From assembly GCA_038741495.1 (NCBI GenBank), contig JAVYKX010000002.1, forward strand, positions 260,541 to 324,540: a DNA stretch of 64,000 nt, read 5' to 3'. Under the pieces are notes generated by a model. The model ran no database searches. It was not told the DNA's origin and saw nothing but the letters and a program-made list of their open reading frames with translations. This document shows, one piece after another, positions 1-64,000 of this stretch. A program made the translations under genes and the position numbers. Every line of letters begins with the position of its first letter. Position 1 is the stretch's first letter. This DNA comes from Thermofilum sp. GTDB taxonomy: Archaea; Thermoproteota; Thermoprotei; Thermofilales; Thermofilaceae.

Positions 1-1
1 C

Positions 2-298
2 CTAGTAGTCACCGAACCTAGTCCTGCAGCGATGGAAGCGGCCCTCTACAAGTTCAGCGGGAAGAGTGTAGTTGTCGTTCTAAACCAGCCAAGGCCTTAC
101 CCGCTGGCTGTGGTAAATCAGTACATCTCTATGATGAGAGTTTTCTGCCGTAACGCGGGCTGCGAGTACGTTGTCGTTCCCTACGAGCCCGCGATGAGCA
201 GGCTGAGCCCCTCCACGCTGCGCGTAATTAACTACACGAGCGAGGAATTCGATGCAGCAATCATGCGGCTTGCCAGGCTTCTGCTGCGTCAGGTATAA
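2..298 (+). CDS. C-terminal fragment of a MinD/ParA-like P-loop ATPase (5' end outside window)
   Basis: The frame is open to the left edge of the window, so only about 98 C-terminal residues are visible and no Walker A motif can be checked. The first visible residues (LVVTEPSPAA) resemble the strand and helix that follow the ATPase core in MinD/ParA/TadZ proteins, and VVVVLNQPRPYP resembles the following strand with its conserved Asn. It lies 30 bases upstream of the gene that precedes a secretion ATPase. In Tad loci a MinD-like TadZ protein often sits beside the TadA ATPase, so a localising role for pilus assembly is inferred. An unrelated chromosome-partitioning ParA is the main alternative. 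Confidence 0.5.
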   Translation, partial: LVVTEPSPAAMEAALYKFSGKSVVVVLNQPRPYPLAVVNQYISMMRVFCRNAGCEYVVVPYEPAMSRLSPSTLRVINYTSEEFDAAIMRLARLLLRQV

Positions 299-329
299 AT
301 ACAATAGAAACGAATGATAGGTGGTGGTC

Positions 330-806
330 ATGCTTAGAAGAGGCAGAGATGAAGGAGGGGGGAAGCCTAAGGATTTCTTTGAAGAGCACGAAAAGCTGAG
401 AGCGGAGAAGTCCCGAGCGACGGGCGGTATCTCAGCTCATGATCCGCAACCCTCGCTTCAGAGCAGCGCTCTTCCTTCAGCTTCCCCTGCTCTTCCGTAT
501 GCTTCATCTCCCTTGAGAACAGCCGATCTTCCACTGGATAGACACGTCGATGCTGGTGAACTGGCTTCTGCTAACACAGGCGGTAGCTCTGCAAAGAGTG
601 GTGATCCAAGATACTCCGGCTTGGATGCGCTGATCTCCAGTTTGAGGAGTCTAGGCTACGAGGTAAAGCCTCTAGAAGCATTACGCGAGTATGCAGCTCA
701 GCTAGATGGCGAGGCAGCTAAGCTGTCGCGGGAGATTGAAGAGAAGCGTAAAAGGCTTGAACTTTTACAACAGGCAAGAGAACTTCTACGAAGATTCGGC
801 ATCTAG
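330..806 (+). CDS. Unknown protein with disordered middle and C-terminal coiled coil
   Basis: This 158-residue protein matches no family I recognise. The N-terminus is highly charged. Residues of about 30-90 are rich in Ser, Pro and Ala and probably disordered. The C-terminal 50 residues (from about 100) form a predicted helix and coiled coil rich in Glu, Lys and Arg. I chose the ATG at 330, because GGTGGTGG just upstream can serve as a ribosome binding site; a GTG at 321 is the alternative. It lies between the MinD-like fragment and the secretion ATPase and ends 13 bases before the preferred ATPase start, so it is probably co-transcribed and may be an assembly or adaptor protein of the same system (inference from position only). 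Confidence 0.55.
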   Translation: MLRRGRDEGGGKPKDFFEEHEKLRAEKSRATGGISAHDPQPSLQSSALPSASPALPYASSPLRTADLPLDRHVDAGELASANTGGSSAKSGDPRYSGLDALISSLRSLGYEVKPLEALREYAAQLDGEAAKLSREIEEKRKRLELLQQARELLRRFGI

Positions 807-819
807 GGAAGGCAGCGGG

Positions 820-2814
820 ATGCCGCTCGCAGAAGCTTCCCGGAACTTCTCGAGGGGCAAGCGCTCCGCTACTCCTGGATCCGGGAAGCAGCAGGCCCCG
901 GAAAAGCAAGTTTTCGCTGAATCGATGAGGCTCAGAACCGGGGAGCTGGGACAGGGCGAAGTCGCTCGGAAGAAATCACCGCTCCTCAAGCTTAAGCTGC
1001 TCGGATCTAACTTCCTTCGAATCCCCCATTTCTCCGAAACTGCTCGCGCATCCTCCCAGCCTTGCGAACCCGCCTACCCACTCTGCAGGGAGGAGAAGAA
1101 AATCATAGTATACGCGTGCCGTGACCGGGGCTCGCTAGAGATGATCGAGGCTCTCCGGAGAATACTCGCGAGCTTACCGAGGGAGGAGAGGCCGAAGGTG
1201 AAGCTGAGAGTGCTCAAGCTGCGGGAGCCTTCTCAGCTGCAGACCTACATCGAGCAGCTCGGCGAGCTCTTCGGAGGTGTATACTTGAGAGATTTGAGGA
1301 AGCACGGTATCCGCGCACTCCCAGCAATAGTGGTGGACGGCGAGAAAGTCCTAGAGGGTAGGTACCCCTCTGAGGACGAGCTTAGAGCGCTGCTAGCACC
1401 CGCTCCGCGGCAAGCGCCAGAACTCCCGCCAGAGCAGCGTGCTGAGCAAGCTCCCAGCGGTGGAGAAGCCGCGCCCCAGCACGGCCGGTACTTCCTCCCG
1501 CCACTCGCCACTCCAGAGGGGGCGACGCCGGCTCAGGGGCTTTGCTCCCCATCTTCACCGATGCTTCACCAACAGAGGTTGCCGAAAATTCGCGTGAGGG
1601 ATAAGAATAGGCTCGAGGGCGCTGAGGTGCCGCTGCCTCCCCTCGCGCACGGGAGGGTCGTTAGGACTCCCAGCGGAACCATATTCATCGGTGACGGTGC
1701 CGTGCGAGTGTACGCTGAGCGGGAGGGCGAGTGGGGGCCGCTGCAGCCCCTAGCGGAGTACCCCGGGACGCAGGAGGTCTTTATCCGCGAGCTAGATGGG
1801 GAGGTGTACATCACAGCCGGCATCGAGGGGAGGCGCTACGTGGTTGAGCTGCCCAGGCAGCTCCTCGTCGAAAGGCTGGCCCAGAGAATCGCGATCGAGG
1901 CAGGGATCCCGCTCAGCGAGCGGAACCCGCAGGACAGCGGCGAGTTCAAGGGGTGGCGTGTGAACCTCGCGCTGCCGCAGCTAGCTGGCGGCTGGCAGCT
2001 CTCCGCCGCTAGAGTTGTTAAAGTGGAGCCGTTTAAGGCCGAGCCGCTCCTCCTCGCGAGGCTCGTCGCACTGGCTGCGTCGCCTAACAGTATTACATTC
2101 GTCGGCCCCCCGGGCTCCGGCAAGACCACCGCTCTCATAGGTGTTCTCAGCGCGATCGTTAAACTGTGGCCTAAGCTCCGTGTATCTATAGTTGAGGAGG
2201 AGCCCGAGGTGGCGACGCAGGTTCGGGGGCCGAACGTCGTCACCTACTTCAGCTTCGGCGATAGGAGCGTGACGGCGAACATCAGGGCTACTAGGCGCTA
2301 CGACAGGCCCGACCTCCTGGTGGTAGGCGAGCTGAGGGGCGAGGAGGTGCCCAGCTGGTTCGAGGCAGCTGGCAGCGGCATCCCCGTGCTGACCACGGCG
2401 CACAGCAGTGGCTTTAGGGATGCACTGAAGCGGTTAGATACGCTGATACAGGCTGCGGGTTTGAGAGCTTCTGTCCTAGATGTCGTGAGGGTCTGGGTAG
2501 TGTGCGGGAAAGTGGTGTCATCTGAAGGCGGTGTTCAGCGCGGAGTACAGGCGGTGTACGTTACTACGCCTGAAGGGCTGCAGCCCATCTTCAAGGCGGG
2601 GAGGCACCTGCCGGAGAGGGAGTTCCTGATGCTTCTCCCGCCCGAGCTCCAGCTCGGATTGGAAGGCGCATGCGGCGGTGAGGGCGAGAGCAACGCTGAG
2701 AAAGTCTACGAGCGGCTGAAACAGGTCTTTGGACCTCCCTCGCCCGCTATATTCGAGAAGATGGAACCTCTGCCGTTGAACCTCGTTGAATATGGTGAAG
2801 AAAAATGGGTATAG
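820..2814 (+). CDS. Type II/IV secretion (pilus) ATPase with N-terminal thioredoxin-like domain
   Basis: This hexameric-type ATPase would power assembly of an archaeal type IV pilus or Tad-like machine at the membrane. From the ATG at 820 (preceded by GGGAAGG) the Walker A motif GPPGSGKTT is near residues 429-437. The Walker B-like strand DLLVVGEL follows near 498, with the catalytic-region Glu, and the His-box TTAHSSG is near 525, as in GspE/VirB11/FlaI. The region before the core matches the N-terminal sensor domain of the family. Unusually, residues of about 93-195 form a thioredoxin-like domain with one cysteine (YACRD, Cys near 100) and a cis-Pro type motif (LPAIVVDGEKV). A paralogue is encoded at 45113. 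Residues of about 195-240 are a Pro-rich linker. The open frame extends upstream to 706, overlapping the previous gene, but I regard 820 as the start. Confidence 0.88.
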   Translation: MPLAEASRNFSRGKRSATPGSGKQQAPEKQVFAESMRLRTGELGQGEVARKKSPLLKLKLLGSNFLRIPHFSETARASSQPCEPAYPLCREEKKIIVYACRDRGSLEMIEALRRILASLPREERPKVKLRVLKLREPSQLQTYIEQLGELFGGVYLRDLRKHGIRALPAIVVDGEKVLEGRYPSEDELRALLAPAPRQAPELPPEQRAEQAPSGGEAAPQHGRYFLPPLATPEGATPAQGLCSPSSPMLHQQRLPKIRVRDKNRLEGAEVPLPPLAHGRVVRTPSGTIFIGDGAVRVYAEREGEWGPLQPLAEYPGTQEVFIRELDGEVYITAGIEGRRYVVELPRQLLVERLAQRIAIEAGIPLSERNPQDSGEFKGWRVNLALPQLAGGWQLSAARVVKVEPFKAEPLLLARLVALAASPNSITFVGPPGSGKTTALIGVLSAIVKLWPKLRVSIVEEEPEVATQVRGPNVVTYFSFGDRSVTANIRATRRYDRPDLLVVGELRGEEVPSWFEAAGSGIPVLTTAHSSGFRDALKRLDTLIQAAGLRASVLDVVRVWVVCGKVVSSEGGVQRGVQAVYVTTPEGLQPIFKAGRHLPEREFLMLLPPELQLGLEGACGGEGESNAEKVYERLKQVFGPPSPAIFEKMEPLPLNLVEYGEEKWV

Positions 2815-3017
2815 TGGACATGTTTAAACGCGTTCTCGGCCTCGCAGCGCCGGAAGACCCTCTCGAGCTGGAGGTCAGGGAGATGAGAAAAGCTGCCAGA
2901 AAGGCGGTCAAGCTTGCGGAGAACGCTGCAAAGAGGAGCGGGCGATACAGGGAGGGCGAGCCCGAAGGTCTCTTGAAGGCTGCGGAGGAGCTCAGGCAGG
3001 AGCACGATAGCGCGTAA
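2805..3017 (+). CDS. Small charged helical protein in the pilus locus
   Basis: This 70-residue protein starts at an ATG overlapping the last ten bases of the secretion ATPase gene, which implies translational coupling. After a short N-terminal segment (MGIVDMFKRVLGL) that could be an amphipathic membrane-binding helix, the rest is highly charged and probably all helical (many Arg, Lys, Glu and Ala). No family is recognised. The position suggests a small accessory subunit of the ATPase or the pilus platform; this is inference. The coupling to the ATPase and the steady codon usage make it likely to be real. Confidence 0.6.
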   Translation: MGIVDMFKRVLGLAAPEDPLELEVREMRKAARKAVKLAENAAKRSGRYREGEPEGLLKAAEELRQEHDSA

Positions 3018-3054
3018 GTTGAGCGATATCAGATTTTCAGGTCCCCAGCGTCAG

Positions 3055-3063
3055 AAATAAATA
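3055..3063 (+). promoter_or_regulatory. TATA box for first pilin gene
   Basis: The sequence AAATAAATA is centred 28 bases before the ATG at 3087. That spacing places the transcription start at or next to the start codon and argues against the upstream in-frame ATG at 3063, which lies inside the box. Confidence 0.6.
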
Positions 3064-3086
3064 TGAAGGACTGCATCTCTGCAACG

Positions 3087-3545
3087 ATGAAAGGCAAGAA
3101 TCCTAGCAGAAGAAGTGGAGCCGTACCTCCTATCGTCACCGTAATCATCGTGGTCGCGAGCGTCGTTGCTGCCGCGCTGGCAGCCTACTTCATCTACTCT
3201 ACAACCGCCAGGGGCGTCAGGCAGGTCTCCCTGACGGTGATAGGGCAGCCCACCCTCTACGCCACCGCGACCGGTGTGGAGCTCAGGGTCACCTTCAAGA
3301 ACGATGGAACAGCCGACGTGGACCTCACCGATTCAATCGTAATCGTTCAGGACGTGAGCAAGCAGGGCGTCGAGTTCAAGAACCCAACGGCCGTGGCGGG
3401 GGCTAGCCTGAAGCTGGCCTCCGGCCAGAGTATCTCCCTCGTCTACACCGCTAGTGCGAGCCTTGACCAGTTTCCCGACGGTGCCCTCGCCACTCTGCAG
3501 ACGAAGGATGGTTACCAAGTTAGCTTCGCGGTAGCCAAGCCATAG
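3087..3545 (+). CDS. Type IV pilin-like protein
   Basis: This 152-residue protein is probably a pilin subunit exported and processed by an archaeal prepilin peptidase. A short positively charged leader (KGKNPSRRSG) is followed by AVPPIVTVIIVVASVVAAAL, a hydrophobic helix of the type III signal peptide kind, and then a beta-rich domain of about 110 residues. I prefer the ATG at 3087 over the one at 3063, because a TATA box is centred 28 bases upstream of 3087, giving a leaderless mRNA. It shares the PP-[IM]-VTV helix start with the next pilin (3771), so the two are paralogues. It is followed by a T-rich stretch that may terminate transcription. Confidence 0.75.
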   Translation: MKGKNPSRRSGAVPPIVTVIIVVASVVAAALAAYFIYSTTARGVRQVSLTVIGQPTLYATATGVELRVTFKNDGTADVDLTDSIVIVQDVSKQGVEFKNPTAVAGASLKLASGQSISLVYTASASLDQFPDGALATLQTKDGYQVSFAVAKP

Positions 3546-3565
3546 AGCTCGCGAAGGTAAGCTCA

Positions 3566-3594
3566 AACAATCTCTCTTTTTCTCCCTCTCCTTT
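3566..3594 (+). terminator. Possible T-rich terminator after first pilin
   Basis: A pyrimidine-rich run with CTCTCTTTTTCTCCCTCTCC lies about 20 bases after the pilin stop codon. Archaeal termination often uses such T-rich tracts. The rest of the gap to 3739 shows no convincing gene. Confidence 0.4.
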
Positions 3595-3739
3595 CATGCT
3601 TCAGCCGGGGCTGCTTGAGGGCCTCTAACATCCTTCTCAGCGGATAGACGTTGTGCTACGCCACGTTCCTCAACTCCTGCGAGCTGCCGGTCCGCGGCTA
3701 GCAGCACTCCTACTCTCTCAAGCTGCTGGCGCAGTAAGG

Positions 3740-3748
3740 AATAAAAAT
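3740..3748 (+). promoter_or_regulatory. TATA box for second pilin gene
   Basis: The sequence AATAAAAAT is centred 27 bases before the ATG at 3771, giving a leaderless transcript. Confidence 0.6.
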
Positions 3749-3770
3749 AGGTGTCCTTCTCTTCGTAGCG

Positions 3771-4202
3771 ATGAGGAGGAGGGGCGGAGTACCCCCCATG
3801 GTGACTGTGCTTGTCACTATAGCTAGTATCGTCGCGGCAAGCCTCGTTGCTTGGTTCCTGTATGCTGCTACTCAGAGCGCGGTTCAGCAGCCGCTGGTGG
3901 AGGTGACAGCTGCTTACGCTATGGGAAGCGGTACTAGCTGGAGAGTCTCAGTGAACTTGAGGAACGTTGGTAGCGTAGACCTTTCCAGCGTCGCTGCCTG
4001 GCTCGAAGTGCCCACGAGCTCTAGCTCTTTTCAGCTGACTTGCACTCCCACCACGCTCAACAAGGGTCAGAGCGCGACGTGCGCCGGACCCGTAACAGCG
4101 GCGCTGAGCGATGGTATGAGCGCTGTCGTGACAGTGCAGGGAACTGACCCGAGCAACCGCCAGCACCGCATACCCCTCGGAGTTAAGCTTACAGTCCCCT
4201 AA
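3771..4202 (+). CDS. Type IV pilin-like protein (second copy)
   Basis: This 143-residue protein has the same plan as the pilin at 3087: a very short basic leader (MRRRG), then GVPPMVTVLVTIASIVAASL forming one hydrophobic helix, then a beta-rich C-terminal domain. The domain contains two Cys (TCTP and TCAG, about 13 residues apart) that could form a disulfide. It has its own TATA box, so the two pilins may be expressed separately from the ATPase operon. It is probably a structural pilus subunit; which of the two is the major one cannot be told from sequence. Confidence 0.75.
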   Translation: MRRRGGVPPMVTVLVTIASIVAASLVAWFLYAATQSAVQQPLVEVTAAYAMGSGTSWRVSVNLRNVGSVDLSSVAAWLEVPTSSSSFQLTCTPTTLNKGQSATCAGPVTAALSDGMSAVVTVQGTDPSNRQHRIPLGVKLTVP

Positions 4203-4210
4203 CCGCAAGC

Positions 4211-4219
4211 CTTATAATA
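4211..4219 (+). promoter_or_regulatory. TATA box for TadC/FlaJ-like gene
   Basis: CTTATAATA is centred 26 bases before the GTG at 4241. The spacer is a T/C tract that probably also terminates the preceding pilin transcript. Confidence 0.55.
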
Positions 4220-4240
4220 ATATTCTTTTTCTCTTTCTCT

Positions 4241-5503
4241 GTGGGCAAGGCTGGCGGCAAGAAAAGTGAAAGCAGCTTCTCGCTCCACACATGGTTCCGC
4301 AGCGAGAGCGACGCCGTGCCGTTGGCTCTCGTGATGCTGTCATCGCCCCAGCTGCCGCTCACCACGCTGAAGGAGGTGCGCCGGTACGGCTTCGACTACC
4401 TTCCGGAGCCGGAGGAGCTGTACTCGGGGGATGCGAAACTGGACGGCTTCTCCGACAAGATGAAGAAGGTGCTGAACGCCGCTGTCGAGACTCAACGCTC
4501 CGGCAGCCGCTCAGCGCTGGAGGAAAAGCTTCGAGACGTGCTAGCGGAGCTGAGGACCACGCTAGAGACAGCCGACTACAACATCTCGAACCTTTACTCG
4601 CTAGTATCGACTTTCACGAGCACGGTGCCCGCCACGATAGTGGCGACAGTGGCTTTGATTGGGGGTGGGGCGGCTTCAACCGCTTTAACTTTAACCATCG
4701 TGGGCTTGATGTTGGCTCTCCTGGCAGGTGTGGTGATCTTCCCTTGGGAGTACGGCGTGCCTTCGCCGCCTTGGCGCACGTACCTGCCCATGCTCGCCGC
4801 GCCCCTGCTCTACCTGCTGTTCACCCACCTGGGGCTTGAGGCGCCGTTGACGCTAGCCCTGGCAGCGGGCTCCGCGCCGACAGCTGCTCTACACTTCTAT
4901 CATTCCCGAGCCGAGCTGAGGAGGCTGGAGAAGGCGAGGGAGATGGTGAGAGTAGCGGCTAGGGCTGTGGGCAACCCCTACCACGCCCTGGTCAGGGAGG
5001 GGCTCATTAGGGATCCTGAGGACTTGCTGAGCCCGGAGTGGAGGGGTTTTGCCAGGGCCGCCACGCTGGGCTTGTGGCAGGTTCTGCTGCACGGCGGCTA
5101 CGAGAACTTGAGGAAGCTGGAGGAGTACATGTCTCAGGTGCTGGGCTTCGTAAGCCGGTTGAGGAGCAAGACGAGAGTCTTCCTGGTTTACGCGCTGGTC
5201 GAGGCGGCGATCGTCGGCGCGATATACGCGGTTGTCATCTCTTCGGGAGCCATCCTGGCCGGGGGCAAAGGAGGTGGGGAGTGGCTCGCCAGGACGGGTA
5301 TCACGGGCGCCGGCGTGCACGAGCTGAGGGAGTGGATCGACCCCATCCTTGCTACCGTCTCGCTGACACTGGCAGCCGCTACTGCTGGAGCTAGGGAGGG
5401 TAGGCCCCACCTCCTGCCGCTCTACCTGCCCTTGTGCGCCGGCGCGGTCTGGCTCGCGTGGCTACTGGCAATCACGTACGCGCCCTACCTGTTCGCGGGG
5501 TGA
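4241..5503 (+). CDS. Type II secretion F / TadC / FlaJ-like membrane platform protein
   Basis: This 420-residue polytopic protein is the likely membrane platform on which the secretion ATPase acts to extrude pilin. A soluble N-terminal region of about 115 residues, partly helical, is followed by hydrophobic segments near residues 125-165 (two helices), 180-215 (one or two), 305-335, and 365-418 (two). A charged cytoplasmic loop at about 220-300 lies between them. That alternation of helical cytoplasmic lobes and membrane pairs is the T2SSF pattern; the assignment rests on topology and context, not on a diagnostic motif. The start is a leaderless GTG. It is directly followed by a small pilin-like gene after four bases. 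Confidence 0.65.
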   Translation: MGKAGGKKSESSFSLHTWFRSESDAVPLALVMLSSPQLPLTTLKEVRRYGFDYLPEPEELYSGDAKLDGFSDKMKKVLNAAVETQRSGSRSALEEKLRDVLAELRTTLETADYNISNLYSLVSTFTSTVPATIVATVALIGGGAASTALTLTIVGLMLALLAGVVIFPWEYGVPSPPWRTYLPMLAAPLLYLLFTHLGLEAPLTLALAAGSAPTAALHFYHSRAELRRLEKAREMVRVAARAVGNPYHALVREGLIRDPEDLLSPEWRGFARAATLGLWQVLLHGGYENLRKLEEYMSQVLGFVSRLRSKTRVFLVYALVEAAIVGAIYAVVISSGAILAGGKGGGEWLARTGITGAGVHELREWIDPILATVSLTLAAATAGAREGRPHLLPLYLPLCAGAVWLAWLLAITYAPYLFAG

Positions 5504-5507
5504 GAGC

Positions 5508-5825
5508 GTGAGGGTTGACGCACTGCTCGCCGTCGCCGCAGCAGTGCTGGCATCGGTACTGCTGCTCCACTTCTACTCGAGGGCTACCCGGGCTTACACG
5601 CTCGCGTTCGACTGCTACTCTAAAGCACTGGAGGTAGCGAACCTAGCGGTGCAGAACCTCACTCTGGCGGGCTGGAGCAGCGTGAAGCCCCCCACGGGCT
5701 ACAGAGTGATCCTGCACTACCCTGACGGCAGGACCCTTGCAACGGGGACTGGAGGAGACCGCTGCTATGCTTACACGCTAACCGGCGTGAACGGGACCCT
5801 TCTCCTCCTCGCGGTGAGAAGTTAG
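5508..5825 (+). CDS. Small pilin-like membrane protein
   Basis: This 105-residue protein starts at a GTG five bases after the platform-protein stop. An N-terminal hydrophobic helix (ALLAVAAAVLASVLLLHF) directly follows a three-residue start and is followed by a small domain with two Cys (FDCYS and DRCYA). It lacks a clear prepilin peptidase site, so it could be a minor pilin-like subunit or a single-pass accessory. Similar one-helix proteins recur at 11404, 11975, 12330, 12659 and 13816. Confidence 0.6.
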   Translation: MRVDALLAVAAAVLASVLLLHFYSRATRAYTLAFDCYSKALEVANLAVQNLTLAGWSSVKPPTGYRVILHYPDGRTLATGTGGDRCYAYTLTGVNGTLLLLAVRS

Positions 5826-6548
5826 CTGTGAAAAGAACGAGTAAGTGGCACGCAATCACACCACGCCCGTCTTTCTGGTAGTCTAGACCGGGAAGTCCAG
5901 GCATAAAGTAGTCCATCTTCTCCACTTCTTGACCGCGTGCAAGATAAAAACGCAGAACTACTCGCTCGATCTGGCTCCTATATGGCATGTTGGAGAAGGA
6001 GTTGCGGGTCGCCCCACGAGAGGAGTGCCGCCCCAGCGGTGCTGTGCGCACAGGCCCCTAGCCTTCTTACATGTCTCCTCAGCTCCAATCCCTCACCATT
6101 CTTTCCTTCGTGCTGACCAGCTTGAACACCGGGGGCAGGAGCTGGAAACTTCTTCGCTTAGGTGATCGCGATGAACACTCCGTCAGTTACCTTTCAAAAT
6201 GTCATGCTCTGCCCGGGTGTGGTTATACAGCATCGGCTCCCCCACCTAGCCTTCAAAGCTCAGCTCAGTCAGAGAGCCGAAACGCCGTAGGTCGCATTCA
6301 TTTACAACATGCTTCACAGTTAAAACAAGCCTGATAGCAATACATCCCTTCCGCGCTAGCTGCAAGCGTTTTTCCGAAATGTTCCAGAAACAGAGATGGT
6401 TGGTCGCAATACGTTCCTTCCCGAGCACCGGCCCAGGGCACACGTTCGGGCGTCGCATGCCTTTTAGTTGTAACGTAATTACTCATGATGCATCTGCATA
6501 TCTATGAGTTTTCGCGCAAGATGAGGGCGCGGGCAGCGTTGAAGATAA
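5826..6548. other. Gene-poor gap inside the pilus locus
   Basis: About 720 bases without a convincing gene. The right half (about 6290-6480) is visibly richer in A+T than the flanking genes. Open frames on both strands have atypical codon use. One minus-strand frame (6301-6486, about 61 residues) ends in a cluster of five cysteines (residues YCYQACFNCEACC) but has no supporting start signal. A TATA-like AGATAAAAA at 5941-5949 has no good gene downstream. It may be a decayed gene or hold regulatory sequence. Confidence 0.4.
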
Positions 6549-6552
6549 ATAG

Positions 6553-6561
6553 TATTATAAT
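6553..6561 (+). promoter_or_regulatory. TATA box for sequon-rich surface gene
   Basis: TATTATAAT is centred 25 bases before the GTG at 6582, giving a leaderless transcript. Confidence 0.6.
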
Positions 6562-6581
6562 GCGTCAGAGGGTGGTGGGCG

Positions 6582-7979
6582 GTGAGCGCAGTGGGTAGGA
6601 GGGTTCTGCTTGCTGCTGCGGCGGTAGCGGTCGCGGCGGTGCTGCTCTTCCTGGTGAGCTTCCGGGCGCCTCCGGTCTCCCTTGCGCCTCCTTCTCTCGT
6701 GGCGCCTCCGCGGTACCTGCTGGAGCTGGAGGTGGAGGGGCCCGGTGCTCTGCTGGTGAACGGCTCTGCCTGGAGCCTCGTGAGCTCCGCGAAGCCTTTC
6801 ACCGCCCTGGTTGAGGCTGCCCCGGGCAGGTGCTCCAGGCTGGTAGAGCTGCTCGTGAACGGGACGCCTGTCAGCGGCTCCAGGCTCTCTCTCGAGGTCG
6901 GGGGCAACACGACCGTCAAAGCGGTTTTCGCCCGCTACTGCGTGGTTGTGCGCTTCGAGGTTGCGGGCCCCGGGTCTGTGCTGGTGAACGGCTCGGCTGT
7001 CGTGAACGGGAGCGAGCTGGAGGTGGAGCCGGGCGCTACGCTGCTCGTAGCGCTGGAGGCGGCGGAGCGCTTCGAGAAAGCGCTCTACGTGAACGGTACC
7101 AGGCTGCAGGGCTGCCCCGGCTGCTGGGCGCCCGTGGAAGTCTACCCCGTCGCAATCCGGGGCGATACCGAGCTGAGAGCCGTGTTCGAGCCCCGCAGAG
7201 CAGTGCTCCACATCGACACCGGCGGCCTGCCAGCGATCATCAGCTCCGGGGATTGGTGGCAGCAGGTGAACGGCTCCGCGACCATCGGAGTCGAGGCCGG
7301 CAGCGTGGTGAACGTGACCACGTTCTGCGCGCCAGAGAGTGGGAAGCTGCTCTGCGCGGTAGCCTGGCACGTCAGCGAGAGCACCCCCCTGGGCTTGGTG
7401 AACGCGACGACACCGCCGAACACCACCCTCCTCATCCGCAGCGACACGTGGATGAAAGCAGTAGTCCTCGAAGTGAAGGGCAAGCCGCCGGAGCCCGCGC
7501 GCGGCGCCGCCCTCCTAGACGGGAGGGAAGCCCCAGCCACCATGTACCCCGAGCCTTTCTCAGCCGAGGTGCGCCCCTGGACGGCGAGCATCCAGTACCT
7601 CGGCGGCGGGGAGTGGCTGATCGACTCGCCCACCCAAACCTCGCTGCTGCTGGAGCTCCCACGCAACTGGTCCACAGTCACTCTGGAGATCTGGGTGGAG
7701 TACGGCTACCCAGGCCTCCAGTACCTCTCCGTCTATGTCGTCGTGAGGGAGTACCCAAGGCAGGACTCCAAGGGCTGCAGCTCCTTCGGCCGCCGGTACG
7801 AGGCGGGCGCCTACCTCCGCATCGTCTTGACGAGGAGCGGCGACGTGCTCGAAATGCCCGAAGGCTGGGGCGTGACTAAGGGCTACTGGGTTGTGCGCAA
7901 CCCGCTAGCAAAGGAGGGCTGGCTCTACCTGATGATCGACGCGGTGCTGCTGAAGCTCCGCGTAAGCCTGCAGAGCTAG
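6582..7979 (+). CDS. Membrane-anchored surface protein with InlB-B-like repeats
   Basis: This 465-residue protein has one N-terminal hydrophobic helix (about residues 7-26) and an outward domain with many N-glycosylation sequons (NGSA, NGTP, NNTT-type sites). At least three units read like divergent InlB B-repeats: each contains an LVNGS- or VNGT-type turn and ends in a V-x-A-V/F strand (TTVKAVFAR, TELRAVFEP, TWMKAVVLE). The C-terminal 150 residues are a separate beta-rich domain. Such repeats occur in adhesins and cell-wall proteins of prokaryotes. Its place between pilus genes suggests an adhesin or pilus-tip component (inference). It has its own promoter. The gene is very rich in G+C at third positions. 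Confidence 0.65.
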   Translation: MSAVGRRVLLAAAAVAVAAVLLFLVSFRAPPVSLAPPSLVAPPRYLLELEVEGPGALLVNGSAWSLVSSAKPFTALVEAAPGRCSRLVELLVNGTPVSGSRLSLEVGGNTTVKAVFARYCVVVRFEVAGPGSVLVNGSAVVNGSELEVEPGATLLVALEAAERFEKALYVNGTRLQGCPGCWAPVEVYPVAIRGDTELRAVFEPRRAVLHIDTGGLPAIISSGDWWQQVNGSATIGVEAGSVVNVTTFCAPESGKLLCAVAWHVSESTPLGLVNATTPPNTTLLIRSDTWMKAVVLEVKGKPPEPARGAALLDGREAPATMYPEPFSAEVRPWTASIQYLGGGEWLIDSPTQTSLLLELPRNWSTVTLEIWVEYGYPGLQYLSVYVVVREYPRQDSKGCSSFGRRYEAGAYLRIVLTRSGDVLEMPEGWGVTKGYWVVRNPLAKEGWLYLMIDAVLLKLRVSLQS

Positions 7980-7991
7980 CGTGGCGCGAAG

Positions 7992-8000
7992 CTAATAAGG
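7992..8000 (+). promoter_or_regulatory. TATA box for 1110-aa surface gene
   Basis: CTAATAAGG is centred 26 bases before the GTG at 8022. Confidence 0.5.
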
Positions 8001-8021
8001 GTCTGTTTTTTATTTCTAGGC

Positions 8022-11000
8022 GTGGCGGAGCTGAAGCTAGCTCTACTCTTAGTGGTTGCAGCCCTCCTGCTCTCAGCAGCTGCAGCGCTCGCCAGCCCAG
8101 ACCTCGTCCCAGTCACGTGCAAGAGAAGCGACAACTCCACCTACGGCTCCACACCGCTCGCATTCGGCAGCATCGTCGTCAGAGCTGACCCGAACTGGAT
8201 GGTGGATGGCACGTTTGTTGTTAACCCGTTCGCGGCTTCTAATAGTTTTTCCTGGAACCCTGGGCTGTGGCACTTCTTCTACAGGTACTACACCGCCGGC
8301 GTTAGGTGGGCTTCGGGCTCCCAGAATGCTTCGTTCGCCCTGCACGTGGCTCGGCTGAACTTCTCCTACAACTTGACGCTCCTGAACCCCAGCCCCAGCT
8401 ACCAGCCGCCCCCGTGGAGCGTGGCGCGGGTCGATGGGGACAAGTCGTTCGCGTGGCCTAACGGGTGGGGTTGGACGGGTACCGGTAGGGAGTACAGCGA
8501 GCTGCAGACGCTCATCAAGGCTGAAGGCGCCGCGTGGCAGCTAGCCCTCCGCCAGCTAGTCATCGAAGTGACGGTCTACGGGGGGCAGGGCGGCGCAGCA
8601 GTGGAGCCAGGCTACTCGATCTGGCTCAACGTGCAGTGCTACAACGAGACCAGCGGCGGAGGCGGAGGTGGCGGGCAGCCGCCGGGCCAGGGTGTGACGT
8701 TGAAGACCAGCGTCTCGGGGTGCGCGGAGATCGACCCTGCTCCCGGCACCTACAGCTACGCGAAGGGCAGCGCGGTGACAGTGAGGGGTAGGCCGCAGAG
8801 CGGCGCCACCTGGCAGGGGATGTACATCAGGCCGGCGGGGGGCGGCTCGTGGAGCTGGCTCCCCTGCGAGTGGCAGAGCGGCTGGTGCGTCGCCACCGTG
8901 ACCATGGATCAGAGCTACGAGGTGGAGGCTTCCGCGCGCTGCCCGCCGCGAGGCGTGAGAGCGGAGCTCAACTTCACCGCACCCTTCATCCTCTTCGCGA
9001 ACGCGACGATCGTAGACCCGGATGGCAGGGTCACGCGCACGCTCTGGCCCCTCAGCCCCCAGGGCTGGCTCTGGGGCTACGAGCGCAGCATACCCAACCC
9101 CAGCGAGCACGGGCAGTGCTACTCCGTGACCTGGAGCGTCACCCTCAAGCCCCTCGACTACAGCAGGGTAAACTACACAGTGTACAGTTACTTGACTAGC
9201 GGGTACGAGTACGGCCCCAGAGGCTCCCTGCTCGGCGGCAGCCTCACGGCGACAGTGACCATGGGCAAGTGCATGGCAGCTAACCGCGTTGTCTACGCTT
9301 ACGCGACCTTCACCTTCAGCAACGGGACCAGCACAGTCTCAACCTGCGCGGACACCACGTGGTGGAGCAGGTGCCGGTGGTACGCCTTCAAGGATAGAGT
9401 GCACGTCACCCCGCTACCCTCCAACTACACGCTCACCATCCAGGTGTACAAGGCGACGGCGAGCGGAGCAACACTACTGCCAGCGAACGGGACCAGGGTC
9501 AGGGTCGGAAGCGCGGAGTACGCCGCGGATCCGAGCGGGAGGGTGAGCGTTACGCTGCAGCAGGGCAGCTACGAGGTCGAGGTTTTGACGACGTACTACG
9601 GGCCGCAGCTCGCCGCCGAGGGCAGCGTGATCGGCTGGCGCCGCTACCGCTTCTGGAGGTGGAGCGACAACGTCGTGAGCAACCCGAGGACAATCAACCT
9701 CAACCGCGACACGACCCTCACGGTGTACGTCTGGGACGAGAGGGCGCTGCTGGTGAGGTGGGAGCCTCACTTCGACGGCGACGCTTGGGGTGTGGTGAAC
9801 GCGACGAGCGGCGCGCGCTTCAGGCACGGCGAGCTGGTCTGGCTCCCCGTGGGGGGCGAGGCCCGCCTGCTGCCGGTTGAGGGCGGCGGGGCGCTCTTCA
9901 CCTACTGGCTCCTCGGCTCCGAGTGCATTAGGGGCAGCGTGGTGGTCAGCGACCCCTACCTGAAGCTGACCGTCAACCAGACGGGGATCTCGGCCACGGC
10001 GGTCTTCAGGCTCGCAGCCACGAACCAGACCGTGGTGCCCCCGGGAGCGGCCGTGGCGAACCCCATCACCTACGTGCCCGGGACAACCCCCGGAGGGGAG
10101 GAGCGGATGGGCAGGAAAGGCTGGTGGCTAGTCACCGTCACCCATGTTGTAACGAACAAGACCTCGCCTGCTGAAGCGGGGATCGACGAGAAGACCTGGA
10201 TCTACGCTCTGCTCGCGCACGCGAACGGGAGCAGCAGGTGGGCCCCCGTTGCGGGCACGTGGAAGCTGCACCTGGCCCAGGACTGGGACCCCTCGAAGCA
10301 CGTGAGGGATCTGCCGGGCGGGGTGAAGATCATCGAGTGGGATCAGAGCACGGTCAGCGACTTCCCCAAGGTGCAGGAGCCGCAGGAGTGGAGGGACTGG
10401 TACTTCGTCACTCTAGCAGCCTGGAGGACAGTTTTCGAGGAGGCGGGCGGCACCTACAACACCGCGGGGCTCTGGCTGGAGAACGGCACCACCCTCGCTT
10501 TGTACAATATCTCGTTCACCTACATGGGTGTGAACGGTAGCCAGGTGGAGTACGCTTTCTGGCAGCCCCTCACCGTCTCCACCCTGACCTTCAGGGCTGA
10601 AGCTGTTTACACTCTGACCAGCCATGTGGCCGCTCCGCCAGGGAGGCGCAGCATTTACATGTACATCTACGTGAACGCCACGTGGAAGTACGTTCCGCCG
10701 CAGCGGTGGCAGCTCCTCGGCTTCAAAGTGCACGCTCCGCAGCTCGGCTTCCTCGCAGTTCTAGACGCGCCGGGCTGCGGTAAAGTTGACTGCGTAGGGT
10801 ACTGGGCCCCGCCATCGCAGACCGGGGCGACCTGGAGGCTCTACGTCATCAGCTTGGGAGACACGGAGGACTTCTACGCGAAGCCGTACCCGAGCGGCCT
10901 CTTCGGCGACGGCTACAGCAGCGTGAGGGAGTTTAGGCTATCCATGAGGTGGCTCGGGGCCGGCGGCAGGCCCTCAACCCTGATCTGGGGCAGCGACAAG

Positions 11001-11354
11001 GTCACCTTCAGGCTGGCGCCAGCCTCGGTGTACAGGCTGGACTGGGCTGATCCTAGAGGCCCGTTCACCGCGACGTGGGGCTGCTTCGCCCAAGGGCCCT
11101 CAGGCTTGACGCCCATCTCGTCCTACAAGGCGGACATCACGTTCGACTGGGGCGCCACGGGCAGCACGCACCCGCTTAAAGGCAGCCAGGTCTTCAAGGG
11201 GGTGAGCCCGCCGGCAACCCTGCACGTGCAAGTCCCGGCTGACGACTGGATCGCCTTCTACCCGATCCCGGAGGGAGGGAGGTACGCGATCGCGCAGGGC
11301 GCTTTGGTGCCGGTGCCGCTCGTAGCCAAGTACCCGCCGAGAGCGGGAGGCTAG
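8022..11354 (+). CDS. Large secreted glycoprotein / adhesin-like protein
   Basis: This 1110-residue protein begins with a Sec-type signal peptide (about residues 1-25, ending AALAS). It is rich in Trp, Tyr, Ser and Thr and carries many N-glycosylation sequons. A Gly-rich linker lies near residue 212. Several sections resemble the repeats of the 6582 protein, for example one ending DQSYEVEAS and one ending GISATAVFR. No C-terminal membrane helix is visible, so anchoring must be through other proteins. The size, secretion signal and position beside pilin genes suggest a pilus-associated adhesin or sheath protein; substrate and partner cannot be told. It is followed by pilin-like genes with a separate promoter. 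Confidence 0.65.
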   Translation: MAELKLALLLVVAALLLSAAAALASPDLVPVTCKRSDNSTYGSTPLAFGSIVVRADPNWMVDGTFVVNPFAASNSFSWNPGLWHFFYRYYTAGVRWASGSQNASFALHVARLNFSYNLTLLNPSPSYQPPPWSVARVDGDKSFAWPNGWGWTGTGREYSELQTLIKAEGAAWQLALRQLVIEVTVYGGQGGAAVEPGYSIWLNVQCYNETSGGGGGGGQPPGQGVTLKTSVSGCAEIDPAPGTYSYAKGSAVTVRGRPQSGATWQGMYIRPAGGGSWSWLPCEWQSGWCVATVTMDQSYEVEASARCPPRGVRAELNFTAPFILFANATIVDPDGRVTRTLWPLSPQGWLWGYERSIPNPSEHGQCYSVTWSVTLKPLDYSRVNYTVYSYLTSGYEYGPRGSLLGGSLTATVTMGKCMAANRVVYAYATFTFSNGTSTVSTCADTTWWSRCRWYAFKDRVHVTPLPSNYTLTIQVYKATASGATLLPANGTRVRVGSAEYAADPSGRVSVTLQQGSYEVEVLTTYYGPQLAAEGSVIGWRRYRFWRWSDNVVSNPRTINLNRDTTLTVYVWDERALLVRWEPHFDGDAWGVVNATSGARFRHGELVWLPVGGEARLLPVEGGGALFTYWLLGSECIRGSVVVSDPYLKLTVNQTGISATAVFRLAATNQTVVPPGAAVANPITYVPGTTPGGEERMGRKGWWLVTVTHVVTNKTSPAEAGIDEKTWIYALLAHANGSSRWAPVAGTWKLHLAQDWDPSKHVRDLPGGVKIIEWDQSTVSDFPKVQEPQEWRDWYFVTLAAWRTVFEEAGGTYNTAGLWLENGTTLALYNISFTYMGVNGSQVEYAFWQPLTVSTLTFRAEAVYTLTSHVAAPPGRRSIYMYIYVNATWKYVPPQRWQLLGFKVHAPQLGFLAVLDAPGCGKVDCVGYWAPPSQTGATWRLYVISLGDTEDFYAKPYPSGLFGDGYSSVREFRLSMRWLGAGGRPSTLIWGSDKVTFRLAPASVYRLDWADPRGPFTATWGCFAQGPSGLTPISSYKADITFDWGATGSTHPLKGSQVFKGVSPPATLHVQVPADDWIAFYPIPEGGRYAIAQGALVPVPLVAKYPPRAGG

Positions 11355-11403
11355 CTCAGAGCAAGTAATAAATTAGACTTCTTTCTCTCTCACCCGGTGG
11401 ATT

Positions 11404-11985
11404 ATGGTTCCCTTAAGGTACCTGCTGGTGGCGTTAGCCGTGGTGGCTGCCACCGGCCTGGTTGCGGCCTGGCTGCAGGGGATCTTCGCGAGGAGCGGGC
11501 CCCTGATGGGCTGGGAGGACGCGCTAGAGCTCCGCAGAGCGCTGAGCGCGGGCAGGGCTTCGCTCACGTTCTCGGTTTACGCTAGGGAGCTCCCCCTTGC
11601 GGTGAACGTGACGCTCGACGGCAGGCCCTACAGGCTTCCCCTGAGGAGGGTGGTGGTCTACTTCAGGGCTAGGGACGCCCCCGTGTTCGAGGAGCCGCTG
11701 CTGCAGCTCTGGCGTGCGTGGGGCAACGGCTCGCACGCCGGCGCAGCCTCAGCCCTAGACGTGAGCGACGACGGTTCAACCATCTACATCAAGTACCTTG
11801 CTCTGAGCCCTAGAATCCAGGGTGGGGGCAGCAGCTTCTGCCTGGGGCAGGGCGCTGAAGACCCTACCTACAACCTCTCCTCCCTGAGCGGCGGCAGGGT
11901 GGATGTGCTGGGCGCTAGCTACGAGTGGAGCGGTAGGCGCGTAGTGAAGGTCATTAGGGTGGAGGTGGGGCCTTGTGGCGGCTGA
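11404..11985 (+). CDS. Pilin-like single-helix surface protein
   Basis: This 193-residue protein has an N-terminal hydrophobic helix directly after the start (YLLVALAVVAATGLVAAWL) and a beta-rich outer domain with sequons NVT, NGS and NLS. A late Cys pair may form a disulfide. A TATA box (GTAATAAAT, 11365-11373) is centred 35 bases before the ATG, leaving a leader of a few bases. It begins a run of six genes to 14142, most of them overlapping or abutting, which together look like minor pseudopilins. Confidence 0.6.
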   Translation: MVPLRYLLVALAVVAATGLVAAWLQGIFARSGPLMGWEDALELRRALSAGRASLTFSVYARELPLAVNVTLDGRPYRLPLRRVVVYFRARDAPVFEEPLLQLWRAWGNGSHAGAASALDVSDDGSTIYIKYLALSPRIQGGGSSFCLGQGAEDPTYNLSSLSGGRVDVLGASYEWSGRRVVKVIRVEVGPCGG

Positions 11986-12286
11986 CGAGGCCCTCATCCT
12001 GCTGGCGGAGGCGGTGCTACTCGCGGGCCTGCTAGCGCTCTCGGCGAGGCTCTGGAGCGCTAGGTTCGACCCTTACCCTCAGCTCGTCGCGCAGCTGGTG
12101 AACAGCAGCCCGGTGGACGCGGAGCTGTACGCCGCGCTGCCGAAGCCCGTGAGAGTGGAGGCCTCGAGGGTCTGCCGCGCCGGCGAGTGCTACAGCATCA
12201 CCCCGCTCGGAGCTGTCCACGGCTCAGCCTGGGACTGGCTACTCATCTACAAGCGCAGGGTCGCGGTCGCGGGCGGGTCACCCTAG
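11975..12286 (+). CDS. Small pilin-like protein
   Basis: This 103-residue protein starts at a GTG overlapping the end of the previous gene by 11 bases. The N-terminus has one hydrophobic helix (ALILLAEAVLLAGLLALSA) with an acidic residue near the front (DE), as in pilins, where Glu+5 matters for assembly. The outer part is short and has two Cys (VCRAGECY). It is translationally coupled to 11404 and probably a minor pilin. Confidence 0.55.
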   Translation: MAADEALILLAEAVLLAGLLALSARLWSARFDPYPQLVAQLVNSSPVDAELYAALPKPVRVEASRVCRAGECYSITPLGAVHGSAWDWLLIYKRRVAVAGGSP

Positions 12287-12297
12287 CGCATCATCAA

Positions 12298-12306
12298 GAA
12301 TAAATA
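12298..12306 (+). promoter_or_regulatory. TATA box inside the minor-pilin run
   Basis: GAATAAATA is centred 28 bases before the ATG at 12330, so genes from 12330 on can be transcribed separately. Confidence 0.55.
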
Positions 12307-12329
12307 CTGAAGCCCCTCCTACCTCCTCG

Positions 12330-12653
12330 ATGAGGCACCTGGAGGCTGCCGCTATCGGGCTGGTTTTCGCCGTGGCTGCTGCCCACATCGTCTCTCTAAC
12401 TGCCCACCAGGTCGCGCCGGTGCACCACGCCTCAGCGCAGAGGGCACTGGCGTGGGCCCTTCTCAACGCGAGGGACACAGACGAGCTCGCGATCCTCACC
12501 CAGCAGGCTCTGGGGGAGCACGTAGCCGCGATCTACATCGACGGAGAGCTGAAGGCAGGTAAGGGGGGCGTGGGCGGCTCAGCGATCTGCTACGCGGCAG
12601 TCTTCTTCGAGCCCGCGGGCTACAGGGTCGTTAGGGTGTGCGCCTCGCCCTAG
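12330..12653 (+). CDS. Small pilin-like protein
   Basis: This 107-residue protein has an N-terminal helix (LEAAAIGLVFAVAAAHIVSL), including a Glu near the start, and a small outer domain with two Cys (ICYAA and VCASP). The ATG is leaderless. The gene plan is the same as its neighbours, and it is probably a minor pilin or pseudopilin. Confidence 0.55.
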   Translation: MRHLEAAAIGLVFAVAAAHIVSLTAHQVAPVHHASAQRALAWALLNARDTDELAILTQQALGEHVAAIYIDGELKAGKGGVGGSAICYAAVFFEPAGYRVVRVCASP

Positions 12654-12658
12654 GTGGT

Positions 12659-13378
12659 GTGAGGGTGGGGAGGAGGAGGGGTCAGCTCGCCTTGATTGGC
12701 GTCATCGTGCTCGCAGCCACGCTGATCGCTCTCGTCGCGATGAGGACCCCGAACCCCTACGTGGCGTACGAGCGCGGCCACCTGCAGGCAGCCCAGCTCA
12801 TCCACCTCGCGAGAACCTGCTTCTCCGGGACGTGCGACTACAGCAGGCTGCAGAGCCTCCTCGCCGTCACCGCTAGCGTCAACCGGAGCGAGCCGCTCCG
12901 CATGTACCCCACGAGCGCGGGCAGCCCCTTGAACAGCACTGCGCGGAGCGGGAGGGGCTGGGTGACCGAGTATAAGCTTACTTTCACGCTCGCTACGCCC
13001 GCTGGTGCTGAGCCCGTAGTGTACTACGCGAGGGTGGAGGGCCTGGGGGAGGAGGGCACCTACACGAAGACCGTCATGGTCAGCGGCACCCTGAAGACCG
13101 TAACGATGGTGAGGGTGCGCTTGAGGTACAGCAACAGCTACACCACGCCTTTCTTCAACGCGAGCCTACTCTGCCCCAGGCTGGGAGACCCGCAGGGGTA
13201 CGCGGACTTCCTAACATTCGATCCTTCGAGCTGCGAGTGGCTGGTCGCCGTGCCGAGGGATTTCTCCACTCAGATCCCCCCGCCGCCGGGGCCTCCGCCT
13301 GCTCCGGCAGCCTTCTACGTCTACAAGCTGAGGGACGAGTGGGGCGTGCTCGTGCCAGTGTACCACAGGGGTGGTTAG
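12659..13378 (+). CDS. Pilin-like protein with Pro-rich C-terminus
   Basis: This protein of about 239 residues starts at a GTG six bases after the previous stop. AGGTGGT upstream could be a ribosome binding site; a frame extension to 12638 is possible but would overlap the previous gene. A basic leader (VGRRRG) precedes a hydrophobic helix (QLALIGVIVLAATLIALVAM) with a type III signal look. The outer domain has two Cys pairs (CFSGTCDY and a later pair), sequons, and a Pro-rich stretch near residue 215. It is probably a larger minor pilin. Confidence 0.6.
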   Translation: MRVGRRRGQLALIGVIVLAATLIALVAMRTPNPYVAYERGHLQAAQLIHLARTCFSGTCDYSRLQSLLAVTASVNRSEPLRMYPTSAGSPLNSTARSGRGWVTEYKLTFTLATPAGAEPVVYYARVEGLGEEGTYTKTVMVSGTLKTVTMVRVRLRYSNSYTTPFFNASLLCPRLGDPQGYADFLTFDPSSCEWLVAVPRDFSTQIPPPPGPPPAPAAFYVYKLRDEWGVLVPVYHRGG

Positions 13379-13823
13379 AGTGGGGGAGGGGTACGCGCGC
13401 CTGCGCCTCGAGGTGGGTTTCGAATCCAGGCCGAAGAGGACTTGGGTGAAGATCTGGTTCCTCGAGCCTGTCGAGGGGACGCCGGAGGAGGTGAGGAGGA
13501 AGTGGGAGGAGGTGGTGAAGAAGCTCGAGGAGGAGTTCCCGGAGTACGATGACTGGGAGATACCCGCCTGGCTCGCCTACACCGGTCGCGTGAGGCGGGG
13601 CCGGGGGGAGAGGTGCTGCCGGCTCGAGGTGGTGCTGCCGAAGGGCTTCTACTACGCCGAGGTCTACGCGAGGGACTACGCTCCTGCGGGCTTTAAGTTC
13701 CGCCTCACCGGCGACGTGGAGGTGTCCATCGAGCTCCTCAAGAGGGAGGGGAGGGACGACTTCTACTACATGGGCACCTACTACCCCAGGCGGAGCGAGA
13801 AAGAGGCGCCGAGGGGTGGTTGA
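13371..13823 (+). CDS. Soluble acidic/basic protein inside the minor-pilin operon
   Basis: This 150-residue protein is the only member of the run without a hydrophobic N-terminus. It has alternating beta strands, a charged helix near residues 35-55 (EEVRRKWEEVVKKLEEEF) and many Tyr near the end. A CC pair (ERCCR) is near residue 82. It overlaps both neighbours by eight bases, so it is co-translated with pilin-like proteins. No family is recognised. It could be a cytoplasmic chaperone or regulator for the pilins (inference). Confidence 0.55.
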   Translation: MVRVGEGYARLRLEVGFESRPKRTWVKIWFLEPVEGTPEEVRRKWEEVVKKLEEEFPEYDDWEIPAWLAYTGRVRRGRGERCCRLEVVLPKGFYYAEVYARDYAPAGFKFRLTGDVEVSIELLKREGRDDFYYMGTYYPRRSEKEAPRGG

Positions 13824-14142
13824 GGTGGAGAGGCTCCTCCTCTACTTGGTGGTTGCGGCCGCGGTCCTCGCGGCGCTATCGGCGGCGAGGCTGAGGCAGC
13901 AGCCGGACTACTGCAGCGAAGCAGAGAGGCTCGCAGCCGCGGTGCTCGCAGTGTACCAGTCGAGGGGGTGGGTGGTGGACACCTTCACCCTCGACCGGGT
14001 GGTGGTGAACAGCACCGGCCTCTACCACCCGGGCTGCAAAGTAGCGGCCAAGCTTCCCATGGCGAACTCGACGATACTCATGGGGAAAAATCGTCTTATG
14101 CTGAGCGCTTCAGGTGGTAAGGTTTATATATTTAACCCTTAA
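13816..14142 (+). CDS. Small pilin-like protein ending the operon
   Basis: This 108-residue protein has an N-terminal Glu-containing leader followed by a hydrophobic helix (LLLYLVVAAAVLAALSAA) and a small outer domain with two Cys (DYCSE and PGCKV). The start could be the GTG at 13816 or the GTG at 13825. It is followed by a long T-rich tract, so it is the last gene of the pilus locus in this orientation. Confidence 0.55.
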   Translation: MVEVERLLLYLVVAAAVLAALSAARLRQQPDYCSEAERLAAAVLAVYQSRGWVVDTFTLDRVVVNSTGLYHPGCKVAAKLPMANSTILMGKNRLMLSASGGKVYIFNP

Positions 14143-14149
14143 TCTTCAG

Positions 14150-14192
14150 GAAAAAATCTTTCTTTTTACTTCTTTTATTGCACTTTTTTCCT
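14150..14192 (+). terminator. T-rich terminator of the pilus locus
   Basis: An extended T-rich tract (TCTTTCTTTTTACTTCTTTT and on to CACTTTTTTCC) follows the last pilin-like gene and precedes the promoter of the next gene. Confidence 0.5.
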
Positions 14193-14271
14193 TCATGCTG
14201 GCTTCCGGTCACGGAAGAACTCTCCGGTAAAAGCTATATCGCTACTGCTTCCTTTCAGGTTAGCGCGGAGA

Positions 14272-15375
14272 ATGCCGGCCAATCTACCCCCCGAAGCTAG
14301 AGCTAAGTGGAGAAGGGTGATGGAGGCTAGAAGTCCGGAGGAGAAGCTGATAGCCTTGCAGGAGTTTCTCTCAGCAGTTCCCAAGCATAAGGGTACAGAG
14401 CGCCTGCGGATGCAAGTGACGAGGCAGATAGCATCCCTTAGGCGTGAGATTGAAGAGCGTAAGAAGAGGAAGGGGGGAGGGGAGCATTTCTTCCTCGAAA
14501 AAGAAGGAGATATTCAAGTCGTCCTCCTTGGGCTACCTGGCAGCGGTAAGACAGAGGTCTTTAACTGCTTAGCGGGCTTATCCGTGCTGGACGAGCCCAG
14601 AAAACCAGTGCCAGGCGTTCGCATCTGGGAGGGAGTGTACTTTCAGCTCGTAAACACGCCACCCCTCATCGAAGGAGCTGACGTGACTTCTCGCGTACTA
14701 GCCCTAGCCAGGAACGCTGATGCACTTATCGTGGTTATCAACACCAGGATGGATGTCTATTACCAGCTGAGTGTTCTTTCTAAGCTTCTCGAAGAGGGGA
14801 AAATTGCTGTGAAGAAACCCCGCTGTACAGTCACCATTGAGAGGAAGGCCACAGGCGGTATAGTGCTTGTAGGCAGGCTTGTGGGAGCTACCTTGCAGGA
14901 GCTAGCAGCGCTTCTAAGGGATTACGGAGTGCACCACGCTATCGTGAGGATAGAGGGTGAAGCGACGCTTGATGACGTGGAAGAAGCTTTGTTCGGGTCA
15001 ACCCTATACAAGCCCACGCTCCTGGTCTCCTGGGGAGGTCGCCTGGCGGACTCAGCTTCTCTCAGCGGCGTGCCCGTGGTGAGCGCAAGCAGTTGCGAAA
15101 GCTTAGACTTCAGCAGCATGGCCCACTACTTTCTTCGATCGCTAGACCTTATCCGCGTCTACACGAGGAACCCGAAGACCGGAGTGGTAGAAACCCGCCC
15201 AGTGCTCGTGAAGCGGGGTACGCGCGTGGTGGAGGTCGCTAAGATAATTCACAGCGATCTCTACGAGAACTTCAAGTTCGCGAAAGTGTGGAGCACCAGG
15301 TTCGAGTTCAACCCCAGGAGGGTGGGCAGGGACTACGTTCCCGAGGACGGCGATGTTGTTGAAATCGTCGCCTAG
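14272..15375 (+). CDS. DRG-family GTPase-like protein with degenerate G motifs and TGS domain
   Basis: This 367-residue protein has the plan of the archaeal DRG (developmentally regulated GTP-binding) family, which acts with translating ribosomes. It has a helical N-terminus (PEEKLIALQEFLSAVPKHKG), a G domain, and a C-terminal TGS domain (about residues 290-367). The P-loop is present but altered (GLPGSGKTEV, where DRG proteins have a GxxSVGKST-type loop). The G3 motif DxPG reads NTPP, and the G4 motif NKxD is missing (LLVSWGG at the expected place). It may therefore bind another nucleotide or none. The C-terminal half aligns well with the family. Its own promoter seems to be near 14231-14240. 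Confidence 0.8.
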   Translation: MPANLPPEARAKWRRVMEARSPEEKLIALQEFLSAVPKHKGTERLRMQVTRQIASLRREIEERKKRKGGGEHFFLEKEGDIQVVLLGLPGSGKTEVFNCLAGLSVLDEPRKPVPGVRIWEGVYFQLVNTPPLIEGADVTSRVLALARNADALIVVINTRMDVYYQLSVLSKLLEEGKIAVKKPRCTVTIERKATGGIVLVGRLVGATLQELAALLRDYGVHHAIVRIEGEATLDDVEEALFGSTLYKPTLLVSWGGRLADSASLSGVPVVSASSCESLDFSSMAHYFLRSLDLIRVYTRNPKTGVVETRPVLVKRGTRVVEVAKIIHSDLYENFKFAKVWSTRFEFNPRRVGRDYVPEDGDVVEIVA

Positions 15376-15421
15376 CTGATGAAAGCTTAATTACCGAGCC
15401 GGGCAAAGGCACCCTGGGGTT

Positions 15422-17584
15422 ATGTCCGAGAAGCAGGAAGTTGAGCTTCGTGTCGCGGAGGCGCGCTCTAGAGATGTCGGCAGAGGCATTGTACGCCTGG
15501 ATCGCAGCATAATGAGCAGGCTCGGTTTAGAGCCGGGTGACATCGTCGAGATTGAGGGGAAGAAGCTGACCGCAGCGGTCGTGTGGCCTCAAGCGCTCGA
15601 GGACGAAGGCTCAGGAATCGTCAGGATGGACGGGTACATCAGGCGCAATGCCGGCGTGAGCGTAGGCGATACCGTTAAAGTGAGGAAGGCTAAGTCTGCC
15701 CCGGCCCGCAGGGTAGTTCTCGCCCCCGCGTCCCAGTTTTTCATCGAGACGAGCCCGGACCTAGCAGAGTACGTTAAGAGCAAGCTTCTGGGGAGGCCCC
15801 TGGTGCGGGGCAATGTCGTCGAGATACCTCTCTTCAGCTCAGCTCTGCCTTTCACAGTGGTATCCACGTTGCCAGCGCAGGTCGTGCAGGTTACCGAGTC
15901 TACGGAGATTGTGATAAAGAGCGAGCCTGGCGCTGCAGAGGTTTCGATTCCTCGAGTAACCTACGAGGACATCGGTGACCTGGAAGAAGCGAAGCAAAAA
16001 GTCCGGGAGATGGTCGAGCTGCCTCTGCGGCACCCAGAGCTCTTCAAGCATCTGGGCATCGACCCACCCAAGGGAGTGCTCTTCTACGGTCCACCGGGCA
16101 CGGGTAAGACCCTCCTGGCTAAAGCCGTGGCGAATGAGACGGGTGCGTACTTCATCTCGATAAATGGCCCCGAGATTATGAGCAAGTTCTACGGTGAGAG
16201 TGAGCAGCGGCTTAGAGAAATTTTCGAGGAAGCCCAGAAGAACGCGCCTGCGATTATCTTTATCGACGAGATTGATGCTATAGCGCCGAAACGTGAAGAA
16301 GTAACTGGTGAAGTTGAGAAAAGAGTCGTTGCACAGCTCCTAGCACTCATGGACGGGCTGAAGGAGCGCGGCCAGGTCGTAGTGATTGCCGCGACGAACC
16401 GTCCAGACGACATTGACCCAGCCTTAAGGAGGCCCGGGAGGTTTGACCGAGAGATAGCTTTCCCGGTGCCCGATAGGAGGGCGCGGAGAGAGATCCTGCA
16501 GGTTCATACGAGAAACATGCCGCTGGCCGAGGATGTGAACCTGGATGAGTTGGCCGAGATGACGCACGGCTTCACGGGTGCGGACCTGGCGGCTTTGTGC
16601 CGAGAAGCTGCGATGAGAGCTCTGAGAAGGTACCTTCCGAGGATAAACATCGAGAGCGAGAAGATACCGGCGGAGGTCCTCAAGGAGATGAAGGTGACCA
16701 GGTCGGACTTCTTCGAGGCACTAAAGGATGTTCAGCCGAGCGCGCTCAGGGAAGTTTACATCGAGGTTCCTGAAGTTCGCTGGGATGATATCGGTGGGCT
16801 TGAGGATGTGAAGCAGCAGCTTAGAGAAGCGGTCGAGTGGCCGCTCAAACACCCCGAGTTCTTTAGAGAGATGGGCATCGACCCGCCTAAGGGTATTCTG
16901 CTCTATGGTCCACCGGGCACGGGTAAGACCCTCCTGGCTAAAGCCGTAGCCACGGAGAGCGAAGCAAACTTCATTGGCGTAAGGGGACCTGAGGTCCTCA
17001 GCAAGTGGGTCGGCGAGAGTGAGAAGGCAGTTAGGGAGATATTCCGCAAAGCCAGGCAAGCAGCGCCATGCGTGGTCTTCTTCGACGAGATCGACTCGAT
17101 AGCCCCTAGGAGAGGGCAGAGGTTCGACTCCGGAGTTACTGATCGCATAGTCAACCAGTTGTTGACGGAGATGGATGGTTTGGAGAGGCTTGAGGGTGTG
17201 GTGGTGATTGGTGCGACGAATCGTCCGGATATTTTGGATCCTGCTTTGCTCCGCCCCGGCCGTTTCGACCGCTTAATTTACGTGCCGCCGCCCGACGAGA
17301 AAGCTCGCTTCGAGATTTTGAAAGTTCACACGAGGAGAATGCCTCTCGCAGAAGACGTTAACCTCGCAGAACTAGCAAAACGCACAGAAGGCTACACAGG
17401 CGCGGACCTTGCGGCTGTGTGCAAGGAGGCTGCCCTAGCTGCCCTGCGCGAGGCGGGTAGACCGACTAAAGTTACCATGAGCCACTTCCTCAAAGCTCTC
17501 GACGCGATAAAGCCGAGCATCACGAAGGAGGATTTGATACGTTTCCAGAGGCTCGCCGAGGAGTTCAAGCGCATGGTAGGCTAG
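15422..17584 (+). CDS. cdc48: Cdc48/VCP-type AAA+ ATPase
   Basis: This 720-residue protein is an unfoldase that feeds substrates to the proteasome. An N-terminal double-psi barrel region (about 1-180) is followed by two AAA modules. D1 has Walker A GPPGTGKT at about 223 and Walker [11 protein letters not shown]2 has Walker A at about 496 and Walker [10 protein letters not shown]. Arginine fingers (RPGRFD) occur in both. The length is normal for archaeal Cdc48. Oddly, 41 bases over the two Walker A motifs are identical, and a stretch of D2 (about 17160-17250) uses T-rich codons unlike its surroundings. The ATG lies 33 bases after a TATA-like GCTTAATTA. Confidence 0.97.
16088..16128 (+). repeat. 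41-bp perfect repeat, copy 1 (Cdc48 D1 Walker A)
   Basis: This is identical to 16907-16947. It covers the D1 P-loop and the following helix. The bases immediately on either side differ between the copies. Confidence 0.9.
16907..16947 (+). repeat. 41-bp perfect repeat, copy 2 (Cdc48 D2 Walker A)
   Basis: This is identical to 16088-16128. It covers the D2 P-loop, 819 bases downstream. Confidence 0.9.
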
Positions 17585-17708
17585 GCGGTTGCGCAGCGCG
17601 GGTCAGCCGAGAATTCGTGAGCTCACCCCTCGCCTTTGGTACCCGTCATCATCCTCGCGCAATACATTGAAGCGCGAGCCGCTGTTATAGGCTTACTGGT
17701 GCCGCGGC

Positions 17709-18743
17709 GTGGCAAAGGCGAGAGGGTACTTCGCGGGGTTTTCGCTGAAAAGCGACGTAGGGCTAAGCAGCGACGATGTCGTGCTCTTCAAAACTGTTTC
17801 GCAGCAGCCGGAGCTCTTCGAGAGCGTAGGCATGATTGCCTTGCCGACGGTTTCGGACTACCGCGCAGGCAAAGCTAGGAAGGCGAGGATCCACGTGGTC
17901 TACTACAAGTCGCAGTCGGACTACTTGCTCCTCACGCGCCCCCTCTCCGCGAACCTCGAGGAGGTGGTGAGCTTCGCTAGCAGCTTGCGGGGCAGCTCCA
18001 GCGATTTAAAGATCTTCGCTTCCCTAGCCTCTGATCGCATCACCGGGTTTGAGCGGTTAATCCGAGCTTTCGGCGGCTCCGTGGATGGCTATGAGATCGA
18101 CCTGGGGTTAATGTTCCACCTCTACGGGATGCGGAGAGGGTTCGAATCCTTCGCGATCGATCTTCTCGAGGAGCTAGTAAGGAGAGCGGACCGCCCCCTT
18201 CTCGCGAAAGTCTCCCCCGGCATCCCGATGAGCGAAGACTTCCTCAAGCTTGTGGTCGAAACCGGGATCAGCGGCCTAGTCTTCTCCCCCCATGTAGCCT
18301 ACAGCATAGGCAGCGAACTTTTCCGCGCTCATTCACCCCTTCTCTCCCGAGTGTTCTCGCACGCGTGGGCTCGCCTCTCAGCCAGCCTTAGCCTATCAAC
18401 AGCTTACATAACGGATGTGCCTCCCGCGCTGCTCGACGAGTTGGACCCCGCGAGAGCGTTCGACGTTCTCCTCCTCGACGTCGCAGCACTGCTCGGCTAC
18501 GTGAAGATTCGAGAAGGGGCCGGGGCTCCTATGCCGCTCCGCTGGATTGAGGCTGCAGAGGGTGCTTACCCTACTCTCGATTGGGAGGATAGGGAGTGCG
18601 CCTACGCGTGTCCCTTCGCCGCATTTGCTGGTGCGGGGAAGGGGGGACTTCTCGCCGCTAGGGAGGAGAGATGCGACTTCTGCGGGCTTTGCCTCTCAGC
18701 GTGTAAAACCGCGAAGCTGACGCGTGTGCTAACTCCCGAGTGA
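17709..18743 (+). CDS. Dihydroorotate dehydrogenase-like flavoprotein with C-terminal Fe-S motif
   Basis: This 344-residue protein looks like a TIM barrel of the DHOD/dihydropyrimidine dehydrogenase class (KVSPGIPMSEDFLKLVVETG resembles the strand and helix with the catalytic-face Lys). It is very divergent: glycine-rich phosphate-binding motifs of DHOD are not clear. The C-terminus has CAYAC followed by the ferredoxin motif CDFCGLCLSAC, enough for one [4Fe-4S] cluster and perhaps part of a second. The reaction is unknown; pyrimidine chemistry should not be assumed. The GTG start follows a TATA-like TGTTATAGG by about 22 bases. Confidence 0.55.
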   Translation: MAKARGYFAGFSLKSDVGLSSDDVVLFKTVSQQPELFESVGMIALPTVSDYRAGKARKARIHVVYYKSQSDYLLLTRPLSANLEEVVSFASSLRGSSSDLKIFASLASDRITGFERLIRAFGGSVDGYEIDLGLMFHLYGMRRGFESFAIDLLEELVRRADRPLLAKVSPGIPMSEDFLKLVVETGISGLVFSPHVAYSIGSELFRAHSPLLSRVFSHAWARLSASLSLSTAYITDVPPALLDELDPARAFDVLLLDVAALLGYVKIREGAGAPMPLRWIEAAEGAYPTLDWEDRECAYACPFAAFAGAGKGGLLAAREERCDFCGLCLSACKTAKLTRVLTPE

Positions 18744-18826
18744 TAGCGGGTCGCTTGAAGGGTCGTGAAGCCTCAGGAACTATCGCTCGGGCGAGCTCAC
18801 CCGAGCTGGAGAAGCTCGAGGCTATG

Positions 18827-21298
18827 CTACTGGCCTCCCTGGGCGTAGAAGGAAGAGTCTGCCTGCAAAGCGGTTAAAGTGAGGTAGAAGTACTTCTCAG
18901 CTTCCTTCTCCGATCGAACACCCAGGTAGACCTCCGAGAAGGCTTTCGCGATGTTTTTCAGCTCGCTGGTCGCTTCCTGAAGGCTCATTCCCAGCTCGGA
19001 GCATACCATGTGCCAGCTCTTCGCCTGCAGGACTTTCGCCACCAGCAAAAGCTTCTGCCTACGCGTGAGCTCGGGGCGGATCTTCGCCCTAAAGTAGTGT
19101 TTTGCTAGCTCTACGAGCACATCCATGCAGTTCTCGGCAGTCATGTCGCTCCACGCGTACATCAGGAACCTAGCTACCTGGAGTAGCCTGAGCTGGAGAA
19201 CCGCATCTTCGCTGGGCAGCGACTCCAGCAGCAGGAGAGCGCTCCCCGTCTCGAGATCGAAGTATGGTGTCGCTAGGCTGCCGAGAATCTTCTCCCTAAA
19301 CTCTCTAGCGAAAACGCTCACCAGTCTCTTAGCACGCTCGGATAAGGGTTTGATCACCAGCACGCTGTACTCCCCGCTGACGGGGTTCTTCTCGGGGCTC
19401 ATGTGAACCGGGATGTACCCGTTCCTAACCCAGAACCTCAGCAGTTCTTCGGTGACGCCGAAGCCGGCGCCCACCCAGTCTAGCCCCCTGCTCTCAGCTT
19501 CCTTCTCAAGCATCTGCAGCGCTAGACTGCCCAGGCCACGCCGCATCACAGCCGGATGGGTGGCGATCCTCACTACCCTGATCCCCCTCAGTTCGCCGAA
19601 GTCGAGAACCTTGTAGTGCTTGATGAGTCTGTCAGGTATTATGTTACCCATAATCCAGGCACCCCTCGCCGAAGCTTTCACTGTTTCATCGTCCATACCG
19701 CCCTCCACGGCTAGCTCCATCGAGACGACAACCTTACCGCTCGGCGTTTTCAGCATGCGGGCGAAGTGGTGAGGCGCGTTCATTATCATCCCGAGGTCGT
19801 TCGGGTTATTCCTGTAGTGCGACAGCACGTAGATCCCGAAAAACTGGCGAAGCTCATCCTCCCGGTCGAGGAAGAAGTCCTCACCGGGCGAGTAGTAAGT
19901 CACCTTCATCGCCTCGATATCCTTGAAGTCCTCCTCCGTCAGCGCCGCCGGCTCTGCATCCAAGAGAAGCGTGTCAAAGACCCACTTCTCGATCGGGTCG
20001 CCCTGAGCGTAGCGGATGGGCTCGCTCATCTCGTACTCGAGCACCTCCACGTCCGGCTCGCTGCGCAGCCGCCTGAGGAACCTCACGGAGAATCCTCTGC
20101 CCGCCCCCTCGTACCCGTGGATCGTGGAGGAGAACACGATCTTGTCGAATCGCTCAAGCATCTTGAAGAGTAGGGGGACGCTGATCGAGGCCGCCTCATC
20201 CACAAGGAGGATATCTCCTCTCGCTTTCGCGGCTTCCACCGGAGGAAGGTACTCCAGCTCAATACCTTTACTGTGCAGCGCAACGACGTTTTCCCCCTTC
20301 TCCTCAATTTCTAGGGGGTGCTTGTACATCTCTAAAACTCTCCGGGAGAATCTGAACACTTCCTGCACGTTCAGCTCGGAGGGAGCGGTCAGTATGACCC
20401 TGCACCTTCCCTTAGCCCTCCTAAGGCGGTGGGCAAGCCACCCTACACCTATACCTACAACGGAGGACTTGCCTCTCCCTCTATCTGCGGTGAGCACGAG
20501 GACAAGCTTTCTCCCCTCCCGCTTCTCGTAGAATCTCTCCAGAAGCTTCAAGACCTCTACTTGATCCTGCGTTAAAGCCATCTTATAGACCCGCGCCGGG
20601 ATCCTGCTCTTTTCGGGAAACAGGAGAGTTCTCTTCCCGGGCTCGACATACGTGGTCGGCGAGTACTTTCTCAGGAACATTTTTGCGTCTGCATCGTATA
20701 TCGCTATCCCCTCGTGCTGCAACAGCTTCTGAAGGAACCTCTTCTCGAACAGCTTCCTCACATCTCTCACGGTGTAGCCTGGAGTGACGAGGTTGAGCTG
20801 GAACCTCGTAACGACCTCTGGAATCTTCTTGAAAGGTGGAATTAGAAGGATGTAGAGCCCTCCACCTCTCACCACACCCATTATCCTGCCCAAGTCGTTG
20901 GGCTCGAGGTTGTTCACGAGGTCGGCCACGCAGGCGGAGTACGTGCGGCCGAGAATCCTGTCGAGCTCGTGGTACGACACGTACTCTACTTCAACCTCCT
21001 TAGGCGCGCCTCGGCTGAAGAGCTCCTTCCTCATAGCTCCGTCGGAGTAAAAAGCGTGGTAGGTGTAGAGTACTGGGTCACGCGCCACTAGGTCCCTGAC
21101 CTCGTAGAGGAAGTCCAGAGCCGCCGTCACTAGCTTTGAATCATCCTCGCTGGTGATGACTAGCATTCTCCTGTGCCCGAGCTTAGCTGCGCTTACAAGC
21201 TCCTCCCTGACTTCAGCGAGGTGTTCCTCCGGGATTAACGGCACCGCGACACCCCAGTTAAATGCAAAGTTACGCGCCTCGCCTTTTAATGCTTCCAC
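18827..21298 (-). CDS. tmcA: tRNA(Met) cytidine acetyltransferase TmcA
   Basis: This 823-residue protein makes N4-acetylcytidine in RNA (the Kre33/NAT10 family; archaeal members can modify tRNA and rRNA). Domains: an N-terminal domain (about 1-250), a RecA-like helicase module with Walker A TADRGRGKSS near 270-280 and DEAAS Walker B, then a GNAT acetyltransferase near 520-640 (motif MRRGLGSLAL), and a C-terminal tRNA-binding region. Length fits the family. It starts with GTG 27 bases after truD and is the last gene of the pth2-truD-tmcA operon, which groups translation-quality and RNA-modification enzymes. Confidence 0.93.
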   Translation of the reverse strand: MEALKGEARNFAFNWGVAVPLIPEEHLAEVREELVSAAKLGHRRMLVITSEDDSKLVTAALDFLYEVRDLVARDPVLYTYHAFYSDGAMRKELFSRGAPKEVEVEYVSYHELDRILGRTYSACVADLVNNLEPNDLGRIMGVVRGGGLYILLIPPFKKIPEVVTRFQLNLVTPGYTVRDVRKLFEKRFLQKLLQHEGIAIYDADAKMFLRKYSPTTYVEPGKRTLLFPEKSRIPARVYKMALTQDQVEVLKLLERFYEKREGRKLVLVLTADRGRGKSSVVGIGVGWLAHRLRRAKGRCRVILTAPSELNVQEVFRFSRRVLEMYKHPLEIEEKGENVVALHSKGIELEYLPPVEAAKARGDILLVDEAASISVPLLFKMLERFDKIVFSSTIHGYEGAGRGFSVRFLRRLRSEPDVEVLEYEMSEPIRYAQGDPIEKWVFDTLLLDAEPAALTEEDFKDIEAMKVTYYSPGEDFFLDREDELRQFFGIYVLSHYRNNPNDLGMIMNAPHHFARMLKTPSGKVVVSMELAVEGGMDDETVKASARGAWIMGNIIPDRLIKHYKVLDFGELRGIRVVRIATHPAVMRRGLGSLALQMLEKEAESRGLDWVGAGFGVTEELLRFWVRNGYIPVHMSPEKNPVSGEYSVLVIKPLSERAKRLVSVFAREFREKILGSLATPYFDLETGSALLLLESLPSEDAVLQLRLLQVARFLMYAWSDMTAENCMDVLVELAKHYFRAKIRPELTRRQKLLLVAKVLQAKSWHMVCSELGMSLQEATSELKNIAKAFSEVYLGVRSEKEAEKYFYLTLTALQADSSFYAQGGQ

Positions 21299-21325
21299 GC
21301 TAAGCTAGCTCCACGCGGAGCCAGC

Positions 21326-22669
21326 TCAGAACCCCTGCGCGGGAGGGTCTTCAGGCTTCACTATATCGCGCAGAAGAGTTGTGGCGTACATGCCCTTCCT
21401 GAGGGTGAAGACGAGCCTAACCGTGGAGCCCTCAGCCGCGTAGCTCACCTCCAGGGGTTTAAGCGCCGCTAAGCGGTAAGTGCCGCCGGAGGAGGCCTCA
21501 GGCATGCTTTTCAACCGAAAAGCCGCCAGATCCAAACCTTCCTCGCGTAGAAGCTCCCTGGCAAGCTCGCCCGGCTTGCCCGAAGGAAGTTGAGAGTTGT
21601 ACCCGAAGATAGGTAGGAGCAGGGCAGCGTGCCCCTCGCTTATCCACCTATTCACCTTATCAACTACAGCGCTGTTCACAAGCAGAACTCCCGAGGGCTC
21701 GTGGGTCTTCCTGTCGGAGAAGAAACCCACGATATCTCCCGGCACAGCGTAGACGAAGGAAAGCCCCTCCTCTATCCTCCTGCTGAGCAGCCGGTTGAAG
21801 AGGTAGGCCTGGTAAGCTCCTATGAAGAGCTTCCTCACGTACGTCGACAGCGCGCGGAAAGCACCTACGTAGTCGCCGGGGTGCTCAGCCAGGTAAGCTA
21901 TTACAGCCTTCTCGTTGTGCATAGTCCTCGGGAACATCGAGAGAGTGCCCTTGTAGTCGCCTGTCTCCGCGAGGTAGCGGCGCACCCTCTTGGCTCTCTC
22001 CGACTCTTTCTCGTACACCGTTAGCAGAAGTTTCTCCACCGCTAGCTCGTACTCTCCCAGGAGGATGTGCTTGCCGACGATATGCGTGATAGGCCTCACA
22101 CTCCCGAACCTCTGGTAGCCGTAATAGTTGGGTAAACCACCCACCTGTTTGAGGTGCTGGACAGCCTCCGCCACTGCGTCGACATTCCTCACGTCACGAA
22201 TAACCACCTCGAAGCGGTTCCCGAACAATAGGCCGGGTCTAAGCCGGAAAGGCCTCCGGAAAAAGCAGTGAAGCTTAACTCTCGAGTGCTTGGAGTTGAA
22301 CTCCTCTACCTTAACGGGGTCCAGCTCCAAGGGCACTGAGACGAACTGGTAGGTGATAGCGGTTGTGTCCTTGAGCCCAGCCACGCCGACGCTCCCCTTG
22401 GGCAACCCGAAGAACTTCTCGATAGCGCGGACTGCTGTAAGCGTATCCACCTTCCTCTTCTCCATCACAAGCCACGTGTACTCCCCCGACCCCCCCTCGT
22501 CCCCGCAGCGAGGCGAAGCGACCGCTCCATCAACACTGACCTCGAACACGAGGAAGTCTCCAAGCTCTCTTCGGAGAAAACCCCCGCTACCGGGTGTTTC
22601 AAGCCCGTAATACTCCATACCGAGAGCGATATCCAGTGGGACGCTGCAGCGCAACGGCACCGCTAGCAC
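21326..22669 (-). CDS. truD: tRNA pseudouridine synthase TruD
   Basis: This 447-residue enzyme isomerises uridine to pseudouridine in tRNA (position 13 in the bacterial enzyme; archaeal/eukaryotic Pus7-type targets may differ). The catalytic motif GLKDTTAITYQ has Asp at about residue 101. The N-terminal glycine-rich segment TPGSGGFLRRELGDFLV matches the family. The GTG start directly follows the pth2 stop codon (TAG then GTG with no gap), so the two are translationally coupled. An ATG 17 codons in is less likely, because family alignment includes the upstream residues. Confidence 0.93.
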   Translation of the reverse strand: MLAVPLRCSVPLDIALGMEYYGLETPGSGGFLRRELGDFLVFEVSVDGAVASPRCGDEGGSGEYTWLVMEKRKVDTLTAVRAIEKFFGLPKGSVGVAGLKDTTAITYQFVSVPLELDPVKVEEFNSKHSRVKLHCFFRRPFRLRPGLLFGNRFEVVIRDVRNVDAVAEAVQHLKQVGGLPNYYGYQRFGSVRPITHIVGKHILLGEYELAVEKLLLTVYEKESERAKRVRRYLAETGDYKGTLSMFPRTMHNEKAVIAYLAEHPGDYVGAFRALSTYVRKLFIGAYQAYLFNRLLSRRIEEGLSFVYAVPGDIVGFFSDRKTHEPSGVLLVNSAVVDKVNRWISEGHAALLLPIFGYNSQLPSGKPGELARELLREEGLDLAAFRLKSMPEASSGGTYRLAALKPLEVSYAAEGSTVRLVFTLRKGMYATTLLRDIVKPEDPPAQGF

Positions 22670-23035
22670 CTAGAGCAATTTTAGCTTACCTGTAACGCGG
22701 TCAACCAGCTCGGAGGGGGCGGGGCCTATACCCGCCGCAGTTACCGTGCCCGGCGGAAGCTGCGTGAGTCCCCGATCCCTCACCACCGCTACTGGGAGGC
22801 CCAGCGCTCGGGCTTCCCTGCACACCGACCTAAGCTCTTCGAGGCTGCTAACTTTGACAACTACCTTCTTCTGGCCGCTGCGGAGCCATTCCACAGCCCA
22901 CTCGCGGCGCTTTCTCCACGCTTTGAGGAAAGCGCTCAGAGATGCGTGCGCGCCCTGAGCCACCATCTTCCCCTTTCCCATCTCGACATCCTTCCTTATT
23001 ACGATGACTTGCTTCATCTCGCTCACTACAGCCAC
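22670..23035 (-). CDS. pth2: Peptidyl-tRNA hydrolase, archaeal/eukaryotic type (Pth2)
   Basis: This protein of 115-121 residues releases peptides from peptidyl-tRNA dropped by ribosomes. Family motifs: KQVIVIRKDVEMGKGKMVAQ with the catalytic-region Lys and Asp, GAHAS, and the C-terminal GIGPAP. The family usually begins at KQVIV, so the ATG at 23017 is a good alternative to the GTG at 23035. The nearest TATA-like element (around 23125-23134, minus strand) implies an unusually long 5' leader of about 70 bases. It is the first gene of the pth2-truD-tmcA operon. Confidence 0.95.
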   Translation of the reverse strand: MAVVSEMKQVIVIRKDVEMGKGKMVAQGAHASLSAFLKAWRKRREWAVEWLRSGQKKVVVKVSSLEELRSVCREARALGLPVAVVRDRGLTQLPPGTVTAAGIGPAPSELVDRVTGKLKLL

Positions 23036-23210
23036 CCACGACGCCCGGCAAGCGCTTCTGCCGTCTCTGCCAGCTTGAGTGCAGCTCGCCGAGCCGCTTC
23101 CTCACTCGTGGAGGCGCTACCCCTTATATTCACGCATGAGGAGAGCTTCGCACCACCCCGCGCTCTTCGGTGTGAATTTTAAAGAAAACCCTCAACCCAC
23201 CTAGCCTCTA

Positions 23211-23702
23211 CTAGCTTCTCTTGTACCCTATCTTCCTGAGGAAGTCTACTCTCTTCTTCTTATCGGCTTCCCCTTCTACCCCGACAACCGTGAAGCCGTC
23301 TATCACGCCGAGCACACCCCTACCCTGGTCTGTCTCGGCGACTATCACTTGGACCGGATTAGCGCTTGCGCAGTAGATGTGTGCAACCTCTTGAACCATC
23401 TTCAGCTGATTCAAGAGGTTGATGGGCCATGCATCCCTTACGAGTAGCACGAAAACGTGTCCCGCCCCGATCCTCTGCGCGTTCTCTATAGCGGCCTTGA
23501 CGAGCTCCTCGTCATTTCCATCGTATCTGACTAGCCTGTCCCCGGAAGCCTCGTTGAACGCTAAGCCGAATTTCGCGCCCGGAACACTAGTAACCACAAC
23601 CTCCGCTATATCCTCGACCGACTTGATGAAGTGTGTCTGCCCAATGATGATGTTGGCCTTCTCGGGAATCAACATTCTGACGATTTCAAGCCTTACGCTC
23701 AC
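23211..23702 (-). CDS. Adenosine-specific kinase family protein
   Basis: This 163-residue protein belongs to the small archaeal/bacterial adenosine-specific kinase family (PF04008). Recognisable family segments are NIIIGQTHFIKSVEDI near the start, PGAKFGLAFNEASG in the middle and GRGVLGVIDG near the end. Length fits. The function (binding and possibly phosphorylating adenosine) is taken from the family name and is not well established. A TATA-like CTTATTTTTC on the minus strand is 26 bases from the GTG start, so the mRNA is leaderless. It is divergent from the gene at 23789. Confidence 0.85.
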   Translation of the reverse strand: MSVRLEIVRMLIPEKANIIIGQTHFIKSVEDIAEVVVTSVPGAKFGLAFNEASGDRLVRYDGNDEELVKAAIENAQRIGAGHVFVLLVRDAWPINLLNQLKMVQEVAHIYCASANPVQVIVAETDQGRGVLGVIDGFTVVGVEGEADKKKRVDFLRKIGYKRS

Positions 23703-23788
23703 ATGATGTCTACCACCTTCGGCGAAAAATAAGCTTTGCCAGACCTCGAGAGAAAAGTCTATTTAAGCGAGAGTACTCGAAGCTGCTC

Positions 23789-24028
23789 GTGATCAACGAC
23801 GCGCTAACGTGCATGTGGGAGAATTGCCAGCGCCAGCCAGAGATCATTCTCGAGACCGGGAAGCTGAGCCTAGCTCTCTGCCGCGAGCACTTCACCAACG
23901 TTGTGAAGAGGCTCGCGAAAGCCGCGGAAACGAGGGGCAGCATCACCCCCGGAGCGCTGAAAGTTGAAAAGCTTCCAGGCGGGAAGGTGAGGCTAACCGT
24001 GCGGAGGAAGAGACTTAAGCGCGGCTAG
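23789..24028 (+). CDS. Small basic protein with CxxxxC and CxxH pair
   Basis: This 79-residue protein is of unknown family. CMWENC near the start and CREH about 25 residues later could bind one zinc ion. The C-terminus is strongly basic (VRRKRLKRG), suggesting nucleic-acid contact. The GTG start is leaderless, 26-28 bases after TATTTAAG. Its end overlaps the end of the convergent coiled-coil gene by 36 bases. Confidence 0.6.
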   Translation: MINDALTCMWENCQRQPEIILETGKLSLALCREHFTNVVKRLAKAAETRGSITPGALKVEKLPGGKVRLTVRRKRLKRG

Positions 24029-24502
24029 CTGCCTCGCGATGATTTCTCTCAATTTCTCGTAAGTCTCCTTGTCTATTACAGACCCGTGGAAGCACTCTTC
24101 AAGCTCACGGGCCTTAGCCTCGATATCCTCTTCCCTCACTTCGGCGGGCACGCCCATCCTCCGCGAGTGCAGAATCGTCATCTCGGTAAGCTCCTCTAGA
24201 AGTATCCACAGCTCGCCGAGCTCCTTGACGAGCGCTGGTGTCTCCGCGCTCAGCACTTCGAGTCTCCGTTTCGCCTTAGCCTCGCTGACTAACCCAAGCT
24301 CCACTTTCAAGCTTAGCTCCCGCACTTCCTCCAGGTTCACTCTAATCATGGCCTTGAGCACGCTGATTCTCTCGTAGAGCAGAGGTCTTAGCCGCTCCCA
24401 TTCTCTAATAGCTGTTCTCGCACCCTCAACATAGTTCTGCCACAGGTTCTCTGCTCTTTCGAATAATCGGGCAACCTCACCCGCGCTATCAGCCAGGCTC
24501 AT
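23993..24502 (-). CDS. Coiled-coil protein, paralogue of the upstream gene
   Basis: This 169-residue protein is mostly helical. It shares an arrangement with the gene at 24499-25281: an aromatic-containing helix (WQNYVEGARTAIREWERLRPLL), then a long coiled coil with a GLVSEAKAKRRLEVL turn, then a C-terminal hairpin-like segment (GSVIDKETYEKLREII). Its ATG overlaps the stop of the upstream paralogue (ATGA), so the two are translated together in equal amounts. No known function. ESCRT-III (CdvB) was considered, but no convincing family motif is present. Confidence 0.7.
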   Translation of the reverse strand: MSLADSAGEVARLFERAENLWQNYVEGARTAIREWERLRPLLYERISVLKAMIRVNLEEVRELSLKVELGLVSEAKAKRRLEVLSAETPALVKELGELWILLEELTEMTILHSRRMGVPAEVREEDIEAKARELEECFHGSVIDKETYEKLREIIARQLAALKSLPPHG

Positions 24503-25281
24503 AGCTCCTCAACCTCCTCCCGTATCTTTTCAAGCCTCCTTATCTTCTCCTCTATCTCGCTCTTTAACCGCTCGTACACGTCTCTCGGTATCTCGCCGCT
24601 CTTGAACTTCTGCTCCAATTTTGAGAGAGCGATTCTCATTTTAGCGATCTCGGGTTTAACCTCAGTGGCTTTCACCCGCTTAAAGTGAGGAATAACAGCC
24701 CTATCCAGGTCTGCGAGCTTTCTCTCGAGCAGCTCCTTGGAGCTCAGCCTCTGTGCGAGCTCTGCGTCGAGCCTACTCCTCACCTCCTCGTACTCTTTCT
24801 CACTCAACACGCCCAGCTTGAGCCTGGCCTCCAGCCTCTCAATCTCCGCTTCGTACGCCTCGATGGCTTTCTCAAGGCCGAGGATGTCCTTCCTGAGCTT
24901 TTCGCGCACCTCCTCCCAGCTATCCACAATTGCCCGCGCCTCCCGCTCGTACTCCTCCCACATTTTCCCGAGGTCAACTGCCCTCCTCACCAGCTCCTCT
25001 ACCTCGTCTGCAGCCGCCACGGGCTGCGGTGGGGGAGGGGGCCGGAGCTCTGTGGTCACGCGGGGCTCTTCGCGGATCTCCACCGCAGCAACTGCTTGCT
25101 GCGGCACCTGAGGGGGCTGCGGGGCCCTCCTTTTCTCCTCCTGCTTCTTGTAAAACTCACAGCTCCAGTAGTCGGCCACGCAGGGTAGGAAGGCGGGATC
25201 CACCTCTGCACCGCCGGCAAACTTGCAGTAGAACTTGTTGCCTGTGCGGTAAAGCCCTGGGCACACGCCACGCGATGACAT
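24499..25281 (-). CDS. Coiled-coil protein with N-terminal four-Cys domain
   Basis: This 260-residue protein starts at the ATG at 25281; an open frame continues upstream to 25434 but gives unlikely sequence past the promoter region. An N-terminal metal-binding-like domain has four Cys spaced C-x11-C-x14-C-x6-C. Then comes a Pro/Gln-rich linker (about 45-90), and then coiled coils with two repeated units, each with a turn of the form G-x-[LI]-x-x-[DE]-x-Y-x-x-[LV] (GVLSEKEYEEV and GEIPRDVYERL). The next gene is a paralogue of the coiled-coil part. The same Cys spacing occurs in the divergent gene at 25400. Function is unknown. Confidence 0.7.
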   Translation of the reverse strand: MSSRGVCPGLYRTGNKFYCKFAGGAEVDPAFLPCVADYWSCEFYKKQEEKRRAPQPPQVPQQAVAAVEIREEPRVTTELRPPPPPQPVAAADEVEELVRRAVDLGKMWEEYEREARAIVDSWEEVREKLRKDILGLEKAIEAYEAEIERLEARLKLGVLSEKEYEEVRSRLDAELAQRLSSKELLERKLADLDRAVIPHFKRVKATEVKPEIAKMRIALSKLEQKFKSGEIPRDVYERLKSEIEEKIRRLEKIREEVEEL

Positions 25282-25399
25282 GTACGTGCCACTCACTGAT
25301 TGTGAACTACACCGATATATGAGGGTAATTCCTAAACCTGCAGCAGCTAGCGAAACGATGCCGGGTTTGGTGAGCACCACGTGAAAGCCAGGGGGAGGG

Positions 25400-25630
25400 G
25401 TGGGTCGCGTGTCGGCTGAGGGTAAGGAGTGCATCTTCTACCAGCTCACCGCTTCTGGTTACAGATGCGTGCTTATGGGGCCGGAGGAGTGGAGGGGGGC
25501 AAGCGACAGGCTCCTAAGCTACTGCAAGTCGGGTGGAAGCGGTTGCCCGAAGAGGCGTGCCCTGGAGGGCAAGAAGATGTCGAACAGCTGCGGTTTCAAG
25601 AAGGGCGCTGCCGATGAGCTGCTTCACTAG
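25400..25630 (+). CDS. Small four/five-Cys protein
   Basis: This 76-residue protein has Cys spaced C-x11-C-x18-C-x6-C (CIFY, YRCVL, SYCKS, GCPKR), the same pattern as the N-terminus of the divergent gene at 24499-25281, plus one later Cys. It is probably a zinc or Fe-S site. The gene end overlaps the start of the polytopic membrane protein by 17 bases, so the two are likely coupled. Function is unknown. Confidence 0.6.
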   Translation: MGRVSAEGKECIFYQLTASGYRCVLMGPEEWRGASDRLLSYCKSGGSGCPKRRALEGKKMSNSCGFKKGAADELLH

Positions 25631-27119
25631 AGGAGAAAAGCTACTAGTGCTGGGGACCTCCCTCGCTGTGACGGGAGCACTAGCCATTGCCGCCACTCGC
25701 TCGTCGGCGGCCGGCGCGTGGCTCCCCCTAACCCTCGTAGTAGCCCCCCTCGTCACCGCTCTATCGGCGCTCGCTAAGCGTAGGCGAATGAGTGAGCTCG
25801 CGGTAGCTTTTGCGGCGCCGGTATCGGCGCTCGCCGCGTCGCCGGCTGTGGTTATCGCGGCGTCAGGCATCGTGGAGGCTGTAAAGTCTGGAGGTTTCTC
25901 CTACGTGGTCGCAAGGAACTTGTTCGAGAGCCTGGGGGCATCGTTCTGGTACGTAGCGCTAGCAGTTTCCGCGTCAATGTTCCTGGCATCGCTCCTAGTG
26001 CTATCGACAGCTATCGGAGCCGTCGCGGTCAACGATGTGGATGCCAGGCTGCTCGCTGAGCGGGCTTCGCGGGCACTGGGAGGGGAACCCCGCTGGGCTT
26101 TTCTCGGCTTTCTTCTCGGCCTCCTCATCCCCCTCTTTTCCGCGTGGCATACTCGAAGCTCTAACGAGGCGCAGCTCTACCTGTACTTTGCGCTGCCGGC
26201 AGCTCTCCTCACTTCACCGCTACCCGTGTCTCTCTCCTTTCTCCTGTACGCCGCTCTCCCGCTACCCCGGAACGGGCTCCTGCTGGGTGCCACGCTCGGC
26301 TGCGCTTTTCACGCTGCAGCTTCCCGAGCGTTGTACGGGAGGCGTGCCGCCGCGGAGGGCTACTGGGGCTTATTCCAGCTCGCTCTAGCGGCTCTAATCC
26401 TTTCTCTCGCGTTCTTCACCCTCGTGGGGCCCACCTTCCCAGCGTACATGCTCTCATTCCTGCTCCTCTCATTGGCAGCGGGGGCTGCCGCCACCTCCCT
26501 CGAGAGCACGGGGTTCAGCCTCAGCGTGGCTCTCCTCGTATTACTATCGCAGCGGTTAGCTGCAGAGGCAGAGGCGCTTCCCGGCGTGGAGGTCGCTGCA
26601 AGCTGGCTTTTCCCACTTATACTCTCAGCTTCCCTCGCTGCGCTTGTGCAGCTGCATCTGCGATGGTTCTCGCGCGAGGTCGAGTACTGTGAACCGGGAT
26701 TACTGCTCGCAGCAGCTCCCGTGGCTGCAGGCCTCCTCGCGATTCCTTACTACGCGGCCGCATTCTCCTGGCCGCCTCCAGCCCTCAGGAGATACGAGGT
26801 GAGTGCTCCGGCCGTGCTGCTACCCTTGCTCGTCTCCGCGGGGGGTTTGGCGGCTCAGGCTCTGGCTAGGAGCGCGACCGGCAGCTTCCTTTCCCTCGCT
26901 GCAGCTGCCGCCCCCTTTCACCCGTCAGGCATGCTTTTAGCGGCGCTTCTCGGGGATCAGCTCCGCGACCCCTCCTCCCTAATGTTCATCGCTGGCCTTA
27001 CAGCGCTGAAGATCCTCCTCACCGTAGTTAAGCCTGGAGCCGTGCGGAGCATCTCCGGAGGAGCTAGCGCGGGCGCCGGCCTAGGACTGGTGGCTCTGGC
27101 CCTTCTCCGCTTCGCTTAA
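25614..27119 (+). CDS. Polytopic membrane protein of unknown function
   Basis: This 501-residue protein is largely hydrophobic, with about 12 to 14 predicted membrane helices (for example LLVLGTSLAVTGALAIAA near the start). The ATG at 25614 lies inside the end of the preceding Cys-rich gene; an upstream in-frame start at 25533 would add a basic non-membrane extension and is less likely. I see no transporter signature. The helix content could fit a transporter or an archaeosortase/flippase-like scaffold, but I make no family call. Codon use matches neighbours. Confidence 0.65.
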   Translation: MSCFTRGEKLLVLGTSLAVTGALAIAATRSSAAGAWLPLTLVVAPLVTALSALAKRRRMSELAVAFAAPVSALAASPAVVIAASGIVEAVKSGGFSYVVARNLFESLGASFWYVALAVSASMFLASLLVLSTAIGAVAVNDVDARLLAERASRALGGEPRWAFLGFLLGLLIPLFSAWHTRSSNEAQLYLYFALPAALLTSPLPVSLSFLLYAALPLPRNGLLLGATLGCAFHAAASRALYGRRAAAEGYWGLFQLALAALILSLAFFTLVGPTFPAYMLSFLLLSLAAGAAATSLESTGFSLSVALLVLLSQRLAAEAEALPGVEVAASWLFPLILSASLAALVQLHLRWFSREVEYCEPGLLLAAAPVAAGLLAIPYYAAAFSWPPPALRRYEVSAPAVLLPLLVSAGGLAAQALARSATGSFLSLAAAAAPFHPSGMLLAALLGDQLRDPSSLMFIAGLTALKILLTVVKPGAVRSISGGASAGAGLGLVALALLRFA

Positions 27120-27157
27120 ATAGCTCGCGAGTGCTCAGGCTGCGGTGCTTTCGCCTT

Positions 27158-27487
27158 ATGCACGTAAAAAGGGAGGAGGCCGTTAGGCGGGCAAGCTCGC
27201 TGCTTTCCAAAGCTCTCTACTTCAACCTAGCGGTCGTGCTGGTGCCGCCGCTCTACATCTTGCTTGCGAAGAGTATCGATGCCGGAACTTACGCTGCGCT
27301 GGCTTTTCTCGCGCTCTCGCTAGCGTCACTATTCGTAACCTGGCACGCTAGGAGGGCTGTAGAAGACTACGACTTCGACTCAGCACTTTCGACGCTAAAC
27401 TTCGGAGTTGCTCTCGGCTTACTGGGCGGGGCAGTAGTCGTCGGCGTACTCGCGCTGAAGGCACGTAACATTTTAAAGACGATCTAG
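27158..27487 (+). CDS. Small membrane protein (about 3 helices)
   Basis: This protein of about 109 residues has a charged N-terminus (HVKREEAVRRAS) and three hydrophobic segments (near residues 20-40, 48-65 and 85-105). The ATG at 27158 fits a TATA-like CTTAAATAG about 38 bases upstream better than the GTG at 27131. No family recognised. It precedes the eL13 gene by 18 bases. Confidence 0.55.
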   Translation: MHVKREEAVRRASSLLSKALYFNLAVVLVPPLYILLAKSIDAGTYAALAFLALSLASLFVTWHARRAVEDYDFDSALSTLNFGVALGLLGGAVVVGVLALKARNILKTI

Positions 27488-27505
27488 CCGAAGGCAGGGT
27501 CGGCG

Positions 27506-27982
27506 GTGGTTAGCGTGAGCAGCCAGCCGGAACCGCCCAGGCCCGTGGTTACCAGCCCGGTGCTCAGAGTACACGCTAGGCTACCCCCCAGGCCGGTGAG
27601 GGAGGGTAAGGGGTTTAGCGAAGGTGAGGTGCGGGAGCTCGGGCTCACGGTGGCTGAAGCCAGGCTTCTGGGAATCTTCGTGGACAAGAGGAGGAAGAGC
27701 GTGCATCCCGAGAACGTGGAGAGGTTGCGCCAGTACCTCCTCGAGCTGAAGAGAGCCTTGGAGCAGGGCGCTGAGCCGCCGAGACCGGCTCTACCCGAGA
27801 AAGTTGTTGTGAAAGCGGATCCCACTAAAGTTTTCAAGGGGAAGACTGCGGCTGGGAGGCGCGGGAGGGGGCTTCTCTCGCTGAAGCTCCGCTACACTCA
27901 CCACTACAAGTGGAAGAGGAAGCAGAGGGAGAGGCTGCTGAAGAAGAGGCATGAAGCGGCCCGCCACAAGGGCGGGGATTAA
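27506..27982 (+). CDS. rpl13e: Ribosomal protein eL13
   Basis: This 158-residue protein of the large ribosomal subunit is typical of Thermoproteota and related archaea. The diagnostic segment RPVREGKGFSEGEVRELGLT then EARLLGIFVDKRRKSVHPEN is clear. The C-terminus is a long basic tail (RYTHHYKWKRKQRERLLKKR) that is an extension beyond the core domain. Its stop codon shares the tetranucleotide TTAA with the stop of the convergent zinc-ribbon gene. Confidence 0.9.
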   Translation: MVSVSSQPEPPRPVVTSPVLRVHARLPPRPVREGKGFSEGEVRELGLTVAEARLLGIFVDKRRKSVHPENVERLRQYLLELKRALEQGAEPPRPALPEKVVVKADPTKVFKGKTAAGRRGRGLLSLKLRYTHHYKWKRKQRERLLKKRHEAARHKGGD

Positions 27983-28137
27983 GCAGCCTTCTCGAGGTAC
28001 TTCTTCTTCAAGTACTCCAGCAGCCTCTTCGAGTTTTCCCTCAGGAGCTTGGCTCCGCACTCGCGGCAGTAGTACTTGCCCTCGATTTTAGCCGCTACTT
28101 CGGGGCTACCGCACACGCTGCAGCGAACCTCCCCCAC
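27979..28137 (-). CDS. 52-aa zinc-ribbon protein
   Basis: Reading the minus strand from a GTG at 28137 gives a 52-residue protein with CSVC near the start and CREC about 15 residues later, a classic zinc ribbon, followed by a basic helix (LLRENSKRLLEYLKKKY). It is short enough to be missed by common length cut-offs. Evidence that it is real: perfect zinc-ribbon spacing, good codon use, and a TATA-like ATATG stretch about 33 bases upstream. It ends in TTAA shared with eL13. It may be a ribosome-associated or transcription-associated protein; it is not the expected eL37. Confidence 0.7.
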   Translation of the reverse strand: MGEVRCSVCGSPEVAAKIEGKYYCRECGAKLLRENSKRLLEYLKKKYLEKAA

Positions 28138-28204
28138 GCGTACCCCGCTCTTTCAGCGCCCTACTTCACATATGCTTTTCTAGCTGGCGCTGCGCGAAGG
28201 AAAG

Positions 28205-28213
28205 CAATATAAA
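28205..28213 (+). promoter_or_regulatory. TATA box for LSm gene
   Basis: CAATATAAA is centred 26 bases before the GTG at 28235, giving a leaderless transcript. Confidence 0.6.
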
Positions 28214-28234
28214 GCGAGGCTAGTACCCTATCGC

Positions 28235-28576
28235 GTGAGCGCATCCTCCCTGAAGCTGGGTTCAACGCTTAGAGGGAACCCCCTCGACTACATACGCCGG
28301 GCGAATGGCAAGAACATCCTGGTGAAGCTAAAAGACGGGACAGAGTACATCGGAAGACTAAGGTTCCTCGACCGCTCTATGAATCTACTTCTCGACGAAG
28401 CGAAGGAGGTTAGCGATACCAACAAGCTCCTCGCCAACCTCGGCACGGTCTTCATCCGCGGGAGCAACCTGCTTTACGTTTCGCTCGATCTCAGCAAAGT
28501 CACCTTCTTCGAGCCCACCGAAGCCCAGAAGCGAGAGGAGCCCCAGCAGGGCAGCGAGGAGGATCAGGAGGATTAG
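28235..28576 (+). CDS. Sm-like (LSm) RNA-binding protein
   Basis: This 113-residue protein should form heptameric rings that bind U-rich RNA. The Sm1 motif (NILVKLKDGTEYIGRLRFLD) and Sm2 motif (FIRGSNLLYVSL) are both present. The C-terminus has a longer acidic tail (rich in Glu, Gln, Asp) than the usual 75-85-residue archaeal Sm proteins. In many archaea LSm is followed by eL37; here SAM synthetase follows instead. Confidence 0.9.
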   Translation: MSASSLKLGSTLRGNPLDYIRRANGKNILVKLKDGTEYIGRLRFLDRSMNLLLDEAKEVSDTNKLLANLGTVFIRGSNLLYVSLDLSKVTFFEPTEAQKREEPQQGSEEDQED

Positions 28577-28677
28577 CCTCGGGATGGGTCGGGCACTCCG
28601 GCAGGCTTGGGTGCCGATATTACTGCCGGTAATCTCCCAAAAACCATAAAAGTTGAAGCGGCTTCTGAAGCCTTTCG

Positions 28678-29898
28678 ATGCCGAGAGAGATTAACGTCGA
28701 AAGAGTGGGCTACGCCCCGCCTGAGCGCCTTCCCGTCGAGATCGTTGAGAGGAAGGGCGTCGGGCACCCTGACTACATAGCCGACTCGGTCGCCGAGGCG
28801 GCGAGCCGCGAGCTATGCCGGTACTACCTAGAGCACTTCGGCAGGATTCTCCACCACAACCTGGACAAGGTCTTGGTTGTCGGCGGGCAGTCGGCTCCGA
28901 GGTACGGCGGCGGAGAGCTTCTGCAGCCGATCTACATCCTGGTTTCGGGGAGGGCTACAACCGAGGTTGTTCAGAGCGACGGCTCGAAGGTGAGCGTGCC
29001 TGTAGGCCCTCTAATCCTGAGAGCTGTGCGGAAGTGGCTCTCGAGCAGCTTCCGCTACCTTAACCCCGAGGAGCACACGATCATCGACTACAGGGTTGGC
29101 AAGGGCTCTGTAGACCTCGTCGACATATACTCCAGAGCCAGCGCCTATCCAGGAGCGAACGACACGTCGATGGGTGTCGGCTACGCCCCCCTGTCCACGA
29201 CCGAGAGGCTCGTTCTGGAGGCGGAGAGGCTGCTGAACTCAGAGCGCGTGAAGCACGACTACCCGGCGATAGGGGAGGATGTGAAGGTGATGGGGGTTAG
29301 GAAGGGTGACAAGATATACCTGACGGTTGCAGCCGCCATAGTCTCGAGGCACGTGAGAAGCACTGCGGAGTACCTGGAAGTCAAGGAAGCGATAAGGAAG
29401 CTCGTCCTGGAGAAAGCTCACGAGATCACCGACAAAGAAGTTGAGGTCTACGTGAACACCGGCGACGACCCCTCTAAGGGGGACAAGGGAGGAGTCTACC
29501 TCGTCGTTACGGGCACGTCCGCGGAGCACGGCGACGACGGGGCGACGGGGCGCGGGAACAGGGCGAACGGCTTAATCACGCCTTTCAGGCCGATGTCGCT
29601 CGAAGCTACTGCGGGCAAGAACCCGGTGAGCCACGTAGGGAAGCTTTACAACATCGTCGCTTTCAACGCGGCGCAGGACATCGCCCAGCTGGACCGCGTC
29701 GAGGAAGTCTACGTCAAGCTGATCAGCCAGATCGGCAGGCCCATAAACGAGCCACTGCTCTCCTACATCGGCATCAACGCCCCCGAGGAGGTTGTCGCGA
29801 GGGTCCGGCACAAGGCTGAAGAGGTGCTCGCCGACCACCTCGACAGGATCAACAGGCTCTGGGAGAAGGTTCTGAGAGAGGAGGTCATGCTCTTCTGA
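28678..29898 (+). CDS. mat: Archaeal S-adenosylmethionine synthetase
   Basis: This 406-residue enzyme makes S-adenosylmethionine from methionine and ATP. It matches the archaeal MAT family rather than bacterial Met[20 protein letters not shown] near the start, [12 protein letters not shown], and the glycine-rich [18 protein letters not shown] near residue 285. Length is typical. TATA-like CCATAAAAG is 30 bases upstream of the ATG. The gene end overlaps the convergent DUF460 gene by 14 bases. Confidence 0.95.
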
Positions 29899-31879
29899 AG
29901 AGTTCGGAAGCCCTCCGCCTCCTGTAATCCTCTAGCGCTTTTCTCAGCTTATCCGCCACGCTCCTCGCTCCCAGCTGCTCAACTGCTGCCTGCAGCTCGC
30001 TCCTGTCCACAGCCAGGAAGAGCTCGACCTCGCGTGCGGAGGGCAGCGCGCTGAGAGGGACGGCTACAACGCCGAGAGGCAGGCTCTCACAGAGGTCCCC
30101 CGGGGGCGATGCCCTCACTACAGCTACCAGCGGCCTCGAGGGATCCTTCACGCGGATCAGCGCCTCCCGGAGCTGGTCGCGGGGCCACTCCTTGTCCACG
30201 AAGATGACGGGGTCTAGCAGCGATGCCGGGTTAAACTCACCCCTCTCGAGCAGCTCGAGCGCGGCCGACAGCTTAAGTGCCGCGCACTTGCTACCGAGTA
30301 CGATCTCGCGGAGCATTACCGCCAGGGAGGAAGCTCTCCGCTCAAGCTCAGCCTGCTTCTCCCTCGCTTCCTGCAGCTCCCTGCTCATCATGTCGATCCT
30401 CGCCTCGAGCTTGACGAGTGCCCCATCCCTGGCGCCTAGAGAGCTGCGAGCGCTGAGAAGCCTCTCCAGCGCTGCTGCCTTCTCCTCAAGCTCCTCCCTA
30501 ACCTCTCTCAGCTCCCTTCTGAGGGCGTGGTTGTCCGCGGCCAGCTGCTCGACAAGCGCCTTGTAGAACTCCAAAGCGTGCTCCGCGCTCTCAGCGGGAA
30601 GCCGCTCGACCTCGGCTCTAGGCTCTAAGCCGAGGTACTTTCCAGCCGCTTTCACCACCGCGCTCGCTACAGGCTCCCCGCGCAAGACGAGGAGCTTAGC
30701 CTCGTCGAGGGGCACTGGGAGGGCCCTCCTCTCCGCCTCCCTCTCCACCTCCTCGAACTTCTCCCTGTACGAGAGAAACGCCTTGTAGGCTGCGGCGAGA
30801 GCGTCCCTCTGGTGGCTGTCCCTCACCTTCACCCCGGAGAGGCTGCTAGCCTCCCCGGCGAGGCGGCGCTTTTCATCCAAGCTGAGCGGCCTCGGCGGGG
30901 CGAAGAGCACGGCACCTAAGCTCGAAGCGAGCTTCCTCACGTAGGAGGGAGGCGGCTGCACATCCGTCGCCACGACGGCGGGACGGCCCAGCTCGCTGAG
31001 CGCCCTGGTCAGCTGGCTTCTGCCGAGCAGCCTCTTCGAGAACAAGGCGACCACGCTCCCCTTCAAGTCTAGCGCAGCAACCCCCGTAGTCGTGCCCGGG
31101 TCCACCCCCACGATGAGGACTCTCTCGGAGCGCCAAGCCCTCCTGGCAGACTTAGAGGTGAGGGGTCTGTACTCGACTCTCTCCCTCTTCACGGGCTCGA
31201 TCTCGACGAATAGGTCGTGCCCGCTCTCACGGCGCACAACCCCGGCGAGCGCTTCCCGAGGCGCGTACACCACGAAGGTCGCTCCCGTGAGCCCCTCGCC
31301 AGACTTCCTGGCGAACAGGTCGTAGTCGAGCCCAGCCCTCTCGAGCGCTTCCCGTATCTCGCTCACCTTCCTCTTCACGAGGAGCTCGATGCCACGCTTG
31401 AAGCGCTCCCTGCTCATCCCCCCGGGACCGGGGACCCTGCCCCTCCCCACCTTTATGAGTGTCTCCTCCTCGAAGAGGAGGACCTCGGAGCCCACGCCGT
31501 GGTACGCGAGGAGCGCAGCCACCTCCGCGGTCTCGAGAGGGGAAAGCTTCCCCCCGCGGAGCCCGGTGAGCGCGCAGAGCGCCTCTACGCTCAGCCGCTC
31601 GCCCGCTACCCGCGTGACTTCCACGAGCTTTAGGCTTGCCGGAAGAACCTTCAGCAGCTTCGCGATCTCCTCCTCGCTCCCCAGCTCGCCGAGGTTGTCT
31701 ACCGCGATCGCCTCCGCGCCCTGCTGGGCCGCTAGGGCCAGCGCCTCCCCGCGCGAGAGCCCCTCCCACCTGCCCACCACCCTGCCCTCGCTGACGAGAA
31801 CGCAGGCGAAAGCCGGCTCCCCCTTCTCCGGAGAGCTCCCGGGCAGGATGTCGAGGCCGAGAACCTTCCTGAAAGCCAC
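29885..31879 (-). CDS. DUF460 / RNase H-like fold protein with coiled coil
   Basis: This 664-residue archaeal DUF460 protein has a predicted RNase H-like nuclease fold. The key segment GVDPGTTTGVAALD (about residues 257-270) carries the catalytic Asp and phosphate-binding turn. A second, N-terminal RNase H-like region (LGLDILPGS near residue 8) may be the inactive twin. A coiled coil spans about 440-545, and a C-terminal alpha/beta domain follows. The start is 17 bases after the RIO2 gene, so the two are likely co-transcribed. Function is unknown experimentally as far as I know; a link to ribosome or RNA processing is suggested by RIO2. Confidence 0.85.
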   Translation of the reverse strand: MAFRKVLGLDILPGSSPEKGEPAFACVLVSEGRVVGRWEGLSRGEALALAAQQGAEAIAVDNLGELGSEEEIAKLLKVLPASLKLVEVTRVAGERLSVEALCALTGLRGGKLSPLETAEVAALLAYHGVGSEVLLFEEETLIKVGRGRVPGPGGMSRERFKRGIELLVKRKVSEIREALERAGLDYDLFARKSGEGLTGATFVVYAPREALAGVVRRESGHDLFVEIEPVKRERVEYRPLTSKSARRAWRSERVLIVGVDPGTTTGVAALDLKGSVVALFSKRLLGRSQLTRALSELGRPAVVATDVQPPPSYVRKLASSLGAVLFAPPRPLSLDEKRRLAGEASSLSGVKVRDSHQRDALAAAYKAFLSYREKFEEVEREAERRALPVPLDEAKLLVLRGEPVASAVVKAAGKYLGLEPRAEVERLPAESAEHALEFYKALVEQLAADNHALRRELREVREELEEKAAALERLLSARSSLGARDGALVKLEARIDMMSRELQEAREKQAELERRASSLAVMLREIVLGSKCAALKLSAALELLERGEFNPASLLDPVIFVDKEWPRDQLREALIRVKDPSRPLVAVVRASPPGDLCESLPLGVVAVPLSALPSAREVELFLAVDRSELQAAVEQLGARSVADKLRKALEDYRRRRASELFRRA

Positions 31880-31896
31880 GCTGAGCTTTCCCCTAG

Positions 31897-32790
31897 CTAG
31901 CCAGCTACTCTGGTTAAAAACTCTTCCGCGAGCGCTGCAGCGTTCAGCTTGAGCCCGTACTTTCTCGCGAAGAAGGCGGCGAGGTTCTCCACGTCCCTCT
32001 TAAGGAGGGTGAGAGCCTGAGGGTGGGACGAAGAGACCCACTGGGGCCAGTCGATGAGCACTACTTTCTCCCCCTCCACCACGAGAACGTTGTACTCGCT
32101 GAGGTCGCCGTGAACCACGCCGGCGCGGTACGCTTTCTCCACTTCCGCTAGCGCGCGCTCCAGAACGCTTCCAGGGTCCTCGAGCTCGGGCCCCTCCGAG
32201 AGCTCTACCCCCTCCACGTACCCCGTCACCACCACGTGGCGGTTCCAGTCGATAGGCTCGGGGACCGAGACGCCAGCCTTCCAGAGCAGCCGCAGAGCCT
32301 CGTACTCGCTCCTCGCCGCGAGCCTCGACTGGTAGAGCCAGGAGGTGTGCCGCTTACCAGCAGCGTAGAGCCTAACCTTCTTCACGCTGCGGAAGCTCGT
32401 CCGCCCAACCCTGTGCACCTTCACCGCAACCAGCCTCCCACCCGGCGTGAGGCCGAGGTAAACCTCCGACTCCTTCCCCTCCCCCACGGGGCTCTGGCTG
32501 ATAGCCTCCAGCACCCCCCGCTTCGCGAGCACGCGGAAGGCGAGGCAGTCGTACCCCCGGCTAGTCAGCACGTAGCCCGTGTACGCGGCTTTCACCCGCT
32601 GCACCAGCCCCAGCGCGTGCAGCCTCCTCATCCTCCTCTCGGCCAGCTCCCCGCCCACCCCCGCTAGCGACGCGATCAGCTCCAGCGAAACGTACTCGTG
32701 GTTGATCATCCCCCTCTCCACCGCTACCAGCAGCCTGTAGTCCACGTTGCTGAGCAAGCGCAGCGCTTCAACCGAGAACCTCGCGCTCAC
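31897..32790 (-). CDS. rio2: RIO2 serine/threonine kinase/ATPase
   Basis: This protein of about 297 residues acts in maturation of the small ribosomal subunit. The N-terminal winged helix (about 1-80) is typical of RIO2. The kinase core has the flexible P-loop GEGKESEVYLG, the VAVKVHR lysine, HGDLSEYN with catalytic Asp, and the metal-binding LIDWPQW. I prefer the GTG at 32790 over the TTG at 32811, because a TATA-like TTTTAAG is centred about 33 bases upstream of 32790 and only 12 bases from 32811. Confidence 0.93.
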   Translation of the reverse strand: MSARFSVEALRLLSNVDYRLLVAVERGMINHEYVSLELIASLAGVGGELAERRMRRLHALGLVQRVKAAYTGYVLTSRGYDCLAFRVLAKRGVLEAISQSPVGEGKESEVYLGLTPGGRLVAVKVHRVGRTSFRSVKKVRLYAAGKRHTSWLYQSRLAARSEYEALRLLWKAGVSVPEPIDWNRHVVVTGYVEGVELSEGPELEDPGSVLERALAEVEKAYRAGVVHGDLSEYNVLVVEGEKVVLIDWPQWVSSSHPQALTLLKRDVENLAAFFARKYGLKLNAAALAEEFLTRVAG

Positions 32791-32967
32791 AACCGCGTCG
32801 GTAAGCGGCAATCACGGCAGGCTTAAAACCTTCATCCCGCCGCGCGGCTGGCGCGCCCGCCTCCCGCTCGAGAGCCGCGTAAAGCTCTTTTGCCGGTTCT
32901 GCAGGTACCTGGGCGAGGATGAGGTAGCTCGCGCCTGAGCGGTGATGAGGAACCTCGATTGCTGAAC

Positions 32968-33693
32968 CTAGAGGAAGGCTGAGAGCCCCCTCCTCCTCAG
33001 CTCCAGCACCACCGCTCCGCCGACCGCGGGCAGGGAAACGTTGAACACCGGAGTCGAGCCGATAAAGTCCCTGTGAACCCTGCTCTCGTGCAGGTGCCCG
33101 TGGACCACAGCGTCCGGCTGAGCGCGCTCCACAACCTCCCTCATCCCCCGCGAGGACATCTCGGGCCAGAACCGCTCATCCTCCCCCTCCAGCGTCCTGC
33201 ACCTCGGCGGGTAGTGCGTGAGCAGCACGACGACACCCTGGCCCGCGCTCTTCAGCAGAGCCTCCACGCGCTCCAGCCTCGCCCGGTACAGCTCCCTCAC
33301 TCTCGGCACGTTCCTCTCCTGCCACCTCGTCGGCCTGTCGAGAGAGCCCGTCGTCCCCACAACCACGACCCTCCCCGACGGCAGGTCGAGCGGCAGTGCA
33401 GCGTCCTCCAGCCAGCGGAAGCCCGGGCACTCCTCCCTCATCTTCTCCCGAACCTCCTCGTAGTCCTCGTTCCCGAACACCGCCACCACCGGCACCCCCG
33501 GCGCGCGCCTCTCGAGAAGCTTCTCCACGCTGCTGCACACCCTCCACTCCCCCTTCTCCACCACATCCCCAGCGACGAGGACGAGCTCCACGCCCCCCAC
33601 CTCCAGCTTTTGGAGAGACCGGTTCAGCAGCGGCAAGAAGCGCGGCGCGTGAACGTCGGCGAAAGCCAGAGCCCTCAACCCCGCCACCGGCAA
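32968..33693 (-). CDS. Calcineurin-like metallophosphoesterase
   Basis: This 241-residue protein has all metal-site motifs of the family in order: FADVHAP (replacing DxHG), LVAGDVV, FGNED, LTHYPP and HGHLH. The substrate is unknown; members cleave phosphoesters in nucleotides, RNA or proteins. It lies upstream of RIO2 on the same strand but about 180 bases away, with a separate promoter for RIO2 in between. Confidence 0.88.
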   Translation of the reverse strand: MPVAGLRALAFADVHAPRFLPLLNRSLQKLEVGGVELVLVAGDVVEKGEWRVCSSVEKLLERRAPGVPVVAVFGNEDYEEVREKMREECPGFRWLEDAALPLDLPSGRVVVVGTTGSLDRPTRWQERNVPRVRELYRARLERVEALLKSAGQGVVVLLTHYPPRCRTLEGEDERFWPEMSSRGMREVVERAQPDAVVHGHLHESRVHRDFIGSTPVFNVSLPAVGGAVVLELRRRGLSAFL

Positions 33694-33798
33694 GGAGGCG
33701 CTGGGCGCGCTTAAAAGGACAACCCAAGGGAAGGCTTCGTCAGAAACCTAAAAACAGAACGTCTAGAGACGATTTCTAATTAACCGAGCAACTTACCC

Positions 33799-33854
33799 AT
33801 AAATACCCTCCAGCCTCCCGGAGACGCGACCCCGAAAAGGGGGCGTGAAACAGT
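33799..33854 (+). promoter_or_regulatory. Promoter and ribosome binding site of the S-layer-like gene
   Basis: TATA-like CATAAATAC (33799-33807) lies about 52 bases before the ATG, so the mRNA should have a leader of about 25 bases. The leader contains AAGGGGGCGTG, a purine-rich Shine-Dalgarno-like element about 10 bases before the ATG. Most other genes here appear leaderless, so this is an exception that may reflect high translation. Confidence 0.5.
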
Positions 33855-36800
33855 ATGAGTAGGAAATACACCCTATTAGCTGTAGCCCTAGTGGCCGCGC
33901 TGCTGGCACTCGCCAGCACCGCAGCTGCGCAGCCAACCAAGTTCCCCGCAGAGAGCGTGTACTTCAAGCTCGAAATGCCCGACGGCACGGCTTTCGCAAA
34001 CCAGCCTGTCATCATCGTGGTGTTCAACGAGACAGGTAACTGCATTCTCGCGCACGCTATTGGAACTACCAACAAGACTGGCTACATATGGGCGGTCATT
34101 GACCAGCCGGGGGGAGTAATCCCCCAACCTCAGTACGGAACTTACAACATCTCAGTCTTCTGGCAGGCTTACGGCAGGACGTTCCTCGCTTACACTCTGA
34201 GGAACCAGCCCAACCTTAACTTCCTTAACTCCACTCTACCCATGAATCTCCTGTGGAACCTGACCTTCAAAGCGATAACGAACATTGGTGGCACTGATGT
34301 AAACTTATACTTCCAGGATCCCGAGTCTGGTAGGGAGGATATAGCGTACTTCGAAGTCTGGCTCTACAAGAAGGCTGGTGCCCCAGTGTTCGCCAGCGAA
34401 GGCAACAGGTATGCCATTTCGAAGAAGTGGTTCATCGCTCCCACGGTGGAGGTTGACATTAAGCCTACTCTCGGGCCTACGTGCTACCACATCGAGAAGG
34501 CTTGGAACGTGACGCTGTACAAGGAGGTAAGCTGGCTGATCAGCACCGGCCCCGGGAGCTACAACAAGATCCTCGTAGGCAGGGAGAACGTCACCCTGTA
34601 CACAACCAACTACCTCAACCCCACAACATGGTACATTAACATCACGGAGCTCATCCCCGGTAAGCCGAAGACGAGTACGCAGATAACCGGCGACCCCTTG
34701 ACGACCCACAAGTATACTGTTGTAGACCGCGCTTACACGTTCCTGGCGAGAGTCACGGTGCAGGACCCGTGCGGCAACACGCTGACAGGCTGGGAGTGGC
34801 CTCCGATCAACGTAGAGTTCTCTTCGCCAACTTTCGGCAAGGTCAGAGTAGGTAAAGTAAGCCCAGGGACGGGCGTAGCGCCAGAAGAGGGATACAACGG
34901 TTACTTCTGGCTGCCCAACATCTCCTTGTTCTACAACGAGAAGCTGACTATCGCCGCGGAGATTAACGGCATACAGGTCTTCAGCACCGCGTTCAACACC
35001 ACTAGTATACCGTCGAGCCTGAGCGCGACGCTGCCAAACGGGCAGTCCTGGACGTACTTCACGGGCACCGTTAGCAATGGGGTTGCTGATATTGCGATCA
35101 GGGTTGGCGTGGTCCGCGCGCAGGTTAGAGTGAAGGATAGCGGTATCACGGCGGTTCAGCCTCTCGAGGGCGCGATCGTCATCATAGAGGCTCCGGGCTA
35201 CGACCCGATCAACACCTACACTGATGGCGCTGGCTACGTGGCGCTGCCACCGTATGAGATCCTCGGCGGTGGCTCTGTTAAGGACGGCACGCCTATAATC
35301 GTGAGGAAGGGCAGCAGCCCCGGCTACCTGCCCGTGCCCTTCGACTTCATCATCAGCAACAGGACCTACACGTACACCTTCAAGGTGTTCTACGCGCTAC
35401 CCGGCACCGAGTACTTCGTCGACGTGACGCCGGACAACAACAAGGTTGAGCTCATCCCCGCTCTCGGCCTGCCCGCCGACTGCACCCTGCAGAGCTTTGA
35501 CTTGATTGCTAAGGTCTTCAACGTCAACATCCTCGTCTTAGACCTCTGCAACAGGCCGATCACCAGCCTCGACGACCGCAACGCTTCGCTCATCCTCACC
35601 TACACTCCGCCCGGCGGCGGGGTGACCGTCACCTTCAGCGCGGGCCTCGGCAGGAACGGCACAACTTTCCTCGGCAAGGTGCCTGGAGGCACCTTCACCG
35701 TTAAGCTGGCGTTCAAAGGCGTCTTGATGGACCCCGTTTCCGGCCCGAGCCCGCTGGTCGTCACAGGCAACATCGCTAACGTGAGCCAAGCCACCTACGT
35801 GTTCCCGGTCGGCGACATCGTCTTCCGCGTCACGCAGTGGGACGTTAAAGAGCCGCTCGTCAACATCAGCGCGACGCTGACCTACTATAAGGGCGACGCG
35901 CGGATGTATGTTGACGGCCCCAAGCTCACCGACTGCAGCGGGCTTGTCAGCTTCACTAAGGTGCCGATGATCGTCACCGGCAACACGAAAGTGATCCTCG
36001 AGCTCAGAACAACTAGTAGCACGCACTACATCAGACCGCAGGATGCTGGACTGCTCGTAGGCAAGTGGGATCTCACCTCCCTAATCGCCGGCATCAAGCC
36101 CGCCTGCTCCGTCGGCCCGATCGACGTGCCAGCCTGGATCTTCAGCTTCACGCTCGAAGCTGTAGACCACGCTGGCAACATCCTGAAGGAGCTGCCCACC
36201 AGTAACGGAACCGCGCCTGTGATCGTCGCGCTCAACGACACTGCCTACGGCACAGACTACAACGTGACTCTCCTCTGCGTCGGAGGACCTGGCTGCCTCT
36301 GCTGGCCCGAGATCCTTGTCGACTACCGGATCTTCAACGCGACCGGCTTCGCCGACAAGCCGTGGGGCAACGGGATCAGCGAAGCGAGGTTCAAGTTCAC
36401 GAGCAGCCAGTTCATGAACAGCCACTACCCGCACCTCTTCATCGCCGGCGCTAACTACAGCTTCATCGTCTGGTACGGCGGCGTCATGGTCTACAACTAC
36501 ACGTTCACCATGCCCGCGCCCAGCGAAGCGCTCGACTACACTAAGGTGATCCCAGCCCAGGTCATCCTCTTCAACGAGACCGCGAAGACCACGAAGCTTG
36601 CTAAGACCGATAGCCTCGACTACACCTGGATCCTCGACAAGGATGGGAGGATCGAGCACCCGATCGTCAGGTTCTACAGCGCGCCCGCCTGGGCCGGCAG
36701 GTACAGCATCAAGGTGCAGCTCGTCACCTGGGTGATCAACCTTGACATCTACACCCTCAGCAAGGAGAATGCAGGCCTCATCCCAGGCCTCAACGTCACC

Positions 36801-39011
36801 CTCGTTAGGAGCGACGTCGTTTACTGGAAGACCCAGCTCAAGGGCGACATCTTCCTGAACGTGACGAGGTTCAGCGAGTACAGTAAGAGCGGCCCCGTCA
36901 GCATCGCCTGGAGCGCGGTCGACGGCAACGGCGACGGCGTCGTGACGATACCCGTAGCGGTCTGGGCGCCCACCAGCAGCGGCATCTCTGCAGTTAAGTT
37001 CGGCGCAAGCATAACCAACGTGTACGTGCTCGCCGGCAAGAAGTACGGCACCCCCGGCGTCCCCGACACGCCGTACCACAGCACTATTACCAACATCGGC
37101 ACGCTTTACGGCTACCTCGTCGGACCCTACAACGTAACTCTGGACGGCATCTTCACTGATACGAGCCAGAGCCTCGACTGGTACAAGTTCTACACTGGGA
37201 AGTGGGTCGGCCCGTTCCGCGGGCCGAAGGCCTGGATCGGCGGGGCGTGGAACTTAACGCTGTGGAGCGGTGCAGCCAAGGTAGTCCCCACGGCGGCGAT
37301 GGAGGGCTTCTGCGTCCTTGTGGGCGGCCCCGACCTCCGCGGCAAGACTGTCCCGATGGCTAACCAGCCCGTGACCGCCACCGCTATCGGCGTGACTCCT
37401 GGAGCTACTGCAGCGATAGCTACGGGTGCCACGGGAGCTGACGGCACAGCGCCCTTCTACCCCGACAAGGGCGCGACGGTGAGCACTCCGATCGGCGGCA
37501 AGCCCGTTTTCACGGGCAAGCTCGCGTTCCTCGGCATCACAGGCCTTAAGTATAGGCTGTCCACGAGGCTGAACTTCGACCCGATCCTCGCGCCCTACGG
37601 TTTGAAGACCGAGGACGTGATGGACCCCGACACGCTATCCAGAGTGGTCAGCTTCACTCTCGATAACAACATGCCTGGCGGCAAGTGCATCGAGCTCACG
37701 TGGAGCGGGATCCTCGTAACCGTGTTCGACTGGCAGGGCAAGCCGCTGCAGAACATGATGGTTGCTGCAGTGCTCAGGGAGCCCACGGCGAAGGCGCTGC
37801 CCAGCGTGATCGGCTTCACTGATGCTGACGGGCACGTGATCCTCTACGTGCCGCCCGGCGGGCAGAGGTACCAGCTGCTCGTCTACTGGCGTGACAGCTA
37901 CCTGCTGAGGAAGAAGGGTGTCATACCGAGGGAGATCGTGATCTTCGACACCGTGACCGACTACGATACCCCGAGGCTCTACGCGCCCGGCAGCGGGACC
38001 ACGCTCGAGACCTTCGTCTACGCTGCGCTCATCTACTTGAGGAACGCTGAGGGAGCCCCGCTATCCCCCGAGACGCTTGGGAAGATCACCGTGACTATCA
38101 AGTGGCCTGACCAGGTCATCACCGTGCACACACCTGAGAGCGACGGCAGAGTGCCCATCATCCTGAACAAGGCTACCGCGAAGAGCTGGCCGCTGGACGC
38201 CAGCGCTGCAAGGAGCCCCGAGACCGACCCGAAGGACATCAGCCAGGCACCGCACGGCGCCTACCTCGTGACTGTCGAGTACGCCGGCGTGGGTAAGATC
38301 GCGGAGCAGAGCATCACGATCATCAAGGGCAGGTTCGAGACACCGTTCCAGACCTTCGAGGTGCGCCTCGACATCCGCGACATCAAGATCAGCTTCTCGT
38401 CACCCTTCGGCACGCCGCTCGCCGGCGCGACCGTCGAGATAACTAAGCCCGGCGCCATCAAGGAGACGTACACACTCGGCCCCGACGGCGCTGTAACCCT
38501 GAGGGAGGTGCTGCCCGGCACCATCAGCTTCACTGTTAAGGACTGGAAGGGCATCCCCGTCGCTTTCAGCGGTAGTGCGGCTCGCGCTCCCGCGATCGCA
38601 GTCACCGTACCCAAGATCGGCAAGCTGACGGTTAAGGTCACTGGCGCCAGGGGCCAGGGCGTCGACGGAGCCACCGTGAACGTCGACAAGGTTGGCACCT
38701 TCACCACCGACGCTAGCGGCGTCGTCAGCCTCGAGCTGCCCAGCGGCAGCTACTCCGTAAAGGCGAGCAAGGGCGGCAGAGAGGCGAGCGCCACCGCGAC
38801 GGTAGCTGACGGCAAGGAGACCATCACCGAGCTCAAGCTCGACATCTTCCTCACGATCGCCGGCTGGGAGATGAGCAGCGGCGAGTTCCTCGGACTGCTG
38901 CTGCTCCTCATCCTGCTCGTCCTCGTCATCTTCATCGTCGCCCACGAGTACGCCGCCTGGAGGCGCCGCCGCCTCGCTCGCGTCATCGCTCCTGCAGGAG
39001 AGCAGAAGTAA
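33855..39011 (+). CDS. Giant membrane-anchored surface (S-layer-like) protein
   Basis: This 1718-residue protein starts with a Sec signal peptide (about 1-26, ending STAAA before QP). It consists of many beta-rich domains with N-glycosylation sequons. The last two domains (about 1510-1660) resemble carboxypeptidase regulatory-like or Ig-like folds (GTPLAGATVEITK, GQGVDGATVNVDK). The C-terminus has a membrane helix at about 1676-1700 (LGLLLLLILLVLVIFIVAHEY) followed by a basic cytoplasmic tail. That layout fits an S-layer protein lattice anchored in the membrane. Strong, even codon bias and a Shine-Dalgarno leader fit high expression. I cannot rule out another large surface protein. Confidence 0.75.
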   Translation: MSRKYTLLAVALVAALLALASTAAAQPTKFPAESVYFKLEMPDGTAFANQPVIIVVFNETGNCILAHAIGTTNKTGYIWAVIDQPGGVIPQPQYGTYNISVFWQAYGRTFLAYTLRNQPNLNFLNSTLPMNLLWNLTFKAITNIGGTDVNLYFQDPESGREDIAYFEVWLYKKAGAPVFASEGNRYAISKKWFIAPTVEVDIKPTLGPTCYHIEKAWNVTLYKEVSWLISTGPGSYNKILVGRENVTLYTTNYLNPTTWYINITELIPGKPKTSTQITGDPLTTHKYTVVDRAYTFLARVTVQDPCGNTLTGWEWPPINVEFSSPTFGKVRVGKVSPGTGVAPEEGYNGYFWLPNISLFYNEKLTIAAEINGIQVFSTAFNTTSIPSSLSATLPNGQSWTYFTGTVSNGVADIAIRVGVVRAQVRVKDSGITAVQPLEGAIVIIEAPGYDPINTYTDGAGYVALPPYEILGGGSVKDGTPIIVRKGSSPGYLPVPFDFIISNRTYTYTFKVFYALPGTEYFVDVTPDNNKVELIPALGLPADCTLQSFDLIAKVFNVNILVLDLCNRPITSLDDRNASLILTYTPPGGGVTVTFSAGLGRNGTTFLGKVPGGTFTVKLAFKGVLMDPVSGPSPLVVTGNIANVSQATYVFPVGDIVFRVTQWDVKEPLVNISATLTYYKGDARMYVDGPKLTDCSGLVSFTKVPMIVTGNTKVILELRTTSSTHYIRPQDAGLLVGKWDLTSLIAGIKPACSVGPIDVPAWIFSFTLEAVDHAGNILKELPTSNGTAPVIVALNDTAYGTDYNVTLLCVGGPGCLCWPEILVDYRIFNATGFADKPWGNGISEARFKFTSSQFMNSHYPHLFIAGANYSFIVWYGGVMVYNYTFTMPAPSEALDYTKVIPAQVILFNETAKTTKLAKTDSLDYTWILDKDGRIEHPIVRFYSAPAWAGRYSIKVQLVTWVINLDIYTLSKENAGLIPGLNVTLVRSDVVYWKTQLKGDIFLNVTRFSEYSKSGPVSIAWSAVDGNGDGVVTIPVAVWAPTSSGISAVKFGASITNVYVLAGKKYGTPGVPDTPYHSTITNIGTLYGYLVGPYNVTLDGIFTDTSQSLDWYKFYTGKWVGPFRGPKAWIGGAWNLTLWSGAAKVVPTAAMEGFCVLVGGPDLRGKTVPMANQPVTATAIGVTPGATAAIATGATGADGTAPFYPDKGATVSTPIGGKPVFTGKLAFLGITGLKYRLSTRLNFDPILAPYGLKTEDVMDPDTLSRVVSFTLDNNMPGGKCIELTWSGILVTVFDWQGKPLQNMMVAAVLREPTAKALPSVIGFTDADGHVILYVPPGGQRYQLLVYWRDSYLLRKKGVIPREIVIFDTVTDYDTPRLYAPGSGTTLETFVYAALIYLRNAEGAPLSPETLGKITVTIKWPDQVITVHTPESDGRVPIILNKATAKSWPLDASAARSPETDPKDISQAPHGAYLVTVEYAGVGKIAEQSITIIKGRFETPFQTFEVRLDIRDIKISFSSPFGTPLAGATVEITKPGAIKETYTLGPDGAVTLREVLPGTISFTVKDWKGIPVAFSGSAARAPAIAVTVPKIGKLTVKVTGARGQGVDGATVNVDKVGTFTTDASGVVSLELPSGSYSVKASKGGREASATATVADGKETITELKLDIFLTIAGWEMSSGEFLGLLLLLILLVLVIFIVAHEYAAWRRRRLARVIAPAGEQK

Positions 39012-39037
39012 AGCGCGGCCGTAGGGCACGGTAAAAA

Positions 39038-39068
39038 CCCTTTTTTACCTTTTCTCTTCTCTTCCTTT
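39038..39068 (+). terminator. Terminator after S-layer-like gene
   Basis: CCCTTTTTTACC followed by TTTTCTCTTCTCTTCC is a strong T-rich tract beginning about 28 bases after the stop, typical of archaeal termination. The next gene starts right after it. Confidence 0.6.
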
Positions 39069-39069
39069 T

Positions 39070-39831
39070 GTGGTCGCTAGTTGCGAAAACGTGCTAGGTT
39101 TTCTACTCGGCTTTAGACCCCTACTTGCTCCTTCTCTCGAGCCTCTAGCGGCTGAAGAAGGGTTGCGCGTCTCTACTGGTGTGAGGAGTTTGGATGAGCT
39201 GCTTGAGGGTGGTGTGGAGGTGGGGAGTTTGACGGAGTTTATTGGGGAGTTTGGTGCTGGGAAGACTCAGCTCTGCCACCAGCTTGCGGTGATGGTCCAG
39301 CTCCCCAGGGAGAAGGGGGGCCTCTCCGCCAGGGCGCTCTACATCGACACCGAAGGCACCTTCCGGCCCGAGAGAATCATCCAGATCGCAAGGTACCGCA
39401 ACCTCGACCCCGAAAAAACCCTCGAAAACATCCTCTACGCAAGAGCATACAACAGCGACCACTTGCTCCACCTTCTCGAGAAGAGCGCCGAAGCGATCGT
39501 CGGGGGGGATGTTGGGCTGCTGGTGCTAGACGAGGCGACAGGCCTTTTCAGAGCGGAGCTGGAAGCCAGCGAGAGGGTTGAAGCTTTCGCGAAGCTGGCC
39601 TCCCTGCTGGAGGTTGCTGCTAGAGCTGGAGCTGCTGTAGTGTTCACGAGGCATGTGGTCGCCGCCGACGAAGAGCTCCCAGCGGGCGGGGCAGCTGTGG
39701 ATGGACTAGCTACAGTGAGCGTGAGGGTGGCGAGGCGAGGCGAGGTGAGAGAAGCTGAAGTGATCTCGAGCCCGTGGAGGAGGCGGGTAGCCTACTTCCT
39801 AGTGGGTGACAAGGGTGCTGTCGACGTCTAG
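39070..39831 (+). CDS. RadA/RecA-fold recombinase paralogue lacking N-terminal domain
   Basis: This 253-residue protein shows the RadA core: LRVSTGVRSLDELLEGGVE, Walker A GEFGAGKTQ, ALYIDTEGTFRPERI and NILYARAYNSDH. It lacks the N-terminal helix-hairpin-helix domain and polymerisation motif. The Walker B strand reads LLVLDEA where RadA has VVDS, and the L2 DNA-binding loop region is shortened. It is therefore a paralogue of the RadB/RadC kind, probably regulating RadA, not the main recombinase. The first 90 codons contain a patch of T-rich codons (39175-39262) unlike the rest. The GTG start is at 39070, and the gene end overlaps the next gene. Confidence 0.8.
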   Translation: MVASCENVLGFLLGFRPLLAPSLEPLAAEEGLRVSTGVRSLDELLEGGVEVGSLTEFIGEFGAGKTQLCHQLAVMVQLPREKGGLSARALYIDTEGTFRPERIIQIARYRNLDPEKTLENILYARAYNSDHLLHLLEKSAEAIVGGDVGLLVLDEATGLFRAELEASERVEAFAKLASLLEVAARAGAAVVFTRHVVAADEELPAGGAAVDGLATVSVRVARRGEVREAEVISSPWRRRVAYFLVGDKGAVDV

Positions 39832-40369
39832 GCTCCTCGGAAAGCTGGGGCGGGGCTTTCTCCTCGAGCTCGCCGGTGCTCCGGGCTCCGGCAGGAGGGA
39901 GGTCTTGTTCTCCATCCTGCGGAAGCTCCTCGAGGAGGGCTGCGGAGCTTATGTGGACCTCTCCGGGTCTGTGAAAAGAGCTCTAGTTTCCGGCAGGGTT
40001 GACCCCTCGGTGGAACCTTGGAGCAGGCTCAAGCTGCTCCGCGAAGCGGATCCCCCTGCTCTCATTTCTCTAGCTCTCTCGGGGAGCTGCAGGGTAATCG
40101 TGCTGGACAGCCTCCCCCGCTTTTTCTACTCTCTAAGAGCTGAGCGCGGGAGGAGGTGGGGCTGCACCGCTGCTGTGCTTTCCGCTCTCCTGGCGGCGGC
40201 TGAGAGAGGTACAGCAGCCCTGGTGGTGAACTACGCCTCGCGGGGAAGGAGCTTCGGCGAAGCCGCGTTCGCTCACTACTTCACGCACCGCACGCTCGTT
40301 GAAAGGAAGGCTGAGAAAGGCCTCTCAGTGAGGCTCATCTACCCGGCTGAAGAGTCCTGGCCCGCGTAG
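39806..40369 (+). CDS. RecA-fold protein with degenerate P-loop
   Basis: This 187-residue protein overlaps the RadA paralogue by 26 bases. It has the order of a RecA-type ATPase: GAPGSGRREV at the Walker A position (the lysine replaced by arginine), then CRVIVLDSLP as Walker B, then ALVVNYASRG where sensor residues lie. It probably does not hydrolyse ATP well and may be the non-catalytic partner of the adjacent paralogue (inference, similar to Rad51-paralogue pairs). A GTG at 39815 is an alternative start. A 230-base A+T-richer gap follows. Confidence 0.65.
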   Translation: MTRVLSTSRLLGKLGRGFLLELAGAPGSGRREVLFSILRKLLEEGCGAYVDLSGSVKRALVSGRVDPSVEPWSRLKLLREADPPALISLALSGSCRVIVLDSLPRFFYSLRAERGRRWGCTAAVLSALLAAAERGTAALVVNYASRGRSFGEAAFAHYFTHRTLVERKAEKGLSVRLIYPAEESWPA

Positions 40370-40600
40370 CACTTGTTCAACAGCTCCAGCATCTGGACCG
40401 GCTCCCGAGGAGCCTGCTAACGGTGCGAAGGTATCTGCCGAAGGTCGCCTAACTGGCGCGATCACCGTATAGTTAAACGAAAAATAATTAATTTCAGCTG
40501 TTTTTAGTAAGCATAATACCTATCCATCAACCGCGCCTGTAGCTGCAGCACACGCATACACCGCAAAACTAATTGTAGAACCTGTAATAGTCGTAGAGGT
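40370..40600 (+). other. A+T-rich spacer before HEPN/MNT remnants
   Basis: The stretch contains TATA-like AAAAATAATTAATTTC near 40480-40497 and is A+T rich between about 40460 and 40590. No gene is visible. It precedes the broken toxin-antitoxin pair and ends in GAGGTGGTG, which provides a ribosome binding site and the GTG of the HEPN remnant. Confidence 0.5.
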
Positions 40601-40601
40601 G

Positions 40602-40978
40602 GTGCAGCTGTCGCTTGAGGAGGTAAGGCTCCTCTGCAGGCGGGCTGAGGGCTTCTTGCGGAACGCCGAGCACCTTATTAGCGTCGGGGAGTGGGATCTT
40701 GCCGCCTTCAGCTTGCTCTCAAGTGCAAGCTGCTCCTGGAGGCGGGCTCCTGCCCGAGGGCGCGCTCCTTGAGGAGGTTGGTGAGGGAGTTGGGCAGGCT
40801 AGCTCCTGGGCCTCTCACGTTGTTGGAGGACGGGGTGAGCCTGCACTACGTGGCCAGGCTTGAGGAGGCTTACGTGGCAGCTAGGTACATGCCCTACAGC
40901 TACGAGGAGAGGGAGGTTAAGAGTCTCTACCGTTTCGTAGTCGAGAAGTTTAAGCCGCTGATGGAGAAGGTGGTATAG
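40602..40978 (+). pseudogene. HEPN-domain (toxin-like) gene broken by a frameshift
   Basis: From the GTG at 40602 the reading frame gives a typical HEPN start (RRAEGFLRNAEHLISVGEWDLAAF) and then runs to a stop at 40770. A second frame continues the domain (LQLALKCKLLLEAG, SLRRLVREL, LEEAYVAARYMPYS) to a stop at 40978. The junction is near 40714-40725, where the sequence expected between DLAAF and LQLALK in HEPN proteins is missing. This suggests a small frame-shifting deletion, perhaps between two copies of CTTCAG. The catalytic-site RxxxxH of HEPN RNases is not evident. It is followed nine bases later by the MNT remnant. A sequencing error is the alternative. Confidence 0.7.
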
Positions 40979-40987
40979 ACGAGCCGG

Positions 40988-41306
40988 GTGCCCGAAGACG
41001 TCCTGCTACTAGCTAGGAGAGTTAAAGTGCTGGCTGCTACTAGCTAGGAGAGTTAAAGTGCTGGCGAGAACCTTCGACCCTGAGGCGAGGGTCTACGTCT
41101 TCGGTTCCGCGGCTCGAGGGGAACTGACCGCGGCGAGCGACATCGACGTGCTGGTTTTAACCGAGAGAGTGGACTTGAAGTACGAAATCATGGTCAAAGT
41201 CTACAGGGACGTTGAAGAGCCGGTGGAGCTCCACGTAGTCAACGAGAAGCAGCTGAGGGAATGGTACCGGAGGTTCATCCCACCGGAGGAGCTCGTGGAA
41301 GTTTAA
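40988..41306 (+). pseudogene. MNT nucleotidyltransferase (antitoxin-like) gene disrupted by 31-bp tandem duplication
   Basis: The original gene starts at the GTG at 40988 (MPEDVLLLARRVKVLAR...). An exact 31-bp duplication (41003-41033 and 41034-41064) shifts the frame and gives a stop at 41045-41047. Deleting one copy restores one continuous frame into FGSAARGELTAASDIDVLVL, the nucleotidyltransferase motif of minimal NTases, and on to 41306. A GTG at 41058 within the second copy could restart translation of an 82-residue protein missing about 13 residues, with the GS and DxD motifs intact. MNT proteins adenylylate HEPN toxins; here the HEPN partner is also broken. Confidence 0.8.
41003..41064 (+). 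repeat. Exact 31-bp tandem duplication
   Basis: Two identical head-to-tail copies of 31 bases (41003-41033 and 41034-41064). Each contains CTACTAGCTAGGAGAG. The unit length is not a multiple of three, so it disrupts the MNT gene. Confidence 0.95.
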
Positions 41307-41400
41307 CGCAGGTCGGTGCGCCCGCCCTAAAGCGGCCAGCTCGCCCTAGCCGGTCTCTAGACCGCTGGTTGCGGAACCTGAAAGCCTCTTCGAGGGTGAG

Positions 41401-41409
41401 CGATAAATA
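41401..41409 (+). promoter_or_regulatory. TATA box of the rqcH operon
   Basis: CGATAAATA is centred 28 bases before the GTG of rqcH, giving a leaderless start. Confidence 0.6.
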
Positions 41410-41432
41410 CCGCGGAGCCGGGTTTCGCCGGC

Positions 41433-43259
41433 GTGGAGCTCGATAGAAGGGTGAGCGTGCTGGACTTGTACAAGGTCTGGCCCCTGCTCCGCCGCCTGGA
41501 GGGAGAAAGGCTGGAGAGGATTTACTCCTGCGGAGAGGTTGTCGCCGCTACCACCAGGTCTGCCGTCTTCATTTTCAGCCCCCGCCGCGGTCCAGCCGTC
41601 CTCCGGGAAGGCGCGGAGCTACCGCCGGGGACTCAGCGCTTGAAGCAGCTCTCCCAGCTTGAGGGTAAGCGTGTGACCTCTGTCGAGCAGGTGAACGGAG
41701 ACCGCGTGCTTTCGCTCCAGCTGGGCTCCTTCGAGCTCGTGCTGGAGTGGGTTAGAGACGGCAACGTGGTTCTCTTAGACTCCTCCGGTAGAATCGCCTA
41801 CGCAATGAAGCATCAGAAGATGAGGGATAGATCCCTCGTGCGGGGCGAGCACTACAAGCCTCCGCCGAAGCCCGGCGACGCGTTCTCGGATCCCCCCAGC
41901 CAGCTTTTCAGCCTCTTCCGCTCCAGCGGCAGGAGGAGCGCAGTCACCGCAATGAGCCTTGCCGCATCTCTGCCGGCTGAAGTAGTCTACGAGGCTTTCT
42001 ATCGGCGCGGTGTCGACCCGGGTTTGCGCGCAGACTCGGTTGACGAGAGCACTTTCAGGAGCCTCCTCTCCGAGGCCCGCGACATCTTCCTGGAAGGCCT
42101 CGCGGACTACACCGGAGGCTACTGGCGCCCGGGAGGCGGGGCGGAGATCTACGCTTTCCCCGCGAGGCACCGTAGCGCTGTGGAGAGGTTCGAGGGGTTT
42201 GCCGAGAAGCTGAGCGAGCTGATAGTCAAGCTGGCGGTGAGCGATGCAGCTCCCAGCGAGGCTGCACCCCCTGTGGATGAAGTCGAGGAAGCTCTCCGCG
42301 AAGCGGAGGAGGCGGCGAGGCTGCTGCAGGAGCATGCGTGGCGAGTGGACCAGGTACTGGAGAGGTACAGGGAGCTGAGAAGCGAGAAGCTAGCGTGGGC
42401 AGCGCTGGAGGAGAAGCTGAGAGCCGAGTTTCCGGAAGTGGTTTCCGTGGATCCCTCGAAAAACACCTTGACCTTGAGGCTCGGAGAGGCGGAGGTATCC
42501 GTCCTGGCGGCGGAGAGTGCGGCCGCTAACGCGGGGAGGTACTTCGAGAGGGTTAAAGCTTTGAGGAGGAGGCTTGAGGAGCTGAAGTCCGCTGCCCCCC
42601 GCGTGCGCCCCTCGGTGGTTATATCCCCTAGGCCGAAGCGCAGGGAAGCTTGGTACAGCCAGTTCCGCTTCTTCTGGACGAGCGGCGGTTTTCTCGTCGT
42701 CGCCGGCAGGACAGCTGGGCAGAACGAGCTGCTGGTGAGGAGGTACATGGACCCCAGCGATATCTTTCTCCACGCGGATATCCACGGCGCACCAGCGACA
42801 GTGATCAAGACTGGGGGGCGCCAGCCGAGCGAGCAGGATATCAGCGAGGCCGCTCAGTTCGCAGCCTGCTACTCCAGCGCGTGGAAAGCCGGGATGTACA
42901 CCGTCGACGTGTTCTGGGTCCCGGGAGCTCAAGTATCCAAGTCCCCTCCCAGCGGCGAGTACCTGGGGAAAGGGAGCTTCATGGTGTACGGCAAGAGGAA
43001 CTACGTCAAGGGCATCAAGCTCGAGCTCCTGGTGGGTTACAGCAGCTCGCTGGGCCTAGTGGCGCTCCCCGCGATCGCAGCTCCGCGCGAAGGCTGCTTC
43101 CTGAAGCTTGCTCCGGGTAGGCTATCCCGCGACCTAGCGGCGCGCAAGGTGGTGGAGTTCCTCAGAAGGGAGTGTGGCGCGAGGGGCTTCAGGGACGAAG
43201 ATGTCCTGAGGCTTCTCCCTGAGGGGGGCTTTCACGTGGAGAGGTGGAGGCCGCTGTGA
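41433..43259 (+). CDS. rqcH: NFACT-family protein RqcH (ribosome-associated quality control)
   Basis: This 608-residue protein binds peptidyl-tRNA on split large ribosomal subunits and adds C-terminal Ala tails (RqcH/NEMF/Rqc2 family). The NFACT-N domain (about 1-250), a coiled coil (about 285-390), and the NFACT-R domain (from about 407: WYSQFRFFWTSGGFLVVAG, DIFLHADIHGAP) are in the expected order. GTG start. Its end overlaps the next gene in the sequence GTGA. It is the first of four overlapping genes ending in AMMECR1. Confidence 0.93.
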   Translation: MELDRRVSVLDLYKVWPLLRRLEGERLERIYSCGEVVAATTRSAVFIFSPRRGPAVLREGAELPPGTQRLKQLSQLEGKRVTSVEQVNGDRVLSLQLGSFELVLEWVRDGNVVLLDSSGRIAYAMKHQKMRDRSLVRGEHYKPPPKPGDAFSDPPSQLFSLFRSSGRRSAVTAMSLAASLPAEVVYEAFYRRGVDPGLRADSVDESTFRSLLSEARDIFLEGLADYTGGYWRPGGGAEIYAFPARHRSAVERFEGFAEKLSELIVKLAVSDAAPSEAAPPVDEVEEALREAEEAARLLQEHAWRVDQVLERYRELRSEKLAWAALEEKLRAEFPEVVSVDPSKNTLTLRLGEAEVSVLAAESAAANAGRYFERVKALRRRLEELKSAAPRVRPSVVISPRPKRREAWYSQFRFFWTSGGFLVVAGRTAGQNELLVRRYMDPSDIFLHADIHGAPATVIKTGGRQPSEQDISEAAQFAACYSSAWKAGMYTVDVFWVPGAQVSKSPPSGEYLGKGSFMVYGKRNYVKGIKLELLVGYSSSLGLVALPAIAAPREGCFLKLAPGRLSRDLAARKVVEFLRRECGARGFRDEDVLRLLPEGGFHVERWRPL

Positions 43260-43924
43260 AGTACTACGAGCCAGTCCTAGAAGCTGAGAGTGTTTCAGGA
43301 TTGCTGAGCACTCTCGCTGAAGCCGACCCACCGCCTCTCATCGTGAAGCTTGGCGAGCGGTATTACCCTCTGCACCAGCTGCTGCTGACTCTCGACGGGA
43401 AGTCTGCGAGAGGGGTGCGCGTGCTCTCCTCGAGCCCTGGCCTCCGCTCGGCGCTAAAGCTCCTCTCCCAGGGCCATTACCTGGTCGTGCGGAGTAGAGC
43501 TGTGACGCCGCGTTCGGTAATTCGCTACCTTCTCGAGGAGGAGTTTCTGGCTGACGAGGCCGTGCTGGAGAGAGTGACCAGGTACGCGGTTCCCTGCTTG
43601 AAGAGCAATGCCACGGTGAAGACCGTCGTCCGATTCCTCGAGGCTAGAGGGGCTGTGGCGGCCCCCCTCTGCTGGCAGTCGAGGATTAAGCGAGTAGTCA
43701 CCATCGTGGATGCGCTCTCCTACGCGGTCTCCTCGGGTCTCTCGAGGAGGAGCCTTCTCCTGGACCGGAGCTCTGCTGCGCGCATAGGCGGATCCCGGCC
43801 GAGAGCACACTCGGAGCCGCTTCAACCTCTTCTCAACGGGCTCTACGCAGTCACTCCAACCGGTTTGCTTCTCGACGTCAGCTCGTTGAGGATGATGCTG
43901 GGTGAGCTGAGCGTTGAAGTATAG
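43256..43924 (+). CDS. Unknown protein in the rqcH operon
   Basis: This protein of about 222 residues starts at a GTG overlapping the rqcH stop (GTGA), so it is translationally coupled; an in-frame GTG at 43244 is possible. It has no recognisable domain. The composition is of a soluble alpha/beta protein with basic stretches (RSRAVTPRSVIRYLLEEEF, SRIKRVVTIVDALSYA). The obligatory coupling suggests it works with RqcH or the next nuclease-like gene. Confidence 0.6.
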   Translation: MKYYEPVLEAESVSGLLSTLAEADPPPLIVKLGERYYPLHQLLLTLDGKSARGVRVLSSSPGLRSALKLLSQGHYLVVRSRAVTPRSVIRYLLEEEFLADEAVLERVTRYAVPCLKSNATVKTVVRFLEARGAVAAPLCWQSRIKRVVTIVDALSYAVSSGLSRRSLLLDRSSAARIGGSRPRAHSEPLQPLLNGLYAVTPTGLLLDVSSLRMMLGELSVEV

Positions 43925-44408
43925 GCTGGTGATCGTCGACGGGATGCTCGGGAAGCTGGCACGGTGGCTTAGAATGCTAGGCGTACCAGCTCTCTACAAG
44001 GGGGTCTGGGGCGATGAGGAGCTGCTGGAGCTAGCGCAAGGGGAGGGGGTTTTGCTCTTGACGCGGGATAAGGAGCTCGCGCGCAAGGCAAGAAGCGCAG
44101 GCTTGAGCGCGCTCCTCTTACCCCAGGCGGAGGTCGAAGATCTTCTCGCAGTAGTCTTGCCGGCGCTCGGCAGGGAGCCTGTTTTCGACCAGAGGAGCGC
44201 GCTCTGCCCACTGTGCGGGTCGGCGCTGAGCCCTGCGGGCAGGGATGAGGTCGCGAGGAGGGTTCCCCAAAGGATTCTCGCCGTTTATAGCGAGTTCTAC
44301 ATGTGCACGAAGTGCGGACAAGTTTATTGGGCTGGATCGCACATGAGGCAGATCGAGGCCACTCTCGAGAGGGTGAGGCGGATTGCTTACGGGAAAATTG
44401 TCTGCTGA
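43914..44408 (+). CDS. Mut7-C RNase-domain protein with zinc ribbon
   Basis: This 164-residue protein of the Mut7-C family (PIN-like fold) is a predicted RNase. The family start IVDGMLGKLARWLRMLG is clear, with the acidic VDG, DEELLELA and TRDKELARKA motifs. The C-terminal half is a zinc ribbon (CPLCGS and CTKCGQ). It starts with a TTG overlapping the preceding gene by 11 bases. RNA cleavage is inferred from the family. Confidence 0.85.
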   Translation: MKYRLVIVDGMLGKLARWLRMLGVPALYKGVWGDEELLELAQGEGVLLLTRDKELARKARSAGLSALLLPQAEVEDLLAVVLPALGREPVFDQRSALCPLCGSALSPAGRDEVARRVPQRILAVYSEFYMCTKCGQVYWAGSHMRQIEATLERVRRIAYGKIVC

Positions 44409-45036
44409 AGAAGGAGCGTTCCTCGTAAGGCTTGCAAGAAGGGCTGTAGAGACTTACCTGAAGAACGCGGTGATCATCGACCCTCCGCCCGAAACTCCTC
44501 CTAGTCTCATGCAGGAGAGCGGAGCGTTCGTGACAATCGAGGCTTTACGGCTGGACAGGTTCACTGGCAGAGTTAGGAGGGAGCTGAGGGGCTGCATCGG
44601 CTACCCTGAACCCCTGCTCCCCCTCGCCGAGGCGGTAATCAGGGCGGCGATAGCAGCCGCTACAGAGGATCCCAGGTTCCCTCCGCTCACCCCTCGCGAG
44701 CTCGACAACGTGATCTTCGAAGTGAGCGTGCTCACACCTCCTCAGCTGGTCCACTACCGGGAGCCCGCCGAGCTCCTCGAGAAAGTGAAAGTTGGCCGGG
44801 ACGGGCTGATGGTCGAGCTCGGCGGAGCTCGGGGTCTCCTGCTGCCGCAGGTCCCCGTCGAGGAAGGGTGGAGTGTCGAGAAGTTTCTCAGCTACGCTTG
44901 CCTGAAGGCCGGGCTGCCGGAGGATGCTTGGAAGACTAGCCGCTTGAGGGTCTACACTTTCCAGGCCCAGATCTTCGTCGAAGCGACGCCGGGCGGCGAC
45001 GTTGTTGAAAGAGTGCTGGAGCCTCTTCACGAGTGA
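44398..45036 (+). CDS. AMMECR1-family protein
   Basis: This protein of about 212 residues is widely conserved in archaea and eukaryotes, function unproven. The family signature RRELRGCIGYPEPLLPLAE and IRAAIAAATEDPRFPPLTP is exact. Length fits. The start is a TTG at 44398 overlapping the previous stop, or the upstream TTG at 44383. It ends the overlapping operon with RqcH and Mut7-C. Confidence 0.9.
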   Translation: MSAEEGAFLVRLARRAVETYLKNAVIIDPPPETPPSLMQESGAFVTIEALRLDRFTGRVRRELRGCIGYPEPLLPLAEAVIRAAIAAATEDPRFPPLTPRELDNVIFEVSVLTPPQLVHYREPAELLEKVKVGRDGLMVELGGARGLLLPQVPVEEGWSVEKFLSYACLKAGLPEDAWKTSRLRVYTFQAQIFVEATPGGDVVERVLEPLHE

Positions 45037-45112
45037 ATGCTTCGAGCAATAGCTTAATTACGGCGTTTCTCGCAGTAGAGCGTGGAAGGGCTCTAGTGGT
45101 GAAGCCGCGTTG

Positions 45113-45988
45113 GTGAAGGAGATAAGGCTCTACCTGTGCCGCGACGAGAAGTCGGGCGAGATGCTCGAAGCTTTCCGCAGGGAGCTGAACCTCCTGCCCC
45201 GGGAGAGCCGCCCGAAGCTCAAAGCGAAGGTACTCAAGCTTCGGAACCCTTCAGGGTTCGAGCAGTACGTGAGAGAGCTGGAGGAGCTTTTCGGCGGCCT
45301 TTACGTTGAGGAGTTCAAAAAGTACGGAATTCGCGCCGTGCCTGCTGTCGTAGTAGACGGCGAGAAGCTGTTTGAAGGAAAGTACCTCACCAGGGACGAG
45401 ATCAGGTCCCTCCTGGGTCTTCAGCCCGCGCAACCCCAGCCTGCCCAGCCCCCTCCAGCATCTCGGCCACCGCAACCTGCAGCGCAGCCACCCGCGAAGC
45501 CCTTCGAGCTAACTCCAGTAGAGCTTGTTCCACCGGAGGAAGAGCAGCTTCCCGAACTGAAGCCCGAGCCGAGACCCACGCCGCCTATCCTCCAGCCTGC
45601 GAGAGCGACACCTGAGAGGGCTACTCCCGGAGAAGCGCGGAAAGTTGCGCCTCAGCCTCCCACCCGGGTAGAGCCGAGGAGAGAAGAGCTGCCTGAGGAA
45701 CCGTTCGTCATAGAGCCAATCAAGGTTGAACCGGTAAAGGCTCCTCAGCCGGGCAAGCCTGCACAGCAGCAAGCAGCTCCGCCCCCCCTAGCCCCCGAGC
45801 CCAGGAGGGCTGCAGCCCCCCAGCAACCTCCCGCGCCGCGACCTGCCGCTGAAGCGCCGCAAGCTCCGGCGGCGAAGTTCTCTTGCTATACTTGCATCCA
45901 CTTCAACCCCGAGCGTTCCCGCTGTAGGCTTCTCCACATACCTGTCCCCGACCCGAACTCACCGCCATGCGGTAGAGGTAGGCGCTAA
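45113..45988 (+). CDS. Thioredoxin-like domain protein with Pro-rich linker and C-terminal Cys motif
   Basis: This 291-residue protein has an N-terminal domain (about 1-103) strikingly similar to the one fused to the pilus ATPase at 820. Both share a single Cys followed by Arg-Asp (YLCRD, Cys 9), the segment LFGG-[LV]-Y, and the cis-Pro type motif (VPAVVVDGEKLFEGKY, Pro 77). The two domains appear more than half identical by eye. Residues of about 105-250 are Pro/Gln/Ala-rich linker. The C-terminus (from 258) has four Cys spaced C-x2-C-x9-C-x14-C, likely a zinc or Fe-S site. Start is the GTG at 45113 (a TTG just before is possible). Function is unknown. Confidence 0.75.
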   Translation: MKEIRLYLCRDEKSGEMLEAFRRELNLLPRESRPKLKAKVLKLRNPSGFEQYVRELEELFGGLYVEEFKKYGIRAVPAVVVDGEKLFEGKYLTRDEIRSLLGLQPAQPQPAQPPPASRPPQPAAQPPAKPFELTPVELVPPEEEQLPELKPEPRPTPPILQPARATPERATPGEARKVAPQPPTRVEPRREELPEEPFVIEPIKVEPVKAPQPGKPAQQQAAPPPLAPEPRRAAAPQQPPAPRPAAEAPQAPAAKFSCYTCIHFNPERSRCRLLHIPVPDPNSPPCGRGRR

Positions 45989-46034
45989 GCGCTATCCTTA
46001 TTTCCTACTTCCGTGCCTCCCCTAAGGGGAGAAG

Positions 46035-47837
46035 GTGGCTAGCGATCTCCCGTACAGCGTTCTAGTAGATTTCTACGAGAAGATCGAGGAGACCACTAGC
46101 AGGATAGCTATGACCGACTACCTTGTCGCGCTCTTCAAAAAGACTCCAACCGAAATGCTTGACAAGGTCATTTACCTCACGCAGGGGCAGCTGAGGCCTG
46201 ACTTCGAGGGAGTTGAGCTGGGGGTAGCGGAGAAGCTGTGCCTCCGCGCGATCGCGAAAGCCGGAGGAATACCGCTCTCGACTGTTGAGGAGCTTTACAA
46301 GAAGCTTGGAGACGCCGGCCTCGTGGCTGAGACTCTGCTTTCGAAGCCGAAGCAGAGCGCAAGCCTCCTAGGCTTCCTGGGTGTTGAGGAGCAGCGAGCG
46401 GAGCTCACAGTATCTCAGGTCTACAACGCGCTGATGCGTATAGCCCTAGCGAGCGGAGAGGGTGCTCAGGAGGTCAAGGTGGGGACGCTTTCCTCCCTCT
46501 TATCGAGCGCGAAGCCGAAGGAAGCTAAGTATATCGTCAGGACGGTGACCGGCAAGCTAAGGCTCGGCATCGCCGACATGACGATCCTGGACGCCCTCGC
46601 GGTTGCTTTCACCGGCAGCAAAGCGGCGCGCGACGTGGTCGAGAAGGCTTACACGAAGCACCCAGACCTCGGCCACATTGCCCGTTTGCTAGCTGAGAAA
46701 GGGCTTGACGCTGTGAGAAACATCAAGGTTACCGTAGGCATACCAGTTTTACCCATGCTTGCCGAGAGGCTCGCGGACCCCAGAGAGATTCTCGCCAAGC
46801 TCGGCGGAACCTGCCTGGCGGAGTACAAGTACGACGGGGAGAGAGTCCAGGTTCACAAGAAAGGCGATAAGGTGCTTCTCTTCAGCAGAAGGCTCGAGAA
46901 CATTACCCACCACTACCCGGATGTTGTCGAAAGCATGCAGAGGTTGAAGGCGGGCGAGTGCATCGTAGAGGGGGAGATCGTCGCCTACAGTCCTGATACC
47001 GGGGACCTCCTCCCCTTCCAGGAGCTCATGCACAGGAGGAGGAAGTACGACGTTGAAAGAGCTATGAAAGAGTACCCGGTAAAGGTCTACTTGTTCGACG
47101 CAATCTACGTCGACGGGGAGGAGCTGATCGATAGGCCTCTCTCCGAGAGAAGGAAGATCCTCGAGAGCATCGTGCCCGAGGGGGACGAGAACCTCCTTCT
47201 CTCGAAATCTAAGGTGGTCTCGGACCCTAGGGAGCTAGTCCTCTTCTTCGAAGAAGCCGTCAGCGATGGCTGCGAAGGTATCATGTGCAAGTCTCTCGCT
47301 CAGCAGAGCGTCTACCAGATGGGGGCTCGAGGCTGGCTCTGGATCAAGTTCAAGCGCGATTACCGCATGGAGATGACTGATACTGTCGACCTAGTCGTCG
47401 TGGGCGCTTTCCACGGCCGCGGTAAGAGAGCTGGCGCGTACGGCGCTCTCCTCATGGCGGCTTATGACCCCAAAAACGATGTCTTCAAGACTGTCTGCAA
47501 AGTTGGAAGCGGTTTCACCGACGAAGACTTAGCAAAGCTACCTAGCCTGCTTGAGCCCTACCGGATACCCCACAGGCACCCGAGAGTGTTCTCGAAAATG
47601 GACGCTGACGTCTGGTTTGTACCGGCCGTTGTTCTCGAGGTTATAGGAGCCGAGATCACTTTGAGCCCTCTTCACACATGCGCTTTGGGGGCCCTCGAGG
47701 AGGGAGCAGGCCTTGCAATTCGTTTTCCCAGGTTCACGGGCAGGTACAGGCTCGACAAAAAACCCGAGCAGGCGACGACAGAGGACGAGCTCGTGGAGAT
47801 GTACAAAGCTCAGAGGAAAACTGCCCTACCAAGCTAG
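46035..47837 (+). CDS. lig: ATP-dependent DNA ligase
   Basis: This 600-residue archaeal replicative ligase seals nicks via an adenylated lysine. The catalytic motif KYDGERVQ has Lys at about residue 265. Other nucleotidyltransferase motifs are visible (RRLENITHHYPD, VEGEIVAY, EGIMCKS, WIKFKRDY). An N-terminal DNA-binding domain (about 1-240) and C-terminal OB domain are present. Length is typical. The stop shares CTAG with the stop of the convergent gene. Confidence 0.96.
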   Translation: MASDLPYSVLVDFYEKIEETTSRIAMTDYLVALFKKTPTEMLDKVIYLTQGQLRPDFEGVELGVAEKLCLRAIAKAGGIPLSTVEELYKKLGDAGLVAETLLSKPKQSASLLGFLGVEEQRAELTVSQVYNALMRIALASGEGAQEVKVGTLSSLLSSAKPKEAKYIVRTVTGKLRLGIADMTILDALAVAFTGSKAARDVVEKAYTKHPDLGHIARLLAEKGLDAVRNIKVTVGIPVLPMLAERLADPREILAKLGGTCLAEYKYDGERVQVHKKGDKVLLFSRRLENITHHYPDVVESMQRLKAGECIVEGEIVAYSPDTGDLLPFQELMHRRRKYDVERAMKEYPVKVYLFDAIYVDGEELIDRPLSERRKILESIVPEGDENLLLSKSKVVSDPRELVLFFEEAVSDGCEGIMCKSLAQQSVYQMGARGWLWIKFKRDYRMEMTDTVDLVVVGAFHGRGKRAGAYGALLMAAYDPKNDVFKTVCKVGSGFTDEDLAKLPSLLEPYRIPHRHPRVFSKMDADVWFVPAVVLEVIGAEITLSPLHTCALGALEEGAGLAIRFPRFTGRYRLDKKPEQATTEDELVEMYKAQRKTALPS

Positions 47838-48415
47838 GTTCTCGCGAGCATCCTGTTCAGCGTCCACCGCAGCGTGCTCTTTATCTCCTCCGCAACTTTC
47901 CTATCACCGTAGTTCGTAATCACTATCCTCTTCAAGTTCCCGTTCTCTTCCTCGATCACGTAATCAAACCCCTCTTCAGGTCTCTTCTCCCCTCTGAGGA
48001 TGAGATCCTCATCCCTCTTCTTGTACCCCTCGAGAACCTTCCTCACGAAGAAGCTCTCGAAGGGCGGCGTAGAGGCTGAGAAGCTTCTGAGGAAAGTGAC
48101 CTCGATGCGTGTCGGGTAAACGTTAACTTTCGCCAGCTTCTCCCCGGTTGTCATAGCTGTAACTACCATCTCGCTGAGAGGTGCTTCCTGCCTCTGGGGC
48201 GGAGCTTCAGCCTGCCTAGGTGGTGCAGCCGGCTGTGCCTGCCGAGCGGCAAGCTCTGAAGCTCTTACGAAGCTCGCAGAAGACAGAGCGGCGTCAACAA
48301 GCTTCACAGTGGCCTCCAGCAGCTCTAGCTCCCTCTTCAGGTCCTCTATTCTACGCTCAAGGTACCTTTTCAGCTCTGCAAGCTTCTGAGCATCTTCGCC
48401 CACAGCCCCCGCCAC
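47834..48415 (-). CDS. Conserved-looking unknown protein with N-terminal coiled coil
   Basis: This 193-residue protein has an N-terminal helix and coiled coil (about 8-55), a Pro/Gln/Ala-rich linker (about 60-80) and a C-terminal alpha/beta domain ending in a basic helix. It reads like an architectural or nucleic-acid protein, but I recognise no family. Its start is 50 bases from the divergent PfkB gene, and the two may share the A+T element at 48433-48444. Its stop shares CTAG with DNA ligase. Confidence 0.6.
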   Translation of the reverse strand: MAGAVGEDAQKLAELKRYLERRIEDLKRELELLEATVKLVDAALSSASFVRASELAARQAQPAAPPRQAEAPPQRQEAPLSEMVVTAMTTGEKLAKVNVYPTRIEVTFLRSFSASTPPFESFFVRKVLEGYKKRDEDLILRGEKRPEEGFDYVIEEENGNLKRIVITNYGDRKVAEEIKSTLRWTLNRMLART

Positions 48416-48432
48416 TTGGTTTAATCGCGACG

Positions 48433-48444
48433 TAAAAATACTTT
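48433..48444 (+). promoter_or_regulatory. TATA-like element between divergent genes
   Basis: TAAAAATACTTT is centred about 28 bases before the GTG at 48465 and, read from the other strand, about 22 bases before the GTG of the minus gene starting at 48415. It may serve both. Confidence 0.45.
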
Positions 48445-48464
48445 GGTTACGTCACGACGTTAAG

Positions 48465-49445
48465 GTGCCCGTTTTGAGGGGCTACCTCCGCTTCGCGGTA
48501 GCGGGAAACCTGAACCTCGACCTCTACTTCATCGTGGGCAGGATACCTCAGCCTGACGAAGCGGTGGAAGCCCAGCAGCACTTCTCTAGACCGGGTGGTG
48601 CTGCGTGCAACGTTTCCGCCGCGCTTGCGAAGCTGGGGGCTCGGGTGCGTCTCTTCGGCTTCGTGGGAAGCGATGAGGCCGGCAGGAGTGTTCTCGAAGG
48701 GCTTAGAGGCATGGGTGTAGACGTGAGTGGTGTTAAAGCCGTAGACAAACCCACGGGAACAGTGGTAGTCTTACTGGACAAGTTGGGCAGGCGAGCCATG
48801 GTAGCTCTGCGTGGAGCTAACTTAGAGCTGAAACCCGGATCCCTGAGTATCGAAGAGTTATCTGGCTTCGACCACCTCCACCTGAGCAGCACCAAGCCCG
48901 ACTTCTCGGCTTGGGTTCTCAGCGAGGCGAAGAGGCTGGGCTTAACTACCAGCTACGACCCAGGGTTAACCGTCGCTGAGCAGGGGCTCGGGGCTTTACG
49001 GGGAGTGCTCGCTTCGACCGATGTTCTTTTCCTGAACGAGAGAGAGTTCACCGCGCTGGGCGGCGACCTGCTTGTAGAGCGTTTTGCCGGGTTGATTATC
49101 CTAAAAAGAGGGGAGAGGGGGTCCGAGGCGCCGCAAGCAGGTCTGCGCGCGGAAGCCTTCCGGGTCGAGGCCGTCGACACGACGGGAGCTGGGGACTCGT
49201 TCGATGCAGCTTTCCTGTTGTGCTGGAAGCTGGGGCTACCTCTCGAAGAGTGCCTACTTGTAGCCAACGCTGCAGGTGCCTTGAAAGCCACTCGAGTTGG
49301 GGCTTACTCCTCACCTACGCTGAGCGAGCTTCTCGCCTTCCTGAGGGAGCGCGGCTTAGGAGACCTGGCGCAGCGCCTAGAGACGAGGCATAAAGCAAAT
49401 AATCAAGTGAGTGGTCTGCTTCAGGGCAGTGGGCGCACATGCTAG
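48465..49445 (+). CDS. PfkB-family carbohydrate kinase
   Basis: This 326-residue ribokinase-fold sugar kinase has signature segments AVAGNLNLDLYFIVG near the start, SRPGGAACNVSAALAKLG and the active-site DTTGAGDSFDAAFL near residue 240 with the catalytic Asp. The substrate cannot be named (ribokinase, fructokinase or nucleoside kinase are all possible). The start is a leaderless GTG. The end overlaps the following Cys-rich gene by seven bases. The last 25 residues extend past the usual fold. Confidence 0.9.
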   Translation: MPVLRGYLRFAVAGNLNLDLYFIVGRIPQPDEAVEAQQHFSRPGGAACNVSAALAKLGARVRLFGFVGSDEAGRSVLEGLRGMGVDVSGVKAVDKPTGTVVVLLDKLGRRAMVALRGANLELKPGSLSIEELSGFDHLHLSSTKPDFSAWVLSEAKRLGLTTSYDPGLTVAEQGLGALRGVLASTDVLFLNEREFTALGGDLLVERFAGLIILKRGERGSEAPQAGLRAEAFRVEAVDTTGAGDSFDAAFLLCWKLGLPLEECLLVANAAGALKATRVGAYSSPTLSELLAFLRERGLGDLAQRLETRHKANNQVSGLLQGSGRTC

Positions 49446-49780
49446 CTTCCGATAGTCAGTGCTCGCCGATCTGCCCCTTTAGGGCGTTCACCTGCTACAA
49501 GGAGGCTATAATCTACCGCAGACGTGGTGGTAGAGTCGAGGCTTTCTGCTCCTGGACCGGCGACGCCTGCATAGGCTTCAAGTGCCAGTTTGCAGGCTGC
49601 TCGAGGCACGCGCTCCTCCCGGACGGCACGTGCAGGCTTAAGGTGGAAGCGCTAGCGCCAGCTGCGAGCGAGGATGATGCCTCGATAGAGGAGGAGGCGA
49701 AGGTTCTGGAAAAACAGATCGAGAGCAAGATCCGGGACAAGATCAAGAAGTTCGGGTCACGAGCGAGAGATCTCTGGTAG
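49439..49780 (+). CDS. Cys-rich protein with C-terminal coiled tail
   Basis: This 113-residue protein has eight Cys in its first 70 residues (CSPICPF, TCYKE, FCSWTGDACIGFKCQFAGC, GTCRL), probably two metal sites, followed by an acidic linker and a charged helix to the end. It overlaps the PfkB gene, so it is co-translated. It resembles in style, but not in spacing, the Cys-rich proteins near 25 kb. Function unknown. Confidence 0.55.
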   Translation: MLASDSQCSPICPFRAFTCYKEAIIYRRRGGRVEAFCSWTGDACIGFKCQFAGCSRHALLPDGTCRLKVEALAPAASEDDASIEEEAKVLEKQIESKIRDKIKKFGSRARDLW

Positions 49781-49838
49781 AGTAGAGATCCTAGCAGGAG
49801 GTTGAGCTTTGTTTGAATTCGATGCTAGCTGCTGGTAG

Positions 49839-49994
49839 ATGCTTCTGCAGCGGGAGAGCTGGGAGAAGACAGCTAGCCTGCGGCTAGGCAGCTGCGATGA
49901 TTACTCCTACCTGCTCCGCAAGCGCTGGAACACGCTTTCTAGAGCTACCGCTAGGTGCCAGGAGCTGGTCTGCATGGTGGTTGTAAAGCTCTAG
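49839..49994 (+). CDS. Possible 51-aa protein (weak)
   Basis: An ATG at 49839 opens a 51-residue frame with several Arg and Trp residues and two Cys. There is no clear ribosome binding site or TATA box at the right distance. It fills part of the otherwise empty 49781-50048 gap. The surrounding sequence could be a decayed gene. Confidence 0.2.
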   Translation: MLLQRESWEKTASLRLGSCDDYSYLLRKRWNTLSRATARCQELVCMVVVKL

Positions 49995-50048
49995 CATCCG
50001 GTACGGTATTTAACCCCCTGTTTTCAAAGGGGCTAGGGTGCTTAAGTC

Positions 50049-51872
50049 TTGAAGCTGCTGCTAATTCACGCTCAGAGTTTTGAGTACGAGGCAAGGCAGC
50101 GCGCGCTCCAGGAGGCAGACCCGCTCGACGGGAACAGGCACGGCGCCGCCGAGAACGTTCTAGTAGTTTTCGTGAGCGTGGAGCAGGGCGATTTGAGTGA
50201 CAGCTCTACTGTCGAGAAGGCTGCGGGCGAGATTCTCGACGTCTTTAAGAGGGTTGGCGCCGGCAGCGTTGTCATCTACCCTTATGCTCACCTTTCAGAT
50301 AAGCTTGCACCGCCGAGTGAGGCTAAACAGATCCTTCAGCGTTTAGAGGAGCTTGTTTCGAAGAGTGGAGTAAAGGTTTCCCGCGCGCCTTTCGGCTGGT
50401 ACAAGCGCTTCAAGCTCGAGTGCTATGGACACCCTCTTGCAGAGCTGTCGAGAACGATAGTCCCGGGGGAGAAGCCCAAGCCAGGCTACCCCGACTACGC
50501 TGTTCTCCTTCCAGACGGGAGGCTGGTTCCCATCGAGGAGCTTGACGCGAAGGGGCTTCCCCAGGAGTTCTTGCAGCTGCTCGAAGCAGAGGTTTTCAAA
50601 GCTAAGCGGGAGGGGGGCGAGCCCCTCTACCTAGATTTCTGCAAGAAGTTCGGGTTCGAGTGGGAGCCCATGAGCGACCTCGGGCACATGCGCTACGGTC
50701 CCGAGGCGACGATCATGGTGGAGGCTGTAGCCGAATACGCGTGGCGGTGCGCGCAAAGCCTCGGTATACCTGTCTACAGAGTAAGAGGCACCAACACCTT
50801 CAACTTAGACTACAAGCCTGTGCGAACGCACGCGGAGCTTTTCGGAGATAGACTGTACCAGATGGAGGTTGACGGGAAGGATCTGATCCTCCGCTACGCG
50901 GCCTGCCACCAGCAGTTTGCCATGGTGAAGGACTGGAGCATTAGCTACCGGAACCTACCTTTCGGTGTGCTGGAGCTAGCTGATAGCTACAGGCTCGAGC
51001 AGCCAGGGGAGCTTCTTCTCTGTTTCAGGCTGAGAAAGTTCCTAATGCCCGACCTGCATATTTTCTGCCGTGACTTGGAAGAGGCTAAGCGAGTCTCGCT
51101 CAGAGTTCACGAGAAGATATACGAGGAGATACGTAAACTAGGTAGGGACTACGTTTCGATATACAACTTGACCAGGAGTTTCCTCGAAAGGGAGAGGGAG
51201 TTTCTGGGGGAGCTGGTTCGTAGGGAGGGGAAGCCTGTACTGCTGCACTTCGTTCCCGAGGGAAAGTACTACTGGGTTCTCAACATCGAGTATAACATTA
51301 TCGACGAGCTGGGTCGGCCCAGAGAGATAGGGACTTTCCAGATAGACGTGGGTAACGCGGAGAGGTTCGGCATACTCTACACTGACGAGGACAACCAGGA
51401 GAAGCACCCGGTCATCATCCACACGGCGATACTGGGGTCTGTGGAGCGGTACATTTTCGCCGTGTTCGACACAGCGGCTCGGGAGGTGCGCGCTGGTAGG
51501 CAGCCTCGCTTGCCCCTGTGGCTGGCACCGGTTCAGGTGAGGCTCATACCTTACTCTGGCGAGTTTCTGTCGCACGCTGAGCGCGTTGCAGATGAACTTG
51601 AGAAGGTTGGCGTGCGAGTAGACATCGACGACAGGGAGGAGAGCGTGGCGAAAAGAGTTCGGGAAGCCGAGACCAGGTGGATCCCCTACATAGTCGTAAT
51701 CGGCAAAAAGGAGGTTGAAAGCGGCAAGCTGAGCATCAGAGTCAGGGGGGCTGGACAACAGGAGATGACGCTAGAGGAGCTTAAAGCCGCTTTAGCTAAG
51801 GAGCTTGAGGGGTATCCTAGAGTAAGCTGCTCCCTACCTAGGAGAGTCAGCCTGAGGCCCAAGTACAGGTAG
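50049..51872 (+). CDS. thrS: Threonyl-tRNA synthetase, archaeal type
   Basis: This 607-residue enzyme charges tRNA(Thr). The archaeal N-terminal editing domain (about 1-140; DTD-like fold, KLLLIHAQSFEYEA) is present together with the catalytic core, so it is not one of the split crenarchaeal forms. Zinc ligands are visible: Cys in AACHQQF, His in DLHIFC and His in IIHTAILGSVERY. Motif 2 YRNLPFGVLELADSYRLEQPG fits. The C-terminal anticodon domain runs from about 495. The start is a TTG at 50049, about 39 bases after TATTTAA near 50007-50013. Confidence 0.95.
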   Translation: MKLLLIHAQSFEYEARQRALQEADPLDGNRHGAAENVLVVFVSVEQGDLSDSSTVEKAAGEILDVFKRVGAGSVVIYPYAHLSDKLAPPSEAKQILQRLEELVSKSGVKVSRAPFGWYKRFKLECYGHPLAELSRTIVPGEKPKPGYPDYAVLLPDGRLVPIEELDAKGLPQEFLQLLEAEVFKAKREGGEPLYLDFCKKFGFEWEPMSDLGHMRYGPEATIMVEAVAEYAWRCAQSLGIPVYRVRGTNTFNLDYKPVRTHAELFGDRLYQMEVDGKDLILRYAACHQQFAMVKDWSISYRNLPFGVLELADSYRLEQPGELLLCFRLRKFLMPDLHIFCRDLEEAKRVSLRVHEKIYEEIRKLGRDYVSIYNLTRSFLEREREFLGELVRREGKPVLLHFVPEGKYYWVLNIEYNIIDELGRPREIGTFQIDVGNAERFGILYTDEDNQEKHPVIIHTAILGSVERYIFAVFDTAAREVRAGRQPRLPLWLAPVQVRLIPYSGEFLSHAERVADELEKVGVRVDIDDREESVAKRVREAETRWIPYIVVIGKKEVESGKLSIRVRGAGQQEMTLEELKAALAKELEGYPRVSCSLPRRVSLRPKYR

Positions 51873-51886
51873 TGCGCACGTACAAC

Positions 51887-51895
51887 TTTTTTATT
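51887..51895 (+). promoter_or_regulatory. TATA box for radical SAM gene
   Basis: TTTTTTATT is centred 28 bases before the ATG at 51919; the T run may also end the thrS transcript. Confidence 0.5.
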
Positions 51896-51918
51896 TCAGC
51901 AGAGCTTTACCGCGGAGC

Positions 51919-53102
51919 ATGGCTACGCTAAGGCTGTCGCTAGCCGAGCTGCTATACAGGCGCGAGTTTCTCAAGCTCGAGCTCGAAGCAAAGTTGCCGG
52001 AGGAGAGCGCCACGCGTGCGCGCAACGACTATCACGCTAGAAAGCCGCCAAGGCCCTGCGGGTTTACGGTTCACTCCGTTCTAGGCTGTACTTTCGCCTG
52101 CAACTACTGCTACCTGCCGGACATGGGGATCAGTTTCTCGTCAGCTAGCCCCTATGGGCTTAGGGGTGAAGAAATCACATACGCGCTGCTGTCTAACAGC
52201 TACTTTTTACCGGGTAGGCTCGGATCCCTGATCGCAGTTGGGAGCGTAGGTGAGCCCTTTGTCGACGAGAGAGGGTCGAGGAAGACTCTAGAGTACCTGG
52301 CAGCGTTCTCGAAGTACTTGGGGAACCCCGTTCAGTTCTCGACCAAGGCGTTGCTGAGCGAGGAGCACGTGAGAGCGCTAGCAGCCATGAAACTGCCGCT
52401 CAGCCCGCTCGTCACCGTCATTTCTCTTCAGAACCATAAGGTTCTCGAGCCACACGCGCCCAGCCCCGAGGAGAGATTTCTCACCATCAAGAGGCTCAGG
52501 CAGAGCGGCCTCAAGCCGATTCTCTTCCTGCGCCCCCTGATACCCGGAGTGAACCTGGACGACGTGGAGGATATCATCGTCGAGGCTAAAAATAGCGGAG
52601 CTGTAGGCGTTGTTGTCGGAGGTTTTCGAGCCACGGCCACAAACCTGACGCGGCTCAAAAAGCTGGGAGTCAACCTGAGTGAGGTGGAGGCTAGGATAAA
52701 GAAGCCCCCGCAGAGGGGTGAGCAGGTTCCTCTCTCGATGGAGGATCTAAAGAGAAAAGTCCTAAACGTCGCTAGGGAGAAGGGGCTGGTGCCCTTCTTA
52801 AGCGCTTGCTGCGCTAACAATTTCACAGCATACCTCCGCGACTCGCTTAGAGCTCCTTGCCCCGGCCTCGACTTCATCGAGGGGAAATTCTGCACCGAGT
52901 GCCCTGTTGGCTGCCCCCGTCAAAAGACGGAAGTCGATCCTGAAGAAGTTAAAAGCGTAGTTAAGCGGTTCACGGGAGGCGGAGAGCTGGAGGTAACTGT
53001 CGACGATAGGTACATAGTCCTGAGCCGCTTGATGAAGCGTAAACTGAAACCCGTGCACAAGCACTTGCTGGAGGTGGGCTACAGGAGGAGGGTGCTGTTC
53101 CG

Positions 53103-53106
<4 letters not shown>
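51919..53106 (+). CDS. Radical SAM protein, SplB/photolyase-like
   Basis: This 395-residue protein has the cluster motif C-x3-C-x2-C (CTFACNYCY, Cys 57, 61, 64) near the N-terminus and a TIM-barrel body. The region AVGSVGEPFVDERGSRKTLEY resembles SPL-like DNA-repair radical SAM proteins. A C-terminal group of Cys (ACCANNF, CPGLDF, FCTECPVGC) could hold an auxiliary Fe-S cluster. The substrate is unknown. The ATG is leaderless. The end overlaps DUF504 by four bases. Confidence 0.85.
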
Positions 53107-54414
<1,308 letters not shown>

Positions 54415-54535
54415 TTAAGTCTTTCTGCACTGGCTTAAAAGGAGCTGTTAAATCTTCACAGTATTACGATACTGCACCCTTTCACGGGCTCTCTGGTGCC
54501 GTAAAGGCGGGTGGAGCCTGCAGCTTCACAAGGTT

Positions 54536-54745
54536 GTGCGAGAGGTGCCTGGGCCTTTCACACTACAGGTGCCCGAGAACTCAAATCGCTTCACAGCAGG
54601 AAGTTTGCCCGGAGGCGGGGGCTCCGACCTGCACGAGCTCCTCACGCGAGCGGACCTTCCGAGCTTCTTCATAGCCCCACACACTCGCGTAAGAGTGGAA
54701 TATACCTCTTTCTCGCTGATCGACAATGAGTCAAGACTTTTATAG
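54536..54745 (+). CDS. Possible 69-aa protein (weak)
   Basis: The GTG at 54536 opens a 69-residue frame between gap and the XRE regulator. The residue mix is protein-like in the second half (DLPSFFIAPHTRVRVEYTSF), but no family or promoter at the expected distance supports it, and an antisense frame of similar length exists. The 54406-54768 gap otherwise contains only promoter sequences for its two neighbours. Confidence 0.25.
   Translation: MREVPGPFTLQVPENSNRFTAGSLPGGGGSDLHELLTRADLPSFFIAPHTRVRVEYTSFSLIDNESRLL
54737..54745 (+). promoter_or_regulatory. TATA box for XRE regulator
   Basis: CTTTTATAG is centred 28 bases before the ATG at 54769, giving a leaderless transcript. Confidence 0.6.
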
Positions 54746-54768
54746 CAGTTGTCTAACTACCTTGAGGT

Positions 54769-55518
54769 ATGGGGCAGAAGGCCGACATTCTCTCGGATCC
54801 CGCTCTACGGGAAATCGCCGCGAAGATAGCTGGGGAGATCATAGTTTCCGAGAACCCCGGCTTGGAGATGAGGAAGTGGAGGGAGAGGTTTAACCTAACA
54901 CAGGTCGAGGTTGCAGCCCTGATGGGTGTTTCCGCGTCCGTAATAAGCGATTACGAGAGCGGGAGGCGAAAATCTCCCGGTGCGAAGTTCGTCACACGCT
55001 TCGTGAAGAGCCTTATTCTCAGAGATATCGAGAAGGGTGGGGTGATCCTTACGGGTCTTCGTAGAATCCTGCTCGGTTCAGAGCACCTCAGAGAGGCTGT
55101 ACTCGAGATGAGGGAGTTTACCATACCGATACCTCTAGCCCGCTTCTGCGAGTACATTTCAGCAGACCTCATCACCGGCACCGCTTACATGTCAGCCCCC
55201 CTAATTGGTTACACTGTAGTCGACAGCATCAAGCTGGTGCTGGACGTTCCATCCTACGATTACGTGAAGCTTTACGGTGCTACGACGCAGCGCGCAGCGA
55301 TATTCACACGTGTGTCTTACGGCCGCAGCCCTATGGTGGCGATAAAGTCGATGCAGGCTGGGATGGGGGGCCTCAGGCCAGCTCTCGTAGTTCTCCACGG
55401 AGTGAAAAAAGTTGACGAGCTCGGCGTCGAGATCGCTCGGCGTGAGGGGATTCCGCTCGCTGTTTCTCGCATAGAGACGGTCGAGGATTTACTCGAAAGG
55501 TTAAGGTCCATTAAGTGA
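54769..55518 (+). CDS. Archaeal XRE-family transcriptional regulator
   Basis: This 249-residue regulator has a Cro/C1-type helix-turn-helix at about residues 35-75 (RERFNLTQVEVAALMGVSASVISDYESGRR). The C-terminal domain (about 110-249) is conserved in a family of archaeal HTH proteins and ends in a small alpha/beta fold with a possible ligand site. The target is unknown; it lies between gap and the hsp20-PAC2-pgk group, so regulation of central metabolism or heat stress is possible but unproven. Confidence 0.82.
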   Translation: MGQKADILSDPALREIAAKIAGEIIVSENPGLEMRKWRERFNLTQVEVAALMGVSASVISDYESGRRKSPGAKFVTRFVKSLILRDIEKGGVILTGLRRILLGSEHLREAVLEMREFTIPIPLARFCEYISADLITGTAYMSAPLIGYTVVDSIKLVLDVPSYDYVKLYGATTQRAAIFTRVSYGRSPMVAIKSMQAGMGGLRPALVVLHGVKKVDELGVEIARREGIPLAVSRIETVEDLLERLRSIK

Positions 55519-55555
55519 AGAATCCTGTGAAGCTGAAGATCAGCAGAAGAGGAGC

Positions 55556-55990
55556 CTACTCAACCTTTATCTTTACGCGTTTCTGCTTAAGCGGTATCAC
55601 TACTTCAAGAATACCTCTTCTGAATGAAGCCTTGATAGCATCGCGATCAGCACTCTCGGGAAGCGGTACCTCGAGCCGGTATTTCTCGATGCCCTGCTTC
55701 CCGAAGACGAAGTCGCTCATGGTAAAAGCTCTTTGCAGCTTAGCCTCTATCCTTAGTGTAGTTCCCTCGAGAGATATGTCGATATCCTCCTTCCTCTTTA
55801 CTCCGGCAAGATCGGCACAAACAACCACGCGGTCAGCGTAGCGGCGGACTTCGTAGAGCGGTACCGTGCTTTTCTCTTCAGCGCCGAAAAACGTGGGGAA
55901 AAAGCTTCTCTCCAAACTATCGATTCTCTCTCGTATCCTCCTAAACTCTCTCAGAACCTCGTCGAAGTACTCTCTTATCCACTCCTCCAT
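55556..55990 (-). CDS. hsp20: Hsp20 / alpha-crystallin small heat-shock protein
   Basis: This 144-residue chaperone holds unfolding proteins at high temperature. The alpha-crystallin domain covers about 40-140 (VPLYEVRRYADRVVVCADLAGVKRKEDIDI, LPESADRDAIKASFRRGILEVVIP with the conserved A-x-x-x-N/R-G-x-L segment). The C-terminus ends in RVKIKVE and lacks a clear IxI motif (KIKVE only in part). It follows the PAC2-family gene by ten bases, probably as an operon. Confidence 0.92.
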   Translation of the reverse strand: MEEWIREYFDEVLREFRRIRERIDSLERSFFPTFFGAEEKSTVPLYEVRRYADRVVVCADLAGVKRKEDIDISLEGTTLRIEAKLQRAFTMSDFVFGKQGIEKYRLEVPLPESADRDAIKASFRRGILEVVIPLKQKRVKIKVE

Positions 55991-56000
55991 AACCTATCAC

Positions 56001-56762
56001 CTAAACGTACAAGGCTGGAATCGTGTACTCGTACTCTTTGCCAGTGCCTCTCATCGTCTCCAGCGTTCTCCTCATCATCTCCCTGAGCCTCATTCGTATC
56101 TCTTCCTCCTGCTCGAGGAGAGGTTTCACGTCGATCTCACGCCCCATCACCTTAGATAGCGCTAAAAGAGTCGAGGCGGAGGCTCCGGGATCCGGGTAGT
56201 TCAGGAAACACTCTGATAGCAGAGCGAGAGCCGGGAAGTTAGCCTTGTAACCCTCCTTCAGTATCTGGGCGTATATGCCGCCGACGAACCCCTCCTTCAG
56301 CGGCTCAATACCCTTCTCCTTCGCGTAGAGGATCATCTCTCTGTCTATAGAGGCAGCGTATGTCTTAGGGGTTTCGATGTTCAGCCTGTCTTGCACCGCT
56401 ATGCCGCCTAACAGCAAGATTCTCTTCAGCTTCTTCTCCGTGGAGAACTTTACGAGGTAGAATGCTAGGCTACGGATTCCTTGAGGGGGTACGGCCACAT
56501 CCGAGTGCAAGACCAATACATACTCATTTCCCTTGTAACCTCCGTAGAACCTCATGGGCATTAGCGGCTCAGCGTTGTGGAACAGTATGACGGGCGGAAG
56601 CCCCGTCGAATCTAGATAGCCTACGTGCTCGAGCTCCCAGCTTTTGATGAGGTGAGAAGTGCTGATGGGGCCCACTAGCCCTACATCCGGCATGCCGACA
56701 ATAAGCGTAGCATCGCTGGGAATTTCCTGACGAATATACGAGCTCCACTCCCGAATAGGCAT
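56001..56762 (-). CDS. PAC2-family protein (proteasome assembly chaperone-like)
   Basis: This 253-residue protein of the PAC2 family (formerly DUF75) shows the N-terminal TLIVGMPDVGLVGPISTSHLI motif and the GGYKGNEYVLVLHSDVAVPP region. Archaeal members are linked to proteasome assembly by similarity only. A C-terminal helix (EEEIRMRLREMMRRTLETM) is typical. It lies upstream of hsp20 on the same strand, about 50 bases from the PGK stop, with a TATA-like ATTAATATC about 33 bases before the ATG. Cdc48 and Hsp20 elsewhere in the window give a proteostasis theme. Confidence 0.85.
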   Translation of the reverse strand: MPIREWSSYIRQEIPSDATLIVGMPDVGLVGPISTSHLIKSWELEHVGYLDSTGLPPVILFHNAEPLMPMRFYGGYKGNEYVLVLHSDVAVPPQGIRSLAFYLVKFSTEKKLKRILLLGGIAVQDRLNIETPKTYAASIDREMILYAKEKGIEPLKEGFVGGIYAQILKEGYKANFPALALLSECFLNYPDPGASASTLLALSKVMGREIDVKPLLEQEEEIRMRLREMMRRTLETMRGTGKEYEYTIPALYV

Positions 56763-56813
56763 TCCGAAACTCCTAAGGAAAGAAAGAGATATTAATCTTG
56801 CCCCTCCCTCAGC

Positions 56814-58052
56814 CTACTTCCTCGAATATTCCTTGAGGACTTCTACCACAGGGAGAGTGCCCCTCATTAGGTACTCGATTAGCGCACCGCCACCCGTGCT
56901 AACGTGAGAGATTTTGTCTGCGTAGCCGAGCTTGGAGGAAGCTGCGATCGTGTGGCCCCCACCTATCAGGCTAAAGGCGCCTGAGGTGGCTATCGCTTCG
57001 AAAACCTTCCGGGTTCCCAGGCTGAAGTTGGGGTCCTCGAAGACGCCCATAGGCCCGTTCATAACGATGGTTCTAGCTCTCTTTATCACTTCAGCATAGC
57101 GCTCCGCAGTCCTCGAACCGATATCCTTGATCAGGCCCTTGACGGGTAAGGAGCTGAGAGGCACCTCGACCCTTCTCCCGTTCTCCTCGGCAGCCAGATC
57201 CTCGGGGAGGTATATCCTGTCGCCGAATTTATCCAGTGCGGCTTTCAGCCTGCTTTCAAGCTCCAGGAAGCCTTTATCCCTCAGCACCGCGACGTTTGCG
57301 TCACCCAAGTTGTAGCCTTTGGCGTGTAGCAGGAGGTTAGCCACCAGCCCCCCGGTCAGCACGCTATCGGCGATTCCTTCTCCAAGAACACTCTCCAGGA
57401 CATCTGCCGTGTCCTCCGCCTTCGCACCCCCGAGGATGTAGACGCACGGGCGTTCAGGGTTATTGCGGACACGATAAAGCGCGGCAAGCTCTCTCTCCAT
57501 TACGCGGCCCGCAACGTAGTGCTTCACAACGGGCGCGAAGCCGACGAGAGAGGCGTGAGGCCTGTGCGCTGCCGAGAAAGCATCGACGACGTACACGTCG
57601 AAAAGTGGGCCTAGGTTTCTCACAAGCTCCGATCTCGCATGTTCCTCAGGGGACGCGTTCTTGGCTTCTCCATCCCAGTACCTCACGTTCTCGAGGACAA
57701 GCACCTCGCCTTCCTTCAGAGATTTAATGCTGCTAACTGCTTTCTCACCGAATATGTCGTCTACAAAACGCACCTTAGTGGGAAGTAGCCTGGCAAGCCT
57801 TTCTGCATGCTCCTTAAGGCTTGTGAAATCGGGGTCACCCTTCCTTCCCTGATGGGAAATCACGACGATCTTAGCTTGCTTTTCGACGAGCTCCCTTAAG
57901 GTCGTCTCGGCGTGCGCCCTGATCCTGGAGTCGTCTAAGAGCTTCTTCGTGGAGGGGTCTATAGGCGAGTTGAAATCCACTCGCACGCCAACTGTCCGGC
58001 CAGAAACCTCAACATCGTCGAGGGTTTTCACGCCTAAGCTCTTTACGCTCAT
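56814..58052 (-). CDS. pgk: Phosphoglycerate kinase, archaeal type
   Basis: This 412-residue enzyme transfers phosphate between 1,3-bisphosphoglycerate and ADP. The substrate-binding VRVDFNSPID, HQGRKGDPDF, and glycine-rich GGHTIAA motifs are present. Length fits archaeal PGKs. Its partner reaction is catalysed by the class I GAPDH encoded 2.4 kb away on the same strand; PAC2, hsp20 and a divergent regulator intervene. A TATA-like GTTTAAACAT lies about 32 bases before the ATG. Confidence 0.95.
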   Translation of the reverse strand: MSVKSLGVKTLDDVEVSGRTVGVRVDFNSPIDPSTKKLLDDSRIRAHAETTLRELVEKQAKIVVISHQGRKGDPDFTSLKEHAERLARLLPTKVRFVDDIFGEKAVSSIKSLKEGEVLVLENVRYWDGEAKNASPEEHARSELVRNLGPLFDVYVVDAFSAAHRPHASLVGFAPVVKHYVAGRVMERELAALYRVRNNPERPCVYILGGAKAEDTADVLESVLGEGIADSVLTGGLVANLLLHAKGYNLGDANVAVLRDKGFLELESRLKAALDKFGDRIYLPEDLAAEENGRRVEVPLSSLPVKGLIKDIGSRTAERYAEVIKRARTIVMNGPMGVFEDPNFSLGTRKVFEAIATSGAFSLIGGGHTIAASSKLGYADKISHVSTGGGALIEYLMRGTLPVVEVLKEYSRK

Positions 58053-58165
58053 GGCTTTCCACTTATTACTCTCGCGGAAAGTTTAAACATAGCTAATTAA
58101 CTGATGCTACTTCCGCCGCTGTTGAAGACGCGCTGCCTAAAACTCAGCGGGCATGCTCGAAGAAC

Positions 58166-58672
58166 TCAGAGAGACGTAGCCTCGATAGCGCTAACCAGCG
58201 CGATGAGAGAGAGCTCGAGCACTACGAGAGCAGCGGTCTCCAAGGCTTCCCAGCGCTCCCTTCGGAGAAGCACCGCGGTCAGGTACATGCTCTCCGCAAA
58301 AGCCACGCTCAGCACGGTTAAGCGAATCGCATCGCTGAGGCTGAGCGGCTCGTATGCTTCAGTCGAGCCTACCACCTCCAGCGCCTTAGCGTACCTTCCC
58401 GCCTCGTAGGTCAGGTAGACCGCTAACGCCGGCCCGACTCCCGGAAGGTTGCACGTCAATAGTACTGGCGCTTCTAGTGTGAAAAGCCTGAGAGCCACTT
58501 CCGGCGCGCTCCCAGAGGAGATCAGCTCCTTCTCAGCCTCCTCTATCGCTCGGACCAGCTCCTGCGCGTCCTCCGCAGAAAGCTCTTGCACGTAGCCCAA
58601 GTACGATGATAGCGTAAGCATGGCAACCGCCACCACTGCCAGTACTGCTCTCAACCGCCAGCCGCTGAGCAC
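58166..58672 (-). CDS. Small membrane protein, SpoIIM-like
   Basis: This protein of about 168 residues starts at the GTG at 58672; the longer open frame to 58765 would overlap the divergent gene. Four hydrophobic helices (near residues 8-25, 64-80, 113-130 and 145-165) surround a charged helix (EDAQELVRAIEEAEKEL). The helix before FTLEAPVLLTCNLPGVGPAL recalls the SpoIIM/DUF95 fold of archaeal membrane proteins. I give this family link low weight. Confidence 0.55.
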   Translation of the reverse strand: MLSGWRLRAVLAVVAVAMLTLSSYLGYVQELSAEDAQELVRAIEEAEKELISSGSAPEVALRLFTLEAPVLLTCNLPGVGPALAVYLTYEAGRYAKALEVVGSTEAYEPLSLSDAIRLTVLSVAFAESMYLTAVLLRRERWEALETAALVVLELSLIALVSAIEATSL

Positions 58673-58691
58673 GCTACGCGAAGCAGAGTAC

Positions 58692-58700
58692 AAAATATAA
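58692..58700. promoter_or_regulatory. Shared bidirectional TATA element
   Basis: AAAATATAA is centred 28 bases before the ATG at 58724 on the plus strand and 24 bases before the GTG at 58672 on the minus strand. The element is near-symmetric (TTATATTTT on the other strand), and no second TATA box is visible, so one box may drive both leaderless genes. Confidence 0.5.
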
Positions 58701-58723
58701 GCATTCCCTAAGCTTAAGCGAGC

Positions 58724-59104
58724 ATGCCCCTTTTTCGAAAGCGCAGAGCGCGCATCTTGATCCAAAACGATGGTCTGCGCGCCGTAGTGCCCTGCGACAG
58801 CGTTGATGCAATAAGGGAATGGGTGCGCGAGCTTGAAGCGCAGGGAGAGGAGTGCAGAGTCAGCTTGAAGAACGTTGACTTGGAGGAGCTACTAGAGAAG
58901 CTTCACGAGCTAGGTCTTCAGGCTGTTCTGGAGGCGGTTGGACTCGAAGTGCGAGGATCTTCTGGCGTGCTGGTCTGCCCCGTGTGCCTCTCCGCTAGCG
59001 TGAGGAGAGTAGACGTGGTCGGCTTAATGCCTCCCGTTTACGTCTGCGAAAAGTGTGGGTACAAGGGCTCGCTGCTTCTCGAGGTGGAAGGCAGTTCTCG
59101 ATAG
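58724..59104 (+). CDS. Small zinc-ribbon protein
   Basis: This 126-residue protein has a C-terminal zinc ribbon (CPVC and CEKC) and an N-terminal alpha/beta region of about 75 residues with charged helices (DLEELLEKLHELGLQAV). No family recognised. The start is a leaderless ATG that shares a TATA element with the divergent membrane gene. Confidence 0.65.
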   Translation: MPLFRKRRARILIQNDGLRAVVPCDSVDAIREWVRELEAQGEECRVSLKNVDLEELLEKLHELGLQAVLEAVGLEVRGSSGVLVCPVCLSASVRRVDVVGLMPPVYVCEKCGYKGSLLLEVEGSSR

Positions 59105-59112
59105 TAGCGTTC

Positions 59113-59853
59113 TTAGATCTTCTCTTGGAGAGCGGCGATAAAGCTGCTTACAGTTCTCAACTCTTTGAAGAGGAACTCAAAAGTTACGCTCTCGGACCTC
59201 TCGTAGCAGAGCGTTACGAAGCCCCTGTAGTTCCGGTGAACAAGCTCTCTCAAGAGCATAGGGTTGTTGTATACTCCTACTGAGAGCAAGCGGGCTGGTT
59301 TACCGTCACGGTAGTTCGAAAGCTGCACGTTATGGGTCAGCTGGAGGTAGGGGGTCAGGACCCTGAGGAAGCTTTCCGTCGAGGGATAGTACTCCTGGAC
59401 TTGAGAGAGCCCGACAACCCCTCCGAGGAGCGTTGATAGGCGCTGGTACGTTTTTCGCGCATCCGCAGGAGTCGTAGGCTCGAGAAGCAGCTTCACCTGG
59501 TAGACCAGGAGCACCTGGTACCACTCTTCGAGAGTTTCCCTGGCCGGGGCGGGAGCTTGAATTATCACTACTCTACCTCTAGTTTCATCGGCGATAACCG
59601 CGAGCTTCTCTACCAGATCCAGGGGGATGCGATCCCCTGTCTTCACTCTAATTGAGGCGACTTCAAGGTTTGAATCGATGAGCGGGTCCAGGATCTCTCC
59701 CAAACCCAGCTCGACGACTCTTGAGGAGTCGAAGTTGAGCTGCACCCACGTCCCGCCGGCATCAAGCTCCCGGGCCTTCTCCGCTGTTTCTTCTAAGCTC
59801 TTCTCACCATAGACGTGAAGCGAGATGACGGGAACTAGACCCTGCACGGTCAT
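59113..59853 (-). CDS. TIM-barrel-like protein, sugar-isomerase/AP-endonuclease type
   Basis: This 246-residue protein has alternating strands and helices of a TIM barrel (LVPVISLHVYGE, TWVQLNFDSS, RVVIIQAPAP, VKLLLEPTT, FVTLCYERSES). The order resembles xylose-isomerase-like/AP endonuclease 2 enzymes, where metal ligands would be Glu, Asp and His, but I cannot confirm the full set. The substrate is unknown. It is convergent with the zinc-ribbon gene, eight bases away. Confidence 0.5.
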   Translation of the reverse strand: MTVQGLVPVISLHVYGEKSLEETAEKARELDAGGTWVQLNFDSSRVVELGLGEILDPLIDSNLEVASIRVKTGDRIPLDLVEKLAVIADETRGRVVIIQAPAPARETLEEWYQVLLVYQVKLLLEPTTPADARKTYQRLSTLLGGVVGLSQVQEYYPSTESFLRVLTPYLQLTHNVQLSNYRDGKPARLLSVGVYNNPMLLRELVHRNYRGFVTLCYERSESVTFEFLFKELRTVSSFIAALQEKI

Positions 59854-59952
59854 CGCAGCGCCCAGAAATTTAGTGAGAGCTAGAATATCGCCTTATCGCC
59901 ACCCTGATGATAGCGATAATTACCTCCACCACTTTCTCTAGCACCAAGGGCT

Positions 59953-60783
59953 ATGCAACCGGGCTTTGAGGAGCAGATGGAAAGAATATACGCGATCCTC
60001 GGCAACCCCTACAAGAGGAAGATCATCTCCTTGCTCGGCGAGAAAGGAGAGGTTTCGTTTACCGAGCTGAAGAATTTTCTAGCAACGAGCACCGGTAACC
60101 TATACTACAACCTCGACGGACTCGCGGGCTTCGTCGCGAAGAACGAGAAGAGGAAGTACTACTTAACGAGCGAGGGAGAGAGGCTCTACAGGTTCATGAT
60201 CGAGAACGAGGCACGCTTGCGAAGCCTCATCAAAGGTTCAGGTGCAAGCCACTCCTTCCAGCAGTACATCCAGAGAATCTTAGTCCCCGAAGAGCTCCTA
60301 GCAGTCTTGTACGGCCAGAAGATTCTGTCAATAGCCGTTCTGGCGGTATCCTTAGCGATGATCGCGATCACATCTCTAGTATCAAGTCAGGTATGCTTTA
60401 TGCTAGAGGCTCTCTCGGTAGGCTACGCCAGCCCTCCCTTAGCTCTGGCTCTCAGTTCTTCGGGCATGGGGTGTCTTCTCTGCGTGCTAGCGGTAGCTAG
60501 CCGCTTGCTGGGAGGCGCCGGTAGGGTTACCTTTAACTTCGTGGGGATGGTGGCTCTCTCCCTCTTACCGCTTCAGGCAGCTGTAGCGGCTGGAGCTTTT
60601 ATCGAGGATCCGCTACTTCGAAGTCTTCTACATAGGGGAGTTCAAGTGGTCACGCTAGGGTTCATGACCGCTGCCGTTAAAGTTTCAGAAAGGCTCCCCG
60701 GGGACAGGGCTTTCATCTCAGTATTTGCCGCATTTTACGTAAGCTACTTCACGTCGCTGGTTGTTCAGCGGCTGATTCTGTGA
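59953..60783 (+). CDS. Membrane-tethered winged-helix regulator
   Basis: This 276-residue protein joins an ArsR/MarR-like winged helix (about residues 8-85: ILGNPYKRKIISLLGEKGEVSFTELKNFLATSTGNLYYNLDGL) to a C-terminal region with five hydrophobic helices (from about 125 to the end). Such tethered regulators are common in archaea and may sense membrane or extracellular state. The stop overlaps the start of the methyltransferase gene (GTGA), so the two are coupled. Confidence 0.75.
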   Translation: MQPGFEEQMERIYAILGNPYKRKIISLLGEKGEVSFTELKNFLATSTGNLYYNLDGLAGFVAKNEKRKYYLTSEGERLYRFMIENEARLRSLIKGSGASHSFQQYIQRILVPEELLAVLYGQKILSIAVLAVSLAMIAITSLVSSQVCFMLEALSVGYASPPLALALSSSGMGCLLCVLAVASRLLGGAGRVTFNFVGMVALSLLPLQAAVAAGAFIEDPLLRSLLHRGVQVVTLGFMTAAVKVSERLPGDRAFISVFAAFYVSYFTSLVVQRLIL

Positions 60784-62099
60784 AGAACTGGGAGGAGTTT
60801 CTCGAGGGGTTAACCCCTAGAGTGTTTCGTTTCGCAGCCTTAACGCTGGAGACTATAGAGCGCAGAAAGCTTTCTCTGGATTCGTCCTTCAAGGTCGTCG
60901 CTTCCAGCTTCCAGCTCAAATCGGGTGAGGCTAAGAACGCATACAAGCTAGCAGCTTTATCTCTACGCACGGTAGGCGTGGCGAAGTGGCTGCTGGAAAG
61001 CTCCGGCCTGAGGAGTCTTCCCCTGAGGCGCAGAGCAGCATTCTACATCGCCGCTGCGCTTTCTCTGAGAGCCCCAGAAGCTTCTGGGAAACTAGCTAGC
61101 ATAAGAGGCGGCCTCTTAAGCAACCGCTTGCTCAAGCTCCTTGAGAGAGATCTAGCAGAGGAAGTGTCGCGCGTGAGCGAAGGCCTCTCCCCATCCCGGA
61201 GGATAAGTTTGAAACACTCCCTCCCTCCGCTTCTTGCGGAGCGGCTAGTATCGCTGCTGGGCGAAAAGGAGGCGGAGAAGCTCGCCCAAAGTCTCGACAG
61301 GAGAACAGTGTGGATTCGGGCCACCACACCCGGCAGCTATGGAGAACTCGAAGCCTACTTGAGAAGCATCGGGGTGCGCTTCTCACAGGATAGAGAGCTG
61401 AGCTACGTATACAGGCTGGAGGTTCAGGAGGATGAACCCTTACCCGAGGTGCCGGCGAGCATCGGCGTGTACCAGGACAAGGCTAGTGTTCTCGTGGTGG
61501 AAGCTCTCGCGCGGGCTCTAGACGGTGCCCTGATACTCGACGCTGCTGCAGCACCTTGCCTCAAGACACAGCTACTTTCATCGAAGCTCGCCTCCTCGAC
61601 GATAGTAGCCGTGGATGTCTCAAGCAGCCGTATCGCTGCATGCAGAAACCTCCTAAGCAGTAGCGGGGCGCAGATCGACCTAGTCCAGGCGGACTCCAGC
61701 AGCTTGACGCTCTCAAGAGAGGTCGACGCAGCCCTGGTAGACGCTCCCTGCACGAATAGCGGCGCCATCGGCAAAGATCCGGGCTTCCGCCTGGCCTTAT
61801 GGGACTTGTCGCTAGAGAAGCTCTACGAGTTCAGACAGCGTCAGAGGAGGATTCTCAGCAGGGTGCTCGAGATCCTGCGCCGCCGCGGAGTAGTTGTCTA
61901 CTCAACCTGCTCTCTATTCCCAGAAGAAGGGGAGGATGTAATAGCCAGCTTCATAGACAGGGTGGTGCTTTCACCGCCTATAGCCTCCCTATCTCCGGGC
62001 TACCTGAGCTACGATTTCGCGAGGTACGTGGGGCGAACTTTCCCACATGTGCACCGAACGGAGGGTTTCTTCATTGCTTTACTGCGCAAAGCCCGCTAA
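60780..62099 (+). CDS. RNA m5C methyltransferase, NSUN/RsmB family
   Basis: This 439-residue protein has an N-terminal helical region related to NusB-like/RsmB N-domains (about 1-150) followed by a SAM-dependent methyltransferase core. Key motifs: LILDAAAAPCLKTQLL (SAM motif I region), LVDAPCTNSGAIGKDP (motif IV, with one of the two conserved Cys) and VYSTCSLFPEEGEDVI (motif VI, the Cys of TCS). The target RNA cannot be told. Its GTG start is coupled to the membrane-tethered regulator. Confidence 0.85.
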   Translation: MKNWEEFLEGLTPRVFRFAALTLETIERRKLSLDSSFKVVASSFQLKSGEAKNAYKLAALSLRTVGVAKWLLESSGLRSLPLRRRAAFYIAAALSLRAPEASGKLASIRGGLLSNRLLKLLERDLAEEVSRVSEGLSPSRRISLKHSLPPLLAERLVSLLGEKEAEKLAQSLDRRTVWIRATTPGSYGELEAYLRSIGVRFSQDRELSYVYRLEVQEDEPLPEVPASIGVYQDKASVLVVEALARALDGALILDAAAAPCLKTQLLSSKLASSTIVAVDVSSSRIAACRNLLSSSGAQIDLVQADSSSLTLSREVDAALVDAPCTNSGAIGKDPGFRLALWDLSLEKLYEFRQRQRRILSRVLEILRRRGVVVYSTCSLFPEEGEDVIASFIDRVVLSPPIASLSPGYLSYDFARYVGRTFPHVHRTEGFFIALLRKAR

Positions 62100-62102
62100 G
62101 AC

Positions 62103-62420
62103 TCAGCCGCGCTCCACGAGCATGAAAGCTGGGGGGCTAATCCTCTCGCTCTTGCACCGGGGACACCTGCTGGGGATCCTGGCTTTTTCAAGATCCTTAA
62201 ACACGTAACCGCAGCTGCGGCAGAACGGTGCTCTCATGAGCAGCTGGTACCTACCGGTGCTCTGCCTTTTCAGGGTCTTTGCCACGTGGCCCACATCCTC
62301 TAGGAGCTTGCTCAAATAATCCCTCTTAAGCGAAAGAGCCTGGAGAAGCTCGTAGAGGGAGATCTCCCTTCCCGGGTTCTGGAGAAAATAGGAGAGTATT
62401 TTCTCTCGAGTTGTCTCCAT
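62103..62420 (-). CDS. Winged-helix and zinc-ribbon regulator
   Basis: This 105-residue protein has a winged helix (about 5-60: ILSYFLQNPGREISLYELLQALSLKRDYL) and a C-terminal zinc ribbon (CRSCGY and CPRCKS). This layout is seen in a family of archaeal predicted transcription factors. It starts two bases after the DUF35 gene ends, so it is likely co-transcribed with DUF35 and thiolase and could regulate them. Confidence 0.8.
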   Translation of the reverse strand: METTREKILSYFLQNPGREISLYELLQALSLKRDYLSKLLEDVGHVAKTLKRQSTGRYQLLMRAPFCRSCGYVFKDLEKARIPSRCPRCKSERISPPAFMLVERG

Positions 62421-62422
62421 CC

Positions 62423-62830
62423 TTAATCTATCACAGGCCTGAACTTAATGCCGTACTCTATTATACCCTTCTCTCCCTGCTCGCGGTACTTTCTCAAAGT
62501 AGCTTCAACACGCATGCCTTCGTAGACTTCCTCTGGTGCCACGTCTGTTATCTGGGCTGGCACTAGCGTGCCGTCGTCGAGCCTAACGAGCGCTACGACG
62601 TAAGGTGCTTTATCCGCGAATTCCGCTGGGGGGTTCCGGACAACTGAGAATACTTCCACGAACCCTCTTTCGGGGAGCTTCACGCTCTCCACCTCATCAG
62701 ATCCGCACGCCGGGCAGGATTCACGATAGGGATAGAAGCTCTTCCCGCACTTCCTGCACTGTCCTTTAATCAGCCGGTACTTCTTGAGGCGCTCGCGCCA
62801 AACCCTCGGGACACTTCTCATGAAAGCCAT
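62423..62830 (-). CDS. DUF35 Zn-ribbon/OB-fold protein (thiolase partner)
   Basis: This 135-residue protein has a zinc ribbon (CRKCGK and CPACGS at about 25-45) and an OB fold (ERGFVEVFSVVRNPP to the end). In archaea DUF35 proteins bridge acetoacetyl-CoA thiolase and HMG-CoA synthase into one complex that channels acetoacetyl-CoA to the mevalonate pathway. The gene starts one base after the thiolase stop, in agreement. Confidence 0.9.
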   Translation of the reverse strand: MAFMRSVPRVWRERLKKYRLIKGQCRKCGKSFYPYRESCPACGSDEVESVKLPERGFVEVFSVVRNPPAEFADKAPYVVALVRLDDGTLVPAQITDVAPEEVYEGMRVEATLRKYREQGEKGIIEYGIKFRPVID

Positions 62831-62831
62831 T

Positions 62832-64000
62832 CTACCTCACCCGCTTAATCACACTCACGGCAACAGTGCCTCCAACACCTCCAACGTTCTGCGCAAGACC
62901 CACCTCGGGGTTCGGGACCTGGTTCGGGCCCGCCTCGCCTCTCAGCTGCACCACGATGTCGTAAACCTGGTATATGCCCGTGGCGCCGACAGGGTGGCCG
63001 CGGGCTTTCAGGCCCCCCATAGTGTTTGTGGGTATGTCTCCATCCTTCTCGAGCTGGCCCTCTTTCAAGAGGCGCCATCCCTCGCCTTTCTTCGCGAAAC
63101 CAAGATCCTCTAGGTGTATCACCCCCAGCACCGTGAAAGCATCGTGCACTTCCAAGAGGTCTACATCCTTTATCTCGAGGGAAGCCATGCCGAGCGCCTT
63201 GCGAACGGCCTTAACGGTTGCAGTGATAGTTGTGGGGTCTTCGCGATCGTGGATGCTGAACACATCCGTGGAGACAGCGCTTCCCGCCAGCTCGAGGAGA
63301 ACATCCCTGTTTTCTAGCTTGGCAGCCTTCTCCTCGGAGCACAGCACAAGCGCAGCGCTCCCATCGCCGATAGGGGCGCTCTCCAGCAGGTGGATGGGGT
63401 CAGCGACTATCGGTGACCTGAGCACCTCATCTAGGGTTATGGGCCGCTGGTGTTGCGCGAGGGGGTTGTTCGCAGCGTACTTGTGATCATGCACGGCGAA
63501 GAGAGCTATATCCTCCTGCCTGGCCCCGTACTTCTTCATGTAGTACCGGTATACCAGGGCGTTGAGAGCCACGAAGGAGAAGCCGGCGAAAGCCACGTAC
63601 TCCTGGTCCTCAGCCATCACGAGCGCGCTCGTCACATCGCTAGTTACCGCGTCGGTCATCTTCTCGACACCTGTCACCAAAACGCAGTCGTAGACTCCTG
63701 ACTTTACCGCTAGGTACGCCTGGTGAAGTGCTGCTCCTCCGCTACCGCAAGCCGCCTCCACCTTCACTGCAGCCACCCCCGGTATCCCGAGCCAGGTGGC
63801 CAGGAGAGAGCCGAGGTGCTCCTGACCTTGAAGGTAGCCCGAAGACATGTTGCTGACGTAGATTGCCTGAATTTCCTTTTTTTCGATCCCAGCGTCGTTG
63901 ATGGCCTGAAGCGAAGCTTCTCTCATAAGGTCTCTCAGCGACTTGTGCCAGTGCTCGTCTACGCTCGTAGCGCCTGCTCCCGCGATGAAAACCCTCCCCA
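62832..64000 (-). CDS. Acetyl-CoA acetyltransferase / thiolase (5' end outside window)
   Basis: About 390 residues are visible; the frame is still open at the right edge (VFIAGAGATSVDEHWHKSLRDL before the first internal Met), so the N-terminus is cut. It is the archaeal thiolase of the mevalonate pathway: catalytic Cys in EAACGSGGAALHQAY, EVHDAFTVLG, and GHPVGATG with the His. With DUF35 it should condense two acetyl-CoA to acetoacetyl-CoA. HMG-CoA synthase is the expected upstream neighbour but would be outside the window. Confidence 0.93.
   Translation of the reverse strand, partial: GRVFIAGAGATSVDEHWHKSLRDLMREASLQAINDAGIEKKEIQAIYVSNMSSGYLQGQEHLGSLLATWLGIPGVAAVKVEAACGSGGAALHQAYLAVKSGVYDCVLVTGVEKMTDAVTSDVTSALVMAEDQEYVAFAGFSFVALNALVYRYYMKKYGARQEDIALFAVHDHKYAANNPLAQHQRPITLDEVLRSPIVADPIHLLESAPIGDGSAALVLCSEEKAAKLENRDVLLELAGSAVSTDVFSIHDREDPTTITATVKAVRKALGMASLEIKDVDLLEVHDAFTVLGVIHLEDLGFAKKGEGWRLLKEGQLEKDGDIPTNTMGGLKARGHPVGATGIYQVYDIVVQLRGEAGPNQVPNPEVGLAQNVGGVGGTVAVSVIKRVR

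Follow-up and report, generated by a model that had tools for sequence, protein, structure and literature searches.

Pilus ATPases of the T2SSE family are hexameric and drive pilus assembly with ATP, and the pilus systems of the archaeal group considered here are known to evolve quickly. The thioredoxin fold is characterized by a typical cis-proline face, and protein binding is a general property of this fold. Thermoproteales-specific clades of archaeal pilus ATPases have been described, and the subclade 4D ATPases of Pyrobaculum and Thermoproteus carry a small cysteine-containing N-terminal domain, which provides a precedent for extra domains in these proteins (Makarova et al., 2016; PMC4858521). 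No thioredoxin-like domain on ATPases is reported in that study, and the literature that we searched contained no description of a fusion of this kind.

Here we analyze a window of 64,000 nucleotides from Thermofilum sp. (assembly GCA_038741495.1, contig JAVYKX010000002.1, positions 260,541 to 324,540 of the forward strand) that encodes a predicted pilus ATPase of this kind. As in other archaeal type IV pilus assembly ATPases of the T2SSE/CpaF-TadA-VirB11 superfamily, a T2SSE core with Walker A and B motifs is present, and the locus includes a gene with weak MinD/ParA-like similarity as well as genes for predicted pilin-like proteins and a predicted TadC-like membrane protein. The protein differs from them in an additional thioredoxin-like domain within its linker, which is missing in the five closest orthologs with readable N-termini. 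The explanation that we favor, and regard as fairly likely, is that a single lineage acquired a duplicated thioredoxin-fold domain, without catalytic function, in the linker of its pilus ATPase, where the domain probably serves as a tethered protein-binding module.

The pilus-type locus and its predicted ATPase

The ATPase frame is unbroken, with 664 codons and a stop, and yields a protein of 664 residues. The ATG at 820 is likely to be the start codon, since orthologs in three relatives (G012, G016 and G004) begin with MPL or VPL at the matching place, right after the stop of the upstream gene; the frame itself is open upstream as far as position 706, overlapping the preceding gene. (G000 denotes the genome of the window; the other genomes are labelled G002, G003, G004, G009, G012, G015 and G016, and two genera g4 and g7.) Profile and structure searches identify the product as a predicted type II/IV secretion (archaeal pilus) ATPase. 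Its C-terminal part matches Pfam T2SSE (PF00437) above the cutoff (E 2.7e-15) and CpaF is matched in the PDB (E 5e-8), while the NCBIfam TadA-family (TadA-type) model yields a match (E 2.6e-19) that lies below that model's cutoff. The Walker A and Walker B-like motifs (Table 1) place the protein among those with a T2SSE core.

Both sides of the fused domain are formed by low-complexity linkers without predicted structure. AlphaFold assigns zero secondary structure to residues 1-92, at a pLDDT of about 25-30, and almost none to the second linker; the model of the whole protein has a mean pLDDT of 35, too low for contacts between domain and core to be read from it. The locus runs from the MinD/ParA-like gene through the 321-806 gene and the ATPase to two pilin-like genes and a gene for a TadC-like membrane protein, an order that is largely syntenic in relatives. 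The labels of the pilin-like and TadC-like proteins, for which no Pfam family scores above its cutoff, follow sequence appearance and position. The same pilus locus holds, at 7980-11354 of the window, a gene for a predicted protein of 1,124 amino acids that is weakly similar to proteins of related pilus loci and has no Pfam match.

Table 1. Features of the ATPase locus and of the locus of the stand-alone homologue, in window coordinates.
Feature	Position	Strand	Basis
Upstream gene, weak MinD/ParA-like similarity	-388 to 298		Weak similarity
Upstream gene, charged, probably coiled-coil C-terminal end	321..806	+	Adjoins ATPase in relatives too
Predicted secretion/pilus-assembly ATPase (T2SSE, CpaF/TadA/VirB11-like) with N-terminal thioredoxin-like domain	820..2814	+	Pfam, NCBIfam, PDB, conserved start
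First N-terminal linker of ATPase, without predicted structure, variable in orthologs	820..1083	+	AlphaFold, ortholog comparison
Predicted thioredoxin-fold domain inserted in ATPase, residues 93-192	1096..1395	+	Identity to 45110 domain, Thioredoxin_3, model, Foldseek
Second linker, Pro-rich, from thioredoxin-like domain to ATPase core	1396..1608	+	Sequence, orthologs (core similarity begins here), model
ATPase core, Walker A GPPGSGKTT, Walker B-like DLLVVGE	1609..2811	+	66-82% identical to orthologs without thioredoxin-like domain
Predicted type IV pilin-like protein	3063..3545	+	Class III-like N-terminal hydrophobic segment; syntenic in relatives
Second predicted pilin-like protein	3771..4202	+	Sequence; syntenic in relatives
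Predicted membrane platform protein (TadC-like)	4241..5503	+	Hydrophobic segments, position, synteny
AMMECR1 protein, conserved upstream neighbor of stand-alone gene	44383..45036	+	Pfam AMMECR1 E 1e-54, synteny
Stand-alone homologue: thioredoxin-like domain (45110-45421), Pro-rich linker, C-terminal 4-Cys tail	45110..45988	+
ATP-dependent DNA ligase, conserved downstream neighbor of stand-alone gene	46035..47837	+	Pfam DNA_ligase_A_M E 4e-64, synteny

A domain shared with a stand-alone protein

The original prediction held that a thioredoxin-like domain on the ATPase has a paralogue at another locus, and called for an alignment of the two. This alignment bears the claim out: residues 93-192 of the ATPase and residues 3-102 of the 45110 protein align without gaps, with 58 of 100 positions identical, and the alignment score of 308 stands against a mean of 18 (SD 6.9) and a maximum of 60 in 2,000 shuffles. 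When the whole genome is searched with the 45110 domain, the ATPase is the sole other significant match (E 7e-35), and the next has an E of 0.29.

The stand-alone protein belongs to an unnamed thioredoxin-like/4-Cys family linked to AMMECR1. Its four-cysteine tail (CxxC-x8-9-RC-..-PxxPC, at 45881-45985) has no match in Pfam, NCBIfam or the PDB. Upstream of the 45110 gene lie genes for Mut7-C and AMMECR1 and downstream the ATP-dependent DNA ligase; genes of this type adjoin AMMECR1, and often the ligase too, in Thermofilales as well as in several genomes from other families within the class. Of the 81 genomes of the class, 62 are matched by a profile of the domain. The ATPase has the domain in common with this family, whereas it lies in a pilus locus and lacks the CxxC..RC..PxxPC tail, which places it outside the family as so defined. 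The neighborhood of the 45110 gene is thus not that of a secretion locus, and we reject the proposal that the domain is a docking module common to two secretion systems. In genera g7 and g4 (L067, L068, L070, L071) two stand-alone copies are found, a short one beside the DNA ligase gene and a longer one elsewhere.

Predicted fold of the domain

Both window copies score above the gathering threshold of Pfam Thioredoxin_3, a profile that 13 of 15 family members match at an E of 0.01 or better. AlphaFold models of the two copies show a beta-alpha-beta-alpha-beta-beta-alpha arrangement in thioredoxin order at moderate confidence (mean pLDDT 74), and in a Foldseek search with the domain model ArsD ranks highest (E 1.4e-4), followed by MTH895 and numerous thioredoxins. 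The TM-scores are mostly 0.40-0.52, and the fold assignment therefore leans on profiles and topology together. Taken jointly, these results support a predicted thioredoxin fold for the fused domain, with a predicted cis-proline before strand 3; the model thus agrees with the thioredoxin-like character first proposed for it.

Two described groups come closest. With the Thioredoxin_3/MTH895 (TIGR00412) small thioredoxins the domain shares the C-terminal half with its cis-proline motif alPAvVvdGekvleG; it differs from them in lacking CxxC and in the greater length of the segment that separates strand 2 from the cis-proline strand, and scores below the TIGR00412 cutoff. The arsenic metallochaperone ArsD resembles it in layout, including an extra helical segment before the cis-proline; the ArsD cysteine cluster is missing here and the domain falls below the Pfam ArsD cutoff.

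Distribution and history of the fusion

The fusion was proposed not to be standard for archaeal secretion ATPases, and its distribution confirms this. Five orthologs (G012, G016, G004, G009 and G015), 66-82% identical over the core and encoded in loci largely syntenic with that of the window, have variable, low-complexity N-terminal linkers without the domain, so we reject the idea that it is a regular part of archaeal GspE ATPases. A run of N breaks the coding frame of the G015 ATPase, but its upstream gene and the core are separated by about 280 bases, which leaves no room for the domain. In a sixth ortholog (G002) the contig ends about 50 residues before the core, leaving the N-terminus unreadable; a search of this entire, incomplete genome found no copy of the domain. 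The orthologs retain both the start codon of the ATPase and the end of the upstream gene, and the domain was therefore either inserted in the linker or lost in all others.

Among 398 genomes of the phylum, to which the search was directed, no other carries this domain on an ATPase. Frames of more than 400 codons with the domain are the ATPase of the window's genome (702), one in G003 (416) and one in G012; the last, a frame of 433 amino acids (L074:2917-4218, G012:C2) with the appearance of another enzyme fused to the thioredoxin-like domain, was rejected as a second fusion because a run of N connects what are two genes. The G003 protein of 416 codons (L072:2961-4211, G003:C2) combines the same thioredoxin-like domain with hydrophobic segments, a zinc ribbon and a MarR-like helix-turn-helix. 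A search of genome contigs with the ATPase returned three near relatives (Thermofilum and Thermofilaceae genomes) and one distant match, and in plasmids the matches cover the ATPase core alone, in unrelated ATPases. The suggestion of an undescribed arrangement thus stands insofar as the fusion is real and unusual, although it is found in one genome only: as a domain architecture it is new, but of a kind already known, and so far it is a one-genome curiosity.

Stand-alone copies from the same archaeal family are the closest to the fused domain, at 54% identity to the copy of its own genome in the padded alignment and then 49-47%, and the domain branches among them with a weakly supported placement. 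Because it is not firmly grouped with the genome's own 45110 copy and the branch order is weak, the fusion may instead be older and have been lost in other genomes, or the donor may have been a different genome. The locus itself may have a separate history. The ATPase core is 82% identical to genus g7 (G012) and 74-76% to its own genus, while the relation is reversed for the DNA ligase, at 79-80% to its own genus and 68-71% to g7. This hints that the pilus locus (window -388 to 5503; G000:C2 260153-266043) may have passed from one genus to another and acquired the domain afterwards, a transfer that the ATPase tree does not resolve.

A proposed tethered binding module and its alternatives

In the scenario that we favor, the thioredoxin-fold domain of the conserved AMMECR1-linked protein, represented in this genome by 45110, would have been duplicated, and in one Thermofilum lineage a copy would have entered the N-terminal linker of the ATPase, which is long, poorly conserved and probably disordered, without disturbing the reading frame. 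The gene would have kept its ATPase core, its start codon and its neighbors as they are in relatives. Tethered to each subunit of what is a hexamer in this family, the domain would most likely bind protein via its cis-proline face, and may help to bring in or retain a partner or a component of the pilus platform. Homology, architecture, phyletic distribution, the lack of CxxC and a computed thioredoxin-like fold are results of the analysis; we infer both the direction of the event, duplication followed by insertion, and the binding function. A thioredoxin fold lacking the active site, on two flexible linkers of a hexameric motor, makes a protein-binding module the simplest role.

It is rather unlikely that the insertion is a neutral or recent accident, in which a duplicated domain came to lie in a tolerant linker without a particular role and may be slowly decaying. 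Its occurrence in a single genome and its position in a variable linker would fit such an origin, as would its longer end branch in the tree (0.69, vs 0.39 for the 45110 copy) and the alteration of 8 of 25 family-conserved positions, 17 being kept. The frame and the fold-defining residues have nonetheless persisted despite 42% divergence from the nearest copy, part of which may predate the fusion. Differences between the two window copies favor third codon positions (37/20/59), with a dN of 0.34 and a dS of about 2.9 by NG86; the copies therefore diverged under protein-level constraint, which, with dS saturated, is no more than suggested for the fused copy by itself.

The original prediction also raised the idea of a redox or ligand sensor. 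In such a sensor the cysteine, perhaps together with two preceding ones, would switch pilus assembly by being oxidized or, as ArsD does, by binding a metal(loid). ArsD being the best fold match, the presence of the cysteine in both window copies and the cysteine-containing N-terminal domain reported for subclade 4D pilus ATPases (PMC4858521) speak for it. The description of a single cysteine holds within the domain core, but two further cysteines (PCEPAYPLC) lie just ahead of the domain in the ATPase, at its N-terminal edge, which may equally be counted in favor. The family alignment nevertheless leads us to reject a single-cysteine sensor as the main reading, and we judge a sensory role quite improbable. 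Placed at the end of strand 1, the YxCRD cysteine is away from the catalytic place and outside any CxxC. It is found in 11 of 20 Thermofilales copies, with proline, glycine or alanine in the other 9; homologues in the same genus have proline in four other genomes and cysteine in one, and the second stand-alone copies of g7 and g4 carry tyrosine. CxxC is absent from both window copies and from every alignment row except one distant classical thioredoxin. The domain thus has neither the CxxC or CxxS active site of redox-active thioredoxins nor the conserved vicinal cysteines with which ArsD binds As(III), its one core cysteine being variable in the family. Without CxxC, the fused domain should not be a redox enzyme, and the variability of the cysteine speaks against a conserved redox or metal role.

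A regulator that couples pilus assembly to the AMMECR1-linked housekeeping pathway, for instance through competition with the 45110 protein over a common partner or as a sensor of metal or redox state, seems to us a very doubtful reading. That the two parts do not form one protein in the cell, owing to an assembly chimera or an annotation artefact, would agree with the occurrence in a single genome, but is extremely improbable given a frame open throughout in the middle of a 550-kb contig, flanks that are both syntenic with relatives and a domain 42% different from 45110.

Implications

Altogether, the finding gives no support to a general redox-sensing secretion ATPase. If gained as we propose, the insertion offers a clean example of a folded domain acquired in the disordered linker of a pilus motor. 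As a lead, the unnamed, widely conserved thioredoxin-like/4-Cys protein whose gene adjoins those of AMMECR1 and DNA ligase may be more useful.
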